Source: Phycisphaeraceae bacterium
Lineage (GTDB): Bacteria > Planctomycetota > Phycisphaerae > Phycisphaerales > Phycisphaeraceae
Length of the DNA stretch: 64,000 bases
Assembly: GCA_028277745.1 (NCBI GenBank)
Contig: JANQFR010000072.1
Coordinates: forward strand, 1 to 64,000
Direction: 5' to 3'
The first letter of the stretch is position 1; every line of letters begins with the position of its first letter. A program made the position numbers and the translations under genes. Below the pieces are notes generated by a model. The model did not search any database. It saw only the letters and a program-made list of their open reading frames with translations, and was not told the origin of the DNA. This document shows, in pieces, positions 1-64,000 of this stretch.

Positions 1-1
1 G

Positions 2-1147
2 ACCGGGGCCGGGGCGCTGGTGGCGCGGGCGGTGGGGGGCGGCCATCGGGGGCTGGCGAACGCGGCGTTGGGGCAGGCGCTGACCGCGGCGGTGGTCACG
101 GGCGCGGTGGTGGGCGGGGCGCTCGTGGTCGTGGCGCCGGGGTTCGCGACGCTGATCGGGCTGGACGGGTTGGGGCACGGCTACGGGGTGGTGTACCTGC
201 GGGTGATCGCGGCGGTGACGCCGGCGGTCGCGGTGCTGTTCGTGGGCAACGCGTGCCTGCGCGCGGCGGGCGACACGCGCACGCCGTTTGTGACCATGGG
301 CGTGGTGAACGTCGTGAACGTGATCGTGAGCTGCGTGCTGGTGTTCGGCCCGCACCCGATCGGGGGCTGGGGCGTGGCGGGCATCGCGGCGGGCACCGCG
401 CTGGCGTGGGTGCTGGGCGCAGCGATCGTGTTGTTGGTCCTGCTGCGGCAGGGCGGGATGCTGCGGCTGAGGCTGCACCGGCTCAAGCCGCACGGGCACA
501 CGCTCAAGCGGATCCTGCGGGTGGGTGTGCCGGCGTTCCTGGAGAACGCGCTGGGCACGTGGCTGGCGACGTTCATCGTGGCGATGATGGTCGGCGACCT
601 GGGCGGCACGGCCTACCTGGGCGCGCACATGCTCGCGATCCGGATCGAGGCGCTGAGCTTCCAGCCCGGCTTCGCGCTGGGCGTGGCGGCGTCGACCCTG
701 GCGGGGCAGTACCTCGGGCTGGGCGACCCGGTCCGGGCGCGGCAGGCGGTGATGTGGTGCTGGGGCGCCGCGGTGATCGTCATGGGCGGGGTGGGGCTGA
801 TGTTCGTGGCGATCCCGGCCCAGCTGGTGGGGCTGATCGCGGACGTGCCGGCTTTGGTCGAGCAGGCGGCGCCGCTGGTGCGGATCTGCGGCTACGTGCA
901 GGCGGGGTTCGCGACGTACATGGTGCTGAGCTTCGCGCTGCGCGGCGCGGGAGACACGCGGGCGACGATGTGGATCACGTTCGGCTGCGTGTACACGGTG
1001 CGGGTGCCGGGGGCCTACGTGCTGGGCGTCTGGCTGGGGTGGGGGCTGACAGGGGTGTGGATCGCGTTGTGTGCGGACCTGATGGTGAAGGGGGTCGCGT
1101 TCGGATGGCGGTTCCTGCAGGGCGGCTGGACGCGGGTGCGGGTGTAG
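2..1147 (+). CDS. MATE family efflux transporter (5' end outside window)
   Basis: Membrane antiporter of the multidrug and toxin extrusion family, expected to export organic cations or drugs using an ion gradient. The reading frame is open from base 2 with no start, so the gene begins upstream. About 381 residues are present against the usual ~450, so only the first one or two helices are missing. The protein is a run of hydrophobic segments with the family's internal duplication: an LRAAGDTRTP loop near residue 90 recurs as LRGAGDTRATM near residue 305. Substrate cannot be inferred. It is followed after 18 bp by a decayed regulator that need not be related. Confidence 0.9.
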   Translation, partial: TGAGALVARAVGGGHRGLANAALGQALTAAVVTGAVVGGALVVVAPGFATLIGLDGLGHGYGVVYLRVIAAVTPAVAVLFVGNACLRAAGDTRTPFVTMGVVNVVNVIVSCVLVFGPHPIGGWGVAGIAAGTALAWVLGAAIVLLVLLRQGGMLRLRLHRLKPHGHTLKRILRVGVPAFLENALGTWLATFIVAMMVGDLGGTAYLGAHMLAIRIEALSFQPGFALGVAASTLAGQYLGLGDPVRARQAVMWCWGAAVIVMGGVGLMFVAIPAQLVGLIADVPALVEQAAPLVRICGYVQAGFATYMVLSFALRGAGDTRATMWITFGCVYTVRVPGAYVLGVWLGWGLTGVWIALCADLMVKGVAFGWRFLQGGWTRVRV

Positions 1148-1165
1148 GCCGGGGTCGTAGCTTCC

Positions 1166-1801
1166 GTGTCGTTTTCAGCCGCGACGTCCTCGTCGCGGAC
1201 CATAATCGCCCAGAGCGTGCTGCGGGTCGCGCGTCGGCTGGGCCTGCGTGTCCCCGACGACCTGGCGGTGGTGGGCGTCAACGACGACGAGCTGGTCGCG
1301 TCGGTGTCCGAGCCGCCGCTCACCAGCATCGCCCTGCCGACCCGTGCGATCGGGGTCGCCGCCGCCGAGCTGCTGGACGGGTTGATGGCGGGGCGGCCTG
1401 CGCCGCGCGAGCCGCTCCGTTTTGCGCCGCTGGGGGTGAGGGCCCGGCGTTCCTCGGACGTGCTCGCGGTCGACGACCGGGCCGTCGTCGAGGCCTACCG
1501 CTTCATCCAGGCCAACGCCTCCCGACCGATCCTGCCCGCCGACGTGCACGCCCGCAGCCGGTTGCCTCGGCGTACGCTCGAGGTCCGGTTCAAGGCCCAG
1601 ACGGGGCGCACGATCGGCCAGGCCATCCTGCACGCCCATGTGGACCTGTTGGCCCACACCCCGCTCACGCCGGCCGAGCGGTGCGGATTCCGTCACCCCG
1701 AGAACCTGCATGCCGCCTTCCGCAAGGTGACCGGGATGACGCCCCGGGCCTATCGCCGGCGGCTGACGCTGCCGGCCTCGGGCGATCCGCCTCCTCCTTG
1801 A
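1166..1801 (+). pseudogene. XylR-type (AraC family) regulator, 5'-truncated and decayed
   Basis: Only the C-terminal half of a XylR-like sugar-responsive activator is visible. It starts in the periplasmic-binding-protein-like sensor (RRLGLRVPDDLAVVGVNDDE, PPLTSIALP) and runs into an AraC-type double helix-turn-helix ending FRKVTGMTPRAYRRRL. The family normally has about 380-400 residues, and the N-terminal half of the sensor is absent. The second helix-turn-helix has lost several residues between LLAHTPLTPAE and RCGFRHPENL, where LxxIAxxxGF is expected. The frame is still open, so a shortened protein could be made, but both defects point to a pseudogene. Another explanation is loss of the 5' part when the neighbouring MATE gene arrived. 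Confidence 0.75.
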
Positions 1802-1851
1802 GGCCGGCTTACGCTTTCGAGGGGTGGTTGGGAGCGATGTAGACTGGTGGG

Positions 1852-2727
1852 ATGACGCGGCATGAACCGTTGACGACGCCCGGCCGGCCGGCGTTATCGC
1901 TGGCGCGGCCGGTGGTGATGGGGGTGTTGAACGTGACGCCGGACAGCTTTTCCGACGGCGGCCGGTTTGTGGAGTTGGACGCGGCGGTGTCGGCGGGGCA
2001 GGCGATGGCGGCGCAGGGGGCGGACGTGATCGACGTGGGGGGCGAGTCGACGCGGCCGGGCGCGGCGCGGGTGCCTGCGACCGAGCAGAAGCGGCGGGTG
2101 GTAGACGTGATCGCGGCGTTGCGCGACGCGTTGCCGGCGGAGGTGTGGATCAGCATCGACACGACGCGGGCCGAGGTCGCGACCGCGGCGCTGGACGCCG
2201 GGGCGTCGATGGTGAACGACGTGTCGGCGGGGCGTGAGGACCCGGGGATGCTGGCCCTGGCGGCCGAGCGCGGCGCGCCAATCTGCCTGATGCACATGCG
2301 GGGCGAGCCCGCGACGATGCAGGATGAGCCGGCGTACGAAGACGTGGTGGGCGAGGTCGAGGCGTTCCTGCTGGAGCGGGCCGCGGCGGCGGAGGCGGCG
2401 GGCGTGGCGCGGGGTCAGATCGTGATCGATCCGGGCATCGGTTTCGGCAAGACGGCGGAGCACAACCTCGCGTTGCTGGCGGCCCTGCCCCGGCTGGTGG
2501 GCCGTGGGTATCCGGTGCTCGTGGGCGCCAGCCGCAAGCGGTTCATCGGTGCGGTTAGCCCCGCGACGGGGTGCGCAGCGGCTGACCGGCTGGGAGGGAC
2601 GTGCGCCGTCACCGCGCACGCCGTCGCGGCGGGCGCCGCCCTGGTGCGGGTCCACGACGCGGCGCCCAACCGCCAGGCGGCCGACGTGGCGTTTGCGATT
2701 AAATCCAATCAAAAACCAAAAATATGA
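1852..2727 (+). CDS. folP: Dihydropteroate synthase
   Basis: Condenses 6-hydroxymethyl-dihydropterin pyrophosphate with p-aminobenzoate to give dihydropteroate in folate synthesis; cytosolic TIM barrel. At 291 residues it has normal family length. Signatures in order: MGVLNVTPDSFSDGG (residues 23-37), DVIDVGGESTRPGA (pterin site), ISIDTTRAEVA, MVNDVSAG, LMHMRG, IVIDPGIGFGKT, LVGASRKRFIG and the C-terminal VRVHDA. The ATG at 1852 precedes the first conserved strand with a short leader. No other folate gene lies nearby, and the gene seems to be its own unit. Confidence 0.97.
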   Translation: MTRHEPLTTPGRPALSLARPVVMGVLNVTPDSFSDGGRFVELDAAVSAGQAMAAQGADVIDVGGESTRPGAARVPATEQKRRVVDVIAALRDALPAEVWISIDTTRAEVATAALDAGASMVNDVSAGREDPGMLALAAERGAPICLMHMRGEPATMQDEPAYEDVVGEVEAFLLERAAAAEAAGVARGQIVIDPGIGFGKTAEHNLALLAALPRLVGRGYPVLVGASRKRFIGAVSPATGCAAADRLGGTCAVTAHAVAAGAALVRVHDAAPNRQAADVAFAIKSNQKPKI

Positions 2728-3042
2728 ACGGGCTTCAACGGGGTCGAGGCTGTGGATAACTCGTGGAGAACACTGCTCTTCCGTGTTGCGCCGCCAGTAC
2801 AGAACAGGATCGGATTACCGGACCCCTTCGGGTTGAGTATTGATTTAAGATTCTGTTTTTTATAAAGTTAGTGTGTTATTCACTTGCCCTGAGATAACTT
2901 CAAGCAGAGGATGGGCAGTTGACCGATAGTGAGGGGGACACGCGGCAGGGACGACCCGCCGCGTCGGCCGAAGGCGAGCCGGCTCACGTTGAGCCCGCCG
3001 ATCCACGGTCGCCGTCGGCTCAGGATATGAGGAGTCTCGGAA
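2728..3042. other. Intergenic stretch with one weak promoter candidate
   Basis: No convincing gene between folP and the flgM-like gene. The stretch is AT-richer around 2830-2885. It contains a weak sigma-70-like pair, TTGATT at 2840-2845 and TATAAA at 2861-2866 with a 15-base spacer, which could drive the downstream gene. Apart from a small CCC-CTTC-GGG hairpin near 2824-2833 no structure stood out. The promoter call is inference from consensus only. Confidence 0.35.
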
Positions 3043-3318
3043 ATGAGTGACATCACCCCGATCGGACAACCCGGCGCCGCCGCCCTGGGTCATTCCCCCC
3101 GAACCGGCCGGCCCGCGACCGACGCGGCCGCGGTTTCCCGGGGCGACGATCAGGTTCAACTGTCGGACGCTGCGCGCCTGCTCAGCCGCATCGCCGAGGT
3201 TCCCGAGGTTCGTCAGGATCTGGTCGACCGCATCAAGACCGAGATCGAGTTGGGGACATACGAGACGCCCGAGAAGCTCGACGCCGCCATCGACGCGCTG
3301 ATGGACGATCTGGCGTGA
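3043..3318 (+). CDS. flgM: FlgM-like anti-sigma-28 factor
   Basis: Small soluble protein of 91 residues. FlgM family members bind the flagellar sigma factor FliA (sigma-28) and hold it inactive until the hook-basal body is built. The N-terminal half is low-complexity and probably disordered, as in known FlgM. The C-terminal half carries the family pattern: DDQVQLSDAARLLSRI, then VPEVRQDLVDRIKTEIELGTY with the conserved VR..LV..I....G.Y, then LDAAIDALMDDL. The start has a GAGGA ribosome site about ten bases upstream. No other flagellar gene is in the window, so the role is inferred from the family alone. Confidence 0.8.
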   Translation: MSDITPIGQPGAAALGHSPRTGRPATDAAAVSRGDDQVQLSDAARLLSRIAEVPEVRQDLVDRIKTEIELGTYETPEKLDAAIDALMDDLA

Positions 3319-3323
3319 GTTTC

Positions 3324-3446
3324 TAAAAGCAGGAAAGCAGAAAAACAGGAAAGCAGGAAATAACGCAGCCATCGCCCATGCGGTTGGCGTGTGATCTATC
3401 TTTTCTGATTTCCTGTTTTCCTGCTTTTCTGTATTTCCTGCTTTTT
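3324..3446. repeat. Long imperfect inverted repeat between convergent genes
   Basis: The left arm (about 3324-3361) is built from repeats of AGCAGGAAA and CAGGAAA. The right arm (about 3408-3446) is its near-perfect reverse complement, with a few mismatches and one base of bulge. About 46 bases separate the arms. It lies between the stop of the flgM-like gene and the stop of the convergent gene at 3446, so a bidirectional terminator is the simplest reading. The purine-only left arm and its internal direct repeats are unusual for a plain terminator. Confidence 0.7.
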
Positions 3447-4228
3447 CATTTCCCCAACTCGATGCGTTTGCGCAGGGCCTTGAGGGCGGCGATCTGGTCG
3501 GACGTGAACTCGAACGTGACCCGGCCCATCCGCCCCTGGATCGTCGCGGCGCGGGACCAGCGCTCGAACGTGTCGGGGTCGAGCTCGAAGACGACGACTT
3601 CGTTGCTGAGGTTCGCCCGGCTCTTGCCGGCGGCGCGGGTGGCGGAGCGCTTCTGGGAGCGGTAGTCGGCGACGGGGACCGTCTCGGCGGTGTCGTCGAT
3701 AAAGAACGTGGCCTGGTCGAGGCCGCGGTATTCGGCGCCTGAAAACACGGTCTGGATGTAGACCCGCACCGCGTCGGGCGGGCTGGCCATGTTCTGGCCG
3801 GGGTAGGAGAACGCCGCGGAGACGTAATGGTCGGCCCGGCTGCCGCCGGTGACGGTCAGCGGCTCGGGCGCGGCCCGGATCGAGGTCAGGTCCTTGCCCG
3901 CGTTGTACTGCGTGACGATCCGCGCGTCCTTGGACGCCACCAGCGTCCCCTCCTCTGTGACGCCGGCCAGCTCGGTCAGCCGGTCACGCTTGGCTTCCAG
4001 CTCCCGCTTGTCGGCCTGAAGGGTGCGTTTCTCGGTTTCGAGCGCCGCGATCGCTTTCTTCTGCGATTCGGAGACGCCCGTGGCCGCTTCGAGCTGCGCC
4101 TTCAACGCCTCGACCTGGGCCCGCAGCTCCGCGTTCTCTTTGCGGAGCTGCTCCAGCTCATCCGCCGCGTCGGCCAGCGCGGGCGATGCGAAGAGGATCA
4201 ATACGATCGGCAAGAGGTATTTCATCAT
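3446..4228 (-). CDS. Exported coiled-coil protein, function unknown
   Basis: 260 residues. A signal peptide is visible (MMKYLLPIVLILFASPALA, cleavage after ALA near residue 19). It is followed by a heptad-rich, charged coiled coil at about residues 22-90 (DELEQLRKENAELRAQVEAL onward) and a C-terminal domain with alternating strands (YVSAAFSYPGQN, AVRVYIQTVFSG, ATFFIDD, VVVFELDPDTFERW). The C-terminal domain appears to be a beta-rich module measuring or binding something in the periplasm, but I do not recognise the family. A ribosome site (AGGAG) precedes the paired ATG codons. It ends head-on against the flgM-like gene. Confidence 0.8.
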   Translation of the reverse strand: MMKYLLPIVLILFASPALADAADELEQLRKENAELRAQVEALKAQLEAATGVSESQKKAIAALETEKRTLQADKRELEAKRDRLTELAGVTEEGTLVASKDARIVTQYNAGKDLTSIRAAPEPLTVTGGSRADHYVSAAFSYPGQNMASPPDAVRVYIQTVFSGAEYRGLDQATFFIDDTAETVPVADYRSQKRSATRAAGKSRANLSNEVVVFELDPDTFERWSRAATIQGRMGRVTFEFTSDQIAALKALRKRIELGK

Positions 4229-4314
4229 GGTTGGACTCCTGACAGCCCGGCCTGCTGGCCGGCGCTGAACGACGCATCATATTACCCCTTCCGAACCATC
4301 TCCTATTCCTCGAT

Positions 4315-4752
4315 CTATCCGCTCCCGCTTTGGGGCAGGTCCGCCAGGCCGATGGGGTCTTCGGGCACGGCGAACTGGCTGGGCTTGACCTTGGCCCCGG
4401 GCTTCATCTCGACGGTCTGGGCCTGAAGGTCGCCCTTGTAGACGGCCTTGGCCCCCAGGACGAGCCGGGAGGTGAGCACGTGCCTGGCCTCGATCGTGCC
4501 CTCGCACTCGATCCCGCCGTGGGCCTCGACGAACTCGGCCATGAGCCGGGCTTTTTTCCCGACGACGATCTTGCCGCAGGTGCGTTCCTCTTTTTTAGGC
4601 CCCTTGAGGGTGGACCCCTTGAGGATCAGGTCGCCGACGATGACCGGCTTGTTGCAGCCGGGGCAGGACGTGGACTGGGCGCGGCCGCCGACCTCGAAGC
4701 GGTGCCGGCAGAGGTAACACTGGACCATGCGTGGGCCGGTGTGACGCGCCAT
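4315..4752 (-). CDS. Bactofilin with N-terminal zinc ribbon
   Basis: About 145 residues. The N-terminus has two CxxC pairs (CYLCRHRF and CPGCNKP) that should bind one zinc ion. The rest is a bactofilin-type right-handed beta helix (LILKGSTLKG, RTCGKIVVGKKARL, ECEGTIEARHVLTSRLVLGAKAVYKGDLQAQTVEM), ending in a short polar tail. Bactofilins polymerise into cytoskeletal filaments without nucleotide. The start is uncertain: ATG 4752 is chosen, but the frame is open to a GTG at 4764 that also lacks a close ribosome site. It is co-directional with and 63 bp downstream of a second, simpler bactofilin, which suggests a two-subunit scaffold. Confidence 0.8.
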   Translation of the reverse strand: MARHTGPRMVQCYLCRHRFEVGGRAQSTSCPGCNKPVIVGDLILKGSTLKGPKKEERTCGKIVVGKKARLMAEFVEAHGGIECEGTIEARHVLTSRLVLGAKAVYKGDLQAQTVEMKPGAKVKPSQFAVPEDPIGLADLPQSGSG

Positions 4753-4815
4753 CGCCAACAGCACCGCGCCCTGGGGGGCGCGGACTCCTTGAATGGAGGG
4801 AGCGGTTCGCGGGGC

Positions 4816-5202
4816 TTACTTCTTGGGCGGCTGCTGGCCTCCCTGGGGCGCGGGCGCCGGCTTGGCGCCGCCGGGCGCGTCGGGGCCGACCGCGCACATG
4901 CCGTAGAAGCTCGAGCCCTCGGCCATGGCCATCTTGGCGGCGGTGATGTCGCCCTTGACCGAGCCGTTGGCGTTGAGCTTGATGGTGTCCTTGGCGGTGA
5001 GGTTGCCTTCGACCTTCCCGTCAACCTGGGCGGCGCCGACGTTGACGTCCGCCTTGCACAGGGCGTTGTTGGTCACCAGCAGCTCGCCCTTGCCGTTGAT
5101 CTGGCCGTCGAACTTGCCGTTGATCTTGGCGGTCGAGTCGAAGGTGAGCTCGCCCTTGAAGTGGGAATCGGAACCGACGATGGTCATATCGCCTTCAGCC
5201 AT
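4816..5202 (-). CDS. Bactofilin (polymer-forming cytoskeletal protein)
   Basis: 128 residues with the canonical bactofilin core: IVGSDSHFKGELTFDSTAKINGKFDGQINGKGELLV, followed by repeating six-residue beta-helix rungs (GKVEGNLTAKDTIKLNANGSVKGDI). The C-terminal tail is Pro/Gly/Lys-rich and likely disordered. An AAGGAG ribosome site sits just before the ATG at 5202. It heads a probable two-gene operon with the zinc-ribbon bactofilin downstream. Substrate or localisation partner cannot be read from sequence. Confidence 0.9.
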   Translation of the reverse strand: MAEGDMTIVGSDSHFKGELTFDSTAKINGKFDGQINGKGELLVTNNALCKADVNVGAAQVDGKVEGNLTAKDTIKLNANGSVKGDITAAKMAMAEGSSFYGMCAVGPDAPGGAKPAPAPQGGQQPPKK

Positions 5203-5422
5203 GAGTGGAACTCCTTAAAAAAGGTGGACAAGCGAGACACAAGGTCATGAGTGTAGCGATTCCCGGCCGATTCCCGCGGTTTTGAGGGTCTGGCGAGAGG
5301 GCCCCGCCCCCGCGCTTCGCCGAAAACCCTTGAATTCCCCGCCTTCAGGGGTTATGTTCCGATCGCACTTGTTTTGATGAGTATTCAGCGGATTCTTGCG
5401 GATCCCAAGGGGGCGTTCCCAC

Positions 5423-7060
5423 ATGGCCGAACTGGAGCCACCGTATTACCCGATCATCTACGTGCGCGGCTACGCCGCCACCCAGGGCGAGATGGACGCC
5501 ACCGTCGCCACGCCGTACATGGGCTTCAACCTCGGCGCCACGAAGATCCGCCAGAACCACAAGGGCGACATCGTCTCGTTCATCTTCGAGTCGCCGCTGA
5601 TCCGCCTGATGAAGGACGACGGCTACACCGACGCCTACCGCGACGGCGTCGTGGTCGGCGAGAACACCCGGATGCCCGCCAAATCGGTCTGGGTGTATCG
5701 CTACTACGAGAAGGGCCCCGAAGACCCGGGCAAGGGCCAGCGGCAGTCGATCGAGGAGTTCGCCGAGGGGCTGCGGGAGTTCATCCTGCTCGTGCGCGAC
5801 CGTATCTGCCGGCGTGACGACCCCGCCCAACAGCAGGCCTTGCTCGACAGGTTCCGCGTGTACCTGGTGGCGCATTCGATGGGCGGGCTCATCTGCCGGG
5901 CGTACCTGCAGAGCCTCTGCCGCCGCGGCGTCCTCGACGCGAACGGGCGGCCCGACACGATCCGCAACAACGAGCTCAAGCTTGAGCCCATGACCGACCA
6001 AACCGCGCCGGTCCCCGCGTCGGTCCACCTCGTCGACAAGGTTTTTACCTACGCCAGCCCGCACAACGGGATCGAGATCGCCGGGGTCAACGTCCCGGAC
6101 CTGGGCAAGCTCGACGGCCTCGACGTGAGCAACTTCAACCGTGACCGCATGCGCGAGTACCTCGCGCTGGGCGACGACCAGCCGGCCAACGACCTGAACG
6201 GGGCGTTCGACGCCAACCGGTTCTTCTGCCTCATCGGCAGCGACCACGACGACTACCACGCCTTCTTCAAGCTCGCCCGGCGGGGCGTCGGCCCGATGAG
6301 TGACGGCCTGGTCCTGATCAAGAACGCTTACGTTGACCGTGCCCCCCGCGCGTTTGTCTATCGCAGCCACAGCGGGGACTACGGCATCGTCAACTCCGAG
6401 GAGGGGTATCAGAACCTGCGGCGGTTCCTGTTCGGCCAGTGGCGGGTCGATGCGCAGCTGTACGCTCACGCCATCACCCTTCCCACGTCGGTGCGGGAGT
6501 TCAAGGACAAGGGCCACCGCATCCGCGCGTCTTACAACGTGGAGTCGACGCTCCGCGTCCGCGGCGCCCATTACATGCTCCACGAACGCAAGGAGTCCCA
6601 GGGCTCCGCGATCCGCTGCGAGTACGACGCCCTGGTCAAGCAAGGCAGGCCGGCGTACCTGTTCTCGAATTTCCTGTTGGAGCCGGGGAAGGAAGACCGG
6701 TCGCAGCAGTTGGATCGTTCGCTCGCGTTCTTGCTCAACGTGGCGGTCAAGCGCCCGCTCTACGAGGTGGAGCGCAGCTTCTGGGAGTTCTGGCTGCCCG
6801 ACCACTTCGAGGGCGCCGACCTGTTGAACGAGAACATCACCTTCCACATCCGGCTCAACGCGAAGAAGCGGCCGATCCGATACGGCCTGAGCTCACGCGC
6901 CCCCCTGGGGACGGTGAACAGAACGCCCGTGGTCGAGACGATCAACGACGGGGCGTGCCGACTCAGGATCCCGCTGGGCTTTCCCCCTGATGCCGCCAAG
7001 CCGCCCCCCGCCAGCTTCAGCGGCGAACTGGTGCTGACCGCGCGGCGATGGAACGCCTGA
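5423..7060 (+). CDS. Alpha/beta-hydrolase, putative lipase or esterase
   Basis: About 545 residues. The N-terminal half has a lipase fold: a first strand with an oxyanion-type loop (YYPIIYVRGYAATQGE near residues 8-23) and the nucleophile elbow VYLVAHSMGG (Ser near residue 155), followed by LVDKVFTYASPHNG, which resembles the loop after the nucleophile in triacylglycerol-lipase relatives. The C-terminal ~170 residues contain beta strands (ESTLRVRGAHYMLHERK, GELVLTARRW) and may form a separate binding domain. No signal peptide is seen. ATG 5423 is chosen over an upstream in-frame start at 5396 because a GGGGG-rich ribosome site precedes it. Substrate is unknown. Confidence 0.8.
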   Translation: MAELEPPYYPIIYVRGYAATQGEMDATVATPYMGFNLGATKIRQNHKGDIVSFIFESPLIRLMKDDGYTDAYRDGVVVGENTRMPAKSVWVYRYYEKGPEDPGKGQRQSIEEFAEGLREFILLVRDRICRRDDPAQQQALLDRFRVYLVAHSMGGLICRAYLQSLCRRGVLDANGRPDTIRNNELKLEPMTDQTAPVPASVHLVDKVFTYASPHNGIEIAGVNVPDLGKLDGLDVSNFNRDRMREYLALGDDQPANDLNGAFDANRFFCLIGSDHDDYHAFFKLARRGVGPMSDGLVLIKNAYVDRAPRAFVYRSHSGDYGIVNSEEGYQNLRRFLFGQWRVDAQLYAHAITLPTSVREFKDKGHRIRASYNVESTLRVRGAHYMLHERKESQGSAIRCEYDALVKQGRPAYLFSNFLLEPGKEDRSQQLDRSLAFLLNVAVKRPLYEVERSFWEFWLPDHFEGADLLNENITFHIRLNAKKRPIRYGLSSRAPLGTVNRTPVVETINDGACRLRIPLGFPPDAAKPPPASFSGELVLTARRWNA

Positions 7061-7130
7061 TTGACCCCGTCAAGACCAGGATATGATGATGTCGGATCTA
7101 AGCTTGTCAGGCATCGGGAAGTAGGTATAC

Positions 7131-7607
7131 GTGACGATGTTGACCGGAGAGATACGATCTTCTTGGTCTGGAGAAAACCCGAAGATAAGAATCAAAGACG
7201 ACTGGTTTGTCTGCGATGGCATCGGTCAATATCCAATAGAAGTCTGGAAAGAAAACCGAAAACTAGCAATCATTGGGTTGGATAAAAAAAGCGGATCAAT
7301 CGACTGCCTTCAAGATGACAGATTGTTGCTGTGGAGTGTTAAGCAGCCTCTGAAGATAAGATTGACAAAAAGCGATTTTTATTGGATTTGTCTGAACAAC
7401 TCACAAGACAATCACATTCGAATTCCAGCCTCCCTGTTTATTCATAAATTTCCGATATTTGATATGCGCCTCGTGAGATTCCCCTGGAACTGGAAGGGTT
7501 ATTCCATCTCCGCATCTTCGCATATGGATACTGCTTGCCAGCACTATCGAGTGTCTGTTGCGTCTTTCTTGTTTTTCTGGATTGATTTGGAATATCGATC
7601 CGGTTGA
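7131..7607 (+). CDS. AT-rich orphan protein, unknown
   Basis: 158 residues from a GTG start, or 156 from an internal ATG at 7137. Local GC content is clearly lower than in the genes on both sides and codons are AT-biased (Lys AAA, Ile ATA/ATT). The sequence has beta-strand-like stretches with many aromatic residues (DDWFVCDGIGQYPIEVW, KSDFYWICLNN, MRLVRFPWNWKGYSI). No family was recognised. It may be a recently acquired gene or a chance frame in foreign DNA. No strong ribosome site is visible, so existence is uncertain. Confidence 0.4.
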   Translation: MTMLTGEIRSSWSGENPKIRIKDDWFVCDGIGQYPIEVWKENRKLAIIGLDKKSGSIDCLQDDRLLLWSVKQPLKIRLTKSDFYWICLNNSQDNHIRIPASLFIHKFPIFDMRLVRFPWNWKGYSISASSHMDTACQHYRVSVASFLFFWIDLEYRSG

Positions 7608-7699
7608 ATGCTTACAATTGAAGTACGCCACTTTAAGTATGCCTCTCGGTTGATGGGCGGCAAGCGGATGACAAGAGTCCCGTTTGGGATAATTTCGCC

Positions 7700-10144
7700 A
7701 TGGCCACGCAGACGCTTCACCTCCCGCTGACGATGCCGGACGACCCGGGTCAGCGCGGCCTGTGCGCCCGGTGCATCGAGGAGCGGCTGAGCCAGCGGCC
7801 CGGCGTGGTGCGGGCGCGGGTGTTGCCCGGCGACGAGGAGGGGCGGGACCGCCGGGGCTACCTCGACGTCGACTACGACCCCGACCTGGTGACCCTCAGC
7901 CAGATCAACGGCTACCTGCGGTCGGCGGGGGGGTGTTTCGGCCTGTCGGTCGCGCACATCATCATGCCGGTGGACGGGTTGCTCTCGACCCGTCACGAGC
8001 GCGCGGTGCAGAAGTCGCTGAGTCACCTGCCCGGGGTGCGGTGCAGCGCTTCGTATTCCTCGGGCACGGTGCGGCTGGAGTTCGATCGGCAGCGCTGCGC
8101 CCTGCCTGAGATCGTGCGGCGGCTGGACCTGCTGGGCGTGACCGTGCGCCCCCCGACGGAAGCCGCGACGGGTGCAGAGCGCCCGGCGTCGTCTGTCCGC
8201 CAGCCGCACTGGGTGCGGGCGGCCCTGCGGCAACGTGACCTCGTGCTGGCGCTGCTCGCGGGCGTGCTGCTGCTGGCGGGGTTCCTCGTCCACGTGACCG
8301 GCGGGTCGCAGCAGTTGCGCTTGGCGCTGCTGCTGGCCAGCTACGTGTGCGGCGGCTACTACCCGGCCCAGGCGATGATCGAGTCGCTGATGCGGTACCG
8401 CTTCGACATCGACCTGCTCATGTTCGCCGCCGCGTTCGGCGCCGCGGCGCTGGGGCAGTACGAAGAGGGCGCGATGCTGCTGTTCCTCTTCAGCCTCGGC
8501 GGCGCGGGCGAGCGGCTGGCGATGCACCGGGCGCGCTCGGCGATCAACGCGCTGGGCGAGTTGGCGCCCGCGGTCGCGGTGCGGGTCACGCCCGACGGCC
8601 GTCATGAGGAAGTGCCGGTCGAGGACCTGGCCGTCGGCGACCGCGTGTTCGTGGCGCCGGGCCAGCACGTGCCCGCAGACGGGCGCGTGGCGGATGGCGA
8701 GTCCGCGATCAATCAGGCGGCCATCACCGGCGAGTCGGTCCCGGTCGACAAGGCGGTGGGCGACGACGTGTTCGCCGGCACGATCAACGGCGACGGCGCG
8801 GTGACCGTCGAGGTGACCAAGCTGGCGTCGGACAACACGATCGCCCGCGTGATCAAGATGGTCGAGGAGGCGCAGACGACCAAGAGCCCGACGCAGCTGT
8901 TCACCGACCGGGTGGAGAAGTGGTACGTGCCGCTGGTGATCGCGGCGACCGCGGGGCTGATCGTCATCCCCCCGCTGGCGGGGTTCACGCCGATGCGGGA
9001 GCACGGCAGCGCGTGGGCGGGGTGGTTCTACCAGGCGATGGCGTTCCTGACCGCCGCGTCGCCGTGCGCCTTGGCGATCGGCACGCCGGCGGCGGTGCTG
9101 AGCGGGATCGCCCGGGCCGCGCGGGGCGGGGTGCTGGTGAAGGGCGGCGTGCACCTGGAGAACCTCGGGCGCGTGCGTGCGATCGCGTTCGACAAGACCG
9201 GTACGCTGACCTTCGGCCGGCCGGAGGTGACCGAGGTCGCGCCGCTGGCTGACGGCGTTAACGAGGGCGCGTTGCTGCGCATGGCGGCATCGGTGGAGCA
9301 CGGCAGCCGTCACCCGATCGCGCAGGCGATCGTGCGCGAGGCGGAGGGCCGGGGGCATCGGGTCGAAGCCGCGCTGAACATCATGCAGAAGCCGGGCGTG
9401 GGCATCTGTGGTGACGACGTAGACGGTCGTTGCATCACCCTGGCCCGGCCGTCGTCGCTCGATCCGGCGCTGGCCGGCACGGATCGGCTGCGGGCCCGGG
9501 CGGCGGAGCTGGAGGAGCAGGGCCGCACCCTCGTGGCCGTGGCCGACGAGGACCGCGTGCTGGGCCTGATCGCGCTGGCGGACCGGCCGCGCGACGGCGT
9601 GGACCAACTGATCGGCGAACTGCACCGGCTGGGCGTGAGCAAGACCATCATGCTCACCGGCGACAACCCCCGCACCGCGTCGGGGATCGCGGCGCACACC
9701 GGGGTCGACGAGCACCTCGCCGATCTGTTGCCGGAGGACAAGGTCGCCCAGGTGAAACGGCTCGACGAGCGGTACGGCCGGGTCGCGATGGTCGGCGACG
9801 GCGTGAACGATGCGCCGGCGATGGCCAACGCGACGGTCGGCATCGCCATCGGCGGCGCGGGCGCGGGCAGCGACGTGGCGCTGGAGACCGCCGACATCGC
9901 GCTGCTGGGCAGTAACCTCGTGCAACTGCCCGAAGCGATCGGCGTGTCGCGCTTCGCCCGGCGGATCATCGTGCAGAACCTCGTGATCGCGCTGGGCGTG
10001 ATCGCGATCCTGGCCCCGACCGCTGCGCTGGGCGTGACCCCACTCGCGCTGGCGGTGCTGTTCCACGAGGGGTCGACGGTCGTCGTCGTGCTCAACGCGC
10101 TGCGGATCCTGGCGTATCGGCGGCGCCATCCGCATGCCGCTTGA
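7700..10144 (+). CDS. P1B-4-type heavy-metal translocating ATPase
   Basis: 814 residues, an inner-membrane metal exporter. The N-terminus has two HMA-like ferredoxin folds (about 1-75 and 85-155). The first carries a CARC (Cys22, Cys25) metal-binding pair; the second has none. After the first helices come the actuator motif TGES (near 343), the transmembrane metal motif SPCALAIGTP (near 453), the phosphorylation site DKTGTLTF (near 498), the hinge TGDN, and GDGVNDAPAM. SPC in place of CPC, together with HEGS in the last helix (near 788), is the established signature of the P1B-4 subgroup (CoaT/CtpD-like, Co2+/Zn2+/Fe2+). The exact metal is not determined. The gene stands alone, followed by a terminator hairpin. 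Confidence 0.93.
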   Translation: MATQTLHLPLTMPDDPGQRGLCARCIEERLSQRPGVVRARVLPGDEEGRDRRGYLDVDYDPDLVTLSQINGYLRSAGGCFGLSVAHIIMPVDGLLSTRHERAVQKSLSHLPGVRCSASYSSGTVRLEFDRQRCALPEIVRRLDLLGVTVRPPTEAATGAERPASSVRQPHWVRAALRQRDLVLALLAGVLLLAGFLVHVTGGSQQLRLALLLASYVCGGYYPAQAMIESLMRYRFDIDLLMFAAAFGAAALGQYEEGAMLLFLFSLGGAGERLAMHRARSAINALGELAPAVAVRVTPDGRHEEVPVEDLAVGDRVFVAPGQHVPADGRVADGESAINQAAITGESVPVDKAVGDDVFAGTINGDGAVTVEVTKLASDNTIARVIKMVEEAQTTKSPTQLFTDRVEKWYVPLVIAATAGLIVIPPLAGFTPMREHGSAWAGWFYQAMAFLTAASPCALAIGTPAAVLSGIARAARGGVLVKGGVHLENLGRVRAIAFDKTGTLTFGRPEVTEVAPLADGVNEGALLRMAASVEHGSRHPIAQAIVREAEGRGHRVEAALNIMQKPGVGICGDDVDGRCITLARPSSLDPALAGTDRLRARAAELEEQGRTLVAVADEDRVLGLIALADRPRDGVDQLIGELHRLGVSKTIMLTGDNPRTASGIAAHTGVDEHLADLLPEDKVAQVKRLDERYGRVAMVGDGVNDAPAMANATVGIAIGGAGAGSDVALETADIALLGSNLVQLPEAIGVSRFARRIIVQNLVIALGVIAILAPTAALGVTPLALAVLFHEGSTVVVVLNALRILAYRRRHPHAA

Positions 10145-10168
10145 TTTTCGCGCGTGACGCAAACTGGA

Positions 10169-10190
10169 GCCCCGCATCCGCATGCGGGGC
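10169..10190. terminator. Hairpin between convergent genes
   Basis: Perfect 9-bp stem GCCCCGCAT / ATGCGGGGC with a CCGC loop. It sits between the metal ATPase stop and the stop of the small membrane protein on the other strand. The following bases are T-rich only in part (TTCGGTTGCTT), so termination efficiency is unclear. Placement suits a shared bidirectional terminator. Confidence 0.75.
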
Positions 10191-10204
10191 TTCGGTTGCT
10201 TCCA

Positions 10205-10477
10205 TCAATCGGAGGGCGGGTCCGACTTCTTGCGTTCCATGAGATACCGGGCGACCGACAGCAGCCCGGCGAACTTGAACCTGGGGTCGATGTAGTGTTC
10301 GATCACGTAGAAGGCGAAATAGTAGGCCCGGGCGAACGCCCACACCGCCACGGCCAGCAGCAGGGCGGCGGTCAGGGTCGGGTGAAGCACGATCAGGCCG
10401 ACGGACGCGACGACGCCCAGCAGCAGGAAGAGCGCCGCCTTGAGGTAGAGCAGTTTGGGGTTGCGGATGTCGCCCAT
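10205..10477 (-). CDS. Small two-helix membrane protein
   Basis: 90 residues with two hydrophobic segments (LYLKAALFLLLGVVASVGLIVL and LTAALLLAVAVWAFARAYYFAFYV). A soluble basic C-terminus follows (YIDPRFKFAGLLSVARYLMERKKSDPPSD). The layout is like small planctomycete membrane proteins of unknown role. A GGGAG ribosome site precedes the ATG. It lies 16 bp downstream of the RuBisCO-like gene on the same strand and may be the last gene of that operon. No function is claimed. Confidence 0.75.
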   Translation of the reverse strand: MGDIRNPKLLYLKAALFLLLGVVASVGLIVLHPTLTAALLLAVAVWAFARAYYFAFYVIEHYIDPRFKFAGLLSVARYLMERKKSDPPSD

Positions 10478-10493
10478 GCGGCTCCCGGGACAG

Positions 10494-12077
10494 TCACGGT
10501 GCGGTCGGCCGGTCGCGGTCGCGGTCGACGATGCAGAAGAAGCCGAACGGTTCGGCGTCGTCGCTGGCGGCGTTGCGGAGCTGGTGGACGCGCATCGGGG
10601 GCACGTAGGCGATGTCCATGGGCTCGAGGGTGTGGCGGCCGTCGCCGTTGATCAGCACGCCCCGGCCGCGCACGGCGATGACGGCGTGGATGTGGGCGTG
10701 CTTCTCGAGGCTCGAATGCCCGCCGGGGCCGATCTCGAAGTAGCGCACGTCGAACGCCATGGGCTCGTCGTTTTTCCCCAGCAGCTCGTGGCGGATGACA
10801 TCTTTGAACGGCAGGACGTCGCCCGCGTCGGAGGACTTGTAATCGCCAGGCATGCGGCCGGCCCAGGTGAAGTTGTCGAACGCGAGGTGTTCGATGACGA
10901 CGCCGCGGCCCGCGTCCGGCAGCTCGCAGGCGCCGGCGGGCGTCGCGGCCGGTTCGGCGAGGCGCTCATCGAAATGCTCCCGGATCGCGTCGGCGAACAC
11001 GCGGGTCGACGCGGCCAGGTCGTCGCTGTGGCTGAGCAGGGCCCCGCCGATGAGCAGGACCGCGTCCGCACCGAAGCGTTCGCACATGTCGGGGACGTTG
11101 GCCAGCTTCATGCCGCCCGAGGGAGCGCCGAGGCCGGGTTTGAGCGCGCCCAGGGGCGCGGCCATGGCGGCGTTGATGTCGGCGCATTCCCGGTGCGTGA
11201 ACCCGAAGCGGCCGCCCGCGTTGGGGTAGATGGTCACGTCGGCCCCGGCCAGCCGGAAGAACGTGCCCAGCAGCACGGCGGGGGTAATGCCGTGGGCGCG
11301 GTCGTGGAAGAACGTGCCCGCTGCCGTGGGGTGGGCCATCACCAGCAGGCCGTAGGTCTCGGCCGCGTGCCGGACCGCGTCCAGCCCGACGAGCATGGGC
11401 GAGATGAGGATGCCGCGGACGCCCAGCCGGACCACCGCTTCGAGGTGGGCGTCGAGCTCATTGAAGCGGGCGCAGACGTTCGGCAGGTAGAGGCAGCGTC
11501 GGCCGGTCTGCGCGTTGACGCGCTCCACGGCCTCATGGCACGCGGCGATGCGTTTTTGGAAAGCGTCCAGCGAGTCGTCGACGAGGTTGTGGTCGTCCTT
11601 GACCAGGTCGCCTCCGCCGCGGGCGAAATCGCCGGCGATCCGGGCGAAGGTCGCCACCGACGAGCCGCGGGGCTTGATCGCGGTCGCCAGGAGCGGGCGG
11701 CCGTGGACCCCGACGAGGTCGCGCAGGCCCGCGGCGCCGTGGTTCGGCCCCTTGAAATGGGAAAGGAACGCGTCGGGGAAGTCGACGTGTTCGAGTCGGA
11801 TGTTGTTCTTGAGCGAGATATTGCCGTAGAGCAGGTTGAGCAGCTGCGGCAGCTGATGGTTGGCGAGGGCGGGGTTGTAGTCGATGGCGACGTGGAACGC
11901 GTCGTCGCCGTCGGGGGTGATGTCCGCGACTTGGCCGACGATATGGTCCCGGATGGCCGGGTCGGTGACGATGGCGTCGGGGACCTCGACGGTCTGTTCG
12001 AGGGCGATGCCCCGAGCCTGGGCCTCGATCTCGTCGGCAGGACAGGCGATGCGGTAACGGGCGCGGAGAGCGATCAT
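10494..12077 (-). CDS. RuBisCO-like protein fused to a C-terminal cupin
   Basis: 527 residues. Residues about 1-395 follow the RuBisCO large-subunit fold: an N-terminal alpha/beta domain, then the barrel with LLATAIKPRG (Lys135, equivalent to catalytic Lys175) and LVKDDHN (Lys160 and Asp162 equivalent to Lys201 and Asp203). The glutamate matching the metal ligand Glu204 is His163. The loop-6 region (APSGGMKLANVPDM, GGALLSHSDD) lacks an obvious GKLEG-type lysine. It is therefore a form IV RuBisCO-like protein, probably an enolase or isomerase rather than a carboxylase. Residues about 400-527 form a cupin with HxH (EKHAHIHAV) and a second motif PPMRVHQLRN. The fusion suggests one enzyme acting on successive forms of a sugar-acid substrate. 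Inference only for substrate. Confidence 0.85.
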   Translation of the reverse strand: MIALRARYRIACPADEIEAQARGIALEQTVEVPDAIVTDPAIRDHIVGQVADITPDGDDAFHVAIDYNPALANHQLPQLLNLLYGNISLKNNIRLEHVDFPDAFLSHFKGPNHGAAGLRDLVGVHGRPLLATAIKPRGSSVATFARIAGDFARGGGDLVKDDHNLVDDSLDAFQKRIAACHEAVERVNAQTGRRCLYLPNVCARFNELDAHLEAVVRLGVRGILISPMLVGLDAVRHAAETYGLLVMAHPTAAGTFFHDRAHGITPAVLLGTFFRLAGADVTIYPNAGGRFGFTHRECADINAAMAAPLGALKPGLGAPSGGMKLANVPDMCERFGADAVLLIGGALLSHSDDLAASTRVFADAIREHFDERLAEPAATPAGACELPDAGRGVVIEHLAFDNFTWAGRMPGDYKSSDAGDVLPFKDVIRHELLGKNDEPMAFDVRYFEIGPGGHSSLEKHAHIHAVIAVRGRGVLINGDGRHTLEPMDIAYVPPMRVHQLRNAASDDAEPFGFFCIVDRDRDRPTAP

Positions 12078-12090
12078 CGGGGAGAAGGGT

Positions 12091-12855
12091 TTACTCGCCG
12101 GGGTTGGCGGCGCTGGCCTGTTGGGAGGGCGGGGTCGGCGGCGGGGCGGGGTTCATCTGGCTGACCGCGAACGCGACATACGCCGCGGCGCCCAGCGCGA
12201 TGACGGCCACCACCCAACTCACGACGGTCATGGCCGTCATCTGCCGGTGCGTGCGTTTGAACATCTCCCGGGTTTGCTCGGCGCCTTCGAGGTAGGCCTG
12301 CCGCGTCGCCTCGTTGGCGCGGGTGACGTCGCCCATGGTGGTGTTGAGACCGTTGAGGGCGGTGCGCATCTCCCGGCTCGACTCGTTCTGGGCGCTGAGC
12401 TGCTGCTTGAGGTGCGTCGACACCTGCTTCTGCGATTCGGTCGCGGTCGCCAGGGCCGAGGAGAGCTTGTCGGTGGTGACGCGTTGGGATTCGAGGTTGG
12501 TCTGGATGCCTTCGAGAATCTTCGTCTGGTTCGCCGCCGTCTCGGGCATGGACTTGAGCAGTTCGGGCAGCCCCTGCATGACCTGCAGCATCTTGTCCGC
12601 CCGCTGCGACTGCTCGTCCATGTGCGATCGGACAGCCTGGAGGGTGTCGACGACCTCGTTGTAGCCCTTTTTGATCTGGAGCAGCGACGCCTCGCGTCGG
12701 GCCGTCGCCACCTCGATCGCCCCGCGGTTGCGGCCGAAAAGGTTACCCAGGCGCTGCCGCAGTGTTTTCGGCTTATCCGGCGTCAATTCGACGTCTTCGA
12801 CACGCGTGGCGACCTGTTCGGCGGCGGCGGGGGTCTCGTTCATGGGCTGCTCCAT
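12091..12855 (-). CDS. C-terminally anchored coiled-coil protein
   Basis: 254 residues. The N-terminal region is polar and then basic (KTLRQRLGNLFGRNRG). A long helical coiled coil occupies about residues 50-205 (Gln/Thr/Leu-rich, resembling methyl-accepting or tail-fibre helices). One transmembrane helix follows at about 208-232 (MTAMTVVSWVVAVIALGAAAYVAFAV), with a Pro/Ala-rich tail. A GGAGGG ribosome site is directly upstream. It is 13 bp upstream of the RuBisCO-like gene on the same strand. The function is not recognised; topology suggests a cytoplasmic rod anchored by its C-terminus. Confidence 0.75.
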   Translation of the reverse strand: MEQPMNETPAAAEQVATRVEDVELTPDKPKTLRQRLGNLFGRNRGAIEVATARREASLLQIKKGYNEVVDTLQAVRSHMDEQSQRADKMLQVMQGLPELLKSMPETAANQTKILEGIQTNLESQRVTTDKLSSALATATESQKQVSTHLKQQLSAQNESSREMRTALNGLNTTMGDVTRANEATRQAYLEGAEQTREMFKRTHRQMTAMTVVSWVVAVIALGAAAYVAFAVSQMNPAPPPTPPSQQASAANPGE

Positions 12856-12945
12856 TCTCCCTCCTTCAAGCCAGACGCCTATCCTCTACGCCAGCCGGGT
12901 CCGGGTCAACCGCCGTTTGCGACAAACATGTTTGCATGCAGCCAT

Positions 12946-12981
12946 CCAACCCCCGCCGCTTCACCGAAGCGGACAGGTTGG
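12946..12981. terminator. Hairpin downstream of atpD
   Basis: Two nested stems: outer CCAACC (12946-12951) with GGTTGG (12976-12981), and inner CCGCTTC with GAAGCGG, loop ACC. It lies about 70 bases after the atpD stop on the minus strand. It is G/C-rich with no long U-run, so the terminator call is moderate. Confidence 0.5.
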
Positions 12982-13048
12982 GGGTTTAGCGCCGGTCCAA
13001 CGGGCCGGGCTCGCGGCATACCGTTATTGGCGTTGGCCAGCCAAGGGT

Positions 13049-14563
<1,515 letters not shown>

Positions 14564-14656
14564 TTATTCGATGCGCGGCTTTTCCGCCACTCCACTCGGC
14601 GGGGGGCGACGCGTGGTGTTTAGAGCAGGTCAACTTGCAGTCGATCGCCCCCCCGC

Positions 14657-14711
14657 CTTAGCCGGCGGGCTACGCCCGCCTGGTCCAGGGCCGCGTAGCG
14701 GCCCGGCTAAG
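14657..14711. repeat. Three-way-junction palindrome (REP-like)
   Basis: The outer stem CTTAGCCGG (14657-14665) pairs with CCGGCTAAG (14703-14711). Inside lie two perfect hairpins: GGCGGGC-TAC-GCCCGCC (14664-14680) and GGGCCGC-GTA-GCGGCCC (14688-14704). Each shares bases with the outer stem, so outer and inner pairings compete at the junction. It sits in the 234-bp gap just after the stop of the oxidoreductase at 14726. It may act as a terminator or be a repetitive extragenic palindrome. Confidence 0.7.
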
Positions 14712-14725
14712 CCGACTTCGCCACT

Positions 14726-15850
14726 CTACCTCGGGTCGGCTTCGTGCTCCGCGGCGGCGGCGAGGCGGAGGGACGTGAAGCCGTTGGCGTCGCTGACCCG
14801 CCGGGGGTGGGCCGGGTCGGCGATGGCCTGGAGCTGGTCCGCCAGCAGCCCGCGCAGGACGTGGCCGTACAGGGCGGGCTTGTCCATGCCCACGTCGCCG
14901 GCGAGCGTGTACCGGCCGTCGACCTCGTAGTGCTTGTGTCGGCTGTAGACCTTGCGTTCGTCGCCGGTGTAGGAGGCGGTCTGGGTCACCTTCGCCGCGG
15001 GGAGGATGGCTTGGAGCCGTTCGAGGGTGGCGTGGTCCGCCAGGGCGTCGATCTCGATGGCGGTGGGGACCCACTCGAAGAGCCGGATCGCGCCGCGTTC
15101 GCAGAGGATCCGCATCTCCTGGCGGTCCATCCGCTCGGCCTGGGTGAAGCCGTGGTAGAAATTGACCAGCACGCGGTCGTCGCCGTAGCGGGCGGTGCAG
15201 TGGACCTGTTCGATCAGCCCGGGGTTGCCGGGGCGGCCGGCCTGCTGAGCGGCGACCACCTCGCCCTCGCCGAGCCACCACGCGAAGAGGTCGAAGAAGT
15301 GGACGCCGTGCTCGATGAAGATCCCGCCGGATTTGGACTTGTCCCAGAACCAGTGGTCGGGTCCCAGCGGCTCATCCTTGGCGTAGTTCTCGAAGAAGCC
15401 GTGCAGCGGCTCGCCCAGCAGTTTCTCGTCCAGGATGGTCTTGACCGCTTCGCACAGCGGGTCGTAGCGCATGATGAGGTTGACGGCCAGGAGGCGCTGC
15501 TTGGCGCGGGCGAGTTGGATCATCGCGTCGGCATCGGCGAGGTCGACCGCCAGGGGCTTCTCGCAGAGCACGTGCTTGCCCGCCTCCACGGCCTGGATGA
15601 CCAGCGGGGCGTGCGTGGTCGGCGGGGTGGCGATGTGCACGAGGTCGACCTCGTCGTGCTGCAGCAGGTCGTCCACCGAATCGCAGGCGATCAGGCCGAA
15701 GTCCCGCGCCACCGCGCGGGCCGCGTCGGCGTTGACGTCCGCGACCGCGGCCAGCCGCAGGCCGTCGAGGGCCGCGTATTGCTCCAGGCAGAACCGCCCG
15801 AACGCCCCGGCGCCGACCAGCCCGTAACCGATCGGTTGGCCTTCACTCAT
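14726..15850 (-). CDS. Gfo/Idh/MocA family oxidoreductase
   Basis: 374 residues, NAD(P)-dependent sugar dehydrogenase family. The Rossmann motif GLVGAGAFGRFCLEQ is at residues 10-24, followed by VDLVHIATPPTTHAPLVIQA and the conserved CEKPLAVDLADAD (Glu-Lys-Pro, EKP motif). The C-terminal substrate domain has GGIFIEHGVHFFDLFAWWLG. It overlaps the upstream fused gene by four bases (ATGA), so the two are translationally coupled. The adjacent gene carries a paralogous domain with the same GGIFIEHGVHFFDL stretch, which indicates tandem duplication. Substrate unknown. Confidence 0.92.
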   Translation of the reverse strand: MSEGQPIGYGLVGAGAFGRFCLEQYAALDGLRLAAVADVNADAARAVARDFGLIACDSVDDLLQHDEVDLVHIATPPTTHAPLVIQAVEAGKHVLCEKPLAVDLADADAMIQLARAKQRLLAVNLIMRYDPLCEAVKTILDEKLLGEPLHGFFENYAKDEPLGPDHWFWDKSKSGGIFIEHGVHFFDLFAWWLGEGEVVAAQQAGRPGNPGLIEQVHCTARYGDDRVLVNFYHGFTQAERMDRQEMRILCERGAIRLFEWVPTAIEIDALADHATLERLQAILPAAKVTQTASYTGDERKVYSRHKHYEVDGRYTLAGDVGMDKPALYGHVLRGLLADQLQAIADPAHPRRVSDANGFTSLRLAAAAEHEADPR

Positions 15851-18096
15851 GGCGTCGCCCCCCGTGCGATCCGATCCGCCTCCCGCGCCAGCGCCAGCGC
15901 CGCCCGCCCATCCTGCGCCGTGACCCGCACCGGATGCCGCCGGTCACGCACCCATTCGAGCATGTCCTCCATCAACGCGGCGACCGCCCGGCGGTAGATC
16001 GTCTGTTTGTCCGCCGTGTCCCGCCAGGTGATGCGGACCTCCCGGTCGACCGGCTCGACCCGGCCCCGCCGCGACGCGGTTTCGCCGTCCAAACGACGAA
16101 CCACCTCAATCTCGGCGTCGGGCAGGATTATCGCGATCTGTTCGGCCTGCGGCTCATTGAGCACGGCCCGGATCGACAGCTCGGCCGCAACCCAGCCTTC
16201 GACCGTCAACTCGCCCCGCTCGAAGGCCAGGCGGAAGTCCTGCCGATCGAGGTGGGGCGACTGGTGGAACCCGTGGTAAAACGCCACGGTGGTCTGCGGC
16301 CCGTACCGCAGCGTGGCGCCGACCTGGTCGATGATCTGGTCCTCCGTGTCGGGCCGACGCAGGCGGAACGCATCGACCACGGTCGCTTCGCCCAGCCAGG
16401 AGCGGACCAAATCGAAGAAGTGGACGCCGTGCTCGATGAAGATCCCGCCGGAGACGGCCTCGTCCCAGAACCAGTGCCCGGGGGGCAGGCCGCTGTCGCC
16501 GGCGAGGTTGGTGAACACCCCGCGGAGCGGCGCGCCCAGCGCGTTGGATTCGATGAGCCGGGTGATCGCCCGGGCGAGCGGGCCGTGGCGCATGACGAAG
16601 TTCACGCCCAGACGCAGGTCGCGCTCGGCGGCGGCGTCGATCATCCGCTGGGCGTCCGCGCCCGTGGTCGCGATCGGCTTCTCGCAGAGCACGTGCTTGC
16701 CCGCCCGCAGCGCCGCGATCGCCTGCTCGGCGTGTTGCGCCGGCGTGGACGCGATGTGCACCAGTTGAACGTTGGGGTCTTCGACCAGGTCCTGCAGCGC
16801 CTCGTAAGCGGTCAGCCCGTGCTGCTCCGCAAACGTCCGGGCCCGCTGCGGCGTGCGGTTCCAGACCGCCGCGGGCCGCAGGCCCTCGATCGGGCGGTAG
16901 GCGTCGAGGCAGAAATCGGCGAACTTGCTGGCGCCCACCACCGCATAGCCGATCGCGCCCGGCGGGGCGGCGGTCACCCGGCCCAGGTTCTCCTCGCGGT
17001 ACAGGTGCAGCTCCAGCACGCTCAGCAGGTACGCCAGGGTCGACTCGGCGCCCTGGTTGCGGTTCACCCCGTCGGGCTCGAGCCCGTCCTGGCACCCGCC
17101 GGTTTCCTCGTCGTAGAGCGAGAGCCCGAGGTCGTTGCGGCCGCGGAACCACTCGAAGCAGACCCAGGCATGGTCTTCCCAGGCCTTGTCGCCGGTCTGC
17201 CGGGCGGCGGTGAGGCAGGCGTGGACCATGGCGTAAGCCTCGAGCGGCTGCTGGTCGAACCGGGCCCGGGGCTTGCCGCGCTGCAGCCAGCCGTTGTTGC
17301 CGATGATCGACAGCCGGCCGTCCTCGGCGGTCTGCATCTTGAGGAGCCATTTCAGGCTCGTGAGGCCGGCGTCGATCATGTCGGCGCGGCCCAGCGCCTG
17401 GCCGCCGACCAGCATGGCGTGGCAGAGCTTGGCGTTGTCGTAGGTGACCACGTCCTCCCACCAGGGCCAGTCCTCGGTGGCGTGCTCGGAATACCCCGTC
17501 GCCAGCCGGTCGGCGCACCGCTCGAACAGTTCACGCGCCCGGGCGTGATCGGGCTTGAACTGCAGCAGCTCGTGAAGGCCGATCAAGGCGAAGGCGTGCG
17601 AGCGGAGAAACGCGAACCGCTCGACCGCCTCCATGCCTTTGTTGATCAGGTCATACGCCAGCTCGCGGGTGCTGTCCCGCGGGGCGTGGTTGACCGCCAG
17701 CCCCAGGGCCCAGATGGTGCGGGCCTGGCTGTCCTGGCTGCCTTCGTCTTCGAGCCAATGGCGGTCGTAGCCCATGAAGTTGCGGAAGGCGCGGGCGTCG
17801 TCGTTCCACGCGTAGGCGAGGAACGTGACGTACCGGTTGAGCGGCAGGGCTTCGCCGTCGGCGCCGCGCAGGCGTTGATGCAGCAGCGCGGCGATGAGGG
17901 CGCGGGCGTTGTCGTCGATGCAGTAGCCGTGATTCGGGTCGGGCGTGCCGTAGACCGCGTGCTGGAAGATGCCGGTGTCGTCGGAGAGGCGCAGGGTCTG
18001 GCGCAGGTCGATCTGCGGGAACGGCTCCCAGGGCGTGTGGCGGGGCGGTGGGGCGGTGGGGTGTGGCGCGGCCTCGCCGATCGCGGCGTCATCCAT
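15847..18096 (-). CDS. Fusion: glycosidase-like helical domain + Gfo/Idh/MocA oxidoreductase
   Basis: 749 residues. Residues about 20-375 look like an (alpha/alpha)6-type carbohydrate-active domain (DDTGIFQHAVYGTPDPNHG, YCIDDNARALIAAL, WWEDVVTYDNAKLCHAML, QQPLEAYAMVHACLTAAR, YDEETGGCQDGLEPDGVN). This kind of module accompanies mannose-active enzymes and glycosyltransferases; I cannot name the exact family. Residues about 385-749 are a full oxidoreductase: YAVVGASKFADF, HIASTPAQHAEQAI, CEKPIATTGADAQ, GGIFIEHGVHFFDLVRSWLG. The join is in frame without sign of an error. Probably it processes and oxidises a glycan-derived sugar in one polypeptide. Confidence 0.85.
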   Translation of the reverse strand: MDDAAIGEAAPHPTAPPPRHTPWEPFPQIDLRQTLRLSDDTGIFQHAVYGTPDPNHGYCIDDNARALIAALLHQRLRGADGEALPLNRYVTFLAYAWNDDARAFRNFMGYDRHWLEDEGSQDSQARTIWALGLAVNHAPRDSTRELAYDLINKGMEAVERFAFLRSHAFALIGLHELLQFKPDHARARELFERCADRLATGYSEHATEDWPWWEDVVTYDNAKLCHAMLVGGQALGRADMIDAGLTSLKWLLKMQTAEDGRLSIIGNNGWLQRGKPRARFDQQPLEAYAMVHACLTAARQTGDKAWEDHAWVCFEWFRGRNDLGLSLYDEETGGCQDGLEPDGVNRNQGAESTLAYLLSVLELHLYREENLGRVTAAPPGAIGYAVVGASKFADFCLDAYRPIEGLRPAAVWNRTPQRARTFAEQHGLTAYEALQDLVEDPNVQLVHIASTPAQHAEQAIAALRAGKHVLCEKPIATTGADAQRMIDAAAERDLRLGVNFVMRHGPLARAITRLIESNALGAPLRGVFTNLAGDSGLPPGHWFWDEAVSGGIFIEHGVHFFDLVRSWLGEATVVDAFRLRRPDTEDQIIDQVGATLRYGPQTTVAFYHGFHQSPHLDRQDFRLAFERGELTVEGWVAAELSIRAVLNEPQAEQIAIILPDAEIEVVRRLDGETASRRGRVEPVDREVRITWRDTADKQTIYRRAVAALMEDMLEWVRDRRHPVRVTAQDGRAALALAREADRIARGATP

Positions 18097-18185
18097 GGTG
18101 TGAGGCTCTCAACGCTGATCGAGGGCAGGTCGTCTGAAGGATTGTATCGGCTTTGCGCCTCAAGCGTGGAGCACGCCCCGTCATG

Positions 18186-18269
18186 AAGCCGGTCCTGAGG
18201 GCGCCGCACACGGCCGAAGGCCCGGATATCCGGATCTTCGCCTCGCTGCGCGAGGCTCAGAACCGGCTT
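18186..18269. terminator. Long-range inverted repeat with internal hairpins
   Basis: AAGCCGGTCCTGAG (18186-18199) pairs with CTCAGAACCGGCTT (18256-18269) with one mismatch. Nested in between is GCCTCG-CTGCG-CGAGGC near 18240-18255. It lies in the 186-bp gap directly after the ACT-domain gene (minus strand) and before the fused oxidoreductase gene. A structured terminator or attenuator is the likely role. Confidence 0.5.
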
Positions 18270-18282
18270 GGCGCCCAACCGG

Positions 18283-18804
18283 TCAGTTGGCGTTCGGATC
18301 GTTCGGGGCGCCGGGCCGGCTGCGGGACGAGTTGTCGCCCAGGTCGTTTTCGCCCAGCAGCGTGTAGAGCTTGCGGCGGAGCAGTTGGGCGGCGAAGACC
18401 CGGTCGTCGGTGTGGATGACGACCGCGGGCACCCCGCGGGGCCGGACCAGGAGCGGGTACGCGTAGTGGATGTTCAGCTCCGCCTGGAGCAGGGTCTCGC
18501 ACAGCCCGCGGAGCGTGTGGCTGCCCTCGAGCTCGACCACCAGCACATCGACCTGGCTGAACGGCAGGTTATGGCGCCCCAGCAGCCGCTTGGCCAGCTC
18601 GCCGTTGCTCGTGAGGACGCGCACCACCGCGTGATCGACCGACTCCACCACCGCGAACCCGGCCAGGGTGATCGCGTCGCCGCTGAAGACCTCGATCAGG
18701 TCCAGCAGCTTGCCGACGCGGTTATCGAGGAACACGTTGAACTGGGTGTTCATCGGCGGCTCGAAAGCCGAGCCCATGGTTTGTTCAACGGGAGCTTGCG
18801 TCAT
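18283..18804 (-). CDS. Tandem ACT-domain protein
   Basis: 173 residues with two ACT-like modules (about 20-85 and 88-150). Characteristic stretches: QFNVFLDNRVGKLLDLIEVF, ITLAGFAVVESVDHAVVRVL, FSQVDVLVVELEGSHTLRGLC, AELNIHYAYPLLVRPRGVPAVVIHTDD and a final LGENDLGD. ACT pairs usually bind amino acids and control enzymes allosterically. No enzyme domain is attached, so this is probably a stand-alone sensor. It lies 15 bp downstream of the epimerase gene on the same strand and could be cotranscribed. Confidence 0.85.
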   Translation of the reverse strand: MTQAPVEQTMGSAFEPPMNTQFNVFLDNRVGKLLDLIEVFSGDAITLAGFAVVESVDHAVVRVLTSNGELAKRLLGRHNLPFSQVDVLVVELEGSHTLRGLCETLLQAELNIHYAYPLLVRPRGVPAVVIHTDDRVFAAQLLRRKLYTLLGENDLGDNSSRSRPGAPNDPNAN

Positions 18805-18819
18805 GTGTCTCCAAACACC

Positions 18820-19821
18820 TCAGACCAGCACTTCTTCGTACCACGCGACCGTCGGCGCCATGCCCTGCTCCAGGGTGACGATCGGCTCATAGCCCAGCTG
18901 CTGTTGAATCCGCGTCAGGTCGGCGAGCGAGTGCATCACGTCGCCCGCGCGCTCGGGGCGGTGCTCGGGGGTCAGCTCGGGCCGGCCGACCTGGGCCGCC
19001 ATCATCTGAGCCAGTTCGTTGACGGTCACGCGCTGCCCGCACGCCACGTTCAGCACGGCCCCGCCGATGGGCTCCCGGCTGAGCGCGGCCAGCAGGTTCG
19101 CCTGCACCGCGTTGTCCACGAACGTGAAGTCACGCGACTGCTCGCCGCTGCCGAAGATCACCGGCCGCTCGCCCGCGAGCAGGGCTTTGGCGAACGCGGC
19201 GATCACCGCGGCGTACGCCGAGTTGGCGTTCTGGCGGGGGCCGAAGATGTTGAAGTAACGCAGGCACGCCGTGTCGAGCCCGTAGCTCGCCGCGTACGCC
19301 CGCATCAGCGCCTCCCCCGCGGCCTTGGTCGCCGCGTAGGGGCTCTTGGCCAGCACCGGCATCGTCTCCACCTTCGGCAGGGTCTCGCTGTCGCCGTAGG
19401 CCGAACTGCTGGCGGCGAACACCACCCGCTCGGCCCCCGCCGCCCGCGCCGCCTCCAACACGTTGAGCGTCCCCCCGGCATTCACTTCGTGATACCGCAC
19501 AGGCTGCTCCACACTCCGCGGCACCGAGCCCAGCGCGGCCTGGTGAAACACGACCCCGCACCCCGCGATCGCGTCGTTCAGCACCGCACGGTCGAGGATC
19601 GAGCCCTCGATGAAGCGGAGCCGATCGCCCGCCCGGCCGCTGAAGTCGGCCAGGTTGTCGACCGACCCGCCCGACAGGTCATCCAGCACGACCACGGCCG
19701 CCCCGAGGTCGATCAACGCCTCGGCCAGGTGTGAACCGATAAACCCGGCTCCGCCCGTGACCAGCACGCGCTGCCCCTGGAATGCTTCGCCGTGTAAAGC
19801 CGGCCAGTTGGTTAACGCCAT
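18820..19821 (-). CDS. NAD-dependent nucleotide-sugar epimerase
   Basis: 333 residues, extended short-chain dehydrogenase fold. The N-terminal NAD site is VLVTGGAGFIGSHLAEAL. The catalytic set is ASSSAYGDSE with SPYAATKAAGE (Tyr-x3-Lys). Further motifs CLRYFNIFGPRQ, FGSGEQSRDFTFVDNAV and LNVACGQRVTVNELA match UDP-glucose or UDP-GlcNAc 4-epimerases. The specific sugar cannot be fixed. It likely supplies precursors for surface polysaccharide or modified glycans. Confidence 0.92.
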   Translation of the reverse strand: MALTNWPALHGEAFQGQRVLVTGGAGFIGSHLAEALIDLGAAVVVLDDLSGGSVDNLADFSGRAGDRLRFIEGSILDRAVLNDAIAGCGVVFHQAALGSVPRSVEQPVRYHEVNAGGTLNVLEAARAAGAERVVFAASSSAYGDSETLPKVETMPVLAKSPYAATKAAGEALMRAYAASYGLDTACLRYFNIFGPRQNANSAYAAVIAAFAKALLAGERPVIFGSGEQSRDFTFVDNAVQANLLAALSREPIGGAVLNVACGQRVTVNELAQMMAAQVGRPELTPEHRPERAGDVMHSLADLTRIQQQLGYEPIVTLEQGMAPTVAWYEEVLV

Positions 19822-19863
19822 CCGAAGTGTCCCGTTTTACAAACCGTTGAAACGCCGAGGGGC

Positions 19864-20664
19864 TTACGAAACCTCGCACCGGCCCGCGCTCTCCCAGGCC
19901 TGGCGCAGCAACGCGACGCAGCCCGGCCCGTCCTCCTCGATCGAGCGGCGCCACTTGCCCTCGAAGCTGATCCCCCCGTCATAACCGACTTTCCGGAGGG
20001 TGCAGAAAAACCGCTCGAAGTCGAACGCGTCGTCCGATTCGCCGTGCGCGCCGGGCTGGAAGCGGCCGACCGGCTCGGCTACGTGAACGTGCGCCAGCCG
20101 GTCGGCCAGCGCGATCACGCCGTCGTCGTCTTCGTTTTCCAGCCCGAAATGATAGGTGTCCACCAGCGCCCGGAACGCGGGGTGGTCCGCCGCGTCGAGC
20201 ACCGCCTTTTCCTCGGCCAGGGTGTTGACGGTGTTGGCCTCTTTGCGGTTGAGTTGTTCGAGCACCACCGTGACGCCCCGGTCCGCGCACGCCTCCGCCG
20301 CGAGTCGGCCGAACTCGGCGATCTCGGCGTACGCCCGATCCGTGGGATAGCCCTCCGGCGCCCGCCGGGCTTGGCTGCTGCCGAACACCACGTGTTCGAT
20401 TCCCAGCCGGGACGCCCGTTCCGCCACGCGCTGCATGTATGGTTTCAGCGCTTCGAGGTCGCGGTCCGGCCCGACCACGGGCAGGGCCCCGGGGACCAGA
20501 CAGTTCGCCGCGGCGATGGGCAGCGCCGCCTGATCGGGATCGGGCAGCGTCGCTGTCTTGTCCTGCCCGCGGAGCACTTTCTGGACGTTGACCTCGATGA
20601 AATCGAAACCGGCGTCTTTCATCCGTTCCGCTTCTTCGACTGGTCCGCAGCATCCCACGCGCAT
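19864..20664 (-). CDS. Sugar phosphate isomerase/epimerase-like TIM barrel
   Basis: 266 residues of the xylose-isomerase-like (AP endonuclease 2) superfamily. Metal-site pattern: FIEVNVQKVL, VTVVLEQLNRKEANTVNTL (Glu), ALVDTYHFGLENED (Asp, His), LAHVHVAEPVGRFQPGAHGE (His) and GISFEGKWR (Glu). A divalent-metal isomerase or epimerase is likely. It precedes the epimerase gene on the same strand, and both fit sugar interconversion. Exact substrate unknown. Confidence 0.88.
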   Translation of the reverse strand: MRVGCCGPVEEAERMKDAGFDFIEVNVQKVLRGQDKTATLPDPDQAALPIAAANCLVPGALPVVGPDRDLEALKPYMQRVAERASRLGIEHVVFGSSQARRAPEGYPTDRAYAEIAEFGRLAAEACADRGVTVVLEQLNRKEANTVNTLAEEKAVLDAADHPAFRALVDTYHFGLENEDDDGVIALADRLAHVHVAEPVGRFQPGAHGESDDAFDFERFFCTLRKVGYDGGISFEGKWRRSIEEDGPGCVALLRQAWESAGRCEVS

Positions 20665-20737
20665 CGCCGGTTCCCGGTGTAACGTGCCTTAAACCGTCAG
20701 CTTAACGCACCCGAACCGCCGATGCGAGCCATTCGGG

Positions 20738-22129
20738 TCATTTCACCGGGTCCCGTTGGAGCGGCGGGGTCGGCCCCGTGTTTCCCTCCTGATCGGCCGC
20801 CAGTGAACGCGCCAGCGTCCGCTCCAGCAGCACGGTGTAGATCGGCCGGCCGCCCAGGGCGTGGGCGACCACGGTCGCGGTCAGGCACGTCACGATCAGC
20901 GGCAGGATCAACGTGTAATTCGCGGTCATCTCGATCACCAGGATGATCCCCGTCAGCGGCGCCCGCACCGTGGCGGCAAACAAGGCGCCCATGCCCGCGA
21001 CCGCGAAGATCCCGGGGTGGGGCGCCCAATGCGGGAACCACGCCTGGGCGAAGTGGCCGAACCACAGGCCGAACACCGTGCCCAGCGCCAGCATGGGCGC
21101 GAAGATGCCCCCGGGGACGCCGGACCCGTAGCTGAACATCGTGGTGGCGAACCGCCCGACAAACACCGCCAGCAGCACCCAGAGCCCGATCTCGCCGTTG
21201 AGCGCCCGCGGCATGACCGCGTAGCCGCCGCCCGTCATGTCCGGCGCCAGCCACGTCAGCAGGCCGATGATCGCGCCCACCCACAGCCCCGACAGCGCCA
21301 GGGCCCGGCCCTTGAGCCGGTCGAACAGGTTCATGCTGCCGATCAGGCTGTGGTTGAACGCGACCCCGATCGCGCCGAAGACCGCCCCGATCACGACAAA
21401 CATCCACAGCGACGCCAGCGGCGCGACGCCGTACGTCACCATCGCGAGCGAAGCCTCCTGCCCCATGACCGCCCGCAGCGCGATCGCCGACGCCGCCGAC
21501 GCGATGGCAACCCCCGTGACCGACACGAAGCTGTAGCGGAACTCGGGCCGCATCTCCTCCACGACGAACACGATCCCCGCGAGCGGGGCGTTGAACGCCG
21601 CCGACAGCCCGCCCGCGGCGCCCGCGGCGATCAGGGCGTGGACCTTGTCTCCGCCCAGCCGCAGCCCGTCGGCGATCATCCGCCCCAGGTTCCCGCCCAT
21701 CTGGATCGTCGGCCCCTCGCGGCCGGTCACCATGCCCGCGCCCAACGCCAGGACCCCCGACGCAAACTTGACCGGCAAGACCCGTTTCCACCGCGTCGGC
21801 CGAACGCCCTCGAGCGCCCCCTCGATTTCCTGCACCCCGCTGCCGCGCGTCTCCGGCGCGATCTTGCGGACCAGCAGGTACGCCAGCCACACCATGGCCG
21901 CCGACAGGACCGCCGGCACGGCCCAGCGCAGGACCGTGACGTCCTGCACCAGCCCCGCCAATGCCGCCCGGGCCTCGATCGCCCACCGCACCGCCAGCTG
22001 AAACCCCGCCCCCACCAGCCCCACCAGCCCGCCCACGATCAGCGAGGCCAGAAACAACCCCCACATCCCCCATCGGCCGCCCGCGTCGGTCATCCCGCCA
22101 TCGAGTTTCCGTTGTCGGTGTTCGCTCAA
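20738..22129 (-). CDS. ClC-family chloride channel / H+ antiporter
   Basis: 463 residues, polytopic inner-membrane protein. Selectivity and gate motifs are present: GSGVQEIEGAL (residues 96-106, like GSGIPE), GREGPTIQMGGNLGRM (residues 136-151, gating Glu138) and GSGVPGGIFAPMLALG. Hydrophobic helices fill the chain. There are no C-terminal CBS domains. An internal Met at residue 13 is an alternative start. No related transporter is nearby. The family includes both channels and proton-coupled exchangers, and sequence alone does not decide here. Confidence 0.93.
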   Translation of the reverse strand: MSEHRQRKLDGGMTDAGGRWGMWGLFLASLIVGGLVGLVGAGFQLAVRWAIEARAALAGLVQDVTVLRWAVPAVLSAAMVWLAYLLVRKIAPETRGSGVQEIEGALEGVRPTRWKRVLPVKFASGVLALGAGMVTGREGPTIQMGGNLGRMIADGLRLGGDKVHALIAAGAAGGLSAAFNAPLAGIVFVVEEMRPEFRYSFVSVTGVAIASAASAIALRAVMGQEASLAMVTYGVAPLASLWMFVVIGAVFGAIGVAFNHSLIGSMNLFDRLKGRALALSGLWVGAIIGLLTWLAPDMTGGGYAVMPRALNGEIGLWVLLAVFVGRFATTMFSYGSGVPGGIFAPMLALGTVFGLWFGHFAQAWFPHWAPHPGIFAVAGMGALFAATVRAPLTGIILVIEMTANYTLILPLIVTCLTATVVAHALGGRPIYTVLLERTLARSLAADQEGNTGPTPPLQRDPVK

Positions 22130-22176
22130 GGCTTCACCTGCTCACGCCGACCCGTCGGGGAGACGGAAAGAACCGG

Positions 22177-22548
22177 TCAGTAACGCGGCACCGCCGGGTC
22201 GATGTCGACCGACCAGAGGTCGATCCCGCCCGCCATCGACCTGACGTCCTCGAAGTCGTGCTGACGCAAAAACGCGGCCACCTGCATCGACCGGCTTCCA
22301 TGATGGCAATGCACCACCACCCGCTGTTCCGCGTGGGCCGCCAGCTCCTGAAGCCGCGATGGGATGTCCTGCATCGGAACCAGTTCCGCGCCTTCGATCC
22401 GCGCGACCCGGTGCTCCTCCGGCGTCCGGCAATCGATCAGCACCAACGCTTCCCCTTCCTCCAACGCCGCCTTGACCTGCCGCGGCGTGACCTCCCACGC
22501 CTCGTCAAACACGTAACCCGTCGGCAAACCCTGGGCGTCCAGATTCAT
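22177..22548 (-). CDS. Single-domain rhodanese
   Basis: 123 residues. The rhodanese fold is complete: LVLIDCRTPEEHRVARIEGA, VPMQDIPSRL, then VVVHCHHGSRSMQVAAFL with catalytic Cys81 in the loop CHHGSR, and MAGGIDLWS. It transfers sulfane sulfur (GlpE-like). ATG at 22548 is chosen because it overlaps the upstream stop by four bases (ATGA), although the frame is open further upstream. It forms an operon with the two genes before it. Confidence 0.9.
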   Translation of the reverse strand: MNLDAQGLPTGYVFDEAWEVTPRQVKAALEEGEALVLIDCRTPEEHRVARIEGAELVPMQDIPSRLQELAAHAEQRVVVHCHHGSRSMQVAAFLRQHDFEDVRSMAGGIDLWSVDIDPAVPRY

Positions 22549-23444
22549 GGCGTCGGCGCCTCCTCCATCGCTTCCAGCAGGCGGCCGATCTCGTCCACGC
22601 TCCGCCGCAGCCGTGATTCGCCCGACAGCCCGGGCGAGTAATCCTCGATCACCAGCGGCGCCGTCCTGCCGGTCGCCGCCAGGCACGCGAACCACGCGGG
22701 GATGTCCAGGTCGCACTCGCTCAGGGCGCACATCTCCGACCCGGTTTGCCGGAACCCCAGATCATCCGGTTCGCCCGCGACCCGTCGACACCCGCCCACG
22801 TGACAGTGATCCAGCCACGGCTCGATGACCGACACGCCCAGGCCCGGCGAGACCGCCCCTTCCCGCGCCAGGTTCGGCAGGTCGAGGATGATGCCCAAGT
22901 CCGACGGGTCAAAGGTCTCGACGATGCTCCGCGCCAGCCCCGGGGCGCACGCCGCGTTGCCTGCGTGCATCTCGATCACGACCTTCAGGCCGTGCGATTG
23001 GGCCTGGGCGACAACCCGGCGATAGTCCGCGATGGCTTGCGTGAGGTAGTCGCCGAAATCGAACACCCCGCCGGGGTATCCCTTCGGGCTCAGGCGGATG
23101 CTGGCGCAACCGGCGGCCGCGGCCCCGCGCAGGTGAAGGTCGAGCGTCGCCTCGTCGTCTCCCGCGTCCGCCCGCGGAACGGTGCACCAAGCCGTCATCC
23201 CCGCCTCGCGCAGCCGTTCGCCGAGGGCCTCGCCTTCGGCGGCCAGCCGCTGGGGGGGCAGGTCAAACCGGTGGTTGCCCCAGTTGCTGTAAGCCTCGCC
23301 GCGTTGCCCATCGGGGATCTCACGCGGCCGGAAAACGTAGTGGGTGACGCCCAACTCGACGCACAGGCGGACCTGCTCATCGAAGTCCAGCTCCGGCAGC
23401 ATCACCGCCGTCACGCCCAGCGGCAGTCGCTCCCGGAGGCTCAT
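22545..23444 (-). CDS. Sugar phosphate isomerase/epimerase-like TIM barrel
   Basis: About 299 residues from ATG 23444 (an extra 13 residues upstream are in frame). It is a second xylose-isomerase-like barrel: LCVELGVTHYVFRPREIPDG, AAAGCASIRLSPKGYPGG, GLKVVIEMHAGNAACAPG (Glu), LGIILDLPNLAREG (Asp), WLDHCHVGGCRRV (His) and APLVIEDYSPG (Glu). It overlaps the flanking genes by four bases on both sides, giving a tight three-gene operon. Substrate unknown. Confidence 0.85.
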   Translation of the reverse strand: MSLRERLPLGVTAVMLPELDFDEQVRLCVELGVTHYVFRPREIPDGQRGEAYSNWGNHRFDLPPQRLAAEGEALGERLREAGMTAWCTVPRADAGDDEATLDLHLRGAAAAGCASIRLSPKGYPGGVFDFGDYLTQAIADYRRVVAQAQSHGLKVVIEMHAGNAACAPGLARSIVETFDPSDLGIILDLPNLAREGAVSPGLGVSVIEPWLDHCHVGGCRRVAGEPDDLGFRQTGSEMCALSECDLDIPAWFACLAATGRTAPLVIEDYSPGLSGESRLRRSVDEIGRLLEAMEEAPTP

Positions 23445-23710
23445 CCCACCGCCTCGATGTGGGTGTACGGATCGAGGTTGCACACCACGATTTCCCCGTC
23501 GTCCTTCTCGAGCACGAGTCGGTCCAGCCAGAGTTTGTCATCCTTGGCGTGGGCGTACCAGGAGCCGGTCTTGCTCTGTTCGTAACGCACGATCCTGCCT
23601 TCAATCGTGGCGTTCCACTTTTTGTGCTGGATCTGTTGGGTCACCCGCACCCGGGTCCCGGCCTCGAGCGGCTGGGTCGGCTTGATGGGTTGGTCCGTCG
23701 CCTCACTCAT
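23441..23710 (-). CDS. Small conserved-looking protein, unknown
   Basis: About 89 residues from ATG 23710. It is predicted all-beta: TRVRVTQQIQHKKWNATIEGRIVRYEQSKTGSWYAHA, then KDDKLWLDRLVLEKDDGEIVVCNLDPYTHIE. It resembles a small SH3-like or OB-like barrel, but no family is named. It is the first gene of the isomerase-rhodanese operon, joined by a four-base overlap, which supports a real gene. Confidence 0.7.
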   Translation of the reverse strand: MSEATDQPIKPTQPLEAGTRVRVTQQIQHKKWNATIEGRIVRYEQSKTGSWYAHAKDDKLWLDRLVLEKDDGEIVVCNLDPYTHIEAVG

Positions 23711-23829
23711 GCCGGTTGCTCCTGCGTGTCCCCCACCATATCTCATTCCTCGCGGCTCGGAAACCCGCCGGCTTGAGCCGCCTTCCCCCGGCCCGATATA
23801 CTGGCGGTCCGCCCTCGAGGCCGCGTGAT

Positions 23830-23917
23830 GGAGAGGTGTCCGAGCGGCTGAAGGAGCCGGTTTCGAAAACCGGTATAGGTCTCGTGCCTATCGTGGGTTC
23901 GAATCCCACCCTCTCCG
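23830..23917 (+). tRNA. tRNA-Ser (anticodon CGA)
   Basis: Acceptor stem GGAGAGG / CCTCTCC with discriminator G. The D region is TGTCCGAGCGGCTGAAGG. The anticodon stem CCGGT/ACCGG has loop TTCGAAA, which gives anticodon CGA. There is a long variable arm (TATAGGTCTCGTGCCTATC) and a T-arm GTGGG-TTCGAAT-CCCAC. Class II length and the long variable arm fit tRNA-Ser. CCA is not encoded. Recombinase remains follow directly. Confidence 0.95.
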
Positions 23918-23961
23918 CTTCGACGCAAGTAGCTAGCTCAAAGCCACTTGCGTCCCCGTTG

Positions 23962-23988
23962 AAAGCCCCGCCTTTGTCGGGGCTTTTT
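23962..23988 (+). terminator. Intrinsic terminator after tRNA-Ser
   Basis: AAAGCCCCG stem with CGGGGCTTT, loop CCTTTGT, followed by a T-run (CTTTTTGC). Before it, ACGCAAGT (23923-23930) and ACTTGCGT (about 23946-23953) form another inverted repeat. Position fits termination of the tRNA transcript. Confidence 0.8.
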
Positions 23989-23999
23989 GCGTATCGGGG

Positions 24000-24420
24000 A
24001 ACCCGCAGAGACCATGCTTTGGTCGCGATGAGCATGGAATTTCTCGCCGTCCTTCGTGTACCGCGGCACCGACGAAGGGCTCATGGTGGAGCCTTCAAAA
24101 GGCTTCAGCTTACGCTTGAGCAGGTGCGTGTGGCTCCACCGATGACGAGTCTGATGCTCCCTCTTGTCGATCGCGTTGTGCACGCGATCCCACAAGTCTT
24201 GATCAATGATGGGATCGTGTAAACCTCCCAAACGTTGTCCTTGTGGACGATCTTTCCGATATAGGCCTTGTTAGTAAGGATCGTGTAGAAGTACTTGGGC
24301 GTCATCCGCCTGCCACCGTGCCTGCGCCCCTTACGGCTCGACCAGCGCTTAGTCGTATGGCCCTCTTCATGAAGCTGGTTCGCCAACTGAATCAATGACC
24401 CGTATTCCAGATATGGGTTG
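24000..24420 (-). pseudogene. Serine recombinase (large resolvase) fragment, frameshifted
   Basis: On the minus strand two frames together encode part of the Recombinase domain of a large serine recombinase: NPYLEYGSLIQLANQLHEEG, TTKRWSSRKGRRHGGRRMTPKYFYTILTNKAYIGKIVHKDNVWE, then after a frameshift near 24230 HDPIIDQDLWDRVHNAID and KLKPFEG. The catalytic N-terminal domain is missing and the zinc-ribbon end is degraded. The fragment begins just downstream of tRNA-Ser, which suggests an old integration event there. Confidence 0.75.
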
Positions 24421-24475
24421 TGTACCGACAGATGTGCTACACAGCCTTGTTTGAAGGGCTATCAAAAATTCCACT

Positions 24476-25045
24476 TTGCCAGAACAGGACCTCGACAACA
24501 GCGCTGGCCGAAACGCTCAATGCGAACTCTATATCGGTGCCATCTGTCAAAAAGCGGGCATGTCACCATGCTTCACTGAACCCGATGTCCAGTGCACACT
24601 TGACGGTGTGCAGTATGGGATCGCCGTGAAGCGTATCAAGGGCGAGTCGCAGATTGAAAAACACGTCAGAAAGGCTTCACGCCAAATCGAAAACGTGCGG
24701 ACACCCGGTCACAGTGTGCTCGATATATCGATGGCGTTTAACCGAGATAACCAACGACTCACCGGTGTCAGTGATGCCGAATTGGCAAGAGCACATCGAC
24801 TCGCACGTACTCGATTCGGAGATGATTATTATGATCGCATCAAGAGCTGGGTTCAGAAACGCGACGTGCGCTCCGTGATCCTAATCGACCACTTTGTGCG
24901 TCAACATCCGACTGACGGCTGGGGACTCGACTCTTTCACATTTTTCATCTCGTTGTCCGCAGATAACCAGCGCCGGCATCGGGAGTTTGTAGCTTTCAGA
25001 AAACAGTTCTCTGCGGGACTCGCAACACCTCCCCCATCAAAGTAG
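24476..25045 (+). CDS. Putative restriction-endonuclease-like protein, possibly 5'-truncated
   Basis: 189 residues from TTG 24476; no better start exists after the in-frame stop at 24452. The segment EPDVQCTLDGVQYGIAVKRIKG has the spacing of a PD-(D/E)xK nuclease core (Asp, then an Ala-Val-Lys strand), followed by a helix KHVRKASRQIENV. The rest is mixed alpha/beta with no match I recognise. The unusual start and position at the edge of recombinase debris suggest that the N-terminus was lost. Nuclease activity is an inference from motif only. Confidence 0.5.
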   Translation: MPEQDLDNSAGRNAQCELYIGAICQKAGMSPCFTEPDVQCTLDGVQYGIAVKRIKGESQIEKHVRKASRQIENVRTPGHSVLDISMAFNRDNQRLTGVSDAELARAHRLARTRFGDDYYDRIKSWVQKRDVRSVILIDHFVRQHPTDGWGLDSFTFFISLSADNQRRHREFVAFRKQFSAGLATPPPSK

Positions 25046-25102
25046 CTCGAGAGATCTGTGTTTATCAGGGTAGGACGGGTGCGGTGATGTCGATTCGGTG
25101 AG

Positions 25103-26704
25103 CTAGTCGACATCGCGAATCATCTCCCAATCCAGATCGAACTTGGCGAGGTACTTCCTCAACCGATCCGCATCATTGAGCACCTTGCGGCGCTGACGAG
25201 ATGCGGCGAATAGCTTTCGGCCAGCTTCAGACAAGTTCGATGACTCCCTGCAGATGTGGATCACGGCCTGGAGTTGAGCGATATCAAACAGGTCCAATTC
25301 AGCGATCCGCTCCTCGCCTAAAACTTCGTCGAGAAGGTCCGTGTCGATCTGCGGATCACTGGCGCCTGGCCACGAGGCTTGTAGCCGATTCATCTCGTCT
25401 TCGACCACCTCGACGGTGATCCTGCCGGTCGGCGCCATGGTGGCCATGCGGCGCATGGCGGCGTTAAGGTCGCGGAAGTTCGCCGACCAACGCGCTTCTT
25501 CGGAGAGGGCGAAATCCAAGAACTTTGCAGATGCTTCCTTGTTGAATCGAACCTGACGCCCGGTGCGGCGAGTCAGTTGTTCCAGTTCGTAATGCACGTT
25601 GGGTTCGATATCGTCCAGGCGTTCGCTGAGGCTCGGGAGTCGGAAAGCCCAAAGGTTGATGCGAGCAAGCAGGTCTTCGCGGAAACATCCTTCCTTCACT
25701 TCGGCCTGGAGGTCGCGATTGGTGCCACAGATCAGCATGAAGTCGCTGGCCGACTCCTTGTCTGCGCCCACCGCGAGAAAACGCTTCTCCTCAATCGCGC
25801 GTAGCAGCATGGTTTGTTCATCGAGCCCGAGTTCGCCGACCTCGTCCAGAAACAGCAGGCCGCCGTTTGCTTCGACCAGCAAACCCCTGCGAGCGCCGAC
25901 GGCGCCGGTGAAAGCCCCCTTGGTGTGCCCGAAGAGCGTGGACATCGCGGTGTCGCCCCGGATGGTGGCGCAGTTCACCTCGACCAGCGGGCCCTCGACC
26001 TGCCGCCGCTGCTTCTTGAGTTCGTAGATCCGCCGCGCCAGTTGGCTCTTGCCCGCCCCGGTCGGGCCGGTGAGCAGGATGGGATCAGATGAGTGAATCG
26101 CGACGTGCTCGATCTGCTCCATCATCCGGTTGAACCGGGCATCGCGCGTCGCGATCCCGCTCTTCAGGAAGTTGAGGCCTTGCGTCTGCTCCAGGCCGAA
26201 GCGCTGCGCGATCTGATCGTATCGGGATAGGTCAAGATCGATCACCTTGAATTGGCCAGGAGAGCCAGACTGTTTTCGGCGTGGCGGCGAAGTCTGAAGC
26301 AACTGGGCCGGGAAGTGCCGTGACTCGGTCAGGAGGAACAGGCAGATCTGCGATACATGTGTCCCGGTCGTGATGTGGACCAGGTACTCGCAGCCGTCGG
26401 TATCGAAGGGGTAGTCCACCGCGAAGTCGTAGAGCGCAGCGAAGACGCCTTCGAAGTCCCAGGCATCATCGAATTCCACAAGGTGGTGGCGCACCTCCGT
26501 CTCCGGCGAAACGGATCGGATGTCTTCGGTGACCTGCTCGGCCAGCTTCTTGAACTTGCTCTGGTACAGCAGCTCGAAGCGATCGATCAGCCGCTCTTCA
26601 TGCTGGCAGACCGACACCGTGGGGCGCCATTGGCCCCAGCGATCCGGCCCCTCGCCACGGTCCAGCGTGGGTCCCAGCAATCCAATGACGATCTGCTTAG
26701 TCAT
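25103..26704 (-). CDS. rtcR: Sigma-54-dependent activator of RNA repair genes
   Basis: 533 residues. The N-terminal ~180 residues are the RtcR sensor, a CARF-like domain (TKQIVIGLLGPTLDRGEG..RW, HLVEFDDAWDFEGVFAALYDF, EYLVHITTGTHVSQICLFLL) thought to sense an RNA-derived ligand. The AAA+ domain has Walker A GPTGAGKS (213-220), the sigma-54 contact loop GAFTGA (263-268), and Walker B LLFLDEVGEL. The C-terminal part carries a DNA-binding helix-turn-helix. It is divergent from rsr, and one arm of an inverted repeat covers its start codon, hinting at autoregulation. All key residues seem intact. Confidence 0.95.
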   Translation of the reverse strand: MTKQIVIGLLGPTLDRGEGPDRWGQWRPTVSVCQHEERLIDRFELLYQSKFKKLAEQVTEDIRSVSPETEVRHHLVEFDDAWDFEGVFAALYDFAVDYPFDTDGCEYLVHITTGTHVSQICLFLLTESRHFPAQLLQTSPPRRKQSGSPGQFKVIDLDLSRYDQIAQRFGLEQTQGLNFLKSGIATRDARFNRMMEQIEHVAIHSSDPILLTGPTGAGKSQLARRIYELKKQRRQVEGPLVEVNCATIRGDTAMSTLFGHTKGAFTGAVGARRGLLVEANGGLLFLDEVGELGLDEQTMLLRAIEEKRFLAVGADKESASDFMLICGTNRDLQAEVKEGCFREDLLARINLWAFRLPSLSERLDDIEPNVHYELEQLTRRTGRQVRFNKEASAKFLDFALSEEARWSANFRDLNAAMRRMATMAPTGRITVEVVEDEMNRLQASWPGASDPQIDTDLLDEVLGEERIAELDLFDIAQLQAVIHICRESSNLSEAGRKLFAASRQRRKVLNDADRLRKYLAKFDLDWEMIRDVD

Positions 26705-26737
26705 ATCTAAAATTATAATATCTGATTAATTTAGATA
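26704..26737. promoter_or_regulatory. Inverted repeat overlapping rtcR start
   Basis: TATCTAAA (26704-26711) and TTTAGATA (26730-26737) are perfect complements, 18 bases apart. TAGATA recurs near 26806. The left arm touches the rtcR start codon. A candidate binding site for RtcR itself or for rtcR control; no experimental motif is known to me for this group. Confidence 0.45.
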
Positions 26738-26776
26738 CAAAATATTGTCTCCTTCCAAACGCATCAATACAGAAAA

Positions 26777-33575: not shown

Positions 33576-34613
33576 TTACACAATCTTCTTGCTGATTGGC
33601 GCTGAGTTGGCGACCCCAGGAAACATCTCGCTCAATCGGTCGAACACGATTTCGGCTTCGGTCCAACGATAAGTCACTAGGTTTATTCCAAGCGAATGCA
33701 GGCCAGTGGCTACAGCCCCATCCACAGGATGCGGTAAAACCACAACACAACGGTCGGCTGGAGTCGCCACGCTGTGAAACACCAGTTGTCCGACAGCGGT
33801 ATAAAGACTTTGCCAGTCAGAACCAGTCTTGATCTCAAACTCTACGTTTGGAGCACGCATCTCGCCAATAATGAGATCACGCCGCACGTCACGCCCCACT
33901 TCATAACCCGCCTGAGCCATAAGATCTCTGAGGCGATTACGGACAATTCCATGATCGCAAGACACGTCATGTCCCGGCCGGGGAGGCATTGTTTTAGTTC
34001 CCTCATACTCATCCTCTGACCCGTCAAAGGTAGATGTGGTGCTAGCATCATCTCGTAGTGATAGTGCGCCTGCTTTAAACGCCGCGCAATCGTGCACATA
34101 CTCGGCAATCTGTGCCACAATCCGATCACTATGTACCTCGGCCACGGTAAATGCTTTCGTCACTCGCCCGTCGCCATCGATCACATCAACTGGTGATCGG
34201 TCATACCACTTAGCAAATGCGTCTTTTCCAACACCTTCCTTACCACCGCCAAGTCGTCCAGTATGGCAGATGACAAGTTTCCCGGCGGCATCGGCCGCAA
34301 GCAAACCTGCCACACGGCGGTCAATCCCTTGACGAGGAAAGTTGATTTCAACAGTGATCGACAAAGAGCTGGCCGATCCGGGCCTTTGAACTCCATAGGC
34401 CAACCAATACCGTCTCAGTTCCTTACCATCCCATTTATCATGGCGGCACAACCAGATTCCTACGTCGTCGCGCCAATGAACTTTCTCTCTGATCCGACCA
34501 GACGGAAAACCAACCCACTGAACGGATGTCTCAGCACTATTTTTAAATGAGCATTCGATCTGACGCGCGGCGGAATGGATCACATCAGGCTTTGTTACCC
34601 GGCTCAAACTCAT
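33576..34613 (-). CDS. Unknown protein with possible nuclease core
   Basis: 345 residues. The C-terminal third has RRDLIIGEMRAPNVEFEIKTGSDW, with an Asp followed about 13 residues later by E-x-K. This is the pattern of a PD-(D/E)xK nuclease, followed by LYTAVGQLVFHSV, a helix typical of such folds, and RCVVVLPHP. The N-terminal part (SVQWVGFPSGRIREKVHWRDD) is not recognised. It is convergent with rtcA, 72 bp away, and belongs to the accessory block. It could be a defence or repair nuclease; alternatively a non-catalytic relative. Confidence 0.6.
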   Translation of the reverse strand: MSLSRVTKPDVIHSAARQIECSFKNSAETSVQWVGFPSGRIREKVHWRDDVGIWLCRHDKWDGKELRRYWLAYGVQRPGSASSLSITVEINFPRQGIDRRVAGLLAADAAGKLVICHTGRLGGGKEGVGKDAFAKWYDRSPVDVIDGDGRVTKAFTVAEVHSDRIVAQIAEYVHDCAAFKAGALSLRDDASTTSTFDGSEDEYEGTKTMPPRPGHDVSCDHGIVRNRLRDLMAQAGYEVGRDVRRDLIIGEMRAPNVEFEIKTGSDWQSLYTAVGQLVFHSVATPADRCVVVLPHPVDGAVATGLHSLGINLVTYRWTEAEIVFDRLSEMFPGVANSAPISKKIV

Positions 34614-34879
34614 TGACCTATCCCAAGTTCCAGATGCTGTACCCTGGCAAGTTCATAATCGTTAATCAGGATTGAATTGCAAGTCAGATGTTGATTGACT
34701 AAAGCCTTTCCATTGAAATCCATACCATGATAATGCTCCTCCCTGCCCAGTGCTCCTAATTTTTGACATCACAGGATCTTAGTTAATTTGATATACACTT
34801 TCTGCGAAATCAAATGTCGGGGAGAATGCATAACGCATACGCTGGGACACTTCGTATAACACATCAACGGAGACTAAAG

Positions 34880-35353
34880 ATGTTTGCAAAACCTCAGGCT
34901 GAACACCAGTGGCTTGAACAACTGATCGGTGACTGGAAGTTTGAACACGATTGCCAAATGCCGGATGGGACAACATCCAAGACACCCGGCAGCATGTCCT
35001 GCAGATCCCTCGGCGGCCTGTGGGTCATTTGCGAGAGCAACGGCGAGTCAGCAGAAGGTGAATCGTGGTCATCGATCATGACGCTCGGCTTCGATTCGAA
35101 ACAAAACCAATACGTCGGCACGTTTGTCGGCTCGATGATGGCCAACATCTGGCCTTATCAGGGCGTCGTCGACGCAAGCGGCAAACGGCTTCCACTCGAT
35201 TCTGAGGGCCCGAAATTCGGCGGCAGCGGCCGTTGCAAGTATCGAGACACCATCGAGATCATCGACAAGGACAATTGGCTGTTTATCAGCGAACTGCAAG
35301 ATGATGACGGGCAATGGGTGCGGTTCATGACGGGCAAGCACATCCGCGCCTAG
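34880..35353 (+). CDS. DUF1579-family protein
   Basis: 157 residues. Family hallmarks: EHQWLEQLIGDWKFEHDC at the N-terminus, GGLWVICESNGE, SIMTLGFDSKQNQYVGTFVGSMM, and DTIEIIDKDNWLFISE. These lipocalin-like small proteins are of unknown biochemical role. ATG 34880 follows a GGAG site, while the frame is open from 34814. The 266-bp gap upstream contains no other gene but has AT-rich tracts that could hold its promoter. Confidence 0.85.
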   Translation: MFAKPQAEHQWLEQLIGDWKFEHDCQMPDGTTSKTPGSMSCRSLGGLWVICESNGESAEGESWSSIMTLGFDSKQNQYVGTFVGSMMANIWPYQGVVDASGKRLPLDSEGPKFGGSGRCKYRDTIEIIDKDNWLFISELQDDDGQWVRFMTGKHIRA

Positions 35354-35804
35354 CCGCAGCAAAGACAAGCCGAAGCCATCACTTGCCTTCGCTGGAGCGA
35401 AAATTGTCTGATGAAATCCATACACGACCGCGGGATTGACGCGAGTACCATGAGTGGTCTTAACACAAGCAAAACGAGCGAACCAGCTCTTGCGGTTCTC
35501 CTACCCAAGCATGACCAGACAATTATCTGGTTACAGACAATCTGTTTGTGTCCAACACGTTGACATCTCTACCCCCTGCAAAGCTACATGGTCCGGTATG
35601 GTCTATTGAGCATAGCTTCAGATGGCCATCTGATTGCAACTTCAACCTCGTACCGTGTGCAATTGGAATATGTCACATAAAACGCAGGCGGCTTGATGTA
35701 ATACCCTGATGTCAATACAGATACGGTATTTCGCCCTGATTGGCCGGTGATACATGAGCCATCATTAATGACATGTCGGCATGGCCAAAGCCGATTCTGG
35801 CTGA
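35354..35804. other. Gene-free stretch
   Basis: I see no supported gene, RNA or strong hairpin in these ~450 bases. Base composition is lower in GC than the core region. It separates the DUF1579 gene from decayed mobile-element genes and is likely a remnant of transferred DNA. Confidence 0.5.
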
Positions 35805-35957
35805 GGTATCCAGGGTCTCACACCGGCAACCGCCGACCGTCAAGGCAAACGCTGGATAACCAAATACACCCAGGCCGACGACCGTCAACGCTGCGCCATG
35901 TGCGGCTATGACTGGTGCGCCGTCCGCCGACACTTGGAAACGGAGAAAGCACAATGA
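35805..35957 (+). pseudogene. C-terminal tail of a lost small protein (CxxC)
   Basis: The frame opens after a stop at 35802 with no start codon. It encodes a 50-residue tail with TADRQGKRWITKYTQADDRQRCAMCGYDWCAVRRHLETEKAQ. The CAMCGYDWC cluster could bind zinc. Its stop overlaps the ATG of the DUF6876 gene by four bases (ATGA), so both were once coupled. The upstream part is gone. Confidence 0.5.
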
Positions 35958-36321
35958 CCCCGCAACAACTGACCGAAGCATTAGCCCGATTCACAGGCAC
36001 CGAGAACTATTACAGGCATTGGACCAACCAGCTAGTCTTCACCAATGGCGTTCACTACCCCGCTGAGAGGGCCGGCGCTTGCTGGCTCATCGATGCCATT
36101 GCCAGCTACCAACACGAACCCGTGATAAAGCGGCCCCGCTGTCGGAGTTCCAGCTATGGCGGTTGTCGGTCGCCGATGATAAGAGCGCCCGGCTGACCTG
36201 CCGTGAGGATTCCGACGAGCCTACCATCATCACGCAACGGATCGAGTACAGCGATTTTCCTTTGTCCACCATCAAGCTCTATGTCGATAATGGCGTGTTG
36301 CTGCTTCCGCCTGAGCACTAA
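35954..36321 (+). pseudogene. DUF6876-family protein, frameshifted
   Basis: The first frame encodes MTPQQLTEALARFTGTENYY, RHWTNQLVFTNGVHYPAERAGACWLIDAIASYQ. After a frameshift near 36115-36145 the second frame continues FQLWRLSVADDKSARLTCREDSDEP, IITQRIEYSDFPLSTIKLYVDNGVLLLPPEH. Together they make one complete DUF6876 domain. The family is common on plasmids and integrated elements. A single indel has inactivated it. Confidence 0.75.
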
Positions 36322-36336
36322 CCGAGAGGATCGAGA

Positions 36337-36600
36337 ATGTTGAAATAAGCAACTAAAGCCCTGACCCACACCGAGGCCCTTGAAGCCTGGCCGAGACCGG
36401 CGCTACCTGAGCAGGGCAAGCCCGACCTCTCCGGTGAAATCGCGTACCGCAGCGCCAGCTTTCATTGTGCAGAATCCGTGTCAGCTAATCGGTTGGCGGG
36501 GTTGGGCGAGGTTTGGGAGCCGGTCAATGTTGGCACAACTAATTCGTTGGCTGCTGGGATGGCAAATCAACTTCACGTCTTTAAACCAGTTGGCCGGACA
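36337..36600 (+). pseudogene. Decayed small ORF after DUF6876
   Basis: ATG at 36337 is followed by a stop at the fourth codon (MLK-stop). The same frame continues open as ATKALTHTEALEAWPRPALP, EQGKPDLSGEIAYRSASFHCAESVSANRLAGLGEVWEPV. The family is not recognised. Together with the two preceding remnants it forms a decayed mobile-element gene string. The bases 36601-36701 hold nothing I can support. Confidence 0.4.
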
Positions 36601-36701
36601 CATAGGTGGTGATGACGGACAGTTTGGTATCAAGCAACAACTCCCGACACCTCACCCAAAAATCAGCGATTCCGTCGTTTTCTCTTCCGCGTCCACGCGT
36701 C

Positions 36702-38201
36702 CTATGCCCTTATTTGAAAATGAGATATATTAATTTTGGCCTGCTCAAAGGGAAACAGCGGCCGGCGGCGCCTGCGGAATTCAAGGCTTGTCATGTCGGC
36801 CGTCGTGATGCCCGGGGTGTTCACGCGGATCATGTTTTCACAGACTTCCGCATACGCCGCGACCGGGCCGTGAACCCCCTTGGCGACCGTCACTCGAAAA
36901 TCCCGCGGGTCCAGACCGCAGTGCGTCAGCTGACCCAGGCTGAACGGCGGCACCCGACGCGAATTGAGCACGATCGTCAATCCAACGTCCGACTCGACGA
37001 CGGCCGTGGGTCCCATGTCGTAGCGCGGCGCGCCGCCATGACGCACCGCCGCCTCGGTGAAGGCGCCGCTGTGAAGGCTGCGCACGCGGACCCACATTTC
37101 CAGCGGCGGCCCGTGAAGCGCGTCAGTGTGACCGCCCATCGAAAGTTGCAACACCGCGCCAACGCCCGCGGCTCGCGCCTGCGCGGCCGCCGACGGATCA
37201 TATAGGCATACCAGCGCGCGCGTGATGCCGCGCTCGAGCAGCGCGTGCGCCAGGATCGTCCCGTCGCCCGGCGATCCACCGCCGACATTGTCTCCCATAT
37301 CCAACAGCACGGTCGTCCCCGCGCCCCTTGCCGACCGGCCGATCGCTTCGTCGACGCTGATCAATCGCCCCACGAACGCGTCCCGATCCCGCCAGATCAC
37401 ACCGGCGAGTTCTGCGGCGGCCTGACTCGCCTCAGCGGTGTTCCCGTCCGTAACCACAACAACACTCGACCCCATTTCGAGCACGTCTGAATAGGGAAAC
37501 CCGAGCACGACATTCGCCGACAGGACGCCGGACCGGCGTCGCAACGCTTCGGCCCGATCCTCAAGCCGCCGGCACTGCGGATCGGTCGTCAATTGTCGCT
37601 CAATGTTGATGGCCAGCGGCGGAAACATGGCGGCCTGCACGGGGCGGACCTCCCCGTTCACTGTTCGTACCATCAACGCCGCCGCCTCCCGCCCGCGCTC
37701 CCGTTGATCTGTGTGGGGGTTGGTGCGGTACACAATCGTCGCATCGCAGGCGTCGATCATGGCCTGCGACACGTTGGCGTGTGCGTCCAGTGTGCAGATG
37801 ATCGGCAGCGCATCGCCGACGCACGCGCGGAGACGAGTCAGCCAGTGGCCGTCAAAATCCGGATGGGGTTCGCTGACCGCTGCGCCATGAGCTGCTACGA
37901 GCAGGCCGTCGAGCGCCCCCGCCACCTCCGTCGCCGCCAACAGGCGGCGTGTCAGCGCCTCCGCGGCAGCGCCATCGATCACGCCGCTGGGCACCGCCAA
38001 TGTGAAAAAAATCGGCACGATGTCGATACCAGGCGCCTCGAGTTCTGCGATGAACCCGCTTACTTCGTGATGGGCACCGCGATACCGCTGCACGATGGCA
38101 TCGCCCTCGAGCAGTCCGTGGACTTCGAAATCTGACAGAGTTGTCGCACCGGGCAGGAACGTGTTCGACTCGTGCTGCAACCCGGCGATGCCGACTCGCA
38201 T
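36702..38201 (-). CDS. M81 family metallopeptidase (MlrC-like)
   Basis: About 499 residues from ATG 38201, which has a GGAGG site. The family includes MlrC (microcystin linear-peptide degradation) and many proteins of unknown substrate. Signatures: MRVGIAGLQHESNTFLPG, LDGLLVAAHGAAVSE, PIICTLDAHANVSQAMIDACDATIVYRTNPHTDQRERG, and LLDMGDNVGGGSPGDGTI. It starts three bases before the upstream RidA stop on the same strand, so the two form an operon that runs opposite to the IclR cluster. Confidence 0.9.
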   Translation of the reverse strand: MRVGIAGLQHESNTFLPGATTLSDFEVHGLLEGDAIVQRYRGAHHEVSGFIAELEAPGIDIVPIFFTLAVPSGVIDGAAAEALTRRLLAATEVAGALDGLLVAAHGAAVSEPHPDFDGHWLTRLRACVGDALPIICTLDAHANVSQAMIDACDATIVYRTNPHTDQRERGREAAALMVRTVNGEVRPVQAAMFPPLAINIERQLTTDPQCRRLEDRAEALRRRSGVLSANVVLGFPYSDVLEMGSSVVVVTDGNTAEASQAAAELAGVIWRDRDAFVGRLISVDEAIGRSARGAGTTVLLDMGDNVGGGSPGDGTILAHALLERGITRALVCLYDPSAAAQARAAGVGAVLQLSMGGHTDALHGPPLEMWVRVRSLHSGAFTEAAVRHGGAPRYDMGPTAVVESDVGLTIVLNSRRVPPFSLGQLTHCGLDPRDFRVTVAKGVHGPVAAYAEVCENMIRVNTPGITTADMTSLEFRRRRRPLFPFEQAKINISHFQIRA

Positions 38202-38203
38202 GT

Positions 38204-38596
38204 TCACCGCTCCTCCACGCCCCCCACCCACGCGACCACATCCACCTCAAACTTTAGCAGCGTGCCGAGGCAACCCATGATCGTCGTGCGGGCGGGGAAC
38301 GGCTCCGTCATCAATTCTCGATACACCTGGTTATAGCTCGCAAGATCCTCTTGCCGGCCGACGTACGCCCGCACCTGCACGACGTCCCGCAATGTGAGCC
38401 CCGCGCTGGCCAGCACACGTGTGACATTGTCGAAGGAACGCCGCATTTCGCCCTCGAAATCATCCTCGACGATCTGGCCGGATTCATTCACCGACGCCTG
38501 GCCGGAGACGAACACGAAGTCACCCGCTCGCACCGCGGGGGAAAAGGGCAGGGCACTCGAAGGCGCCGCATCGCCATGAATTACATCCCAACTCAT
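38204..38596 (-). CDS. RidA/YjgF family protein
   Basis: 130 residues. The family hydrolyses reactive enamine or imine intermediates. Visible signatures: PFSPAVRAGDFVFVSGQASVNESGQI, FDNVTRVLASAGLTLRDVVQVRAYV, RTTIMGCLGTLLKFEVDVVAWV. The usual catalytic arginine near the C-terminus (R in PARTTI) is present. Genes of this kind accompany PLP enzymes, in agreement with the D-threonine-aldolase-like gene in the divergent cluster. Confidence 0.92.
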   Translation of the reverse strand: MSWDVIHGDAAPSSALPFSPAVRAGDFVFVSGQASVNESGQIVEDDFEGEMRRSFDNVTRVLASAGLTLRDVVQVRAYVGRQEDLASYNQVYRELMTEPFPARTTIMGCLGTLLKFEVDVVAWVGGVEER

Positions 38597-38652
38597 ACAA
38601 CACCTCTGATGAAAGGTTGCATTTCTAAATACAGAATGATAAATTCACTTAT
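38597..38652. promoter_or_regulatory. Divergent promoter region of ridA-M81 and iclR clusters
   Basis: A 56-bp AT-rich gap between divergent starts. ATTTCTAAATACAGAAT is a near-palindrome (ATTCT/AGAAT halves) and a candidate site for the IclR regulator encoded alongside. Promoter elements cannot be separated with confidence. Confidence 0.45.
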
Positions 38653-39408
38653 ATGGAATGCTCGAGCCTTGTCAAATCTTTCAATCTGCTCGAAGCGCTG
38701 GCGGGGCTCGGCGGCTCCGCATCGTTGGCTGCGGTCACGGAGCGTGCGGCGGTCAGCAAGTCGAACGGGTGCCGGATTCTGCGGACCTTGGTCGCGCTCG
38801 GTTACGTCCGGCAAAACACCGACCGCGACTACGAGCTGACACCCAGGCTGTCACGGCTGACCCGCCCGGCTTCAGAGGCGGCGATGGTCGCGGCGGTAGA
38901 TCCGGTGCTGCGCGACCTGCGCGACCGGACGGGCGAGACGGTGAATTTCGCGGTGCTCGATGGTGAGATGGTGCGCTACCTCGTGGTGCACGAGAGCCGA
39001 CACCCACTGCGCCGCGTTGCCGACGCCGACGATCGCGATCCCTTCTACACCACAGCGCTCGGCCGGGCCCTGGTGTCGCAACTGGATCCGGCGCGTCAGG
39101 CGCACCTGCTGGCCGGCGCGGTGCTGACGCCCAGGACGGAGAAGACCGACACCGATCGCGAGCACATCCGTGACGCGTTGGCGCAGGCACATAAGGATGG
39201 TTACGCCGTCGAACACGACCAGTGTGACCTGGGCGTGACGTGCATCGGCGCGCCAATGATGACCGACGGCGAACCGCTCGCGGCCGTCAGCCTGAGCATT
39301 CCCACCGTCCGGTGCCGGGAGGCGAGTCTCTCCGAGCTGATCGAAGCAGTGCGCGGTACCGCCGACGAAGCCGCCCGCGCATGGGCGAATAAGGAAGCAA
39401 ACCAATGA
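38653..39408 (+). CDS. IclR family transcriptional regulator
   Basis: 251 residues. Winged helix-turn-helix at about 5-60 (SLVKSFNLLEALAGLG, ASLAAVTERAAVSKSNGCRILRTLVALGYV) and an IclR ligand domain (ETVNFAVLDGEMVRYLVVHES, FYTTALGRALVSQL, VTCIGAPMMTDGEPLAAVSLSIP). It is the first gene of a cluster of catabolic enzymes, with the following ATG overlapping its stop (ATGA). It likely controls both divergent units in answer to a small organic acid. Confidence 0.93.
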   Translation: MECSSLVKSFNLLEALAGLGGSASLAAVTERAAVSKSNGCRILRTLVALGYVRQNTDRDYELTPRLSRLTRPASEAAMVAAVDPVLRDLRDRTGETVNFAVLDGEMVRYLVVHESRHPLRRVADADDRDPFYTTALGRALVSQLDPARQAHLLAGAVLTPRTEKTDTDREHIRDALAQAHKDGYAVEHDQCDLGVTCIGAPMMTDGEPLAAVSLSIPTVRCREASLSELIEAVRGTADEAARAWANKEANQ

Positions 39409-40073
39409 ACAAGACATGCACCGAACTGCCCGGTCGGGAACAGATGGAGCGTGAGTTGTCCAGCACCGTCGTCGCCGACGCGCTGGACGGGCTGGGCTAC
39501 CGACGCCAGTCGCCGAACCTCGCCTTGTCGCCTCTGACGGGCGTGCCTCGTCTGATCGGTCGCTGCCGGACCACCCTTTGGGCCGACATGGCGCACGAGG
39601 ACTCGCGGCCGTATGAGCTGGAATTCGAAGCGGTGGACGGCTGCAATCCCGGCGAGGTGCACGTCGCCGCAGCACACGGCGCGATGCGTTCTGGCATCTG
39701 GGGCGAGCTGCTGTCCACCGCCGCGCGAAACCGAGGTTGCGTCGGCGCGATCGTCGACGGCGCGGTGCGCGACGTCGCGAAGATGACGGAGATGGGATTC
39801 CCCGTATTCGCCCGCGGCACAAGCGTATACGACAGCCTGCACCGTCAACGCGTCATCGACGTCGATGTGCCCGTCGAGATAGACGGTGTCCGCATCAACA
39901 GCGGCGACTTCGTGATCGCCGACGTCGACGGGATCGTGTTCGTCCCGACAGAGGTTGAGGAGGAGGCGATCGCGCGGGCATGGGAAAAGGTCTACGCCGA
40001 GAGCGTGACCCGCGACGCGATCCAGGGCGGCATGAAGGCAAGTGACGCCTATGCGAAATTTGGCGTACTGTGA
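39405..40073 (+). CDS. RraA-like / HMG-CHA aldolase family protein
   Basis: 222 residues. The family pattern is clear: STVVADALDGLGY at the N-terminus, RSGIWGELLSTAARNRGCVGAIVDGAVRDV (G-x-x-RD active-site loop), GFPVFARGTSVYDS, and DFVIADVDGIVFVP. Relatives are class II pyruvate aldolases or oxaloacetate decarboxylases, and RraA itself binds RNase E. In this catabolic cluster an aldolase or decarboxylase is more likely. Translationally coupled to the regulator upstream. Confidence 0.85.
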   Translation: MNKTCTELPGREQMERELSSTVVADALDGLGYRRQSPNLALSPLTGVPRLIGRCRTTLWADMAHEDSRPYELEFEAVDGCNPGEVHVAAAHGAMRSGIWGELLSTAARNRGCVGAIVDGAVRDVAKMTEMGFPVFARGTSVYDSLHRQRVIDVDVPVEIDGVRINSGDFVIADVDGIVFVPTEVEEEAIARAWEKVYAESVTRDAIQGGMKASDAYAKFGVL

Positions 40074-40103
40074 TTGAGCGATCCATATCGAGATATCTGT
40101 GGA

Positions 40104-40922
40104 ATGAGTCATCCATTTGACCTGAAAGGGCGCGCCGCACTCGTCACCGGCTCGACGGCCGGGATCGGGCGTGGCATTGCCGATACGCTGGCCGCCGCTG
40201 GCGCGAACGTTGTGCTGCACGGCAAAGAAGACGACAAAGAAGCGCAGGACGCCTTGCGGGCTTGCCGAAGTCACGGCGTACGGGCGTCGCTGCTGACCGG
40301 CGACCTTGCCGGAACCAGCCAACTGCTAGCCGAGCAGATCTGCCGTCAGGCGCTTGAATCCGAGCCAGGGCTCGATCTGCTGGTCAATCACGCGGGCGGG
40401 CATCAGGGTGAGGGCGCGTTCGAAGAGATCTCTGCCGAGCTGTTGGAGCAAACCTTGCGCATCAACGTGACGTTTCCCTGGCTGCTCGCTCAGCAGTTTG
40501 CGCGGCACTGGATGCGCAGCGGCGTCCGAGGCCGGATGGTGTTTACCGGCTCGGTCAACGGCCGCCTCGCCGAGCCGGATTCCGCAGCTTACGACACCGC
40601 CAAGGGCGCCGTTGAGATGATGGTCCGAACGCTTTGCGTGGCGCTGGCGCCGCATGGAATCCGTGTCAACGGGTTCGCCCCTGGCATCGTCCACGCCCCA
40701 CGCACCGTTTGGCTGAAGCAGCAACCCGATCGCGCGGCATGGATCCGTGGACACATCCCCGACGGCCGCATCCCCGACGCCGTTGATCTGGGCGCCACTG
40801 TGGTGTACCTGCTCAGCGACGCCGCAGAATTCGTCAACGGCCACATGCTTGTCGTCGACGGTGGCATCACCGCCCTTCAGTTGCCATCGCCCTTTGCCAC
40901 CTCGCCGGAGCAGACGCCGTGA
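40104..40922 (+). CDS. Short-chain dehydrogenase/reductase
   Basis: 272 residues from ATG 40104; a TTG start at 40074 would add ten residues. Classical SDR: cofactor motif TGSTAGIGRGIA, NHAGG (NNAG-like) near residue 95, FTGSVNGRLAEPDSAAYDTAKGA with catalytic Ser and Tyr-x3-Lys, and a C-terminal INGHMLVVDGG-like end (FVNGHMLVVDGGIT). It oxidises or reduces a hydroxyl group of an unknown substrate within the IclR cluster. Confidence 0.9.
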   Translation: MSHPFDLKGRAALVTGSTAGIGRGIADTLAAAGANVVLHGKEDDKEAQDALRACRSHGVRASLLTGDLAGTSQLLAEQICRQALESEPGLDLLVNHAGGHQGEGAFEEISAELLEQTLRINVTFPWLLAQQFARHWMRSGVRGRMVFTGSVNGRLAEPDSAAYDTAKGAVEMMVRTLCVALAPHGIRVNGFAPGIVHAPRTVWLKQQPDRAAWIRGHIPDGRIPDAVDLGATVVYLLSDAAEFVNGHMLVVDGGITALQLPSPFATSPEQTP

Positions 40923-42034
40923 CCGATTCCGATTGCGCGCACGACGAAGCACAAGTCGCAACCCCGGCACTGATCGTCGACCTCTCCACCGCGGAGCACA
41001 ACGTACAGCAAATGGCAGCGTACTGCCGCGAGCACGGCCTGAGTCTTCGGCCGCATACTAAAACGCATAAATCACGTCAGATGAGCCAGCGTCAACTCGA
41101 CGCAGGCGCCGGAGGGCTGACCGTCGCCAAACTAGGTGAGGCGAAGACGATGGCCGAGGTGTGTGACGACCTGCTGTTGGCCTATCCCGCCGTGGACCTC
41201 CATCGCGCCGCCGGCATCGCGGCGCTGGCGAAGGATCGCATGGTCCGCGTCGCGGTCGATTCGGTCGCCGCGATCGAGGCGCTGAGTCGTGCCGCGATTG
41301 ATGCGGAAAGCGACATAGGCGTGCTTATCGACGTGGACACGGGACACCATCGCACCGGACTGCAAACGGTGGAAGATGCGGTGTCATTGGCTCGCACCGT
41401 GCAGCAACACGCGGGTGTGCGTTTCGACGGTCTACTCACGTTCCCAGGCCACATCATGACGCCACATGATCAGCAGGCAGTGCCCCTCCGGGCCGTCGCC
41501 GACGTCCTGGAGTCAGTGCTCGACGCGTTGGCAGCCGCAGGCCTAAACGCCGAGATCGTCTCAGGCGGCTCGACCCCCACCGCTCTCCGCTCACACCTCG
41601 TGCCGCAACTGACCGAGATTCGACCCGGCACCTATATCTACTATGACTGGAACTGCGCGTCTGGGGGCTGGTGCACGCTTGAGGATTGCGCTGCCCGAGT
41701 GGTGTGCACAGTGATCTCCGATGCGGTGCCGGGCAAGGTCGTTGTCGACGCGGGCTCCAAAACACTCACCAGCGACCGTCTCGTTACGGACCCCGACGCC
41801 GGCGGGTACGGGTACGTTGTTGAATGTTCCGCCGCACGCATCACCCGGTTGAGCGAGGAACACGGCGAGATCACGTGGCCTTCAATCCGCCGCCGGCCGG
41901 CTGTCGGTGATCGGCTTCACATCATTCCCAACCACATCTGCCCCTGCATCAACCTTCAATCGTCATACTGGCTTCGTCACGACGACGACACACTAATCCT
42001 CTCACCCGTAGATGCGCGAGGGCTGCTGGTATGA
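40919..42034 (+). CDS. D-threonine aldolase / D-serine dehydratase-like PLP enzyme
   Basis: 371 residues, alanine-racemase-type barrel plus a metal-binding C-terminal domain. ATPALIVDLSTAEHNVQQM begins the barrel. RPHTKTHKS holds the PLP lysine (Lys48). IVSGGSTPT is the phosphate-binding loop. NHICPCINL near residue 340 has the His and Cys ligands of the metal seen in D-threonine aldolase and eukaryotic-type D-serine dehydratase. GTG 40919 overlaps the previous stop (GTGA). Points to catabolism of a D-hydroxy amino acid. Confidence 0.9.
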   Translation: MTDSDCAHDEAQVATPALIVDLSTAEHNVQQMAAYCREHGLSLRPHTKTHKSRQMSQRQLDAGAGGLTVAKLGEAKTMAEVCDDLLLAYPAVDLHRAAGIAALAKDRMVRVAVDSVAAIEALSRAAIDAESDIGVLIDVDTGHHRTGLQTVEDAVSLARTVQQHAGVRFDGLLTFPGHIMTPHDQQAVPLRAVADVLESVLDALAAAGLNAEIVSGGSTPTALRSHLVPQLTEIRPGTYIYYDWNCASGGWCTLEDCAARVVCTVISDAVPGKVVVDAGSKTLTSDRLVTDPDAGGYGYVVECSAARITRLSEEHGEITWPSIRRRPAVGDRLHIIPNHICPCINLQSSYWLRHDDDTLILSPVDARGLLV

Positions 42035-42059
42035 TGGCTCATGGCGTTAGGAGCCATCA
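42032..42059 (+). terminator. Hairpin after the D-threonine-aldolase-like gene
   Basis: TGATGGCTC (42032-42040) pairs perfectly with GAGCCATCA (42051-42059), loop of 10. The stop codon is inside the stem. No U-run. A second inverted repeat, GGCGGCAGGG (42082-42091) with CCCTGCCGCC (42124-42133), follows. Confidence 0.55.
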
Positions 42060-42104
42060 CCGGTGAGTCCAATCATCAAGGGGCGGCAGGGTCAGCCTTT
42101 ACCG

Positions 42105-42496
42105 GTAGCAAACCCCTTGAACCCCCTGCCGCCGGCCCGCGTAGATTGCAGCCAGCATCAATACACAACCGCCTTTGATATCGCAGGCGCCGGCCCCGAA
42201 CACTCGGCCCAGGTCTGGATCAACGCGGAAGGGCACTTCTTCAGGCGATAACACTGTGTCGGTGTGTGCTACCAGCAGGAGCTTGTTGCCGACGTCAGCG
42301 TTTCGTACGGCCCGTAAGTGTTGTCCGCGGGTGGGCTCATCCTTTCCAGGGGCGAACCAGGAAATGTGAACCCCATCGACGCGAGGACTCGGCTCAGTTC
42401 TTCAGCAACCCGAGTTGCGCCCTCGGCGCCACGCTCGGTGCGGCTATCGATCCGGCAGAGGGTTTCCAGCAATGTCAGCCAGTCGGATTCGGTCAT
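42105..42496 (-). pseudogene. M20 family peptidase, truncated and frameshifted
   Basis: The N-terminus reads MTESDWLTLLETLCRIDSRT, ERGAEGATRVAEELSRVLASMGF. After a frameshift near 42290 another frame continues KLLLVAHTDTVL (metal-ligand HTDT) and FGAGACDIKGGCVLMLAAIYA (the GxxDxKG motif of M20). The sequence then ends, leaving about 130 of the usual ~370 residues. It was probably an amidase or carboxypeptidase belonging with the adjacent catabolic cluster. Confidence 0.75.
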
Positions 42497-42619
42497 GGCA
42501 AAGAGAGTACAAATAAAACATGGTCGAGCCACGTTGGAATGATGGTTTCGACCGTGTGTCGTTATTCAGTTGTCTGATTGACGGAGCTTCAGTCTGATCG
42601 AGCCAGCCTCCTTGAGTCA

Positions 42620-43030
42620 CAGCGGCAGGCCAGTAGATTGTAGCGCTATTCCCGGCGGGTTTTCACACCGCTGAAAGAAGCTTTGGCGCCACCCTGATCG
42701 CTGGGTAATGCAATCGAGGGTCATCACCCACGTGTTTTCGCTCAATTGTGATCTCTGCCCGTTCTTGGGGAGAAAATGAGGCCGTCGCTTGGCCGGGTAG
42801 CGATGCCGTTGAGACCGGAAGATGGCCAGCTCCCGCTCTAACAACACCGAATCCGTGTAAGCATGATCACGCTGAGCGAGCAGCCGTACCACGGGTGATG
42901 GATGCCCTAAGGTGCGGGCCCGCGCGGTCATGTACGCTCGCGCTAATAGGACCGACACGGCGTCAATCAGGTTCCAAATCGATCGAGGTGACGAGGCTTG
43001 CATCAAGAAAATTCCAAATGTCAGGGACAA
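42620..43030 (-). mobile_element. Transposase remnant (IS debris, copy 1)
   Basis: The minus strand encodes RAYMTARARTLGHPSPVVRLL, then LLERELAIFRSQRHRYPAKRRPHFLP. This is like the N-terminal segment of helix-turn-helix/integrase-core transposases, broken after about 80 residues. The adjoining bases 42625-42770 are a direct repeat, roughly 70-75 % identical by eye, of 59463-59615. No intact transposase or clear terminal repeats are left. Confidence 0.55.
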
Positions 43031-43383
43031 TCGAGTATGACATCGATAAAATACCTTTAATGAAAGACTTAAAATCTATCAGCACCCCTTGGAACCTGAC
43101 ACATTTGCCATCACTTAGCCCCTCAAAAAGCCCACAACAATCTCCTGCCCACCGCGATAAGCGGATTTCTCCTCCATCCCGCAGGATCATCCCTACAGAT
43201 CTAGAGACCGCTTGATGTATGCGGGATCGCCCTCCACTCTTGGACAAAAGGCTGTCGAGAAATCGTGCTGTTAGATGCGAAGCCGATCGAAATTGGGCCT
43301 GCGGGCTACTCATCAACCCAAGTACACACTAGTTTGACTGACATAGGAATAGCATAGATCGCGTGGCTTATTACCCTGTAGAT
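43031..43383. other. Gene-free stretch before the AraC gene
   Basis: No supported gene. The sequence is AT-richer near 43030-43110 and contains no hairpin that stood out. It seems to be decayed foreign DNA between the IS remnant and the regulator gene. Confidence 0.45.
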
Positions 43384-44247
43384 TCAAGGCCCGCTGCCCA
43401 CTTCGCTGGTGTATTGTGCAAGGTAATGGGTCGGGGCGCACCCCACAGCGCGCTTGAACGTGCGTGAAAAATTAAATGCGCTCCGGAAGCCCAGCCGTTG
43501 GGCGGTCTGTTGTACGTTCAAGCCCTCCTGGACCAGTAAACGTTTGGCTGCGTTCATCTTGCTGCGCACGATGGCTTGATAAGGGGTCTCGCCAGCTAAT
43601 TGCGGATACGTGTGCGCCAGCGCCGATTGGCTCATTCCCATGCCAACTGCCACATCCGCGACACTCAAGGGCCGCGCAATATTGGCTTCCAAGTAATCGG
43701 CCACGCGCAACAACAAGGATTGGTCGGAGTCCGTCCGTGGGGCGATTCGCCGAAGGCCTGGCTTCACTACCGTTGCTGAACGCAGCAACCCCAGCGCTTG
43801 AAGCATCAAGCCGCTGCTTAGCCACGGCGTGCCAGGCCCGCCGACACGGTGGTAATCATCAAGGCGTTTAAGCAAATCGGCGATGACTTCGCAGGGGTCT
43901 TGGATATGGCAATAACCCGGCGTCCCGGTCAACCCGCGCAGCATGCTGTCGGTTGTGCCGCTTGCGGCAAAGACCATGTAAGCTTCATGGACCACCTGCC
44001 CTGCGACGGTTCGCTCGGTGTATGGGGTCGCGGGAGCATAGAGCGCGAGCAAGCCGGGCTCGCGTTCAAAGGAAGGCCCGCTGGCGACACGCTGCTGTTG
44101 TGACCCTTCGGTAATCAGGTCGAGGACCCAATGCATGCGGTGGCAGCGTCTCGCCCAGCACGTGTACTCAAACTTGACTTGGCCCGCGTATACGAGGATC
44201 AGTTGCACTTCGCCCGGTGGGGCGGCATGTTCGAATTTCGTTTCCAT
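43384..44247 (-). CDS. AraC family transcriptional regulator
   Basis: About 287 residues from ATG 44247 (ATG 44262 is an alternative; the frame is open to 44442 through AT-rich promoter DNA). The N-terminal ~170 residues are a cupin-like ligand domain (METKFEHAAPPGEVQLILVYAGQ). The C-terminal AraC DNA-binding domain has two helix-turn-helix units (LEANIARPLSVADVAVGMGMSQSAL and LNVQQTAQRLGFRSAFNFSRTFKRAVGCAPTHY). It is divergent from the DegT operon, with matching direct repeats in the gap. Confidence 0.92.
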   Translation of the reverse strand: METKFEHAAPPGEVQLILVYAGQVKFEYTCWARRCHRMHWVLDLITEGSQQQRVASGPSFEREPGLLALYAPATPYTERTVAGQVVHEAYMVFAASGTTDSMLRGLTGTPGYCHIQDPCEVIADLLKRLDDYHRVGGPGTPWLSSGLMLQALGLLRSATVVKPGLRRIAPRTDSDQSLLLRVADYLEANIARPLSVADVAVGMGMSQSALAHTYPQLAGETPYQAIVRSKMNAAKRLLVQEGLNVQQTAQRLGFRSAFNFSRTFKRAVGCAPTHYLAQYTSEVGSGP

Positions 44248-44264
44248 TTGATGGCCGATCATAA

Positions 44265-44297
44265 TGCAGAATATGACATGTGAAATACAGAATATGC
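44265..44297. promoter_or_regulatory. Tandem direct repeats, candidate AraC operator
   Basis: TGCAGAATATG (44265-44275) and TACAGAATATG (44286-44296) share 10 of 11 bases. They are 21 bp apart, two helical turns, on the same side of the DNA. Repeats with this spacing are typical for AraC family dimers. They lie between the divergent araC-type and DegT genes in AT-rich DNA. Confidence 0.6.
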
Positions 44298-44423
44298 TAT
44301 TTTTTTTGTTTTTTTCGTCATTATTATAGTGCAGATAATGAAAGTTTTGAAACCCAACACGAGCCAACACAGGCGGCTGCAAAGGATTGCTTGGCTTGAA
44401 AATGACTAGGAAGGGTAAAAGCC

Positions 44424-45740
44424 ATGTCTTCACCGCAGACACTTGACTCTGTTCCGGCCATCAAAGGAGGGATGCGGGCGGTTCAGGCTATGACCGGGCA
44501 GCCCGAACCCAAAGTGGGTGTGGCTGAGTTCATCAGTGTCGCTGAGCGGTTCGGTTTCAGCGAGACGGCGCTCACACGGTTGCGTGAAGTGCTGTCGGAA
44601 GCGGACCTGCCCAAAGTCGGGCCTCACTTGGGGCGCTACTACGGATCAGCGAAACCCTCGATGGGCGACCGGTTTGAAGCCTTGGCCCGTGAAGCCTTTC
44701 AGGTCAAGCACGCCTACGCGGTGTGCAACGGCACCGCTGCACTCACCGCAGCTCTGGCGGCGGTCGGCGCCGGCCCGGATACGGAAGTCATTGTCCCGGC
44801 GGCCGGCTTCATCGCCACAGCCCTTGCCGGTGCGTTACTGGGCGCTACGCCCGTTTTCTGTGATGTGGATTCGTCTTTGCAGATGGACCCAGTCAAGCTC
44901 GAACCGCTCGTCACGAACCGGACCGTGGCAGTACTACCCACACATCATTGGGGGAGCGTGTGTGACATGGGTCCGATCCTGCGGGTCGCCAGACGACACA
45001 ATATCAAGGTCATTGAAGACTGTGCCCAATCGCCCGGCGCAACCTATCACAGCCAGCCCGTCGGTTCCATCGGGGACATCGGCTGTTTCAGTATCTCTTC
45101 CTACAAGCTCATCGGCGGTGGAGAAGGCGGCATGGTAGTAACCAGCGACGACCTTCTCTACGACAGAATCCGGCAGGCTTCTGAAGCCGGTGGGCTGTGG
45201 CGTCCTGATCGTTTTGCAGCGCCGCGGTACGACGGTGAACTGTTTGTCGGCGGCAACTTCCGTATGTCCGAACTAGAGTCGGCGATCAACGTTGTTCAAA
45301 TAGAAAAACTGCCAGATATCGTTACCCGCCATCGGCGCGTCTGGAATCACATTCGGCAACAGCTGCCGGATGTCGAACAGATAACCTGGCAGAAAAGCAA
45401 TGATCCGGAGGGCGATATCGGGTATATGCTCAGATGCTTTCCAAAGGATGACGAATTGGGCGTGTGTTTGGCTAAAGCGCTGAAAGCCGAGGGTATCGCC
45501 GCGAGTTATCGCGGAAGTGAAGGGCGCCCGGATTGGCACGTGTGCAATCACTACTACCCGCTCATGGATCGTTTTCCCGAACAGTTCGGGACAGAACGTT
45601 GCCCCGTAGGCACCGATCTATACAACCGGTGCCTGACTTTACAGTTGAACCAGTGGTGGTCTGACCAAGACTGCGACAACGTTGCGTTGGGTATCAACAA
45701 GGTGATCTGTGCCTATTGCACGCCGATTGAGTCTTCGTGA
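44424..45740 (+). CDS. DegT/DnrJ/EryC1/StrS aminotransferase
   Basis: 438 residues, PLP-dependent sugar aminotransferase family. Signatures: FQVKHAYAVCNGTAALTAAL, EVIVPAAGFIATALAGALLGATPVFCDVD, VAVLPTHHWGSVCDM, VIEDCAQSPGATY, and SSYKLIGGGEGGMVVT with the PLP-binding Lys. An N-terminal extension of ~60 residues is present. The family transfers amino groups to keto-sugars or forms aminocyclitols. It leads a three-gene operon controlled by the divergent AraC regulator. Confidence 0.93.
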   Translation: MSSPQTLDSVPAIKGGMRAVQAMTGQPEPKVGVAEFISVAERFGFSETALTRLREVLSEADLPKVGPHLGRYYGSAKPSMGDRFEALAREAFQVKHAYAVCNGTAALTAALAAVGAGPDTEVIVPAAGFIATALAGALLGATPVFCDVDSSLQMDPVKLEPLVTNRTVAVLPTHHWGSVCDMGPILRVARRHNIKVIEDCAQSPGATYHSQPVGSIGDIGCFSISSYKLIGGGEGGMVVTSDDLLYDRIRQASEAGGLWRPDRFAAPRYDGELFVGGNFRMSELESAINVVQIEKLPDIVTRHRRVWNHIRQQLPDVEQITWQKSNDPEGDIGYMLRCFPKDDELGVCLAKALKAEGIAASYRGSEGRPDWHVCNHYYPLMDRFPEQFGTERCPVGTDLYNRCLTLQLNQWWSDQDCDNVALGINKVICAYCTPIESS

Positions 45741-46621
45741 GAAAGGGGCGGAAGGTGACCCGTTACATCGCGGCATACGATACGGAGCGTGTATCGGCGC
45801 CGTCTTGTGCGGAAGCGTGCGAGGCGATCATTGCGGCACACAAGCGATACGACATGCCCGCCACGTTCTTCATCGTTGGCAGGGCGTTGGAAGCAACCCC
45901 CGATCTCTACCGGAGACTGCTCGACGACCCATTGTTTGAAATCGCATCTCATACCTACTCGCACCGAATGGTTCGCGATCACCCTTTTTGCGGGCCGGCG
46001 GCATCGGTGGACACCATACGAGAGCAGATCCTGCGGGGTAAAGAAGTGGTCGACCGTGTGTTTCCTGATCGCCGGTGCATCGGACTGCGCCCGGGATGCA
46101 GCTTTGTTGATGGGCTGAAGGGCGCGGCGGGGGTGCTGAAACAGGTTGCCGAGGCGGGATACGAATACGTCAGTAGCATGGCGTGGGGACCTGATTACAC
46201 ATTGCCGGCGCCATTAAACCAGTCCTTCTCATACGCGGATGAAGGATTTGCCCAGATCGTCGAATACCCCTGCCACGGTTGGCACGATAACGTGCTTAAA
46301 TCGATGAGCAAGCCGGGTTTCTGGGCCGAGCCACGCCGTCTGCTGGCATTCCCGCCGTTATTCCCGGAGGCTATCCCGACAGGTCCGATCACCACTGCTG
46401 AGGACGAATTCCGATACAACAGCAAGGTGTTCATCGACCGCGCCAACCAGAGTGGTCTAGATTATGTCTCGTTGATCTGGCACCCATGGAGCTTAGCGTT
46501 ATTCGATCCGAAGATGCGAATGCTTGATCTGACGTTTCAATACGTCCGCGAGCAAGGACTCGAACCCACCACCTACGCGCGGATGCACCATGAATCGGTA
46601 AGGAACACTGATGCCAATTAA
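45737..46621 (+). CDS. Polysaccharide deacetylase family protein
   Basis: 294 residues from GTG 45737, which overlaps the aminotransferase stop; GTG 45755 with a GAAAGGGG ribosome site is a good alternative. NodB-like catalytic pattern: IAAYDTERVS (first Asp), MPATFFIVGRALE, EIASHTYSHRMVRDH (His-x3-His metal ligands), and RPGCSF. It probably removes acetyl groups from a sugar or acts on a small N-acyl substrate. No signal peptide, so a cytosolic small-molecule role fits the operon. Confidence 0.88.
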   Translation: MRKGRKVTRYIAAYDTERVSAPSCAEACEAIIAAHKRYDMPATFFIVGRALEATPDLYRRLLDDPLFEIASHTYSHRMVRDHPFCGPAASVDTIREQILRGKEVVDRVFPDRRCIGLRPGCSFVDGLKGAAGVLKQVAEAGYEYVSSMAWGPDYTLPAPLNQSFSYADEGFAQIVEYPCHGWHDNVLKSMSKPGFWAEPRRLLAFPPLFPEAIPTGPITTAEDEFRYNSKVFIDRANQSGLDYVSLIWHPWSLALFDPKMRMLDLTFQYVREQGLEPTTYARMHHESVRNTDAN

Positions 46622-47390
46622 GCAGTCCTTTTGCTCGCCTTGTTTTACAAACGATCAAGTCGATTTCAACCGCATCTGCCAAGCTGCTGCACAGATCGGC
46701 TACTCCGCTGTCGAATGGTGGGCTCGCAACGAAGCATTCACAGATCAAGTCGCTATCGCCAAACAGTATGGGCTGTCGGTGGCAAGCATGTGTGGACACC
46801 AAAGTTTGACTGCTGGCCTTAACGATCCCGCTGAACATGACTCGATCGTAGCGGAACTGACCGAATCGATCCGTCTTGCCGTCGAACACGGGATTCCTAA
46901 CCTGATCTGTTTCAGTGGTAATCGCCGCGAAGGCCAGACCGACGCGCAAGCCATCGAGGCCTGTGCCTCATGCCTGACACGTGTTATTCCAGCGGCCGAG
47001 AAGGCGGGTGTCACACTCAATATGGAATTACTCAACTCAAAGGTTGATCATCCCGGCTATCAGGCCGACCACACTGCCTGGGGTGTCGCTGTATGCCAGC
47101 GCGTTTGCAGCCCCAACTTCAAGCTGCTCTACGACATCTACCATATGCAGATTATGGAGGGCGATGTGATCCGCACTATACAAGACAACATCAGCTGGAT
47201 TGGACATCTTCATACCGCAGGCAACCCTGGCCGCCGTGATCTGGACCAGACACAAGAACTCTACTTTCCCGCCATCTGTCACGCGATTCACGCAAGTGGA
47301 TTCGGCGGCTATATTGCTCATGAGTTTCGCCCCAAGTCCGATCCTATAATGGCTCTGAAGGCGGCGTTCGAGCAATGCAAATCAGATTGA
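46611..47390 (+). CDS. Hydroxypyruvate isomerase-like TIM barrel
   Basis: 259 residues, overlapping the deacetylase end by 11 bases. The Hyi-type pattern is present: CFTNDQVDFNRICQAAAQIGYSAVEWW, GVTLNMELLNSKVDHPGY (Glu), FKLLYDIYHMQIMEGDVIRTI (Asp, His), IGHLHTAGNPGRRDLD (His), and GGYIAHEFRPKSDP (Glu). A divalent-metal sugar or ketoacid isomerase. Together with the aminotransferase and deacetylase it would interconvert an amino sugar or cyclitol. Confidence 0.9.
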   Translation: MPIKQSFCSPCFTNDQVDFNRICQAAAQIGYSAVEWWARNEAFTDQVAIAKQYGLSVASMCGHQSLTAGLNDPAEHDSIVAELTESIRLAVEHGIPNLICFSGNRREGQTDAQAIEACASCLTRVIPAAEKAGVTLNMELLNSKVDHPGYQADHTAWGVAVCQRVCSPNFKLLYDIYHMQIMEGDVIRTIQDNISWIGHLHTAGNPGRRDLDQTQELYFPAICHAIHASGFGGYIAHEFRPKSDPIMALKAAFEQCKSD

Positions 47391-47884
47391 TCATTGTATT
47401 TTTACAATGTAGCCGTGGCGCGGCCTGTTCCAAAATACAGACGATTGATATTCCTCCAGGATCACGTTGCGTATTACAGTAGTATTACCTATCACCAGTT
47501 CTTCCAAAAGATACAGGGCGACGTGATCGAAGGATAGCTTGCGCTGTCAGCGGCGAATGAGCCAGCTTCTTGTCATTGAAAGAGTGAGAAGATCCACAGA
47601 ATCTAATCAAGCCGCTCGCGTAGAATCCGGTTTTCCTCACGGAGAAACCGAGACTCCGCATCCCGGTGCTTGGTCACCCACTCCATAAGGAGCCTAAACA
47701 GTACGAACAGTCCACAATTCACAGGAAACCTCAACATACGTAAGTGCAGAATTGGCAGGGCGCCAACAAATTGGAACACCACTCCTCGACGCCTCGAACG
47801 AGCCCGATCTAAGAGAACACTCCGGGCCCTGTTAGAGAAAAAAAGATGAATAAAATAGATATGTGTTGTTTTCGTTGGCTCCGC
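47391..47884. mobile_element. IS remnant, no intact gene (copy with match at 60.8 kb)
   Basis: The minus strand at about 47605-47730 encodes LRFPVNCGLFVLFRLLMEW, VTKHRDAESRFLREENRILRERLD-stop. This is a truncated N-terminus of an integrase-core type transposase. The segment 47755-47822 (GGCGCCAACAAATTGGAAC to AGAACACTCCGG) resembles 60774-60822. The remaining bases 47391-47600 hold nothing I can support. Confidence 0.5.
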
Positions 47885-49549
47885 TCAAGACAACCACATT
47901 AAGGTTGTCGCGGCGGTCCAGCCGTAGTCGCTGATTGGGCCGATGCCATCGCTGCCGCTTAGCCGACGTTTGCGGTCGAGCTCGCCAGGGGCGGTGATCG
48001 CCAGGCTGTCGTAGTACTCCCAAAGGCAGCCAGTGCGTTCGTACCAGTGTTGGACTTGCGCCAGGCTCTTGCGGCGGATGAGGTCAGCTTCTACCGCGCG
48101 GCCTTGCCGAGTAAAGCCTTGGGCCACTAGGTAGTTGGTGTTCATCCAGGCCGGCCCGCGAAACACGTCTTTGCAGTATGTGCCCGCGTTCAAGCTCGTG
48201 CTGGGCACGGGCAGCGGTGTACCAAACGTCGATGGGTTGTGTAAGTGACCTGCCAGGGCGTCCACCTGTGCCCGAGTCGGTGCATCAGTGAGCAGTGGCA
48301 TGAACCCCGCTACGATCATGGGCTCAACGAAGTGTCCATCGTTGCCCCGCCACATGAACAAGTTACGTTCGGGGCACCACAGTCGCGTGCGCGTCAGTTC
48401 GTTGATCTGATCGGCCCGTTGTCGCGCAACCGTGGCGCGATCGCCATCGCCTACAGCCTCGGCCACATCCGCCAGACACGCCCAGTCTTGAGCCACGTAA
48501 GCCGCCAGATCACACGTTTCCACCGTATTCCCGGACGCCAATCGGTCGGCACACGGTGTGTTATCCAGCCCCGACTCGCCGCATCGGCAGTTGTCAGAGT
48601 TGTCCTCGATTAACCAACCGGGTAACGCGCCTGCCGCCAGTGTGCGGTGCTTAGCGATCCACCCCAGATGTCGCTCAATGGGGTCGAGTTGCGCCTGCGC
48701 CCACCTGGGATCAGCACCCGCCTTGAGACAGACACTCACTCCCCACGCCAACAGCGGTGGCTGCGTGATGGACGAAACATAATCCGGCGGGCGGATCATA
48801 TGCGGTAAAAACCCGTCCGCGTCGATCAGCCCCACCACCGCCGCCAGCGCATCACATGCAACGGTGCGGTCCAGGTCAAGCCACGCCAACGCGTGAAACA
48901 CCGAATCCCAAAGAAACATCGCCCGGTGTGGCCAACGGTCAGGCGTCGTCCAACGGTTTGCAATCAAGGTATTAGAGGAGCACACATTAACCTTCAGCAC
49001 GCTCGCTGCTTTCAGGTAGAGCCGTCGCTGTAGCGCGCCCAACCCAGATGGAACTTGAACGCCTTCAATCAATCGACGGCGCTGAGCGATGCAGCGATCG
49101 AGGTCTTGCAACATGGCATTACGCGCCAGTGCTTGCCGTTCTTCTACACCTGCATCACCAGCACTGATCAGCGCCCATTGCTGTCCTTCAATGATTAAAT
49201 CAAGCCGGTGCGCGCCCGACGTTAGTGGTGCATCCACAACCCGGGTCTCTTGCTCCAGCCTAGGCTTGACCCCCTGAGGCAGTTGCCCGATCAATGTCTG
49301 CGCATCGGCGAAGGCAAATCGAAACGGCCCCGCATCGCTGTCCGCGTAGCCGGTATCTCCCAAAAGCCACCGCCACCGCAACGGGCCGATCCCTTCAAAA
49401 CTCAACCGCCTGGGCTCGGGTAGCCGTACATGCAAATCGCCGGGCCTATCGGCGGTGTGCAACACCAGATCGGTGTTGTCATGCGTCGGCCCATCGATAG
49501 CAGAAAATGCGAGCAGCTGGCCCGGCCCCCACACGTCGGGTAAATCCAT
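47885..49549 (-). CDS. Glycoside hydrolase of the GH63/clan GH-G type
   Basis: 554 residues without signal peptide. The C-terminal two thirds form an (alpha/alpha)6 barrel with clan GH-G features: WPHRAMFLWDSVFHALAWLDLD (catalytic Asp region), PPLLAWGV, TVETCDLAAYVAQDW, FRGPAWMNTNYLVAQGF, and EYYDSLAI, SDYGWTAATTLMWL. Relatives cleave alpha-glucosides, alpha-mannosides or mannosylglycerate. It lies directly downstream of the LacI regulator on the same strand. Specificity is not decided. Confidence 0.85.
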   Translation of the reverse strand: MDLPDVWGPGQLLAFSAIDGPTHDNTDLVLHTADRPGDLHVRLPEPRRLSFEGIGPLRWRWLLGDTGYADSDAGPFRFAFADAQTLIGQLPQGVKPRLEQETRVVDAPLTSGAHRLDLIIEGQQWALISAGDAGVEERQALARNAMLQDLDRCIAQRRRLIEGVQVPSGLGALQRRLYLKAASVLKVNVCSSNTLIANRWTTPDRWPHRAMFLWDSVFHALAWLDLDRTVACDALAAVVGLIDADGFLPHMIRPPDYVSSITQPPLLAWGVSVCLKAGADPRWAQAQLDPIERHLGWIAKHRTLAAGALPGWLIEDNSDNCRCGESGLDNTPCADRLASGNTVETCDLAAYVAQDWACLADVAEAVGDGDRATVARQRADQINELTRTRLWCPERNLFMWRGNDGHFVEPMIVAGFMPLLTDAPTRAQVDALAGHLHNPSTFGTPLPVPSTSLNAGTYCKDVFRGPAWMNTNYLVAQGFTRQGRAVEADLIRRKSLAQVQHWYERTGCLWEYYDSLAITAPGELDRKRRLSGSDGIGPISDYGWTAATTLMWLS

Positions 49550-49555
49550 TTCGAC

Positions 49556-50635
49556 TTAATCCTCTGGCCCGAAAGATGCCGTTGAATCCCGGATGATCAG
49601 TTCGGCGGCAAACTGACTGGACTCCGCCCCCTTGCGATCACCCGCCACCCGACCAAGCAACGCCTCCACCGCCTGTTGGGCCAGCAACTCCACCGGCTGC
49701 TGAAAGGTAGTCAGCCTCGGCTCACACATCACCGCGGCCTCCGAGTTGTCATAACCGATCACCGACACATCACCCGGGATGTCCAGCCCCGCGCCCTGCA
49801 TAGCGCCGACCAATCCCCGCGCTACCGAATCGTTGCCGCAGATCAGGCCGGTCGGACGCATGTCGCGTTGGGCAAGTTGTGCCCCCGCCCGCTGTGCGGC
49901 CTCCAACGGGCCAAGCGTGGGCACCGATGCGGTGGTCGTGTCGAGGATGATCCATTCCGCCTGTACTCCCCCCTGCTCGCCGGCGACACGCTGCACCGCT
50001 TCCCACCGCTCGCGTGACGCGCCCCGTGGGTCGCTGACAAACGCGAGCCGGCGGTGCCCCAGATCGATCAGGTGGCGGGCCGCCAACGCGCTGGCTCCGA
50101 CCATGTCCACGGCGAGCCGCGGGTGGGTGCGGGCCGCCGGCAGTGTTGACTCGACCAGCACCACCGGGATATTCAGCTTGGTCAGCCACTGTTCCAGGTC
50201 TGACCATTGACCATCCGCGTCATCCGATCCGTAAACATGGGACAAGATCAGACCGTCCACCTGCCAGCCGACGAGGTCACGCACGCCCCGCTCGAACAAT
50301 TCATAGCGGGAATGAAACGGACTGAGATAAGCGTGGTATTCATGCCGCTGCAACTCGCGGTGCATGCAGTCGATCAGGTAGTTGACCGGCTGGGTGTTGG
50401 ACACCACGCGGAACAGCAGCCCGATGGTCTGGGTCCGCTTACTGCGAAAGGCGCGAGCAATGTTGTTGCGTTGATAGCCCAACTCACCGGCGATGCGACG
50501 GACTTGCTCAGCGGTTTCTTCCGAGAGGCGTACAGGTGAGTTGCTCGAGAGCATGCCCAAGGCCGCGCTGACTGCAACGGGTGAGACGCCCACGCGTTCG
50601 CCAATGTCTTTTAACGTGACACGTTGCGTTTTCAT
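49556..50635 (-). CDS. LacI family transcriptional regulator
   Basis: 359 residues. The N-terminal helix-turn-helix VTLKDIGERVGVSPVAVSAAL is at about 6-26, with hinge helix NNIARAFRSKRTQTIGLLF. The periplasmic-binding-protein-like sugar sensor follows (VVLVESTLPAARTHPRLAVD, GHRRLAFVSDPRGASRERW, PTGLICGNDSVARGLVGAMQ, DVSVIGYDNSEAAVMCEPRLTTF). It stands at the centre of the glycan locus, six bases upstream of the glycosidase gene. Confidence 0.95.
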   Translation of the reverse strand: MKTQRVTLKDIGERVGVSPVAVSAALGMLSSNSPVRLSEETAEQVRRIAGELGYQRNNIARAFRSKRTQTIGLLFRVVSNTQPVNYLIDCMHRELQRHEYHAYLSPFHSRYELFERGVRDLVGWQVDGLILSHVYGSDDADGQWSDLEQWLTKLNIPVVLVESTLPAARTHPRLAVDMVGASALAARHLIDLGHRRLAFVSDPRGASRERWEAVQRVAGEQGGVQAEWIILDTTTASVPTLGPLEAAQRAGAQLAQRDMRPTGLICGNDSVARGLVGAMQGAGLDIPGDVSVIGYDNSEAAVMCEPRLTTFQQPVELLAQQAVEALLGRVAGDRKGAESSQFAAELIIRDSTASFGPED

Positions 50636-50665
50636 ATCAGCTCAAATCATAAAGGCCGCTGTTGT

Positions 50666-51418
50666 TCAAGGGTAAGGCGGGGCGAATTCACGGTCCCCGT
50701 CAAAAAAAGTAATGGCGGCGGAATCATCAAAGCCGCTGCCAAGGGCGAACAGATCGGTTTGCCGCCAGCCTTCCACGTGTCCGTCCAGCATCAGAAAATT
50801 GGTTCTGCCTTGATGGAAAAACGCGACCTGCGACCATCCATTGGTGGCGAAACCCAAGCGTGTCGCCGTCTGCCCCGCGACCTCGCCGCACGCGATCGTA
50901 TCGCTGGGCTGGCCCGGGAAATCAAACCGGGGCAAGTGCCTGAAGCTGCTCTCACTCATGCCAAACAGCGCCGTGTTCCAGTAGTTGCCACTGACCATCC
51001 CAAGCCCAGAAGTATAAATGAACTCGCGCATCTCGGAAAACAACATGCCGGTACGATAGCGGTAGTTGTTGGACGGACACATGTAGGTGTTCTCATCCGC
51101 GCTGCTGGTGTAGGACAGGTTTTCCGGGGTATTGAGGTAGGGCCTGATCAGCTCCGCGAAGCGATAGGAACCCGAATCGTACCAAGGCGGCGGCAAGCTG
51201 CCGGGCAGGATGTTCTGGGGTGGGTGCCAACCTCCAAAATCACTGCGGTAAACCTGCATAGCGATTCCGACCTGCCGCATCCGAGACTGGCACAATACAC
51301 GCTGAGCCGTATCGCGTGCTGCACGCAAAGCGGGCAACAGCAGCGCGATCAACACCGCGATCACGGAGACGGCCACCAGCAGTTCCACTAGCGAAAAACC
51401 CGATGCACGCCTGATCAT
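50666..51418 (-). CDS. Pseudopilin-like protein with H-X9-DG C-terminal motif
   Basis: 250 residues. Type IV pilin leader MIRRASG with cleavage before FSLVELLVAVSVIAVLIALLLPALRAARDTA, then a CxxxM loop and a long soluble domain. Near the end HQGRTNFLMLDGHVEGW matches H-x9-DG, the planctomycete pseudopilin signature. Probably exported and assembled or anchored at the envelope. It is located between the PEP-CTERM gene and the LacI gene on the same strand. Confidence 0.88.
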   Translation of the reverse strand: MIRRASGFSLVELLVAVSVIAVLIALLLPALRAARDTAQRVLCQSRMRQVGIAMQVYRSDFGGWHPPQNILPGSLPPPWYDSGSYRFAELIRPYLNTPENLSYTSSADENTYMCPSNNYRYRTGMLFSEMREFIYTSGLGMVSGNYWNTALFGMSESSFRHLPRFDFPGQPSDTIACGEVAGQTATRLGFATNGWSQVAFFHQGRTNFLMLDGHVEGWRQTDLFALGSGFDDSAAITFFDGDREFAPPYP

Positions 51419-51436
51419 CTGTACACGAAGCTCCCT

Positions 51437-52981
51437 CTAAAAAGGTTGTGTTGCCCGGGCACGGAGACGACGCAGGGGCAGCACTGCCCCGCAGATCACA
51501 AGCACGACTGAGGCCGGTTCGGGGATGATGATCAGCCGCAGTGCTTCCTGGTCCGGCAGCAGCGTGCCCCCCGAGTCGACAAACACCAGATAGCCGTCGA
51601 TGTTCGGGTCGACAAACGTCAACTCGGGCAGCGTGCCACCGACCGAGTCCGCCACCACCAGGTCAAACATATCACCTATGGCGATCAGGCTGGGGTCGGA
51701 AAAGTCGATCACGATCTCACCGCCGTCCACCGTGGTTGCGCCGGGGGTGGTGTCGCCGAAATTGGCCCAGTACATCCGGGCCGCGCCGCCGGCTTGCACC
51801 GTTGGCCGGTCATCCAGCGTGTCGGCGGTGAGCAGCACCTGGTCGTAATCCACGCCCGGCACGCCGGCGCTGTTGATGTCAAACTCGATGGCGCCATCGG
51901 CGTCCTGTTCGAGCAAGACGTTGCCGAGTGTGATGATGCCGATCCCGGAGGTGTCGGTGGTGTCGCCGGGTCGGATCACCCCGGACGTGTTATCCAGCAA
52001 GATCTCACGGGGGCTGGGATCGGTGGAACCGGATTCGTCGATTAAACCAACACCTCGGATCACGCCGCGGTTCGTGAAGGTGCTGTAATTAAAACTCCCC
52101 AGGCCAAAGGTACTGCCCAGGGTGATGGTTCCGCCATCGAGCGTGAGCGTACCCGCTTCGTAGATCGTGCTTGGTGAAATCTGTCCGACACCGATGTTGA
52201 CCGTCCCGTTGTTTTCCACTCGGACTTCCGCGGGGTCACCCGCAGCACCACGGGCGTCATCGCCGATGATTAGTGCCGACCCCTGGGTTACGAGTTGAGA
52301 CCCGCTGCCGTTGACAATGATCTGGCCGGCCGCATGACCGCTTGTCCGAAAGCCCAGGTCCCCCACGAAAACCCCCCCACGGGCGCGGTCGCCGGTCTCC
52401 ACGACGCCGCCGTTCGTGATGCGCAGCACGCTCTGGTCCGCGTTGAGCGAGGTGTCACTGAGGCCGTTCGAGTGGCCGACGAAGATACGGGTCTGCGAGC
52501 CGGAGTTACCCACCGGGCCATTGATCAGCAAGCGGGTGCCAACGCCTTCGACATGGACCTCAGCCGATTCGAAAGGCGTAGCAGCGGGCGCGGTGACGGA
52601 GATATTCAAGCCGTTGACTTCAACGGCGCCGCCACCGCTGATGGTCAGGGCGGTGTCGCCACTAGTCGCGATAACCAGCCCATTTGAGGTGCTCGCCGTG
52701 TAGGACGCGCCGTCGAGGTTCCAAAGCACTGAATCGTTGAACACCGAAAATCCCTGGCTGGACACTGTGCCAGCAAGCGGAAAGTCCACGGTATAGGTCG
52801 CGCCACCGATATTGAACAACGCCCGCTCGGTCGCGGTTGGCGGTGTCGCGGTGCTCCAGTTTGTCCCGTCGCTGTAATCCCCGCCGGTCGGATCGATCCA
52901 GTCAGTTGCTCGAGCATGTAGCCCTTGCGCCAACAGAACCATCACCGCGATGCCCATAAAGTGGATTTGTTTGCTGAGCAT
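51437..52981 (-). CDS. PEP-CTERM exported beta-rich protein
   Basis: About 514 residues from ATG 52981. Signal peptide (MGIAVMVLLAQGLHA). A long stretch of autotransporter-like beta repeats follows (LTISGGGAVEVNGLNISV, VLRITNGGVVETGDRARGGVFVGD, VRVENNGTVNIGVGQIS, AGTLTLDGGTITLG). It ends in a PEP-CTERM sorting tail (IIPEPASVVLVICGAVLPLRRLRAR). The enzyme exosortase would cleave and anchor it. It may be a surface-displayed adhesin or glycan binder within this locus. Confidence 0.9.
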   Translation of the reverse strand: MLSKQIHFMGIAVMVLLAQGLHARATDWIDPTGGDYSDGTNWSTATPPTATERALFNIGGATYTVDFPLAGTVSSQGFSVFNDSVLWNLDGASYTASTSNGLVIATSGDTALTISGGGAVEVNGLNISVTAPAATPFESAEVHVEGVGTRLLINGPVGNSGSQTRIFVGHSNGLSDTSLNADQSVLRITNGGVVETGDRARGGVFVGDLGFRTSGHAAGQIIVNGSGSQLVTQGSALIIGDDARGAAGDPAEVRVENNGTVNIGVGQISPSTIYEAGTLTLDGGTITLGSTFGLGSFNYSTFTNRGVIRGVGLIDESGSTDPSPREILLDNTSGVIRPGDTTDTSGIGIITLGNVLLEQDADGAIEFDINSAGVPGVDYDQVLLTADTLDDRPTVQAGGAARMYWANFGDTTPGATTVDGGEIVIDFSDPSLIAIGDMFDLVVADSVGGTLPELTFVDPNIDGYLVFVDSGGTLLPDQEALRLIIIPEPASVVLVICGAVLPLRRLRARATQPF

Positions 52982-53026
52982 GTATTTGTTTCTCCATAAC
53001 CTCCCAGCGGGTAACGGAAATATCAT

Positions 53027-53349
53027 TTAGCCAACCGTTAATTAAACTATTAATCAAAGATAACGGAATCTTGAACCGCAGCCAAGAGTTTTGTTTCAAA
53101 AACAAAATAATATATAAATAAATATATAATAAGTATTTATATCATATTTTGCCTCGGCGGCACAGGTAGATTACGGCCGAGCGATCCCTTCCGTCCCCAA
53201 ACATTACCGACCCTGATGTCAGCCGGCGTGTTCAAGATGATCAACGGTTTGCTGCAAAAAGGTTGACAAAGCCGATAATTTAGATAGACTCACGATGATT
53301 AATCTATTAATTATTTGCATCGATCTACCCGGTTGCGGATCTCCCGAGC
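53027..53349. promoter_or_regulatory. Divergent promoter region with ATTAAT pairs
   Basis: This 320-bp AT-rich gap separates the PEP-CTERM gene and the first DUF4838 gene. ATTAAT occurs twice at 53298-53311 with a CT spacer, and TTAATTAA plus ATTAAT lie at 53038-53054. Each sits near one of the divergent starts. They are candidate LacI-type operators, but poly-A/T sequence makes chance matches likely. No other gene is seen. Confidence 0.4.
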
Positions 53350-55710
53350 ATGACACACGAAACCGATCCGTCCCGTATCGACATCCAAAAATTACTTGCC
53401 CCGATTCTGGTGCTGTCTTTGTTGCCGATCGCATCAGCGGTTGCGCAAACGGTTCACCTGGTTCGGCAAGCGGAGCCGCTCGCCGTGGTGGTTCTGCCCA
53501 AAAATGCCTCAGCCATTGAGCAAGATGCCGCTGCCGAACTGATTCGCCACATCCGATTGATCAGCGACGTCACGCTTGACACGGTGACGGCCGGCGGATC
53601 GGGCGATGAGGCCGCGGGACTTGTACCGATCTACCTCGGGCAGGCCGTGCCTGCTCGTGATCGTCAGCGATGGCAGGACCAATTACATGACCCGGCTTCA
53701 TTCGCACTGATCGTGGGCCAGGACCGGATCAGCATCTTTGACGTTGCGTCTCAGATCGATTCAGTCCAGCCCGCCACGGGTGTCCGTAATGGTGTCTACG
53801 AATTGTTAGAACAACTTGGTGTTCGATGGTTCATGCCCGGCGACATCGGCACGGTCATTCCCACCCAGCAAACCCTTGTGATCAAAACACAGGAGACGGT
53901 CCAAAACCCCTCGTTCGCGTCGCGCTGGCAACACCCCTCCGACAAGGCTTGGCAACAGCGCATGCGCATGGGCGGGCCGTTGTTCGGCGCATCGGCCCAC
54001 GGCATCCCGCCCTTCGCCGGCTCATTAGCGCATCGACAGAAGATGCTCGAGCAATACCCCGAGACGTTCAGCTTCAACGCCCGCAGCCAAAAGCGCACCA
54101 TCTCTCAGCAGTGTTTGTCTAATCCGAAAACCATCGCCATGGCGGTGGAAGCGGCCAAGGCGTATTTTGAGTCGCGCCCGGACCAGCAACTGATCGGCAT
54201 GGGCGCCAACGACTGGGCCGGCTTCTGTGAGTGCGATGGCTGTAAAGCCCTGGACGCGGGCGACTGGGACCCGTTTTCACACGAGATTTCGATGACCGAC
54301 CGCTATGTGTGGTTCTTTAATCAGGTTCTGGCCGGACTGGAAGAAGAGTTCCCGGAAAAGGGTGTGGCCTTCTATATCTATCACGCATATATGCGGCCGC
54401 CGGTAAATGTTAAACCGCACCCTCGCCTGGTGGGCGCATTGGCCCCGATCGCGCTTTGCCGCGTCCATGGTATGGACAACCCCATCTGCCCGGAAAAGCA
54501 GTATTTCGCATGGCTGGCAAAAGAATGGGGCAAGCATCTGACACGCGTGTACGACCGGGGCTACTGGTTCAACCTCGCGGACCCGGGCCTGCCGTTCCCG
54601 ATGGTGCATCGCATCCGCGCCGATGTGCCGATGATGGCCGAGCTTGGGATTTACGGCTGGCGTGTCGAGACATTGACCCACTGGGCCAGCGAAAGCCCGT
54701 CACTGTATATCGGGGCTAAGCTGATGTGGGACCACACAGCAGACGTCGATGCCTTGATGCAGGATTATGCGGACAAGTTCTTTGGGCCCGCGTCGGAGCC
54801 CATGCTCGCCTATCTGCTCCTGATGAACGCCTCGATCCGCGACTCCGACCACCATGTGGGCAGCGCGTTTGACATGTCGGGGTTTTACCCTCAGGACATA
54901 CGTCGTCAGGCCCGCCAGCACCTCGAGCACGCGTCCAAGCTCGCCAGCGATGGCCTTTATGCCAAGCGTGTCGCGGCGACCTGTCTGACGTTTGATTACC
55001 TCGAGACGTTCCTGTCGATGCTCGAAAACACCCACGCTCAGAACTGGCCGGAAGCAAAAGCCGCGCTGGACAGGATCGAGACGATCCAGGATGAATTGAT
55101 CAATGGTTTTGAAATTCCGATGATTCACCCGCGGTTTGCACAGGCGTACTTCAAACGCTTTTTCCGCATGGCGACGGATCAGGGATACGCGCGCACCATC
55201 AACGGAAATCGGCCGATTGCAAAGTTGGATCATACCTGGGATTTCCTGATCGATACCCAACGCGTCGGGGAGACGCTGGGCTATCACCGTGCAGAAATCA
55301 AGGGTGGCAATTGGCAACAAATTCCAGCGCATGCCGCCGCCTGGACGCATCATGGGCTGCGGTACTACAAGGGAGAAGCATGGTATCGGCAGTGGGTGAC
55401 GATACCGGATACCTATAAAAATGATCGTGTTTTTCTATGGTTTGGCGGTGTAGACGAAAAGGCCAAAGTATACGTGAATGGTCAAGCTGTCGGCATCAGT
55501 CATGGCGGTGCGTTTGTGCCCTTTGAGGTTGACGCGACCGACGCGGTGCGGTTTGGAGAGCCTAATCTTGTAGCGGTCCGTGTTATCAATGATCGTCTGG
55601 ATGAACTGGGCACCGGCGGCATTACCGGGCCGGCCATGTTCTATATCCCCGCCGCCGGTCAGGACGCGGAACTCGAGAATATCCGTGAAATGGGCCGGAC
55701 CTTCCCCTGA
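53350..55710 (+). CDS. Exported DUF4838 protein with C-terminal sugar-binding domain
   Basis: 786 residues. Signal peptide LLAPILVLSLLPIASAVA. The N-terminal domain (LAVVVLPKNASAIEQDAAAELIRHI) resembles the alpha-glucuronidase/hexosaminidase N-domain. The central part is a DUF4838 barrel-like region (GVRNGVYELLEQLGVRWFMPGDIG, IGMGANDWAGFCECDGCKALD, YGWRVETLTHWASESPSLYIGAKLMWD). The last ~140 residues are a jelly-roll as in GH2 enzymes (WYRQWVTIPDTYKNDRVFLWFGGVDEKAKVYVNGQ). Probably a periplasmic glycan hydrolase. Followed after 22 bp by a second DUF4838 gene. Confidence 0.88.
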   Translation: MTHETDPSRIDIQKLLAPILVLSLLPIASAVAQTVHLVRQAEPLAVVVLPKNASAIEQDAAAELIRHIRLISDVTLDTVTAGGSGDEAAGLVPIYLGQAVPARDRQRWQDQLHDPASFALIVGQDRISIFDVASQIDSVQPATGVRNGVYELLEQLGVRWFMPGDIGTVIPTQQTLVIKTQETVQNPSFASRWQHPSDKAWQQRMRMGGPLFGASAHGIPPFAGSLAHRQKMLEQYPETFSFNARSQKRTISQQCLSNPKTIAMAVEAAKAYFESRPDQQLIGMGANDWAGFCECDGCKALDAGDWDPFSHEISMTDRYVWFFNQVLAGLEEEFPEKGVAFYIYHAYMRPPVNVKPHPRLVGALAPIALCRVHGMDNPICPEKQYFAWLAKEWGKHLTRVYDRGYWFNLADPGLPFPMVHRIRADVPMMAELGIYGWRVETLTHWASESPSLYIGAKLMWDHTADVDALMQDYADKFFGPASEPMLAYLLLMNASIRDSDHHVGSAFDMSGFYPQDIRRQARQHLEHASKLASDGLYAKRVAATCLTFDYLETFLSMLENTHAQNWPEAKAALDRIETIQDELINGFEIPMIHPRFAQAYFKRFFRMATDQGYARTINGNRPIAKLDHTWDFLIDTQRVGETLGYHRAEIKGGNWQQIPAHAAAWTHHGLRYYKGEAWYRQWVTIPDTYKNDRVFLWFGGVDEKAKVYVNGQAVGISHGGAFVPFEVDATDAVRFGEPNLVAVRVINDRLDELGTGGITGPAMFYIPAAGQDAELENIREMGRTFP

Positions 55711-55732
55711 ACGCTTCCGATCAAGGTAAGAC

Positions 55733-58300
55733 ATGATGACACGCCAAACGTTTTTATTGACGCTCGGTATTGGGTTTTGCCTGGCCATCTCGCTTCAGGC
55801 GCTGGCAGAGCCGGTTCCCTACAGGATGACGGCCGCAAACGAGGTTCGGGTGGTTGTCGCCGACTCGGCCAGCCCCCGTGTGCGTGAAGCCGCCAACACG
55901 CTTGCCGATTACCTGGGTCAAATCACCGGTGATGATTACGAAGTGGTGACGGGTGAAGGCAGTGCCGGGATTGTGGTTGGCCTGGGCTCAGACTTCGTGT
56001 TGCCGGGCATGGGCGTGCCCGTTGAGCCAGTCGCGCTGGAGCGTGAGGTCTATCTGCTACGGTCTGAACAAGATCGGTTACTGGTGATCGGTGCGACCGA
56101 ACTGGCGGTCGAGCACGCGGTGTGGGACCTGCTGCATCGGGTTGGTTATCGCCATTTTTTCCCGGGCGATGCGTGGGAGGTGATCCCTCGTCAGCCTGAT
56201 TTGTCGATCGCGGTGGATGATCTGGAAACGCCGGATTACCTCCATCGGAACATCTTTTATGGCTACGGGCAGTGGATGCGGCAAGGGCCTGACTTCAAAC
56301 AATGGGCGATCCGCAACCGGGTCAGCGTGGATGATCGGTCCAGCATCAAGCTCCGCACGGCTCATGTTTATGCCGGGATCGTCCAGCAACACGAAGACGT
56401 GTTTGAGGCAAATCCGGACTGGCTGGCACTCGTCAACGGCGAGCGTCGTCGCCTGAAAAACAGTCAGAAGTTTAGCACGGCGAACCCGGAGCTAAGGAAG
56501 TTCTTGGCTGATTTGGCCGTCCAGCAGATCGCCGATAACCCGGAGTTGGACAGTATTTCACGCGACCCTAGTGACTTAGGCAACTGGTGTGAGAGCATAG
56601 AAAGTGAAGAGTTGGGCACCATCACCGATCAGGCGGTAACGCTGGCCAATGACGCGGCCCAAGCCATCACCGCGCGTTTCGGCGACGGCAAATACGTCGG
56701 CATGTATGCCTACGCCCAGCACGCCCCGCCGCCGACGATCCAGGTCCATCCCAACGTCGTGGTCAGCATCGCCACTGCGCTGACCACGGGTGGTTACACA
56801 GTCGATGAATTGATCGATGGCTGGAGCCGTAAGGCATCGATCTTGGGCATCCGCGAATACTGGTCGGTTTACGCCTGGGACCGGTCACTACCCGGCAGGG
56901 GTCGTGGTGCTTCACCGTCCTATGTGGCGGAGAGCATCGCCCGTTTTCATGCCCGAGGGGCCCGCTTCATGACCGCCGAGGCGAGCGAGAGCTGGGGGCC
57001 ACAGGGATTAAGTTATTACCTTGCCAGCCGCTTGATGTGGGACACGGATAAGGCGGAGCAACTCGACACCTTGGTCGAAGACTTTTTGACTCGAGCCTTC
57101 GGCCCCGCGGCGGAACCGATGCGCTCCTTCTACGAGTTGCTAGACGCTCAAAACACATTGCGCCTGAGTGACCACAAAGTCGGCAGCATGTACCGCCTGC
57201 TTCATGAAGCTCGGCAAATCGCTTCGGGCGATGAGGCGATCCGGCTGCGGCTGGATCAGCTGGCGTTGTACACACGTTACGTCGAGTTGTACCGCGAGTA
57301 CGCCAATGCACAAGGCGATCAGCGGCAGGCGGCGTTTGAGGACTTGCTCCGCTTTGTCTCGCGCATCCGGCACATAGGCGTGGTGGACGCGGTCGCGGTC
57401 TGGCGCGACCTGGACCGGCGCGACCGAGCGGTAGCCATACCGGATCACGCGGCGTTCAAGCTGCGCTCGGAAGAAAACCCGTGGAAGTCTGACGAGCCGA
57501 TCAAGTCCGATGAGATCGACGACATCATCGAGCGTGGCATCGAGGCGAACCCGCTGCTGCCCTTTGATTTCGCACCGGTCGCTTTTTCCGAAGACTTGGT
57601 CCCCGCCACGTGGATGTCGCTGGAGACGCTGAGTTTTGAAGACCTGTCACAGGTCAGCCCAATTCGCCAAGTAGCCAGCCGCATTGGTTCCAGCCAGCGA
57701 GGCCGCAAAGAGTACTACTTGTGGCTGGATGAGCCTGGTGAGATCCGATTACAGGTGACCGGGGGCCTGATCGAGAAGTACCGCGATCGGGGCAACGTCA
57801 AGTTCCACTTGTTCTCGGATCAAGAGCCTTCCACAGATGCGGTATCTAGTGATATGTCCACGCCGCCGGACGGCCAGGCTTATGAAGTCGTGCTCACCAC
57901 GCCATACACCGGCTTGCACACGTTGGTCGTCAATGATGGTCACGACATGACACGGCTTGAGTTCCCGGAAAACGTACGGCTCACCGCCAAGGGCGATCAC
58001 TCCCAGGGCCGCTGGCATCTCTACTTTTACGTGCCCAAAGGCACACGGCACATCATCGGCTTGGCTAATCACCTCAGCGGTGAACTGCTCAACGCCAAAG
58101 GTGAATCGGCCTTTGATTTCGTGAAACAGATGGAAAAACCTGGGTACTTCCGTGTGCCCGTCCCGGAGGGGCAAGACGGCAAGTTATGGAAATTCTCGAT
58201 GACACTGGGTCATCGAGAACTGTTGAACGTCCCGCCGTATTTTGCAAGCAGCGGCGACCAATTGCTGCTGCCACGTGAGGTTGTCGAGGCGGACCAATGA
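55733..58300 (+). CDS. Exported DUF4838 protein
   Basis: 855 residues with signal peptide (FLLTLGIGFCLAISLQALA). The same architecture as its upstream neighbour: VRVVVADSASPRVREAANTLADYLGQITG, ELAVEHAVWDLLHRVGYRHFFPGDAWEV, then FMTAEASESWGPQGLSYYLASRLMWD. The C-terminal ~200 residues are beta-rich and unlike the neighbour's GH2-type domain. Probably a glycoside hydrolase of related specificity. Its stop overlaps the sialidase-like start by four bases. Confidence 0.87.
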   Translation: MMTRQTFLLTLGIGFCLAISLQALAEPVPYRMTAANEVRVVVADSASPRVREAANTLADYLGQITGDDYEVVTGEGSAGIVVGLGSDFVLPGMGVPVEPVALEREVYLLRSEQDRLLVIGATELAVEHAVWDLLHRVGYRHFFPGDAWEVIPRQPDLSIAVDDLETPDYLHRNIFYGYGQWMRQGPDFKQWAIRNRVSVDDRSSIKLRTAHVYAGIVQQHEDVFEANPDWLALVNGERRRLKNSQKFSTANPELRKFLADLAVQQIADNPELDSISRDPSDLGNWCESIESEELGTITDQAVTLANDAAQAITARFGDGKYVGMYAYAQHAPPPTIQVHPNVVVSIATALTTGGYTVDELIDGWSRKASILGIREYWSVYAWDRSLPGRGRGASPSYVAESIARFHARGARFMTAEASESWGPQGLSYYLASRLMWDTDKAEQLDTLVEDFLTRAFGPAAEPMRSFYELLDAQNTLRLSDHKVGSMYRLLHEARQIASGDEAIRLRLDQLALYTRYVELYREYANAQGDQRQAAFEDLLRFVSRIRHIGVVDAVAVWRDLDRRDRAVAIPDHAAFKLRSEENPWKSDEPIKSDEIDDIIERGIEANPLLPFDFAPVAFSEDLVPATWMSLETLSFEDLSQVSPIRQVASRIGSSQRGRKEYYLWLDEPGEIRLQVTGGLIEKYRDRGNVKFHLFSDQEPSTDAVSSDMSTPPDGQAYEVVLTTPYTGLHTLVVNDGHDMTRLEFPENVRLTAKGDHSQGRWHLYFYVPKGTRHIIGLANHLSGELLNAKGESAFDFVKQMEKPGYFRVPVPEGQDGKLWKFSMTLGHRELLNVPPYFASSGDQLLLPREVVEADQ

Positions 58301-59367
58301 ACGGGGATGTGATGAATAATCTGCTTTCGGACATCGAGCGTATTGTTCACGTTCACTTTTCGGTAACGGCACGAATCGCGGTTGCGAATGTGTGCGCGTG
58401 GCCGAACCTCACGATGTTGCCCAACGGCGAGGTGCTCACCGCGATCTACAACCAACCGAGCCACGGTATGTGGGAAGGAGACCTCGAAGCCTGGGTCAGC
58501 AATGACCAAGGCGAGACGTGGTCGCGCCGGAGTACGATTGCCGAACACGATCGACCAGGCATCCAGCGAAGCAACTGCTCGGTCGGCTTCGCTCACAATC
58601 AGGACTTGGTCGCGCTGTGCGGCGGCTGGGCCAATCGAAGCAAAAAGCGTAGCAAGAGCCAGCCGTTTCGCGAAGAAGACCGCATGCCGGTCCACTTGTT
58701 TCGATCGAGTGATCACGGGCACAACTGGCACCGCAAGAGCGAGATGCCACGGAGCCCGGACGGAGAACTGGGCACCCCGTTTGGCGACATCGTGCGGGCC
58801 GGAGATCAACGATTGGCGACCACAATGTACGCCCATCGCCCCGATGACAGCACTGCGGTCTGGCTGGTGGAGAGCGATGATGACGGACACACGTGGCGTT
58901 GGACATCCATGATCAATGAGCTTGGTAACGAAACGGTGATCCTGCCGGTGGATGACTCCCGATGGATTGCCGCCAGCCGCGAGGAGCACGATACACACCT
59001 GGAGCAGTTCGACTCCGACGACGGAGGCAAGACCTGGCGTCGGATTGGCCCGCTCACCTTACCCTGGCAAGTCACCGGCCACCTCACCCGTCTGCGTGAC
59101 GGCGACATCCTGCTTTCCTACGGCAACCGCTGCCCGAACAACTACGGCGTCGATGCAAGATTCAGCCGCGACGGTGGCGCGACCTGGTCCGCTCCGTTAC
59201 GTATCATGGACAACCCGATGCGCGACTCGGGCTACCCATCCACGGTCGAACTGGATGACGGCCGACTCCTCACCGCGTGCTACACGCAACTGCCCGGCGA
59301 GTATCAATACGAGATGCGGGTTGCAACGTGGTCCGTTGATCACACACAACTCTACGCATTCGCCTGA
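58297..59367 (+). CDS. Sialidase-like BNR-repeat protein
   Basis: 356 residues; ATG 58312 is an alternative start. Five Asp-boxes (S-x-D-x-G-x-x-W) mark a six-bladed propeller: SNDQGETWS, SSDHGHNWH, SDDDGHTWR, SDDGGKTWR and SRDGGATWS. Further strands: WPNLTMLPNGEVLTAIYN, GYPSTVELDDGRLLTACY. No signal peptide is visible, unusual for a sialidase acting on extracellular glycans. Translationally coupled to the DUF4838 gene. True sialidase activity needs an Arg triad, which I could not place with certainty. Confidence 0.88.
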   Translation: MNGDVMNNLLSDIERIVHVHFSVTARIAVANVCAWPNLTMLPNGEVLTAIYNQPSHGMWEGDLEAWVSNDQGETWSRRSTIAEHDRPGIQRSNCSVGFAHNQDLVALCGGWANRSKKRSKSQPFREEDRMPVHLFRSSDHGHNWHRKSEMPRSPDGELGTPFGDIVRAGDQRLATTMYAHRPDDSTAVWLVESDDDGHTWRWTSMINELGNETVILPVDDSRWIAASREEHDTHLEQFDSDDGGKTWRRIGPLTLPWQVTGHLTRLRDGDILLSYGNRCPNNYGVDARFSRDGGATWSAPLRIMDNPMRDSGYPSTVELDDGRLLTACYTQLPGEYQYEMRVATWSVDHTQLYAFA

Positions 59368-59462
59368 ACATTCAGCTGACGAGAAAGTGCGCGGCTGATG
59401 CCGCGGTCGTAAGTGGTGAAGAGACCACGAATACGGTTGACGGATCTATTCGCACTCAGCGG

Positions 59463-59615
59463 TGAGCCAGCAGATTGTGGCGCTATTCCTACCGGTATTT
59501 TCATGCTGCCGAAAGTAGTTTCGGCCTCACCCTGATCACGAAGTAAAGCAACCGCGGATCACCGTCCACGTTTTGTCGTTCAATCGTGATTTCAGGCTAA
59601 GCGGTCTTGGGTAAG
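59463..59615. repeat. Direct repeat of 42625-42770 (IS debris, copy 2)
   Basis: CAGCAGATTGTGGCGCTATT followed by a pattern of GGTATTTTCA, GCTGCCGAAAG and CCTGATCACG parallels the 42.6 kb copy in the same orientation. The two copies bracket the AraC and LacI blocks. Only alignment by eye was possible. Confidence 0.55.
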
Positions 59616-59691
59616 TTTGTAGCGGGCGGGGTGGCTTGGCCGACGAACAGGACAGATGGATCGAGCGTGTATTGGATGAAGGGAGTCATCC

Positions 59692-59976
59692 ATGGCGGGC
59701 GAACTGTTCGTACGGGCGTTAACTGCCCCAGAGCGTCGGCAACTGCAGCAGTTAGTCCAGACCCATCGCGATGCTCGGGTGGTTCGGCGGGCGCAGGTGA
59801 TCCGTCTGTCATCACGCGGGAAGACGGCCCATCAGACCGCCGACGTGCTAGAGCGGAGTTGGTCGGGGGGGCGCAAGATCATCAACCGCATCAACCAGGA
59901 AGGGATGGCTTCCTCTCGAACGGCAGGACGATACACACGCTTACAAGGCTTCTTCCGTTTGGAGCAATGGAGGTAG
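59692..59976 (+). pseudogene. IS630-family transposase, truncated
   Basis: 94 residues from ATG 59692: RALTAPERRQLQQLVQTHRDARVVRRAQVIRLSSRGKTAHQTADVL, then ERSWSGGRKIINRINQEGMA. This is the N-terminal helix-turn-helix region of IS630 transposases. The catalytic DDE domain is replaced by unrelated sequence, so it is inactive. Confidence 0.75.
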
Positions 59977-60095
59977 GTGTGCCCCTTGCTCGTCTCAGAA
60001 GTGACCATCCCTCCAAATTCCGAACAGCGGATCAATCCACGATACAGCAAGGGCTTCAAGCCCTTGCTCTTGGGCCGGGAGCGCTTGGACATAGC
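59915..60095 (-). pseudogene. Serine recombinase C-terminal zinc-ribbon fragment
   Basis: The minus strand encodes LKPLLYRGLIRCSEFGGMVTSETSKGHTYLHCSKRKKPC, followed by VREEAIPS. The IRCxxxGxMxTxExxKGHxYxxC pattern is that of the zinc ribbon of large serine recombinases, with one Cys of the first pair changed. It overlaps the end of the IS630 frame on the other strand. Only this end of the gene is left. Confidence 0.65.
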
Positions 60096-60304
60096 CTGCT
60101 GGCAGCGATCAAAGAGCTTTTTGGTTACTAACGTTGTCCGTGATGTTGTCGGGACGAGCTGAAGGGGGGCCGGGTGTGTGGCGACGGAGCGGATCGAGCC
60201 GGAGCAGTGGGTCGCCAGGACCATGTCGGGGGTTGGATAAATGACGCAATCGATCAACTCTAGCGCCCCGAGGTTTGAGAACATCAGGGTGTGCGGCTCG
60301 GGGT

Positions 60305-60690
60305 ATCTCAGACCGATTTTCAGTTTCTTTGCTTATACCGGCGCGCGCCTTGGCGAAGTCAGAGACGTTCGGCGGGATGACCTGCTCCTCGACCGAGGCG
60401 AGCATGGCTTTATTTAAATCTGTCGAGGCGGCTCAAGACCCAACGCTCCAAAAGACAAGGATCCCGCCTCGTCCCGATACATGAGGATTTGAGGCGGGTT
60501 CTTGATTCGTTGCCCCGCCATGGCGAGCGCGTGTTCTACGACCGTGATTATCGCAGCCGTTGACGCAACGGAAGATGCTCTAAACGTTGAAGCAACTCTG
60601 CAAGGAATGCGGCTTCGAGGATGCTCAGCAATACAAGTTGCATTCGTTCCGTCATTTCTTTTGTTCGACGGCTGATGGCCCGTCGAACAT
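60305..60690 (+). pseudogene. Tyrosine recombinase (phage integrase), broken
   Basis: Pieces in several frames: FFAYTGARLGEVRDVRRDDLLLDRGEHGF (Arg I box TGARLGE), then RLVPIHEDLRRVLDSLPRHGERVFYDRDYRSR, then MKQLCKECGFEDAQQYKLHSFRHFFCS (box II HxxR). The catalytic Tyr region is missing and at least two frameshifts are needed. The bases 60096-60304 and 60691-60930 hold only debris, including a repeat (60774-60822) like 47755-47822. Confidence 0.7.
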
Positions 60691-60930
60691 CCACCCCGAT
60701 CTTCCGGGGGCGGCCGACCCGACTCGGTTTGCGGCCTTCCCGTGCCCATCGCAACCCGTAAACTCAGCAATAGCAAGGCGCCGACAATTCGGAACACCCC
60801 TATTGGAGAAAACACTCCGGCGGAAGCGTGGACATGAAAAAGCGTGAAAATCGTAGAAATCTCGGAGCGGCGATTCGATGCAACGGGGTGTCGCTCAGGC
60901 CAAGGTGAGGAAACGCCGCCTTAATACGGA

Positions 60931-61992
60931 TCAGGCATCCCGCGCACAGCGGAAGCCGTTGTTGGTGGTGGAGGAGTCGGGCGTGTTGCCGGTGCGGGCG
61001 GCGGTGCGGTAGCGGTTGCAGTAGGAGACGTGGCAGAGGTAGCTGCCGCCTTTCTGCATCTTGTGCGTCCCGGTGGGCGGGCCGACGGGGTCGGCCCGGA
61101 CGACGGACGGGTCGTCGTGGGCGCGGGTGTGCCAGTCGGGGCTGAACCAGTCGGCGCACCACTCCCAGACGTTGCCGTTGGTGTTGTAGAGGCCGTAGGC
61201 GTTGGGCTTGAAGGCGTCGACGGGGCACGTGCCGGCGAAGCCGTCGTCGGCGGAGTCCTCGAGGGGGAACCTGCCCTGCCAGGTGTTGCACATGAACCGT
61301 CCCCGTGGGGTGAGCTGGTCGCCCCAGGGGAAGACGTTCTGCTCGCGCCCGCCGCGGGCGGCGAACTCCCACTCGGCCTCGGTCGGCAAGCGCTTGCCCG
61401 CCCACTTGGCGTACGCCATCGCGTCGTTCCACGACACGTGCACGGCCGGGTGCTGCATCCGGCCCTTGAGGTCGCTGCGTTGCCCGTAGGGCCGGTCCCA
61501 CTTGGCGCCTGGCACGGCCAGCCACCACTCGAGGCCCTGCACCGCCTGGGTCTTGCGCAGTTTCTCCACGAACTTGCGGGGCAGGTGCGTGTGAAAGACA
61601 AACGACCAGCCGAAGCTCTCCGCCTCGGTGACGTAGCCGGTCGCGTCGATGAACGCCGCGAACTGTTCGTTGGTGACGGCGCAGGCGTCGAGGTAGAACG
61701 GCTTGACCGTGACCTCGCGCACGGGCGCCTCGCCGTCTTCTTTCCAGATGTCATCGTTTTCGCTGCCCATCAGGAACGCGCTGCCGTCGAGCCGGACCAT
61801 GTGGTCGGTCGAGCCGGCGTCGGCGAAAGGGATGGGCTCGTGCAGGGGCAGGGCGCCCGGCAGCTGCGGGGGCGTGTCGGCGGGCGCGGGCCGGCCCTCG
61901 CGCGACGCGAGGGTGGCGCTGGGCGCCGCGGGCTTGCTGGGGGTGCAGCACGCCTTCCTGGCGGGGGTCGTCTGGGTTTGCGGCAGTTCCAT
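60931..61992 (-). CDS. Formylglycine-generating enzyme (sulfatase maturation)
   Basis: 353 residues. Oxidises the active-site Cys of sulfatases to formylglycine. Unlike the many catalytically dead relatives, it has both active-site cysteines in GGSYLCHVSYCNRYR (Cys320, Cys325). The rest of the family core is also present: MVRLDGSAFLMGSEND, YLDACAVTNEQFAAFIDATGY, HPAVHVSWNDAMAYAKWAGKRLPTEAEWEFAARGG, NTNGNVWEWCADWF, and NTPDSSTTNNGFRCARDA. The N-terminal ~55 residues are low complexity. No sulfatase is in this window. Confidence 0.95.
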   Translation of the reverse strand: MELPQTQTTPARKACCTPSKPAAPSATLASREGRPAPADTPPQLPGALPLHEPIPFADAGSTDHMVRLDGSAFLMGSENDDIWKEDGEAPVREVTVKPFYLDACAVTNEQFAAFIDATGYVTEAESFGWSFVFHTHLPRKFVEKLRKTQAVQGLEWWLAVPGAKWDRPYGQRSDLKGRMQHPAVHVSWNDAMAYAKWAGKRLPTEAEWEFAARGGREQNVFPWGDQLTPRGRFMCNTWQGRFPLEDSADDGFAGTCPVDAFKPNAYGLYNTNGNVWEWCADWFSPDWHTRAHDDPSVVRADPVGPPTGTHKMQKGGSYLCHVSYCNRYRTAARTGNTPDSSTTNNGFRCARDA

Positions 61993-62002
61993 CGCCTCTA
62001 TT

Positions 62003-62788
62003 CTACCCCCCGGCCCGATGCCGCCGTTCGCGCTCGGCGGGGTCCTGGTTATAGAAGCTCATGAGGACCTCATACAGCGCCTCATGGCCGCGGCGCATCT
62101 GGACGGGCTGATCGAAGAAATACTCGGTGGCGACCGCGAAAAACTCGGCCTCGTTCACCCCGCCGTAAGGGTCGAGGAATGTCTTTCGGCCGCGTTCGCT
62201 GCGCTGTCGCAGGTCGTTGAACTCAGCGGTGCAGACCGCGGCCCACTTGGCGTATTGCTCCTTGGTGTGTAGCGGGGGCGTGCCGTTGACCGTGCCGTCG
62301 AGCATATCGAGCTTGTGGGCGAACTCGTGATAGACCACGTTGTGCCCGTCGCGGGGGTGGGCCCCGCCGCGCTTCACCGCGTCCCACACGAGGATGACCG
62401 GCCCGCGGTACACCGCCTGGCCGAGGATCGGCATCGGTCCGCGTTGCACTTGTCCATCGTAGCCCATCGATGTGGGCAGGACGGTGCTGGGATAGACCAG
62501 GATGGCGCCCACGTTCCGGTACAGCACGTGGTCCAGCCCCAGCAGCAAGAGACACGCCTGCCCCGCGATGGTGACGCGCACCTCGTCATCGATCTCGAGC
62601 CCGCCGCAGCCCTCCCAGTCTTTTTCCTCGACGAAAACCTGGGTCAGGTTGCGGAGATGTTGCTGTTCGGCCCCGCTCAGGAAGGTGTAGTGAACCATGT
62701 TCCGCCGCAGATGGTTAACCCATGCCTCAGGGAAAGGCCGCTCCAGGATTTCCCGGCGTCGCCGCTCTTTTAGCCAGTTGATCAACAT
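62003..62788 (-). CDS. mtfA: MtfA-like zinc peptidase (M90)
   Basis: About 261 residues from ATG 62788; the frame is open further but would overlap the divergent phosphatase start. The zinc site is VVYHEFAHKLDMLDG (HExxH), and other family features are FLSGAEQQHLRNL, GGLEIDDEVRVTIAGQACLLLLGL, and NEAEFFAVATEYFFDQP (third ligand Glu). MtfA binds the glucose repressor Mlc in enterobacteria and has aminopeptidase activity. Its partner here is unknown. Confidence 0.92.
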   Translation of the reverse strand: MLINWLKERRRREILERPFPEAWVNHLRRNMVHYTFLSGAEQQHLRNLTQVFVEEKDWEGCGGLEIDDEVRVTIAGQACLLLLGLDHVLYRNVGAILVYPSTVLPTSMGYDGQVQRGPMPILGQAVYRGPVILVWDAVKRGGAHPRDGHNVVYHEFAHKLDMLDGTVNGTPPLHTKEQYAKWAAVCTAEFNDLRQRSERGRKTFLDPYGGVNEAEFFAVATEYFFDQPVQMRRGHEALYEVLMSFYNQDPAERERRHRAGG

Positions 62789-62891
62789 GTTGCTACGATG
62801 ATCGTTTCTGCGGATCGCCGCAACCCCGGGACGCAGCGGCGGGGGATCCGCATCACCGGCAGATTGTTCTCCGGTAGGATCGTCACGTCCT

Positions 62892-64000
62892 ATGTCTGAC
62901 ATGATTGCGAAGCTCGACCACGCCACACTTAGCGACGTCGGCCGTCGCCGTCTGGCCAATGAGGACGCGGCCCACCACGACGCGCGGCTGGGGCTCTACA
63001 TCGTCTGCGACGGCATTGGCGGCCAGCCCTCCGGCGAGGCCGCGTCGCAGATCATCGCCCATGCGATGCCTCATCAGCTTCGCCGCTACCTCCGCAGCGT
63101 CGAGACGATCAACGCCGACATCCTCCAGCAATTGCTCGTCCGTTCCGTCGCCGACCTCAGCCTGAATCTGCGCGAGCGGTCGCAGGGGCTGGCGTCGCTC
63201 GACGGCATGGGCGCCACGCTGATCGCCGCGCTGGTCGAGCGGGACGTGGCGTACCTCGTGCACGTCGGCGACAGCCGGGCGTACCTGCTCCGCGACGAAA
63301 CGCTTCGGCCGCTGACCGCGGACCACGTGCGCAGCTACCGCCGGGTCAAGGACATCGCCGAGCTGGACGACGAAGCCGCCGAGCAGCGGGAGCGCCGCCT
63401 GTTGATGCAGTTCATCGGCATGCCCAAGACGCCCCGACCCGCGATGGCCGCTGTCCCCCTCAAGCCCGGTGACCGGCTGCTGCTTTGCACCGACGGCCTG
63501 ACCGACCCGGTCGCCGAGGCCGACATCGCCCAACTGCTGAAGATGTTCGCCGACCCGTCCCGCGCCGCCAAGGCCCTGGTCGATGAAGCCAACGAGCAGG
63601 GCGGCCCCGACAACATCACGCTGACCGTCCTGGACTACCACGGGATGATGGAGAAGCCGCCGCCCCCCGCGCCGGCGGCCGAGCCGGCGCCGGCGCCCAA
63701 AGGCGTGGCCGCCGCGTTCCACACCGCCTTGCAGCGGCTGGACAAAGACCTCGCCTGGCTGCTCGCCGGCGCCAGGGAATGCCAGGAGTATTCGTCCGTC
63801 TCCGCCTTTGCCGCGGTCAAGCGCCGGCTCGGCCCCGAGCTTTACAGCAGCTTCCTCAAGCTCCATCCCTCGAAGAACCCGGCCCATGTCTTCCACCGCG
63901 CCTGCACCATGCGCGACACCGGCTGGCGGGCGACCTATGAAAAACACCTGGCCGAACTCGAAGGGCCTCTCGCGCTGGTCATCTCCGGGCGCGTCCGCCT
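62892..64000 (+). CDS. PP2C-type serine/threonine phosphatase (3' end outside window)
   Basis: At least 369 residues, open to the window end. A PPM/PP2C domain occupies residues about 5-250: SDVGRRRLANEDA, LYIVCDGIGGQPSGE (metal Asp), MGATLIAALVERDVAYLVHVGDSRAYLL, LLCTDGLTD and GGPDNITLTVLD. After a Pro/Ala-rich linker an unrecognised helical domain begins (AAFHTALQRLDKDLAWLLAG). Such proteins often work beside Hanks-type kinases or in envelope signalling. It is divergent from mtfA with about 100 bp between starts. Confidence 0.93.
   Translation, partial: MSDMIAKLDHATLSDVGRRRLANEDAAHHDARLGLYIVCDGIGGQPSGEAASQIIAHAMPHQLRRYLRSVETINADILQQLLVRSVADLSLNLRERSQGLASLDGMGATLIAALVERDVAYLVHVGDSRAYLLRDETLRPLTADHVRSYRRVKDIAELDDEAAEQRERRLLMQFIGMPKTPRPAMAAVPLKPGDRLLLCTDGLTDPVAEADIAQLLKMFADPSRAAKALVDEANEQGGPDNITLTVLDYHGMMEKPPPPAPAAEPAPAPKGVAAAFHTALQRLDKDLAWLLAGARECQEYSSVSAFAAVKRRLGPELYSSFLKLHPSKNPAHVFHRACTMRDTGWRATYEKHLAELEGPLALVISGRVR

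Follow-up and report, generated by a model that had tools for sequence, protein, structure and literature searches.

A RuBisCO-like protein fused to a cupin as a predicted bifunctional enzyme of the MTA-isoprenoid shunt

Introduction

A RuBisCO-like protein (RLP) and a cupin catalyse consecutive steps of the MTA-isoprenoid shunt, a pathway whose logic has been laid out in PMC5893883, PMC4958253 and PMC6302742. Rhodopseudomonas palustris carries two RLPs, one of which, RLP1, acts in vivo as a 5-methylthioribulose-1-phosphate (MTRu-1P) 1,3-isomerase, as demonstrated by gene deletion and labelled metabolites (PMC5893883). The cupin step is known from Rru_A2000, a cupin-type methylthioxylulose-5-phosphate sulfurylase (PMC4958253), and the thiol used is expected to differ among organisms (PMC6302742). 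The papers considered here treat the RLP and the cupin as separate proteins or leave related RLPs without a function (PMC5893883, PMC6302742, PMC10663253, PMC4958253, PMC3655542). A precedent for fused methionine-salvage enzymes is MtnBD of Tetrahymena (PMC3698126), although this eukaryotic protein differs from the one described here in its enzymes and in its branch of the salvage pathway.

Here we analyse a gene within a 64,000-nt stretch of DNA (hereafter the window; contig JANQFR010000072.1, assembly GCA_028277745.1) from a Phycisphaeraceae bacterium, in which an RLP and a cupin form a single polypeptide. We predict, with a probability of roughly 0.85, that this polypeptide is a bifunctional enzyme of the MTA-isoprenoid shunt, combining the RLP isomerase with the cupin methylsulfurylase.

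Results

The fusion gene (10494..12077, minus strand) is one open reading frame encoding 527 amino acids, with its ATG at 12077 and its stop at 10494. Pfam places RuBisCO_large at residues 117-365 (E 2.4e-26) and Cupin_2 at residues 446-508 (E 1e-8), in agreement with the first-pass annotation, which had described an RLP fused to a C-terminal metal-type cupin. The AlphaFold2 model, computed from 33 fused homologues (mean pLDDT 90), consists of an RLP domain (residues 1-370; 10968..12077, minus strand) and a cupin domain (residues 403-527; 10497..10871, minus strand). The linker that joins them (residues 371-402; 10872..10967, minus strand) appears flexible, as residues 380-391 have a pLDDT under 50 and its length differs between fused homologues. 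The same single reading frame recurs in 32 further loci, of which 30 belong to named GTDB genomes, and this rules out an artefact of assembly or frame. Two proteins without a Pfam match, encoded on the same strand at 12091-12855 and 10205-10477, border the fusion gene within 20 bases and may be co-transcribed with it.

The closest solved structure to the RLP half is 3QFW, an R. palustris RLP, both by phmmer (E 1.7e-70) and by Foldseek. VIA-align superposes the two over 346 residues with an rmsd of 1.5 and a Z of 47.1 (runner-up, 45.5), at 38% sequence identity. Because R. palustris has two RLPs and the entry title of 2QYG names it as RLP2, we infer that 3QFW is RLP1. The first-pass reading of the active site was borne out by the residue comparison, in which K135, K160 and D162 are invariant and H163 occupies the position of the RuBisCO metal ligand E204 in the alignment with 2OEK (MtnW) and 3QFW. 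The same alignment contains no loop-6 lysine in the RLP half, as had also been read; Arg290 is invariant in this region, which mostly has Lys in the outgroup of RuBisCO and other RLPs. What had been taken for an oddity, namely His163, turns out to be ordinary for the group. It belongs to a KDDH motif, which we read off 3QFW and its relatives rather than from a published definition, and which is present in 3QFW itself, in 33/33 split homologues and in 32 of the 33 fused ones, while the RuBisCO-type Glu is confined in our residue table to the outgroup and MtnW. A bona fide RuBisCO was thus rejected: the alignment, which might have restored true RuBisCO residues, left His163 in place of the E204 ligand and no lysine in loop 6.

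The RLP half instead has the features of the DeepYkr group (Rru_A1998, R. palustris RLP1, 3QFW), that is, the KDDH motif, the catalytic lysines, no RuBisCO E204 and a fold closest to 3QFW. It shares with that group N86, K135, K160, D162, H249 and R290, which together with H163 are its key residues in the residue table, as well as the gene partnership with a cupin. In the tree, the window RLP and 3QFW fall into one clade of 85 rows (SH-aLRT 99), apart from MtnW and the other RuBisCO and RLP types. Within this clade, however, they occupy different branches, and the window RLP differs further from the described DeepYkr proteins in being fused to its cupin.

As the RLP half has its top NCBIfam match in the MtnW family, one could envisage that this half is an MtnW-type 2,3-diketo-5-methylthiopentyl-1-phosphate enolase and the cupin an acireductone dioxygenase (ARD), making the fusion part of O2-dependent methionine salvage. 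Both are salvage steps and a cupin is involved, but the MtnW scores lie far under the family cut-offs (210.8 versus 409; 161.9 versus 513.6). In addition, Lys98 of the G. kaustophilus MtnW, which we take to be its general base, is replaced by Asn86 here and by Asn in all close relatives compared. Asn86 and scores short of the family cut-offs indicate that the RLP half is something other than the classical-pathway enolase, and the cupin half matches proteins of the Rru_A2000 type, not ARD. Since the host genome also lacks an ARD match and an MtnB above cut-off, we consider this explanation extremely improbable.

For the cupin half, the closest PDB entries are 3IBM (Hhal_0468), 3JZV (Rru_A2000) and 3KGZ (R. 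palustris), with E values of 2e-23 to 4e-20, and the same three lead the Foldseek search with a separate model of the cupin domain. By VIA-align, 3KGZ (Z 17.1) scores level with DddK, a DMSP lyase (16.9), so that the fold alone leaves the function of the cupin unsettled. The sequence features it shares with the methylsulfurylase group (Rru_A2000 3JZV, 3KGZ and 3IBM) are an extended ExHxHxH motif with a second-motif His, a conserved Cys and a C-terminal RD(R/K)P motif. None of E458, H460, H462, H464, H498 and C515 varies among the 69 cupins compared (33/33 fused, 33/33 split and 3/3 from the PDB). Alignment with TM1459, a manganese cupin, points to E458, H460, H464 and H498 as likely metal ligands; C515 aligns with C106 of TM1459 and might serve as the methylthio acceptor. 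In contrast to the described methylsulfurylases, the window cupin is joined to an RLP and belongs to a distinct clade with E431 (T, I, V or S in split cupins) and F511 (L in split cupins). The first-pass suggestion that the cupin is an isomerase or oxygenase probably does not hold, as it is most likely a thiol-dependent methylsulfurylase.

A related possibility concerns the substrate. Homologues of MtnP and MtnA can be promiscuous toward 5'-deoxy compounds. The substrate might then be 5-deoxyribulose-1-phosphate derived from 5'-deoxyadenosine, whose isomerisation would give DXP directly and leave the cupin to do something else; a promiscuous MtnA-type enzyme has indeed been described (PMC6302742). 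Such a substrate would make a methylsulfurylase-type cupin needless, and yet the metal ligands and the Cys are invariant in every fused copy, which renders this possibility quite unlikely.

To survey the family, GTDB genomes were scanned with a six-sequence alignment and the best 80 loci were taken, which gives no estimate of prevalence. By their reading frames, 30 of these loci are fused, in 33 the RLP gene is immediately succeeded by a cupin gene, and 17 lack a cupin. The first-pass annotation had named split homologues with unrelated neighbours as evidence against its reading; in the cupin-bearing group the opposite is seen, with the cupin gene directly following the RLP gene in at least 33 loci. 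It had also called for a search for the same fusion, which is now found in at least 32 loci besides the window, in about ten phyla; our fused set (n=33) comprises the 30 loci above, the window and two further relatives. Among the matches listed, the carriers include Planctomycetota (with the anammox Scalindua and Brocadiaceae), magnetotactic Nitrospirota lineages, Fibrobacterota, KSB1, Hydrogenedentes, FCPU426, Firestonebacteria, one Desulfuromonas and one Thiotrichales MAG; as most carriers are MAGs, an individual placement may reflect a binning error. In the class of the window, 4 of 397 genomes have the full fusion, all within its own family.

In the cupin tree, the fused sequences cluster together, separately from the split ones (support 100/100). 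In the RLP tree, a single clade of fusions was rejected (AU test, p 4.7e-5). If there was one fusion, the two trees agree provided that some lineages, for which we propose the split Alphaproteobacteria and the solo RLPs of Elusimicrobia, Goldiibacteriota and Firestonebacteria, later re-paired the RLP or shed the cupin; the fusion could also have arisen repeatedly rather than once.

Several loci around the family deserve separate mention. Solo RLPs at L068, L076, L077, L079, L080, L095 and L105, mostly from Elusimicrobia, sit inside the fused RLP clade with no cupin nearby. KDDQ replaces KDDH in seven solo RLPs, which may or may not be these seven. In at least five loci (L111, L099, L087, L110 and L006), members of a sister RLP clade that lacks a cupin come after a transketolase split into two genes. 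At the Anaerosolibacter locus L111:1623-7116 the order is MtnK, MtnA, transketolase N, transketolase C and RLP, suggesting an undescribed route of methylthioribose salvage with transketolase in place of the cupin. The fusion is found in two Scalindua (anammox) genomes, L053 and L049. The RLP scal00245 of Scalindua profunda, reported as a form IV protein of unknown function (PMC3655542), probably belongs to the same family as the fused Scalindua proteins.

The host genome (5.1 Mb, 95.6% complete) contains no second RuBisCO or RLP matching the window protein. It encodes MtnA, the MTA phosphorylase MtnP, Dxs, Dxr, O-acetylhomoserine sulfhydrylase and spermidine synthase, so that MtnP, MtnA, Dxr and a methanethiol-fixing sulfhydrylase, the genes by which we recognise the shunt, are all present. 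ARD (MtnD) was not found in this genome or in three fused relatives of its family; this counts as weak evidence, since nearly all sampled genomes of the family lack ARD whether they carry the fusion or not. Of the class II aldolase family the genome has two proteins, which resemble AraD or are generic and score under the MtnB cut-off. Given a generic aldolase, a DHAP-type shunt may run as a parallel route, and the presence of Dxs implies that the shunt probably serves salvage and is not essential for DXP.

No homologues of MtnA, MtnP, SpeE or MetY were found within the 64-kb window. Neighbours vary between fused loci, no gene emerged as a conserved partner of the fusion when neighbourhoods were clustered, and a shunt gene adjoins it in one case among the loci examined. 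This is KSB1 L033:5032-7575, where spermidine synthase, a source of MTA, lies directly upstream. In two genomes of the same family (G193 C1 and G072 C18), roughly 20 kb separate MtnA from the fused gene. By Pfam, the neighbours in the window include GFO/IDH/MocA oxidoreductases and a xylose-isomerase-like TIM barrel. One such oxidoreductase (15847-18096, minus strand) has no Pfam match in its N-terminal ~370 residues and adjoins a second (14726-15850). These neighbours, along with the separate grouping of the fused cupins, would fit a drift of both domains to another phosphosugar or a sugar-acid substrate. Such neighbours are not constant across fused loci, though, and each half has the active-site residues of its counterpart in the shunt pair, making a drift of this kind very unlikely.

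Discussion

The assignment to the MTA-isoprenoid shunt is favoured by both halves of the protein, as the RLP half is nearest to the R. palustris RLP, with RLP1 an MTRu-1P 1,3-isomerase, and the cupin half is nearest to the group of Rru_A2000, a methylsulfurylase. It is further favoured by the way the pair recurs, in at least 33 loci as neighbouring genes and in at least 33 as one reading frame, by the invariant metal ligands and Cys515, by the complement of pathway genes (MtnA, MtnP, Dxr, sulfhydrylase and spermidine synthase, with neither ARD nor MtnB found) and by the KSB1 gene order. It is weakened by the position of the RLP half outside the validated R. palustris clade at 38% identity, by the E431 and F511 changes that set the fused cupins apart, and by the window itself, in which homologues of the other shunt genes were not found.

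Under this assignment, MTA from polyamine synthesis would be converted to MTRu-1P by MtnP and MtnA, and the RLP half would shift the carbonyl to give 1-methylthioxylulose-5-phosphate. The cupin half, as the predicted 1-methylthioxylulose-5-phosphate methylsulfurylase, would then use a thiol to remove the methylthio group, yielding 1-deoxyxylulose-5-phosphate (DXP) for isoprenoids, and thiol exchange would release methanethiol for methionine resynthesis through the sulfhydrylase. More tentatively, the reactive methylthioxylulose-5-phosphate might be handed from the RLP site across the linker to the cupin site within one assembly, with a thiol other than glutathione, which could support O2-independent methionine salvage linked to isoprenoid synthesis in anaerobes such as the anammox and magnetotactic lineages.

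The first-pass proposal that a form IV RLP and a metal cupin together make up a two-step enzyme, with sulfur metabolism as one option, is upheld insofar as the halves match known consecutive enzymes. Its claim of novelty stands for the fusion, of which a full-text literature search (its scope excluding the primary biochemistry of Erb 2012 and Warlick 2012) found no mention, but not for the activities, already described in Rhodospirillum rubrum and R. palustris, where each has its own enzyme (PMC4958253, PMC5893883). The fusion would thus represent known chemistry in a new and seemingly undescribed architecture across many phyla.

This gives a concrete predicted function to RLPs that had none, such as that of the anammox Scalindua (PMC3655542), and would extend the MTA-isoprenoid shunt from a few described bacteria to many uncultured phyla. 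A single polypeptide also makes both predicted steps, along with possible channelling, accessible to assay. The fusion is, in addition, a candidate for supplying DXP independently of Dxs, a question raised in PMC10663253. For the organisms that carry it, the shunt pair would recycle a toxic sulfur by-product into a terpene building block and reusable methanethiol.
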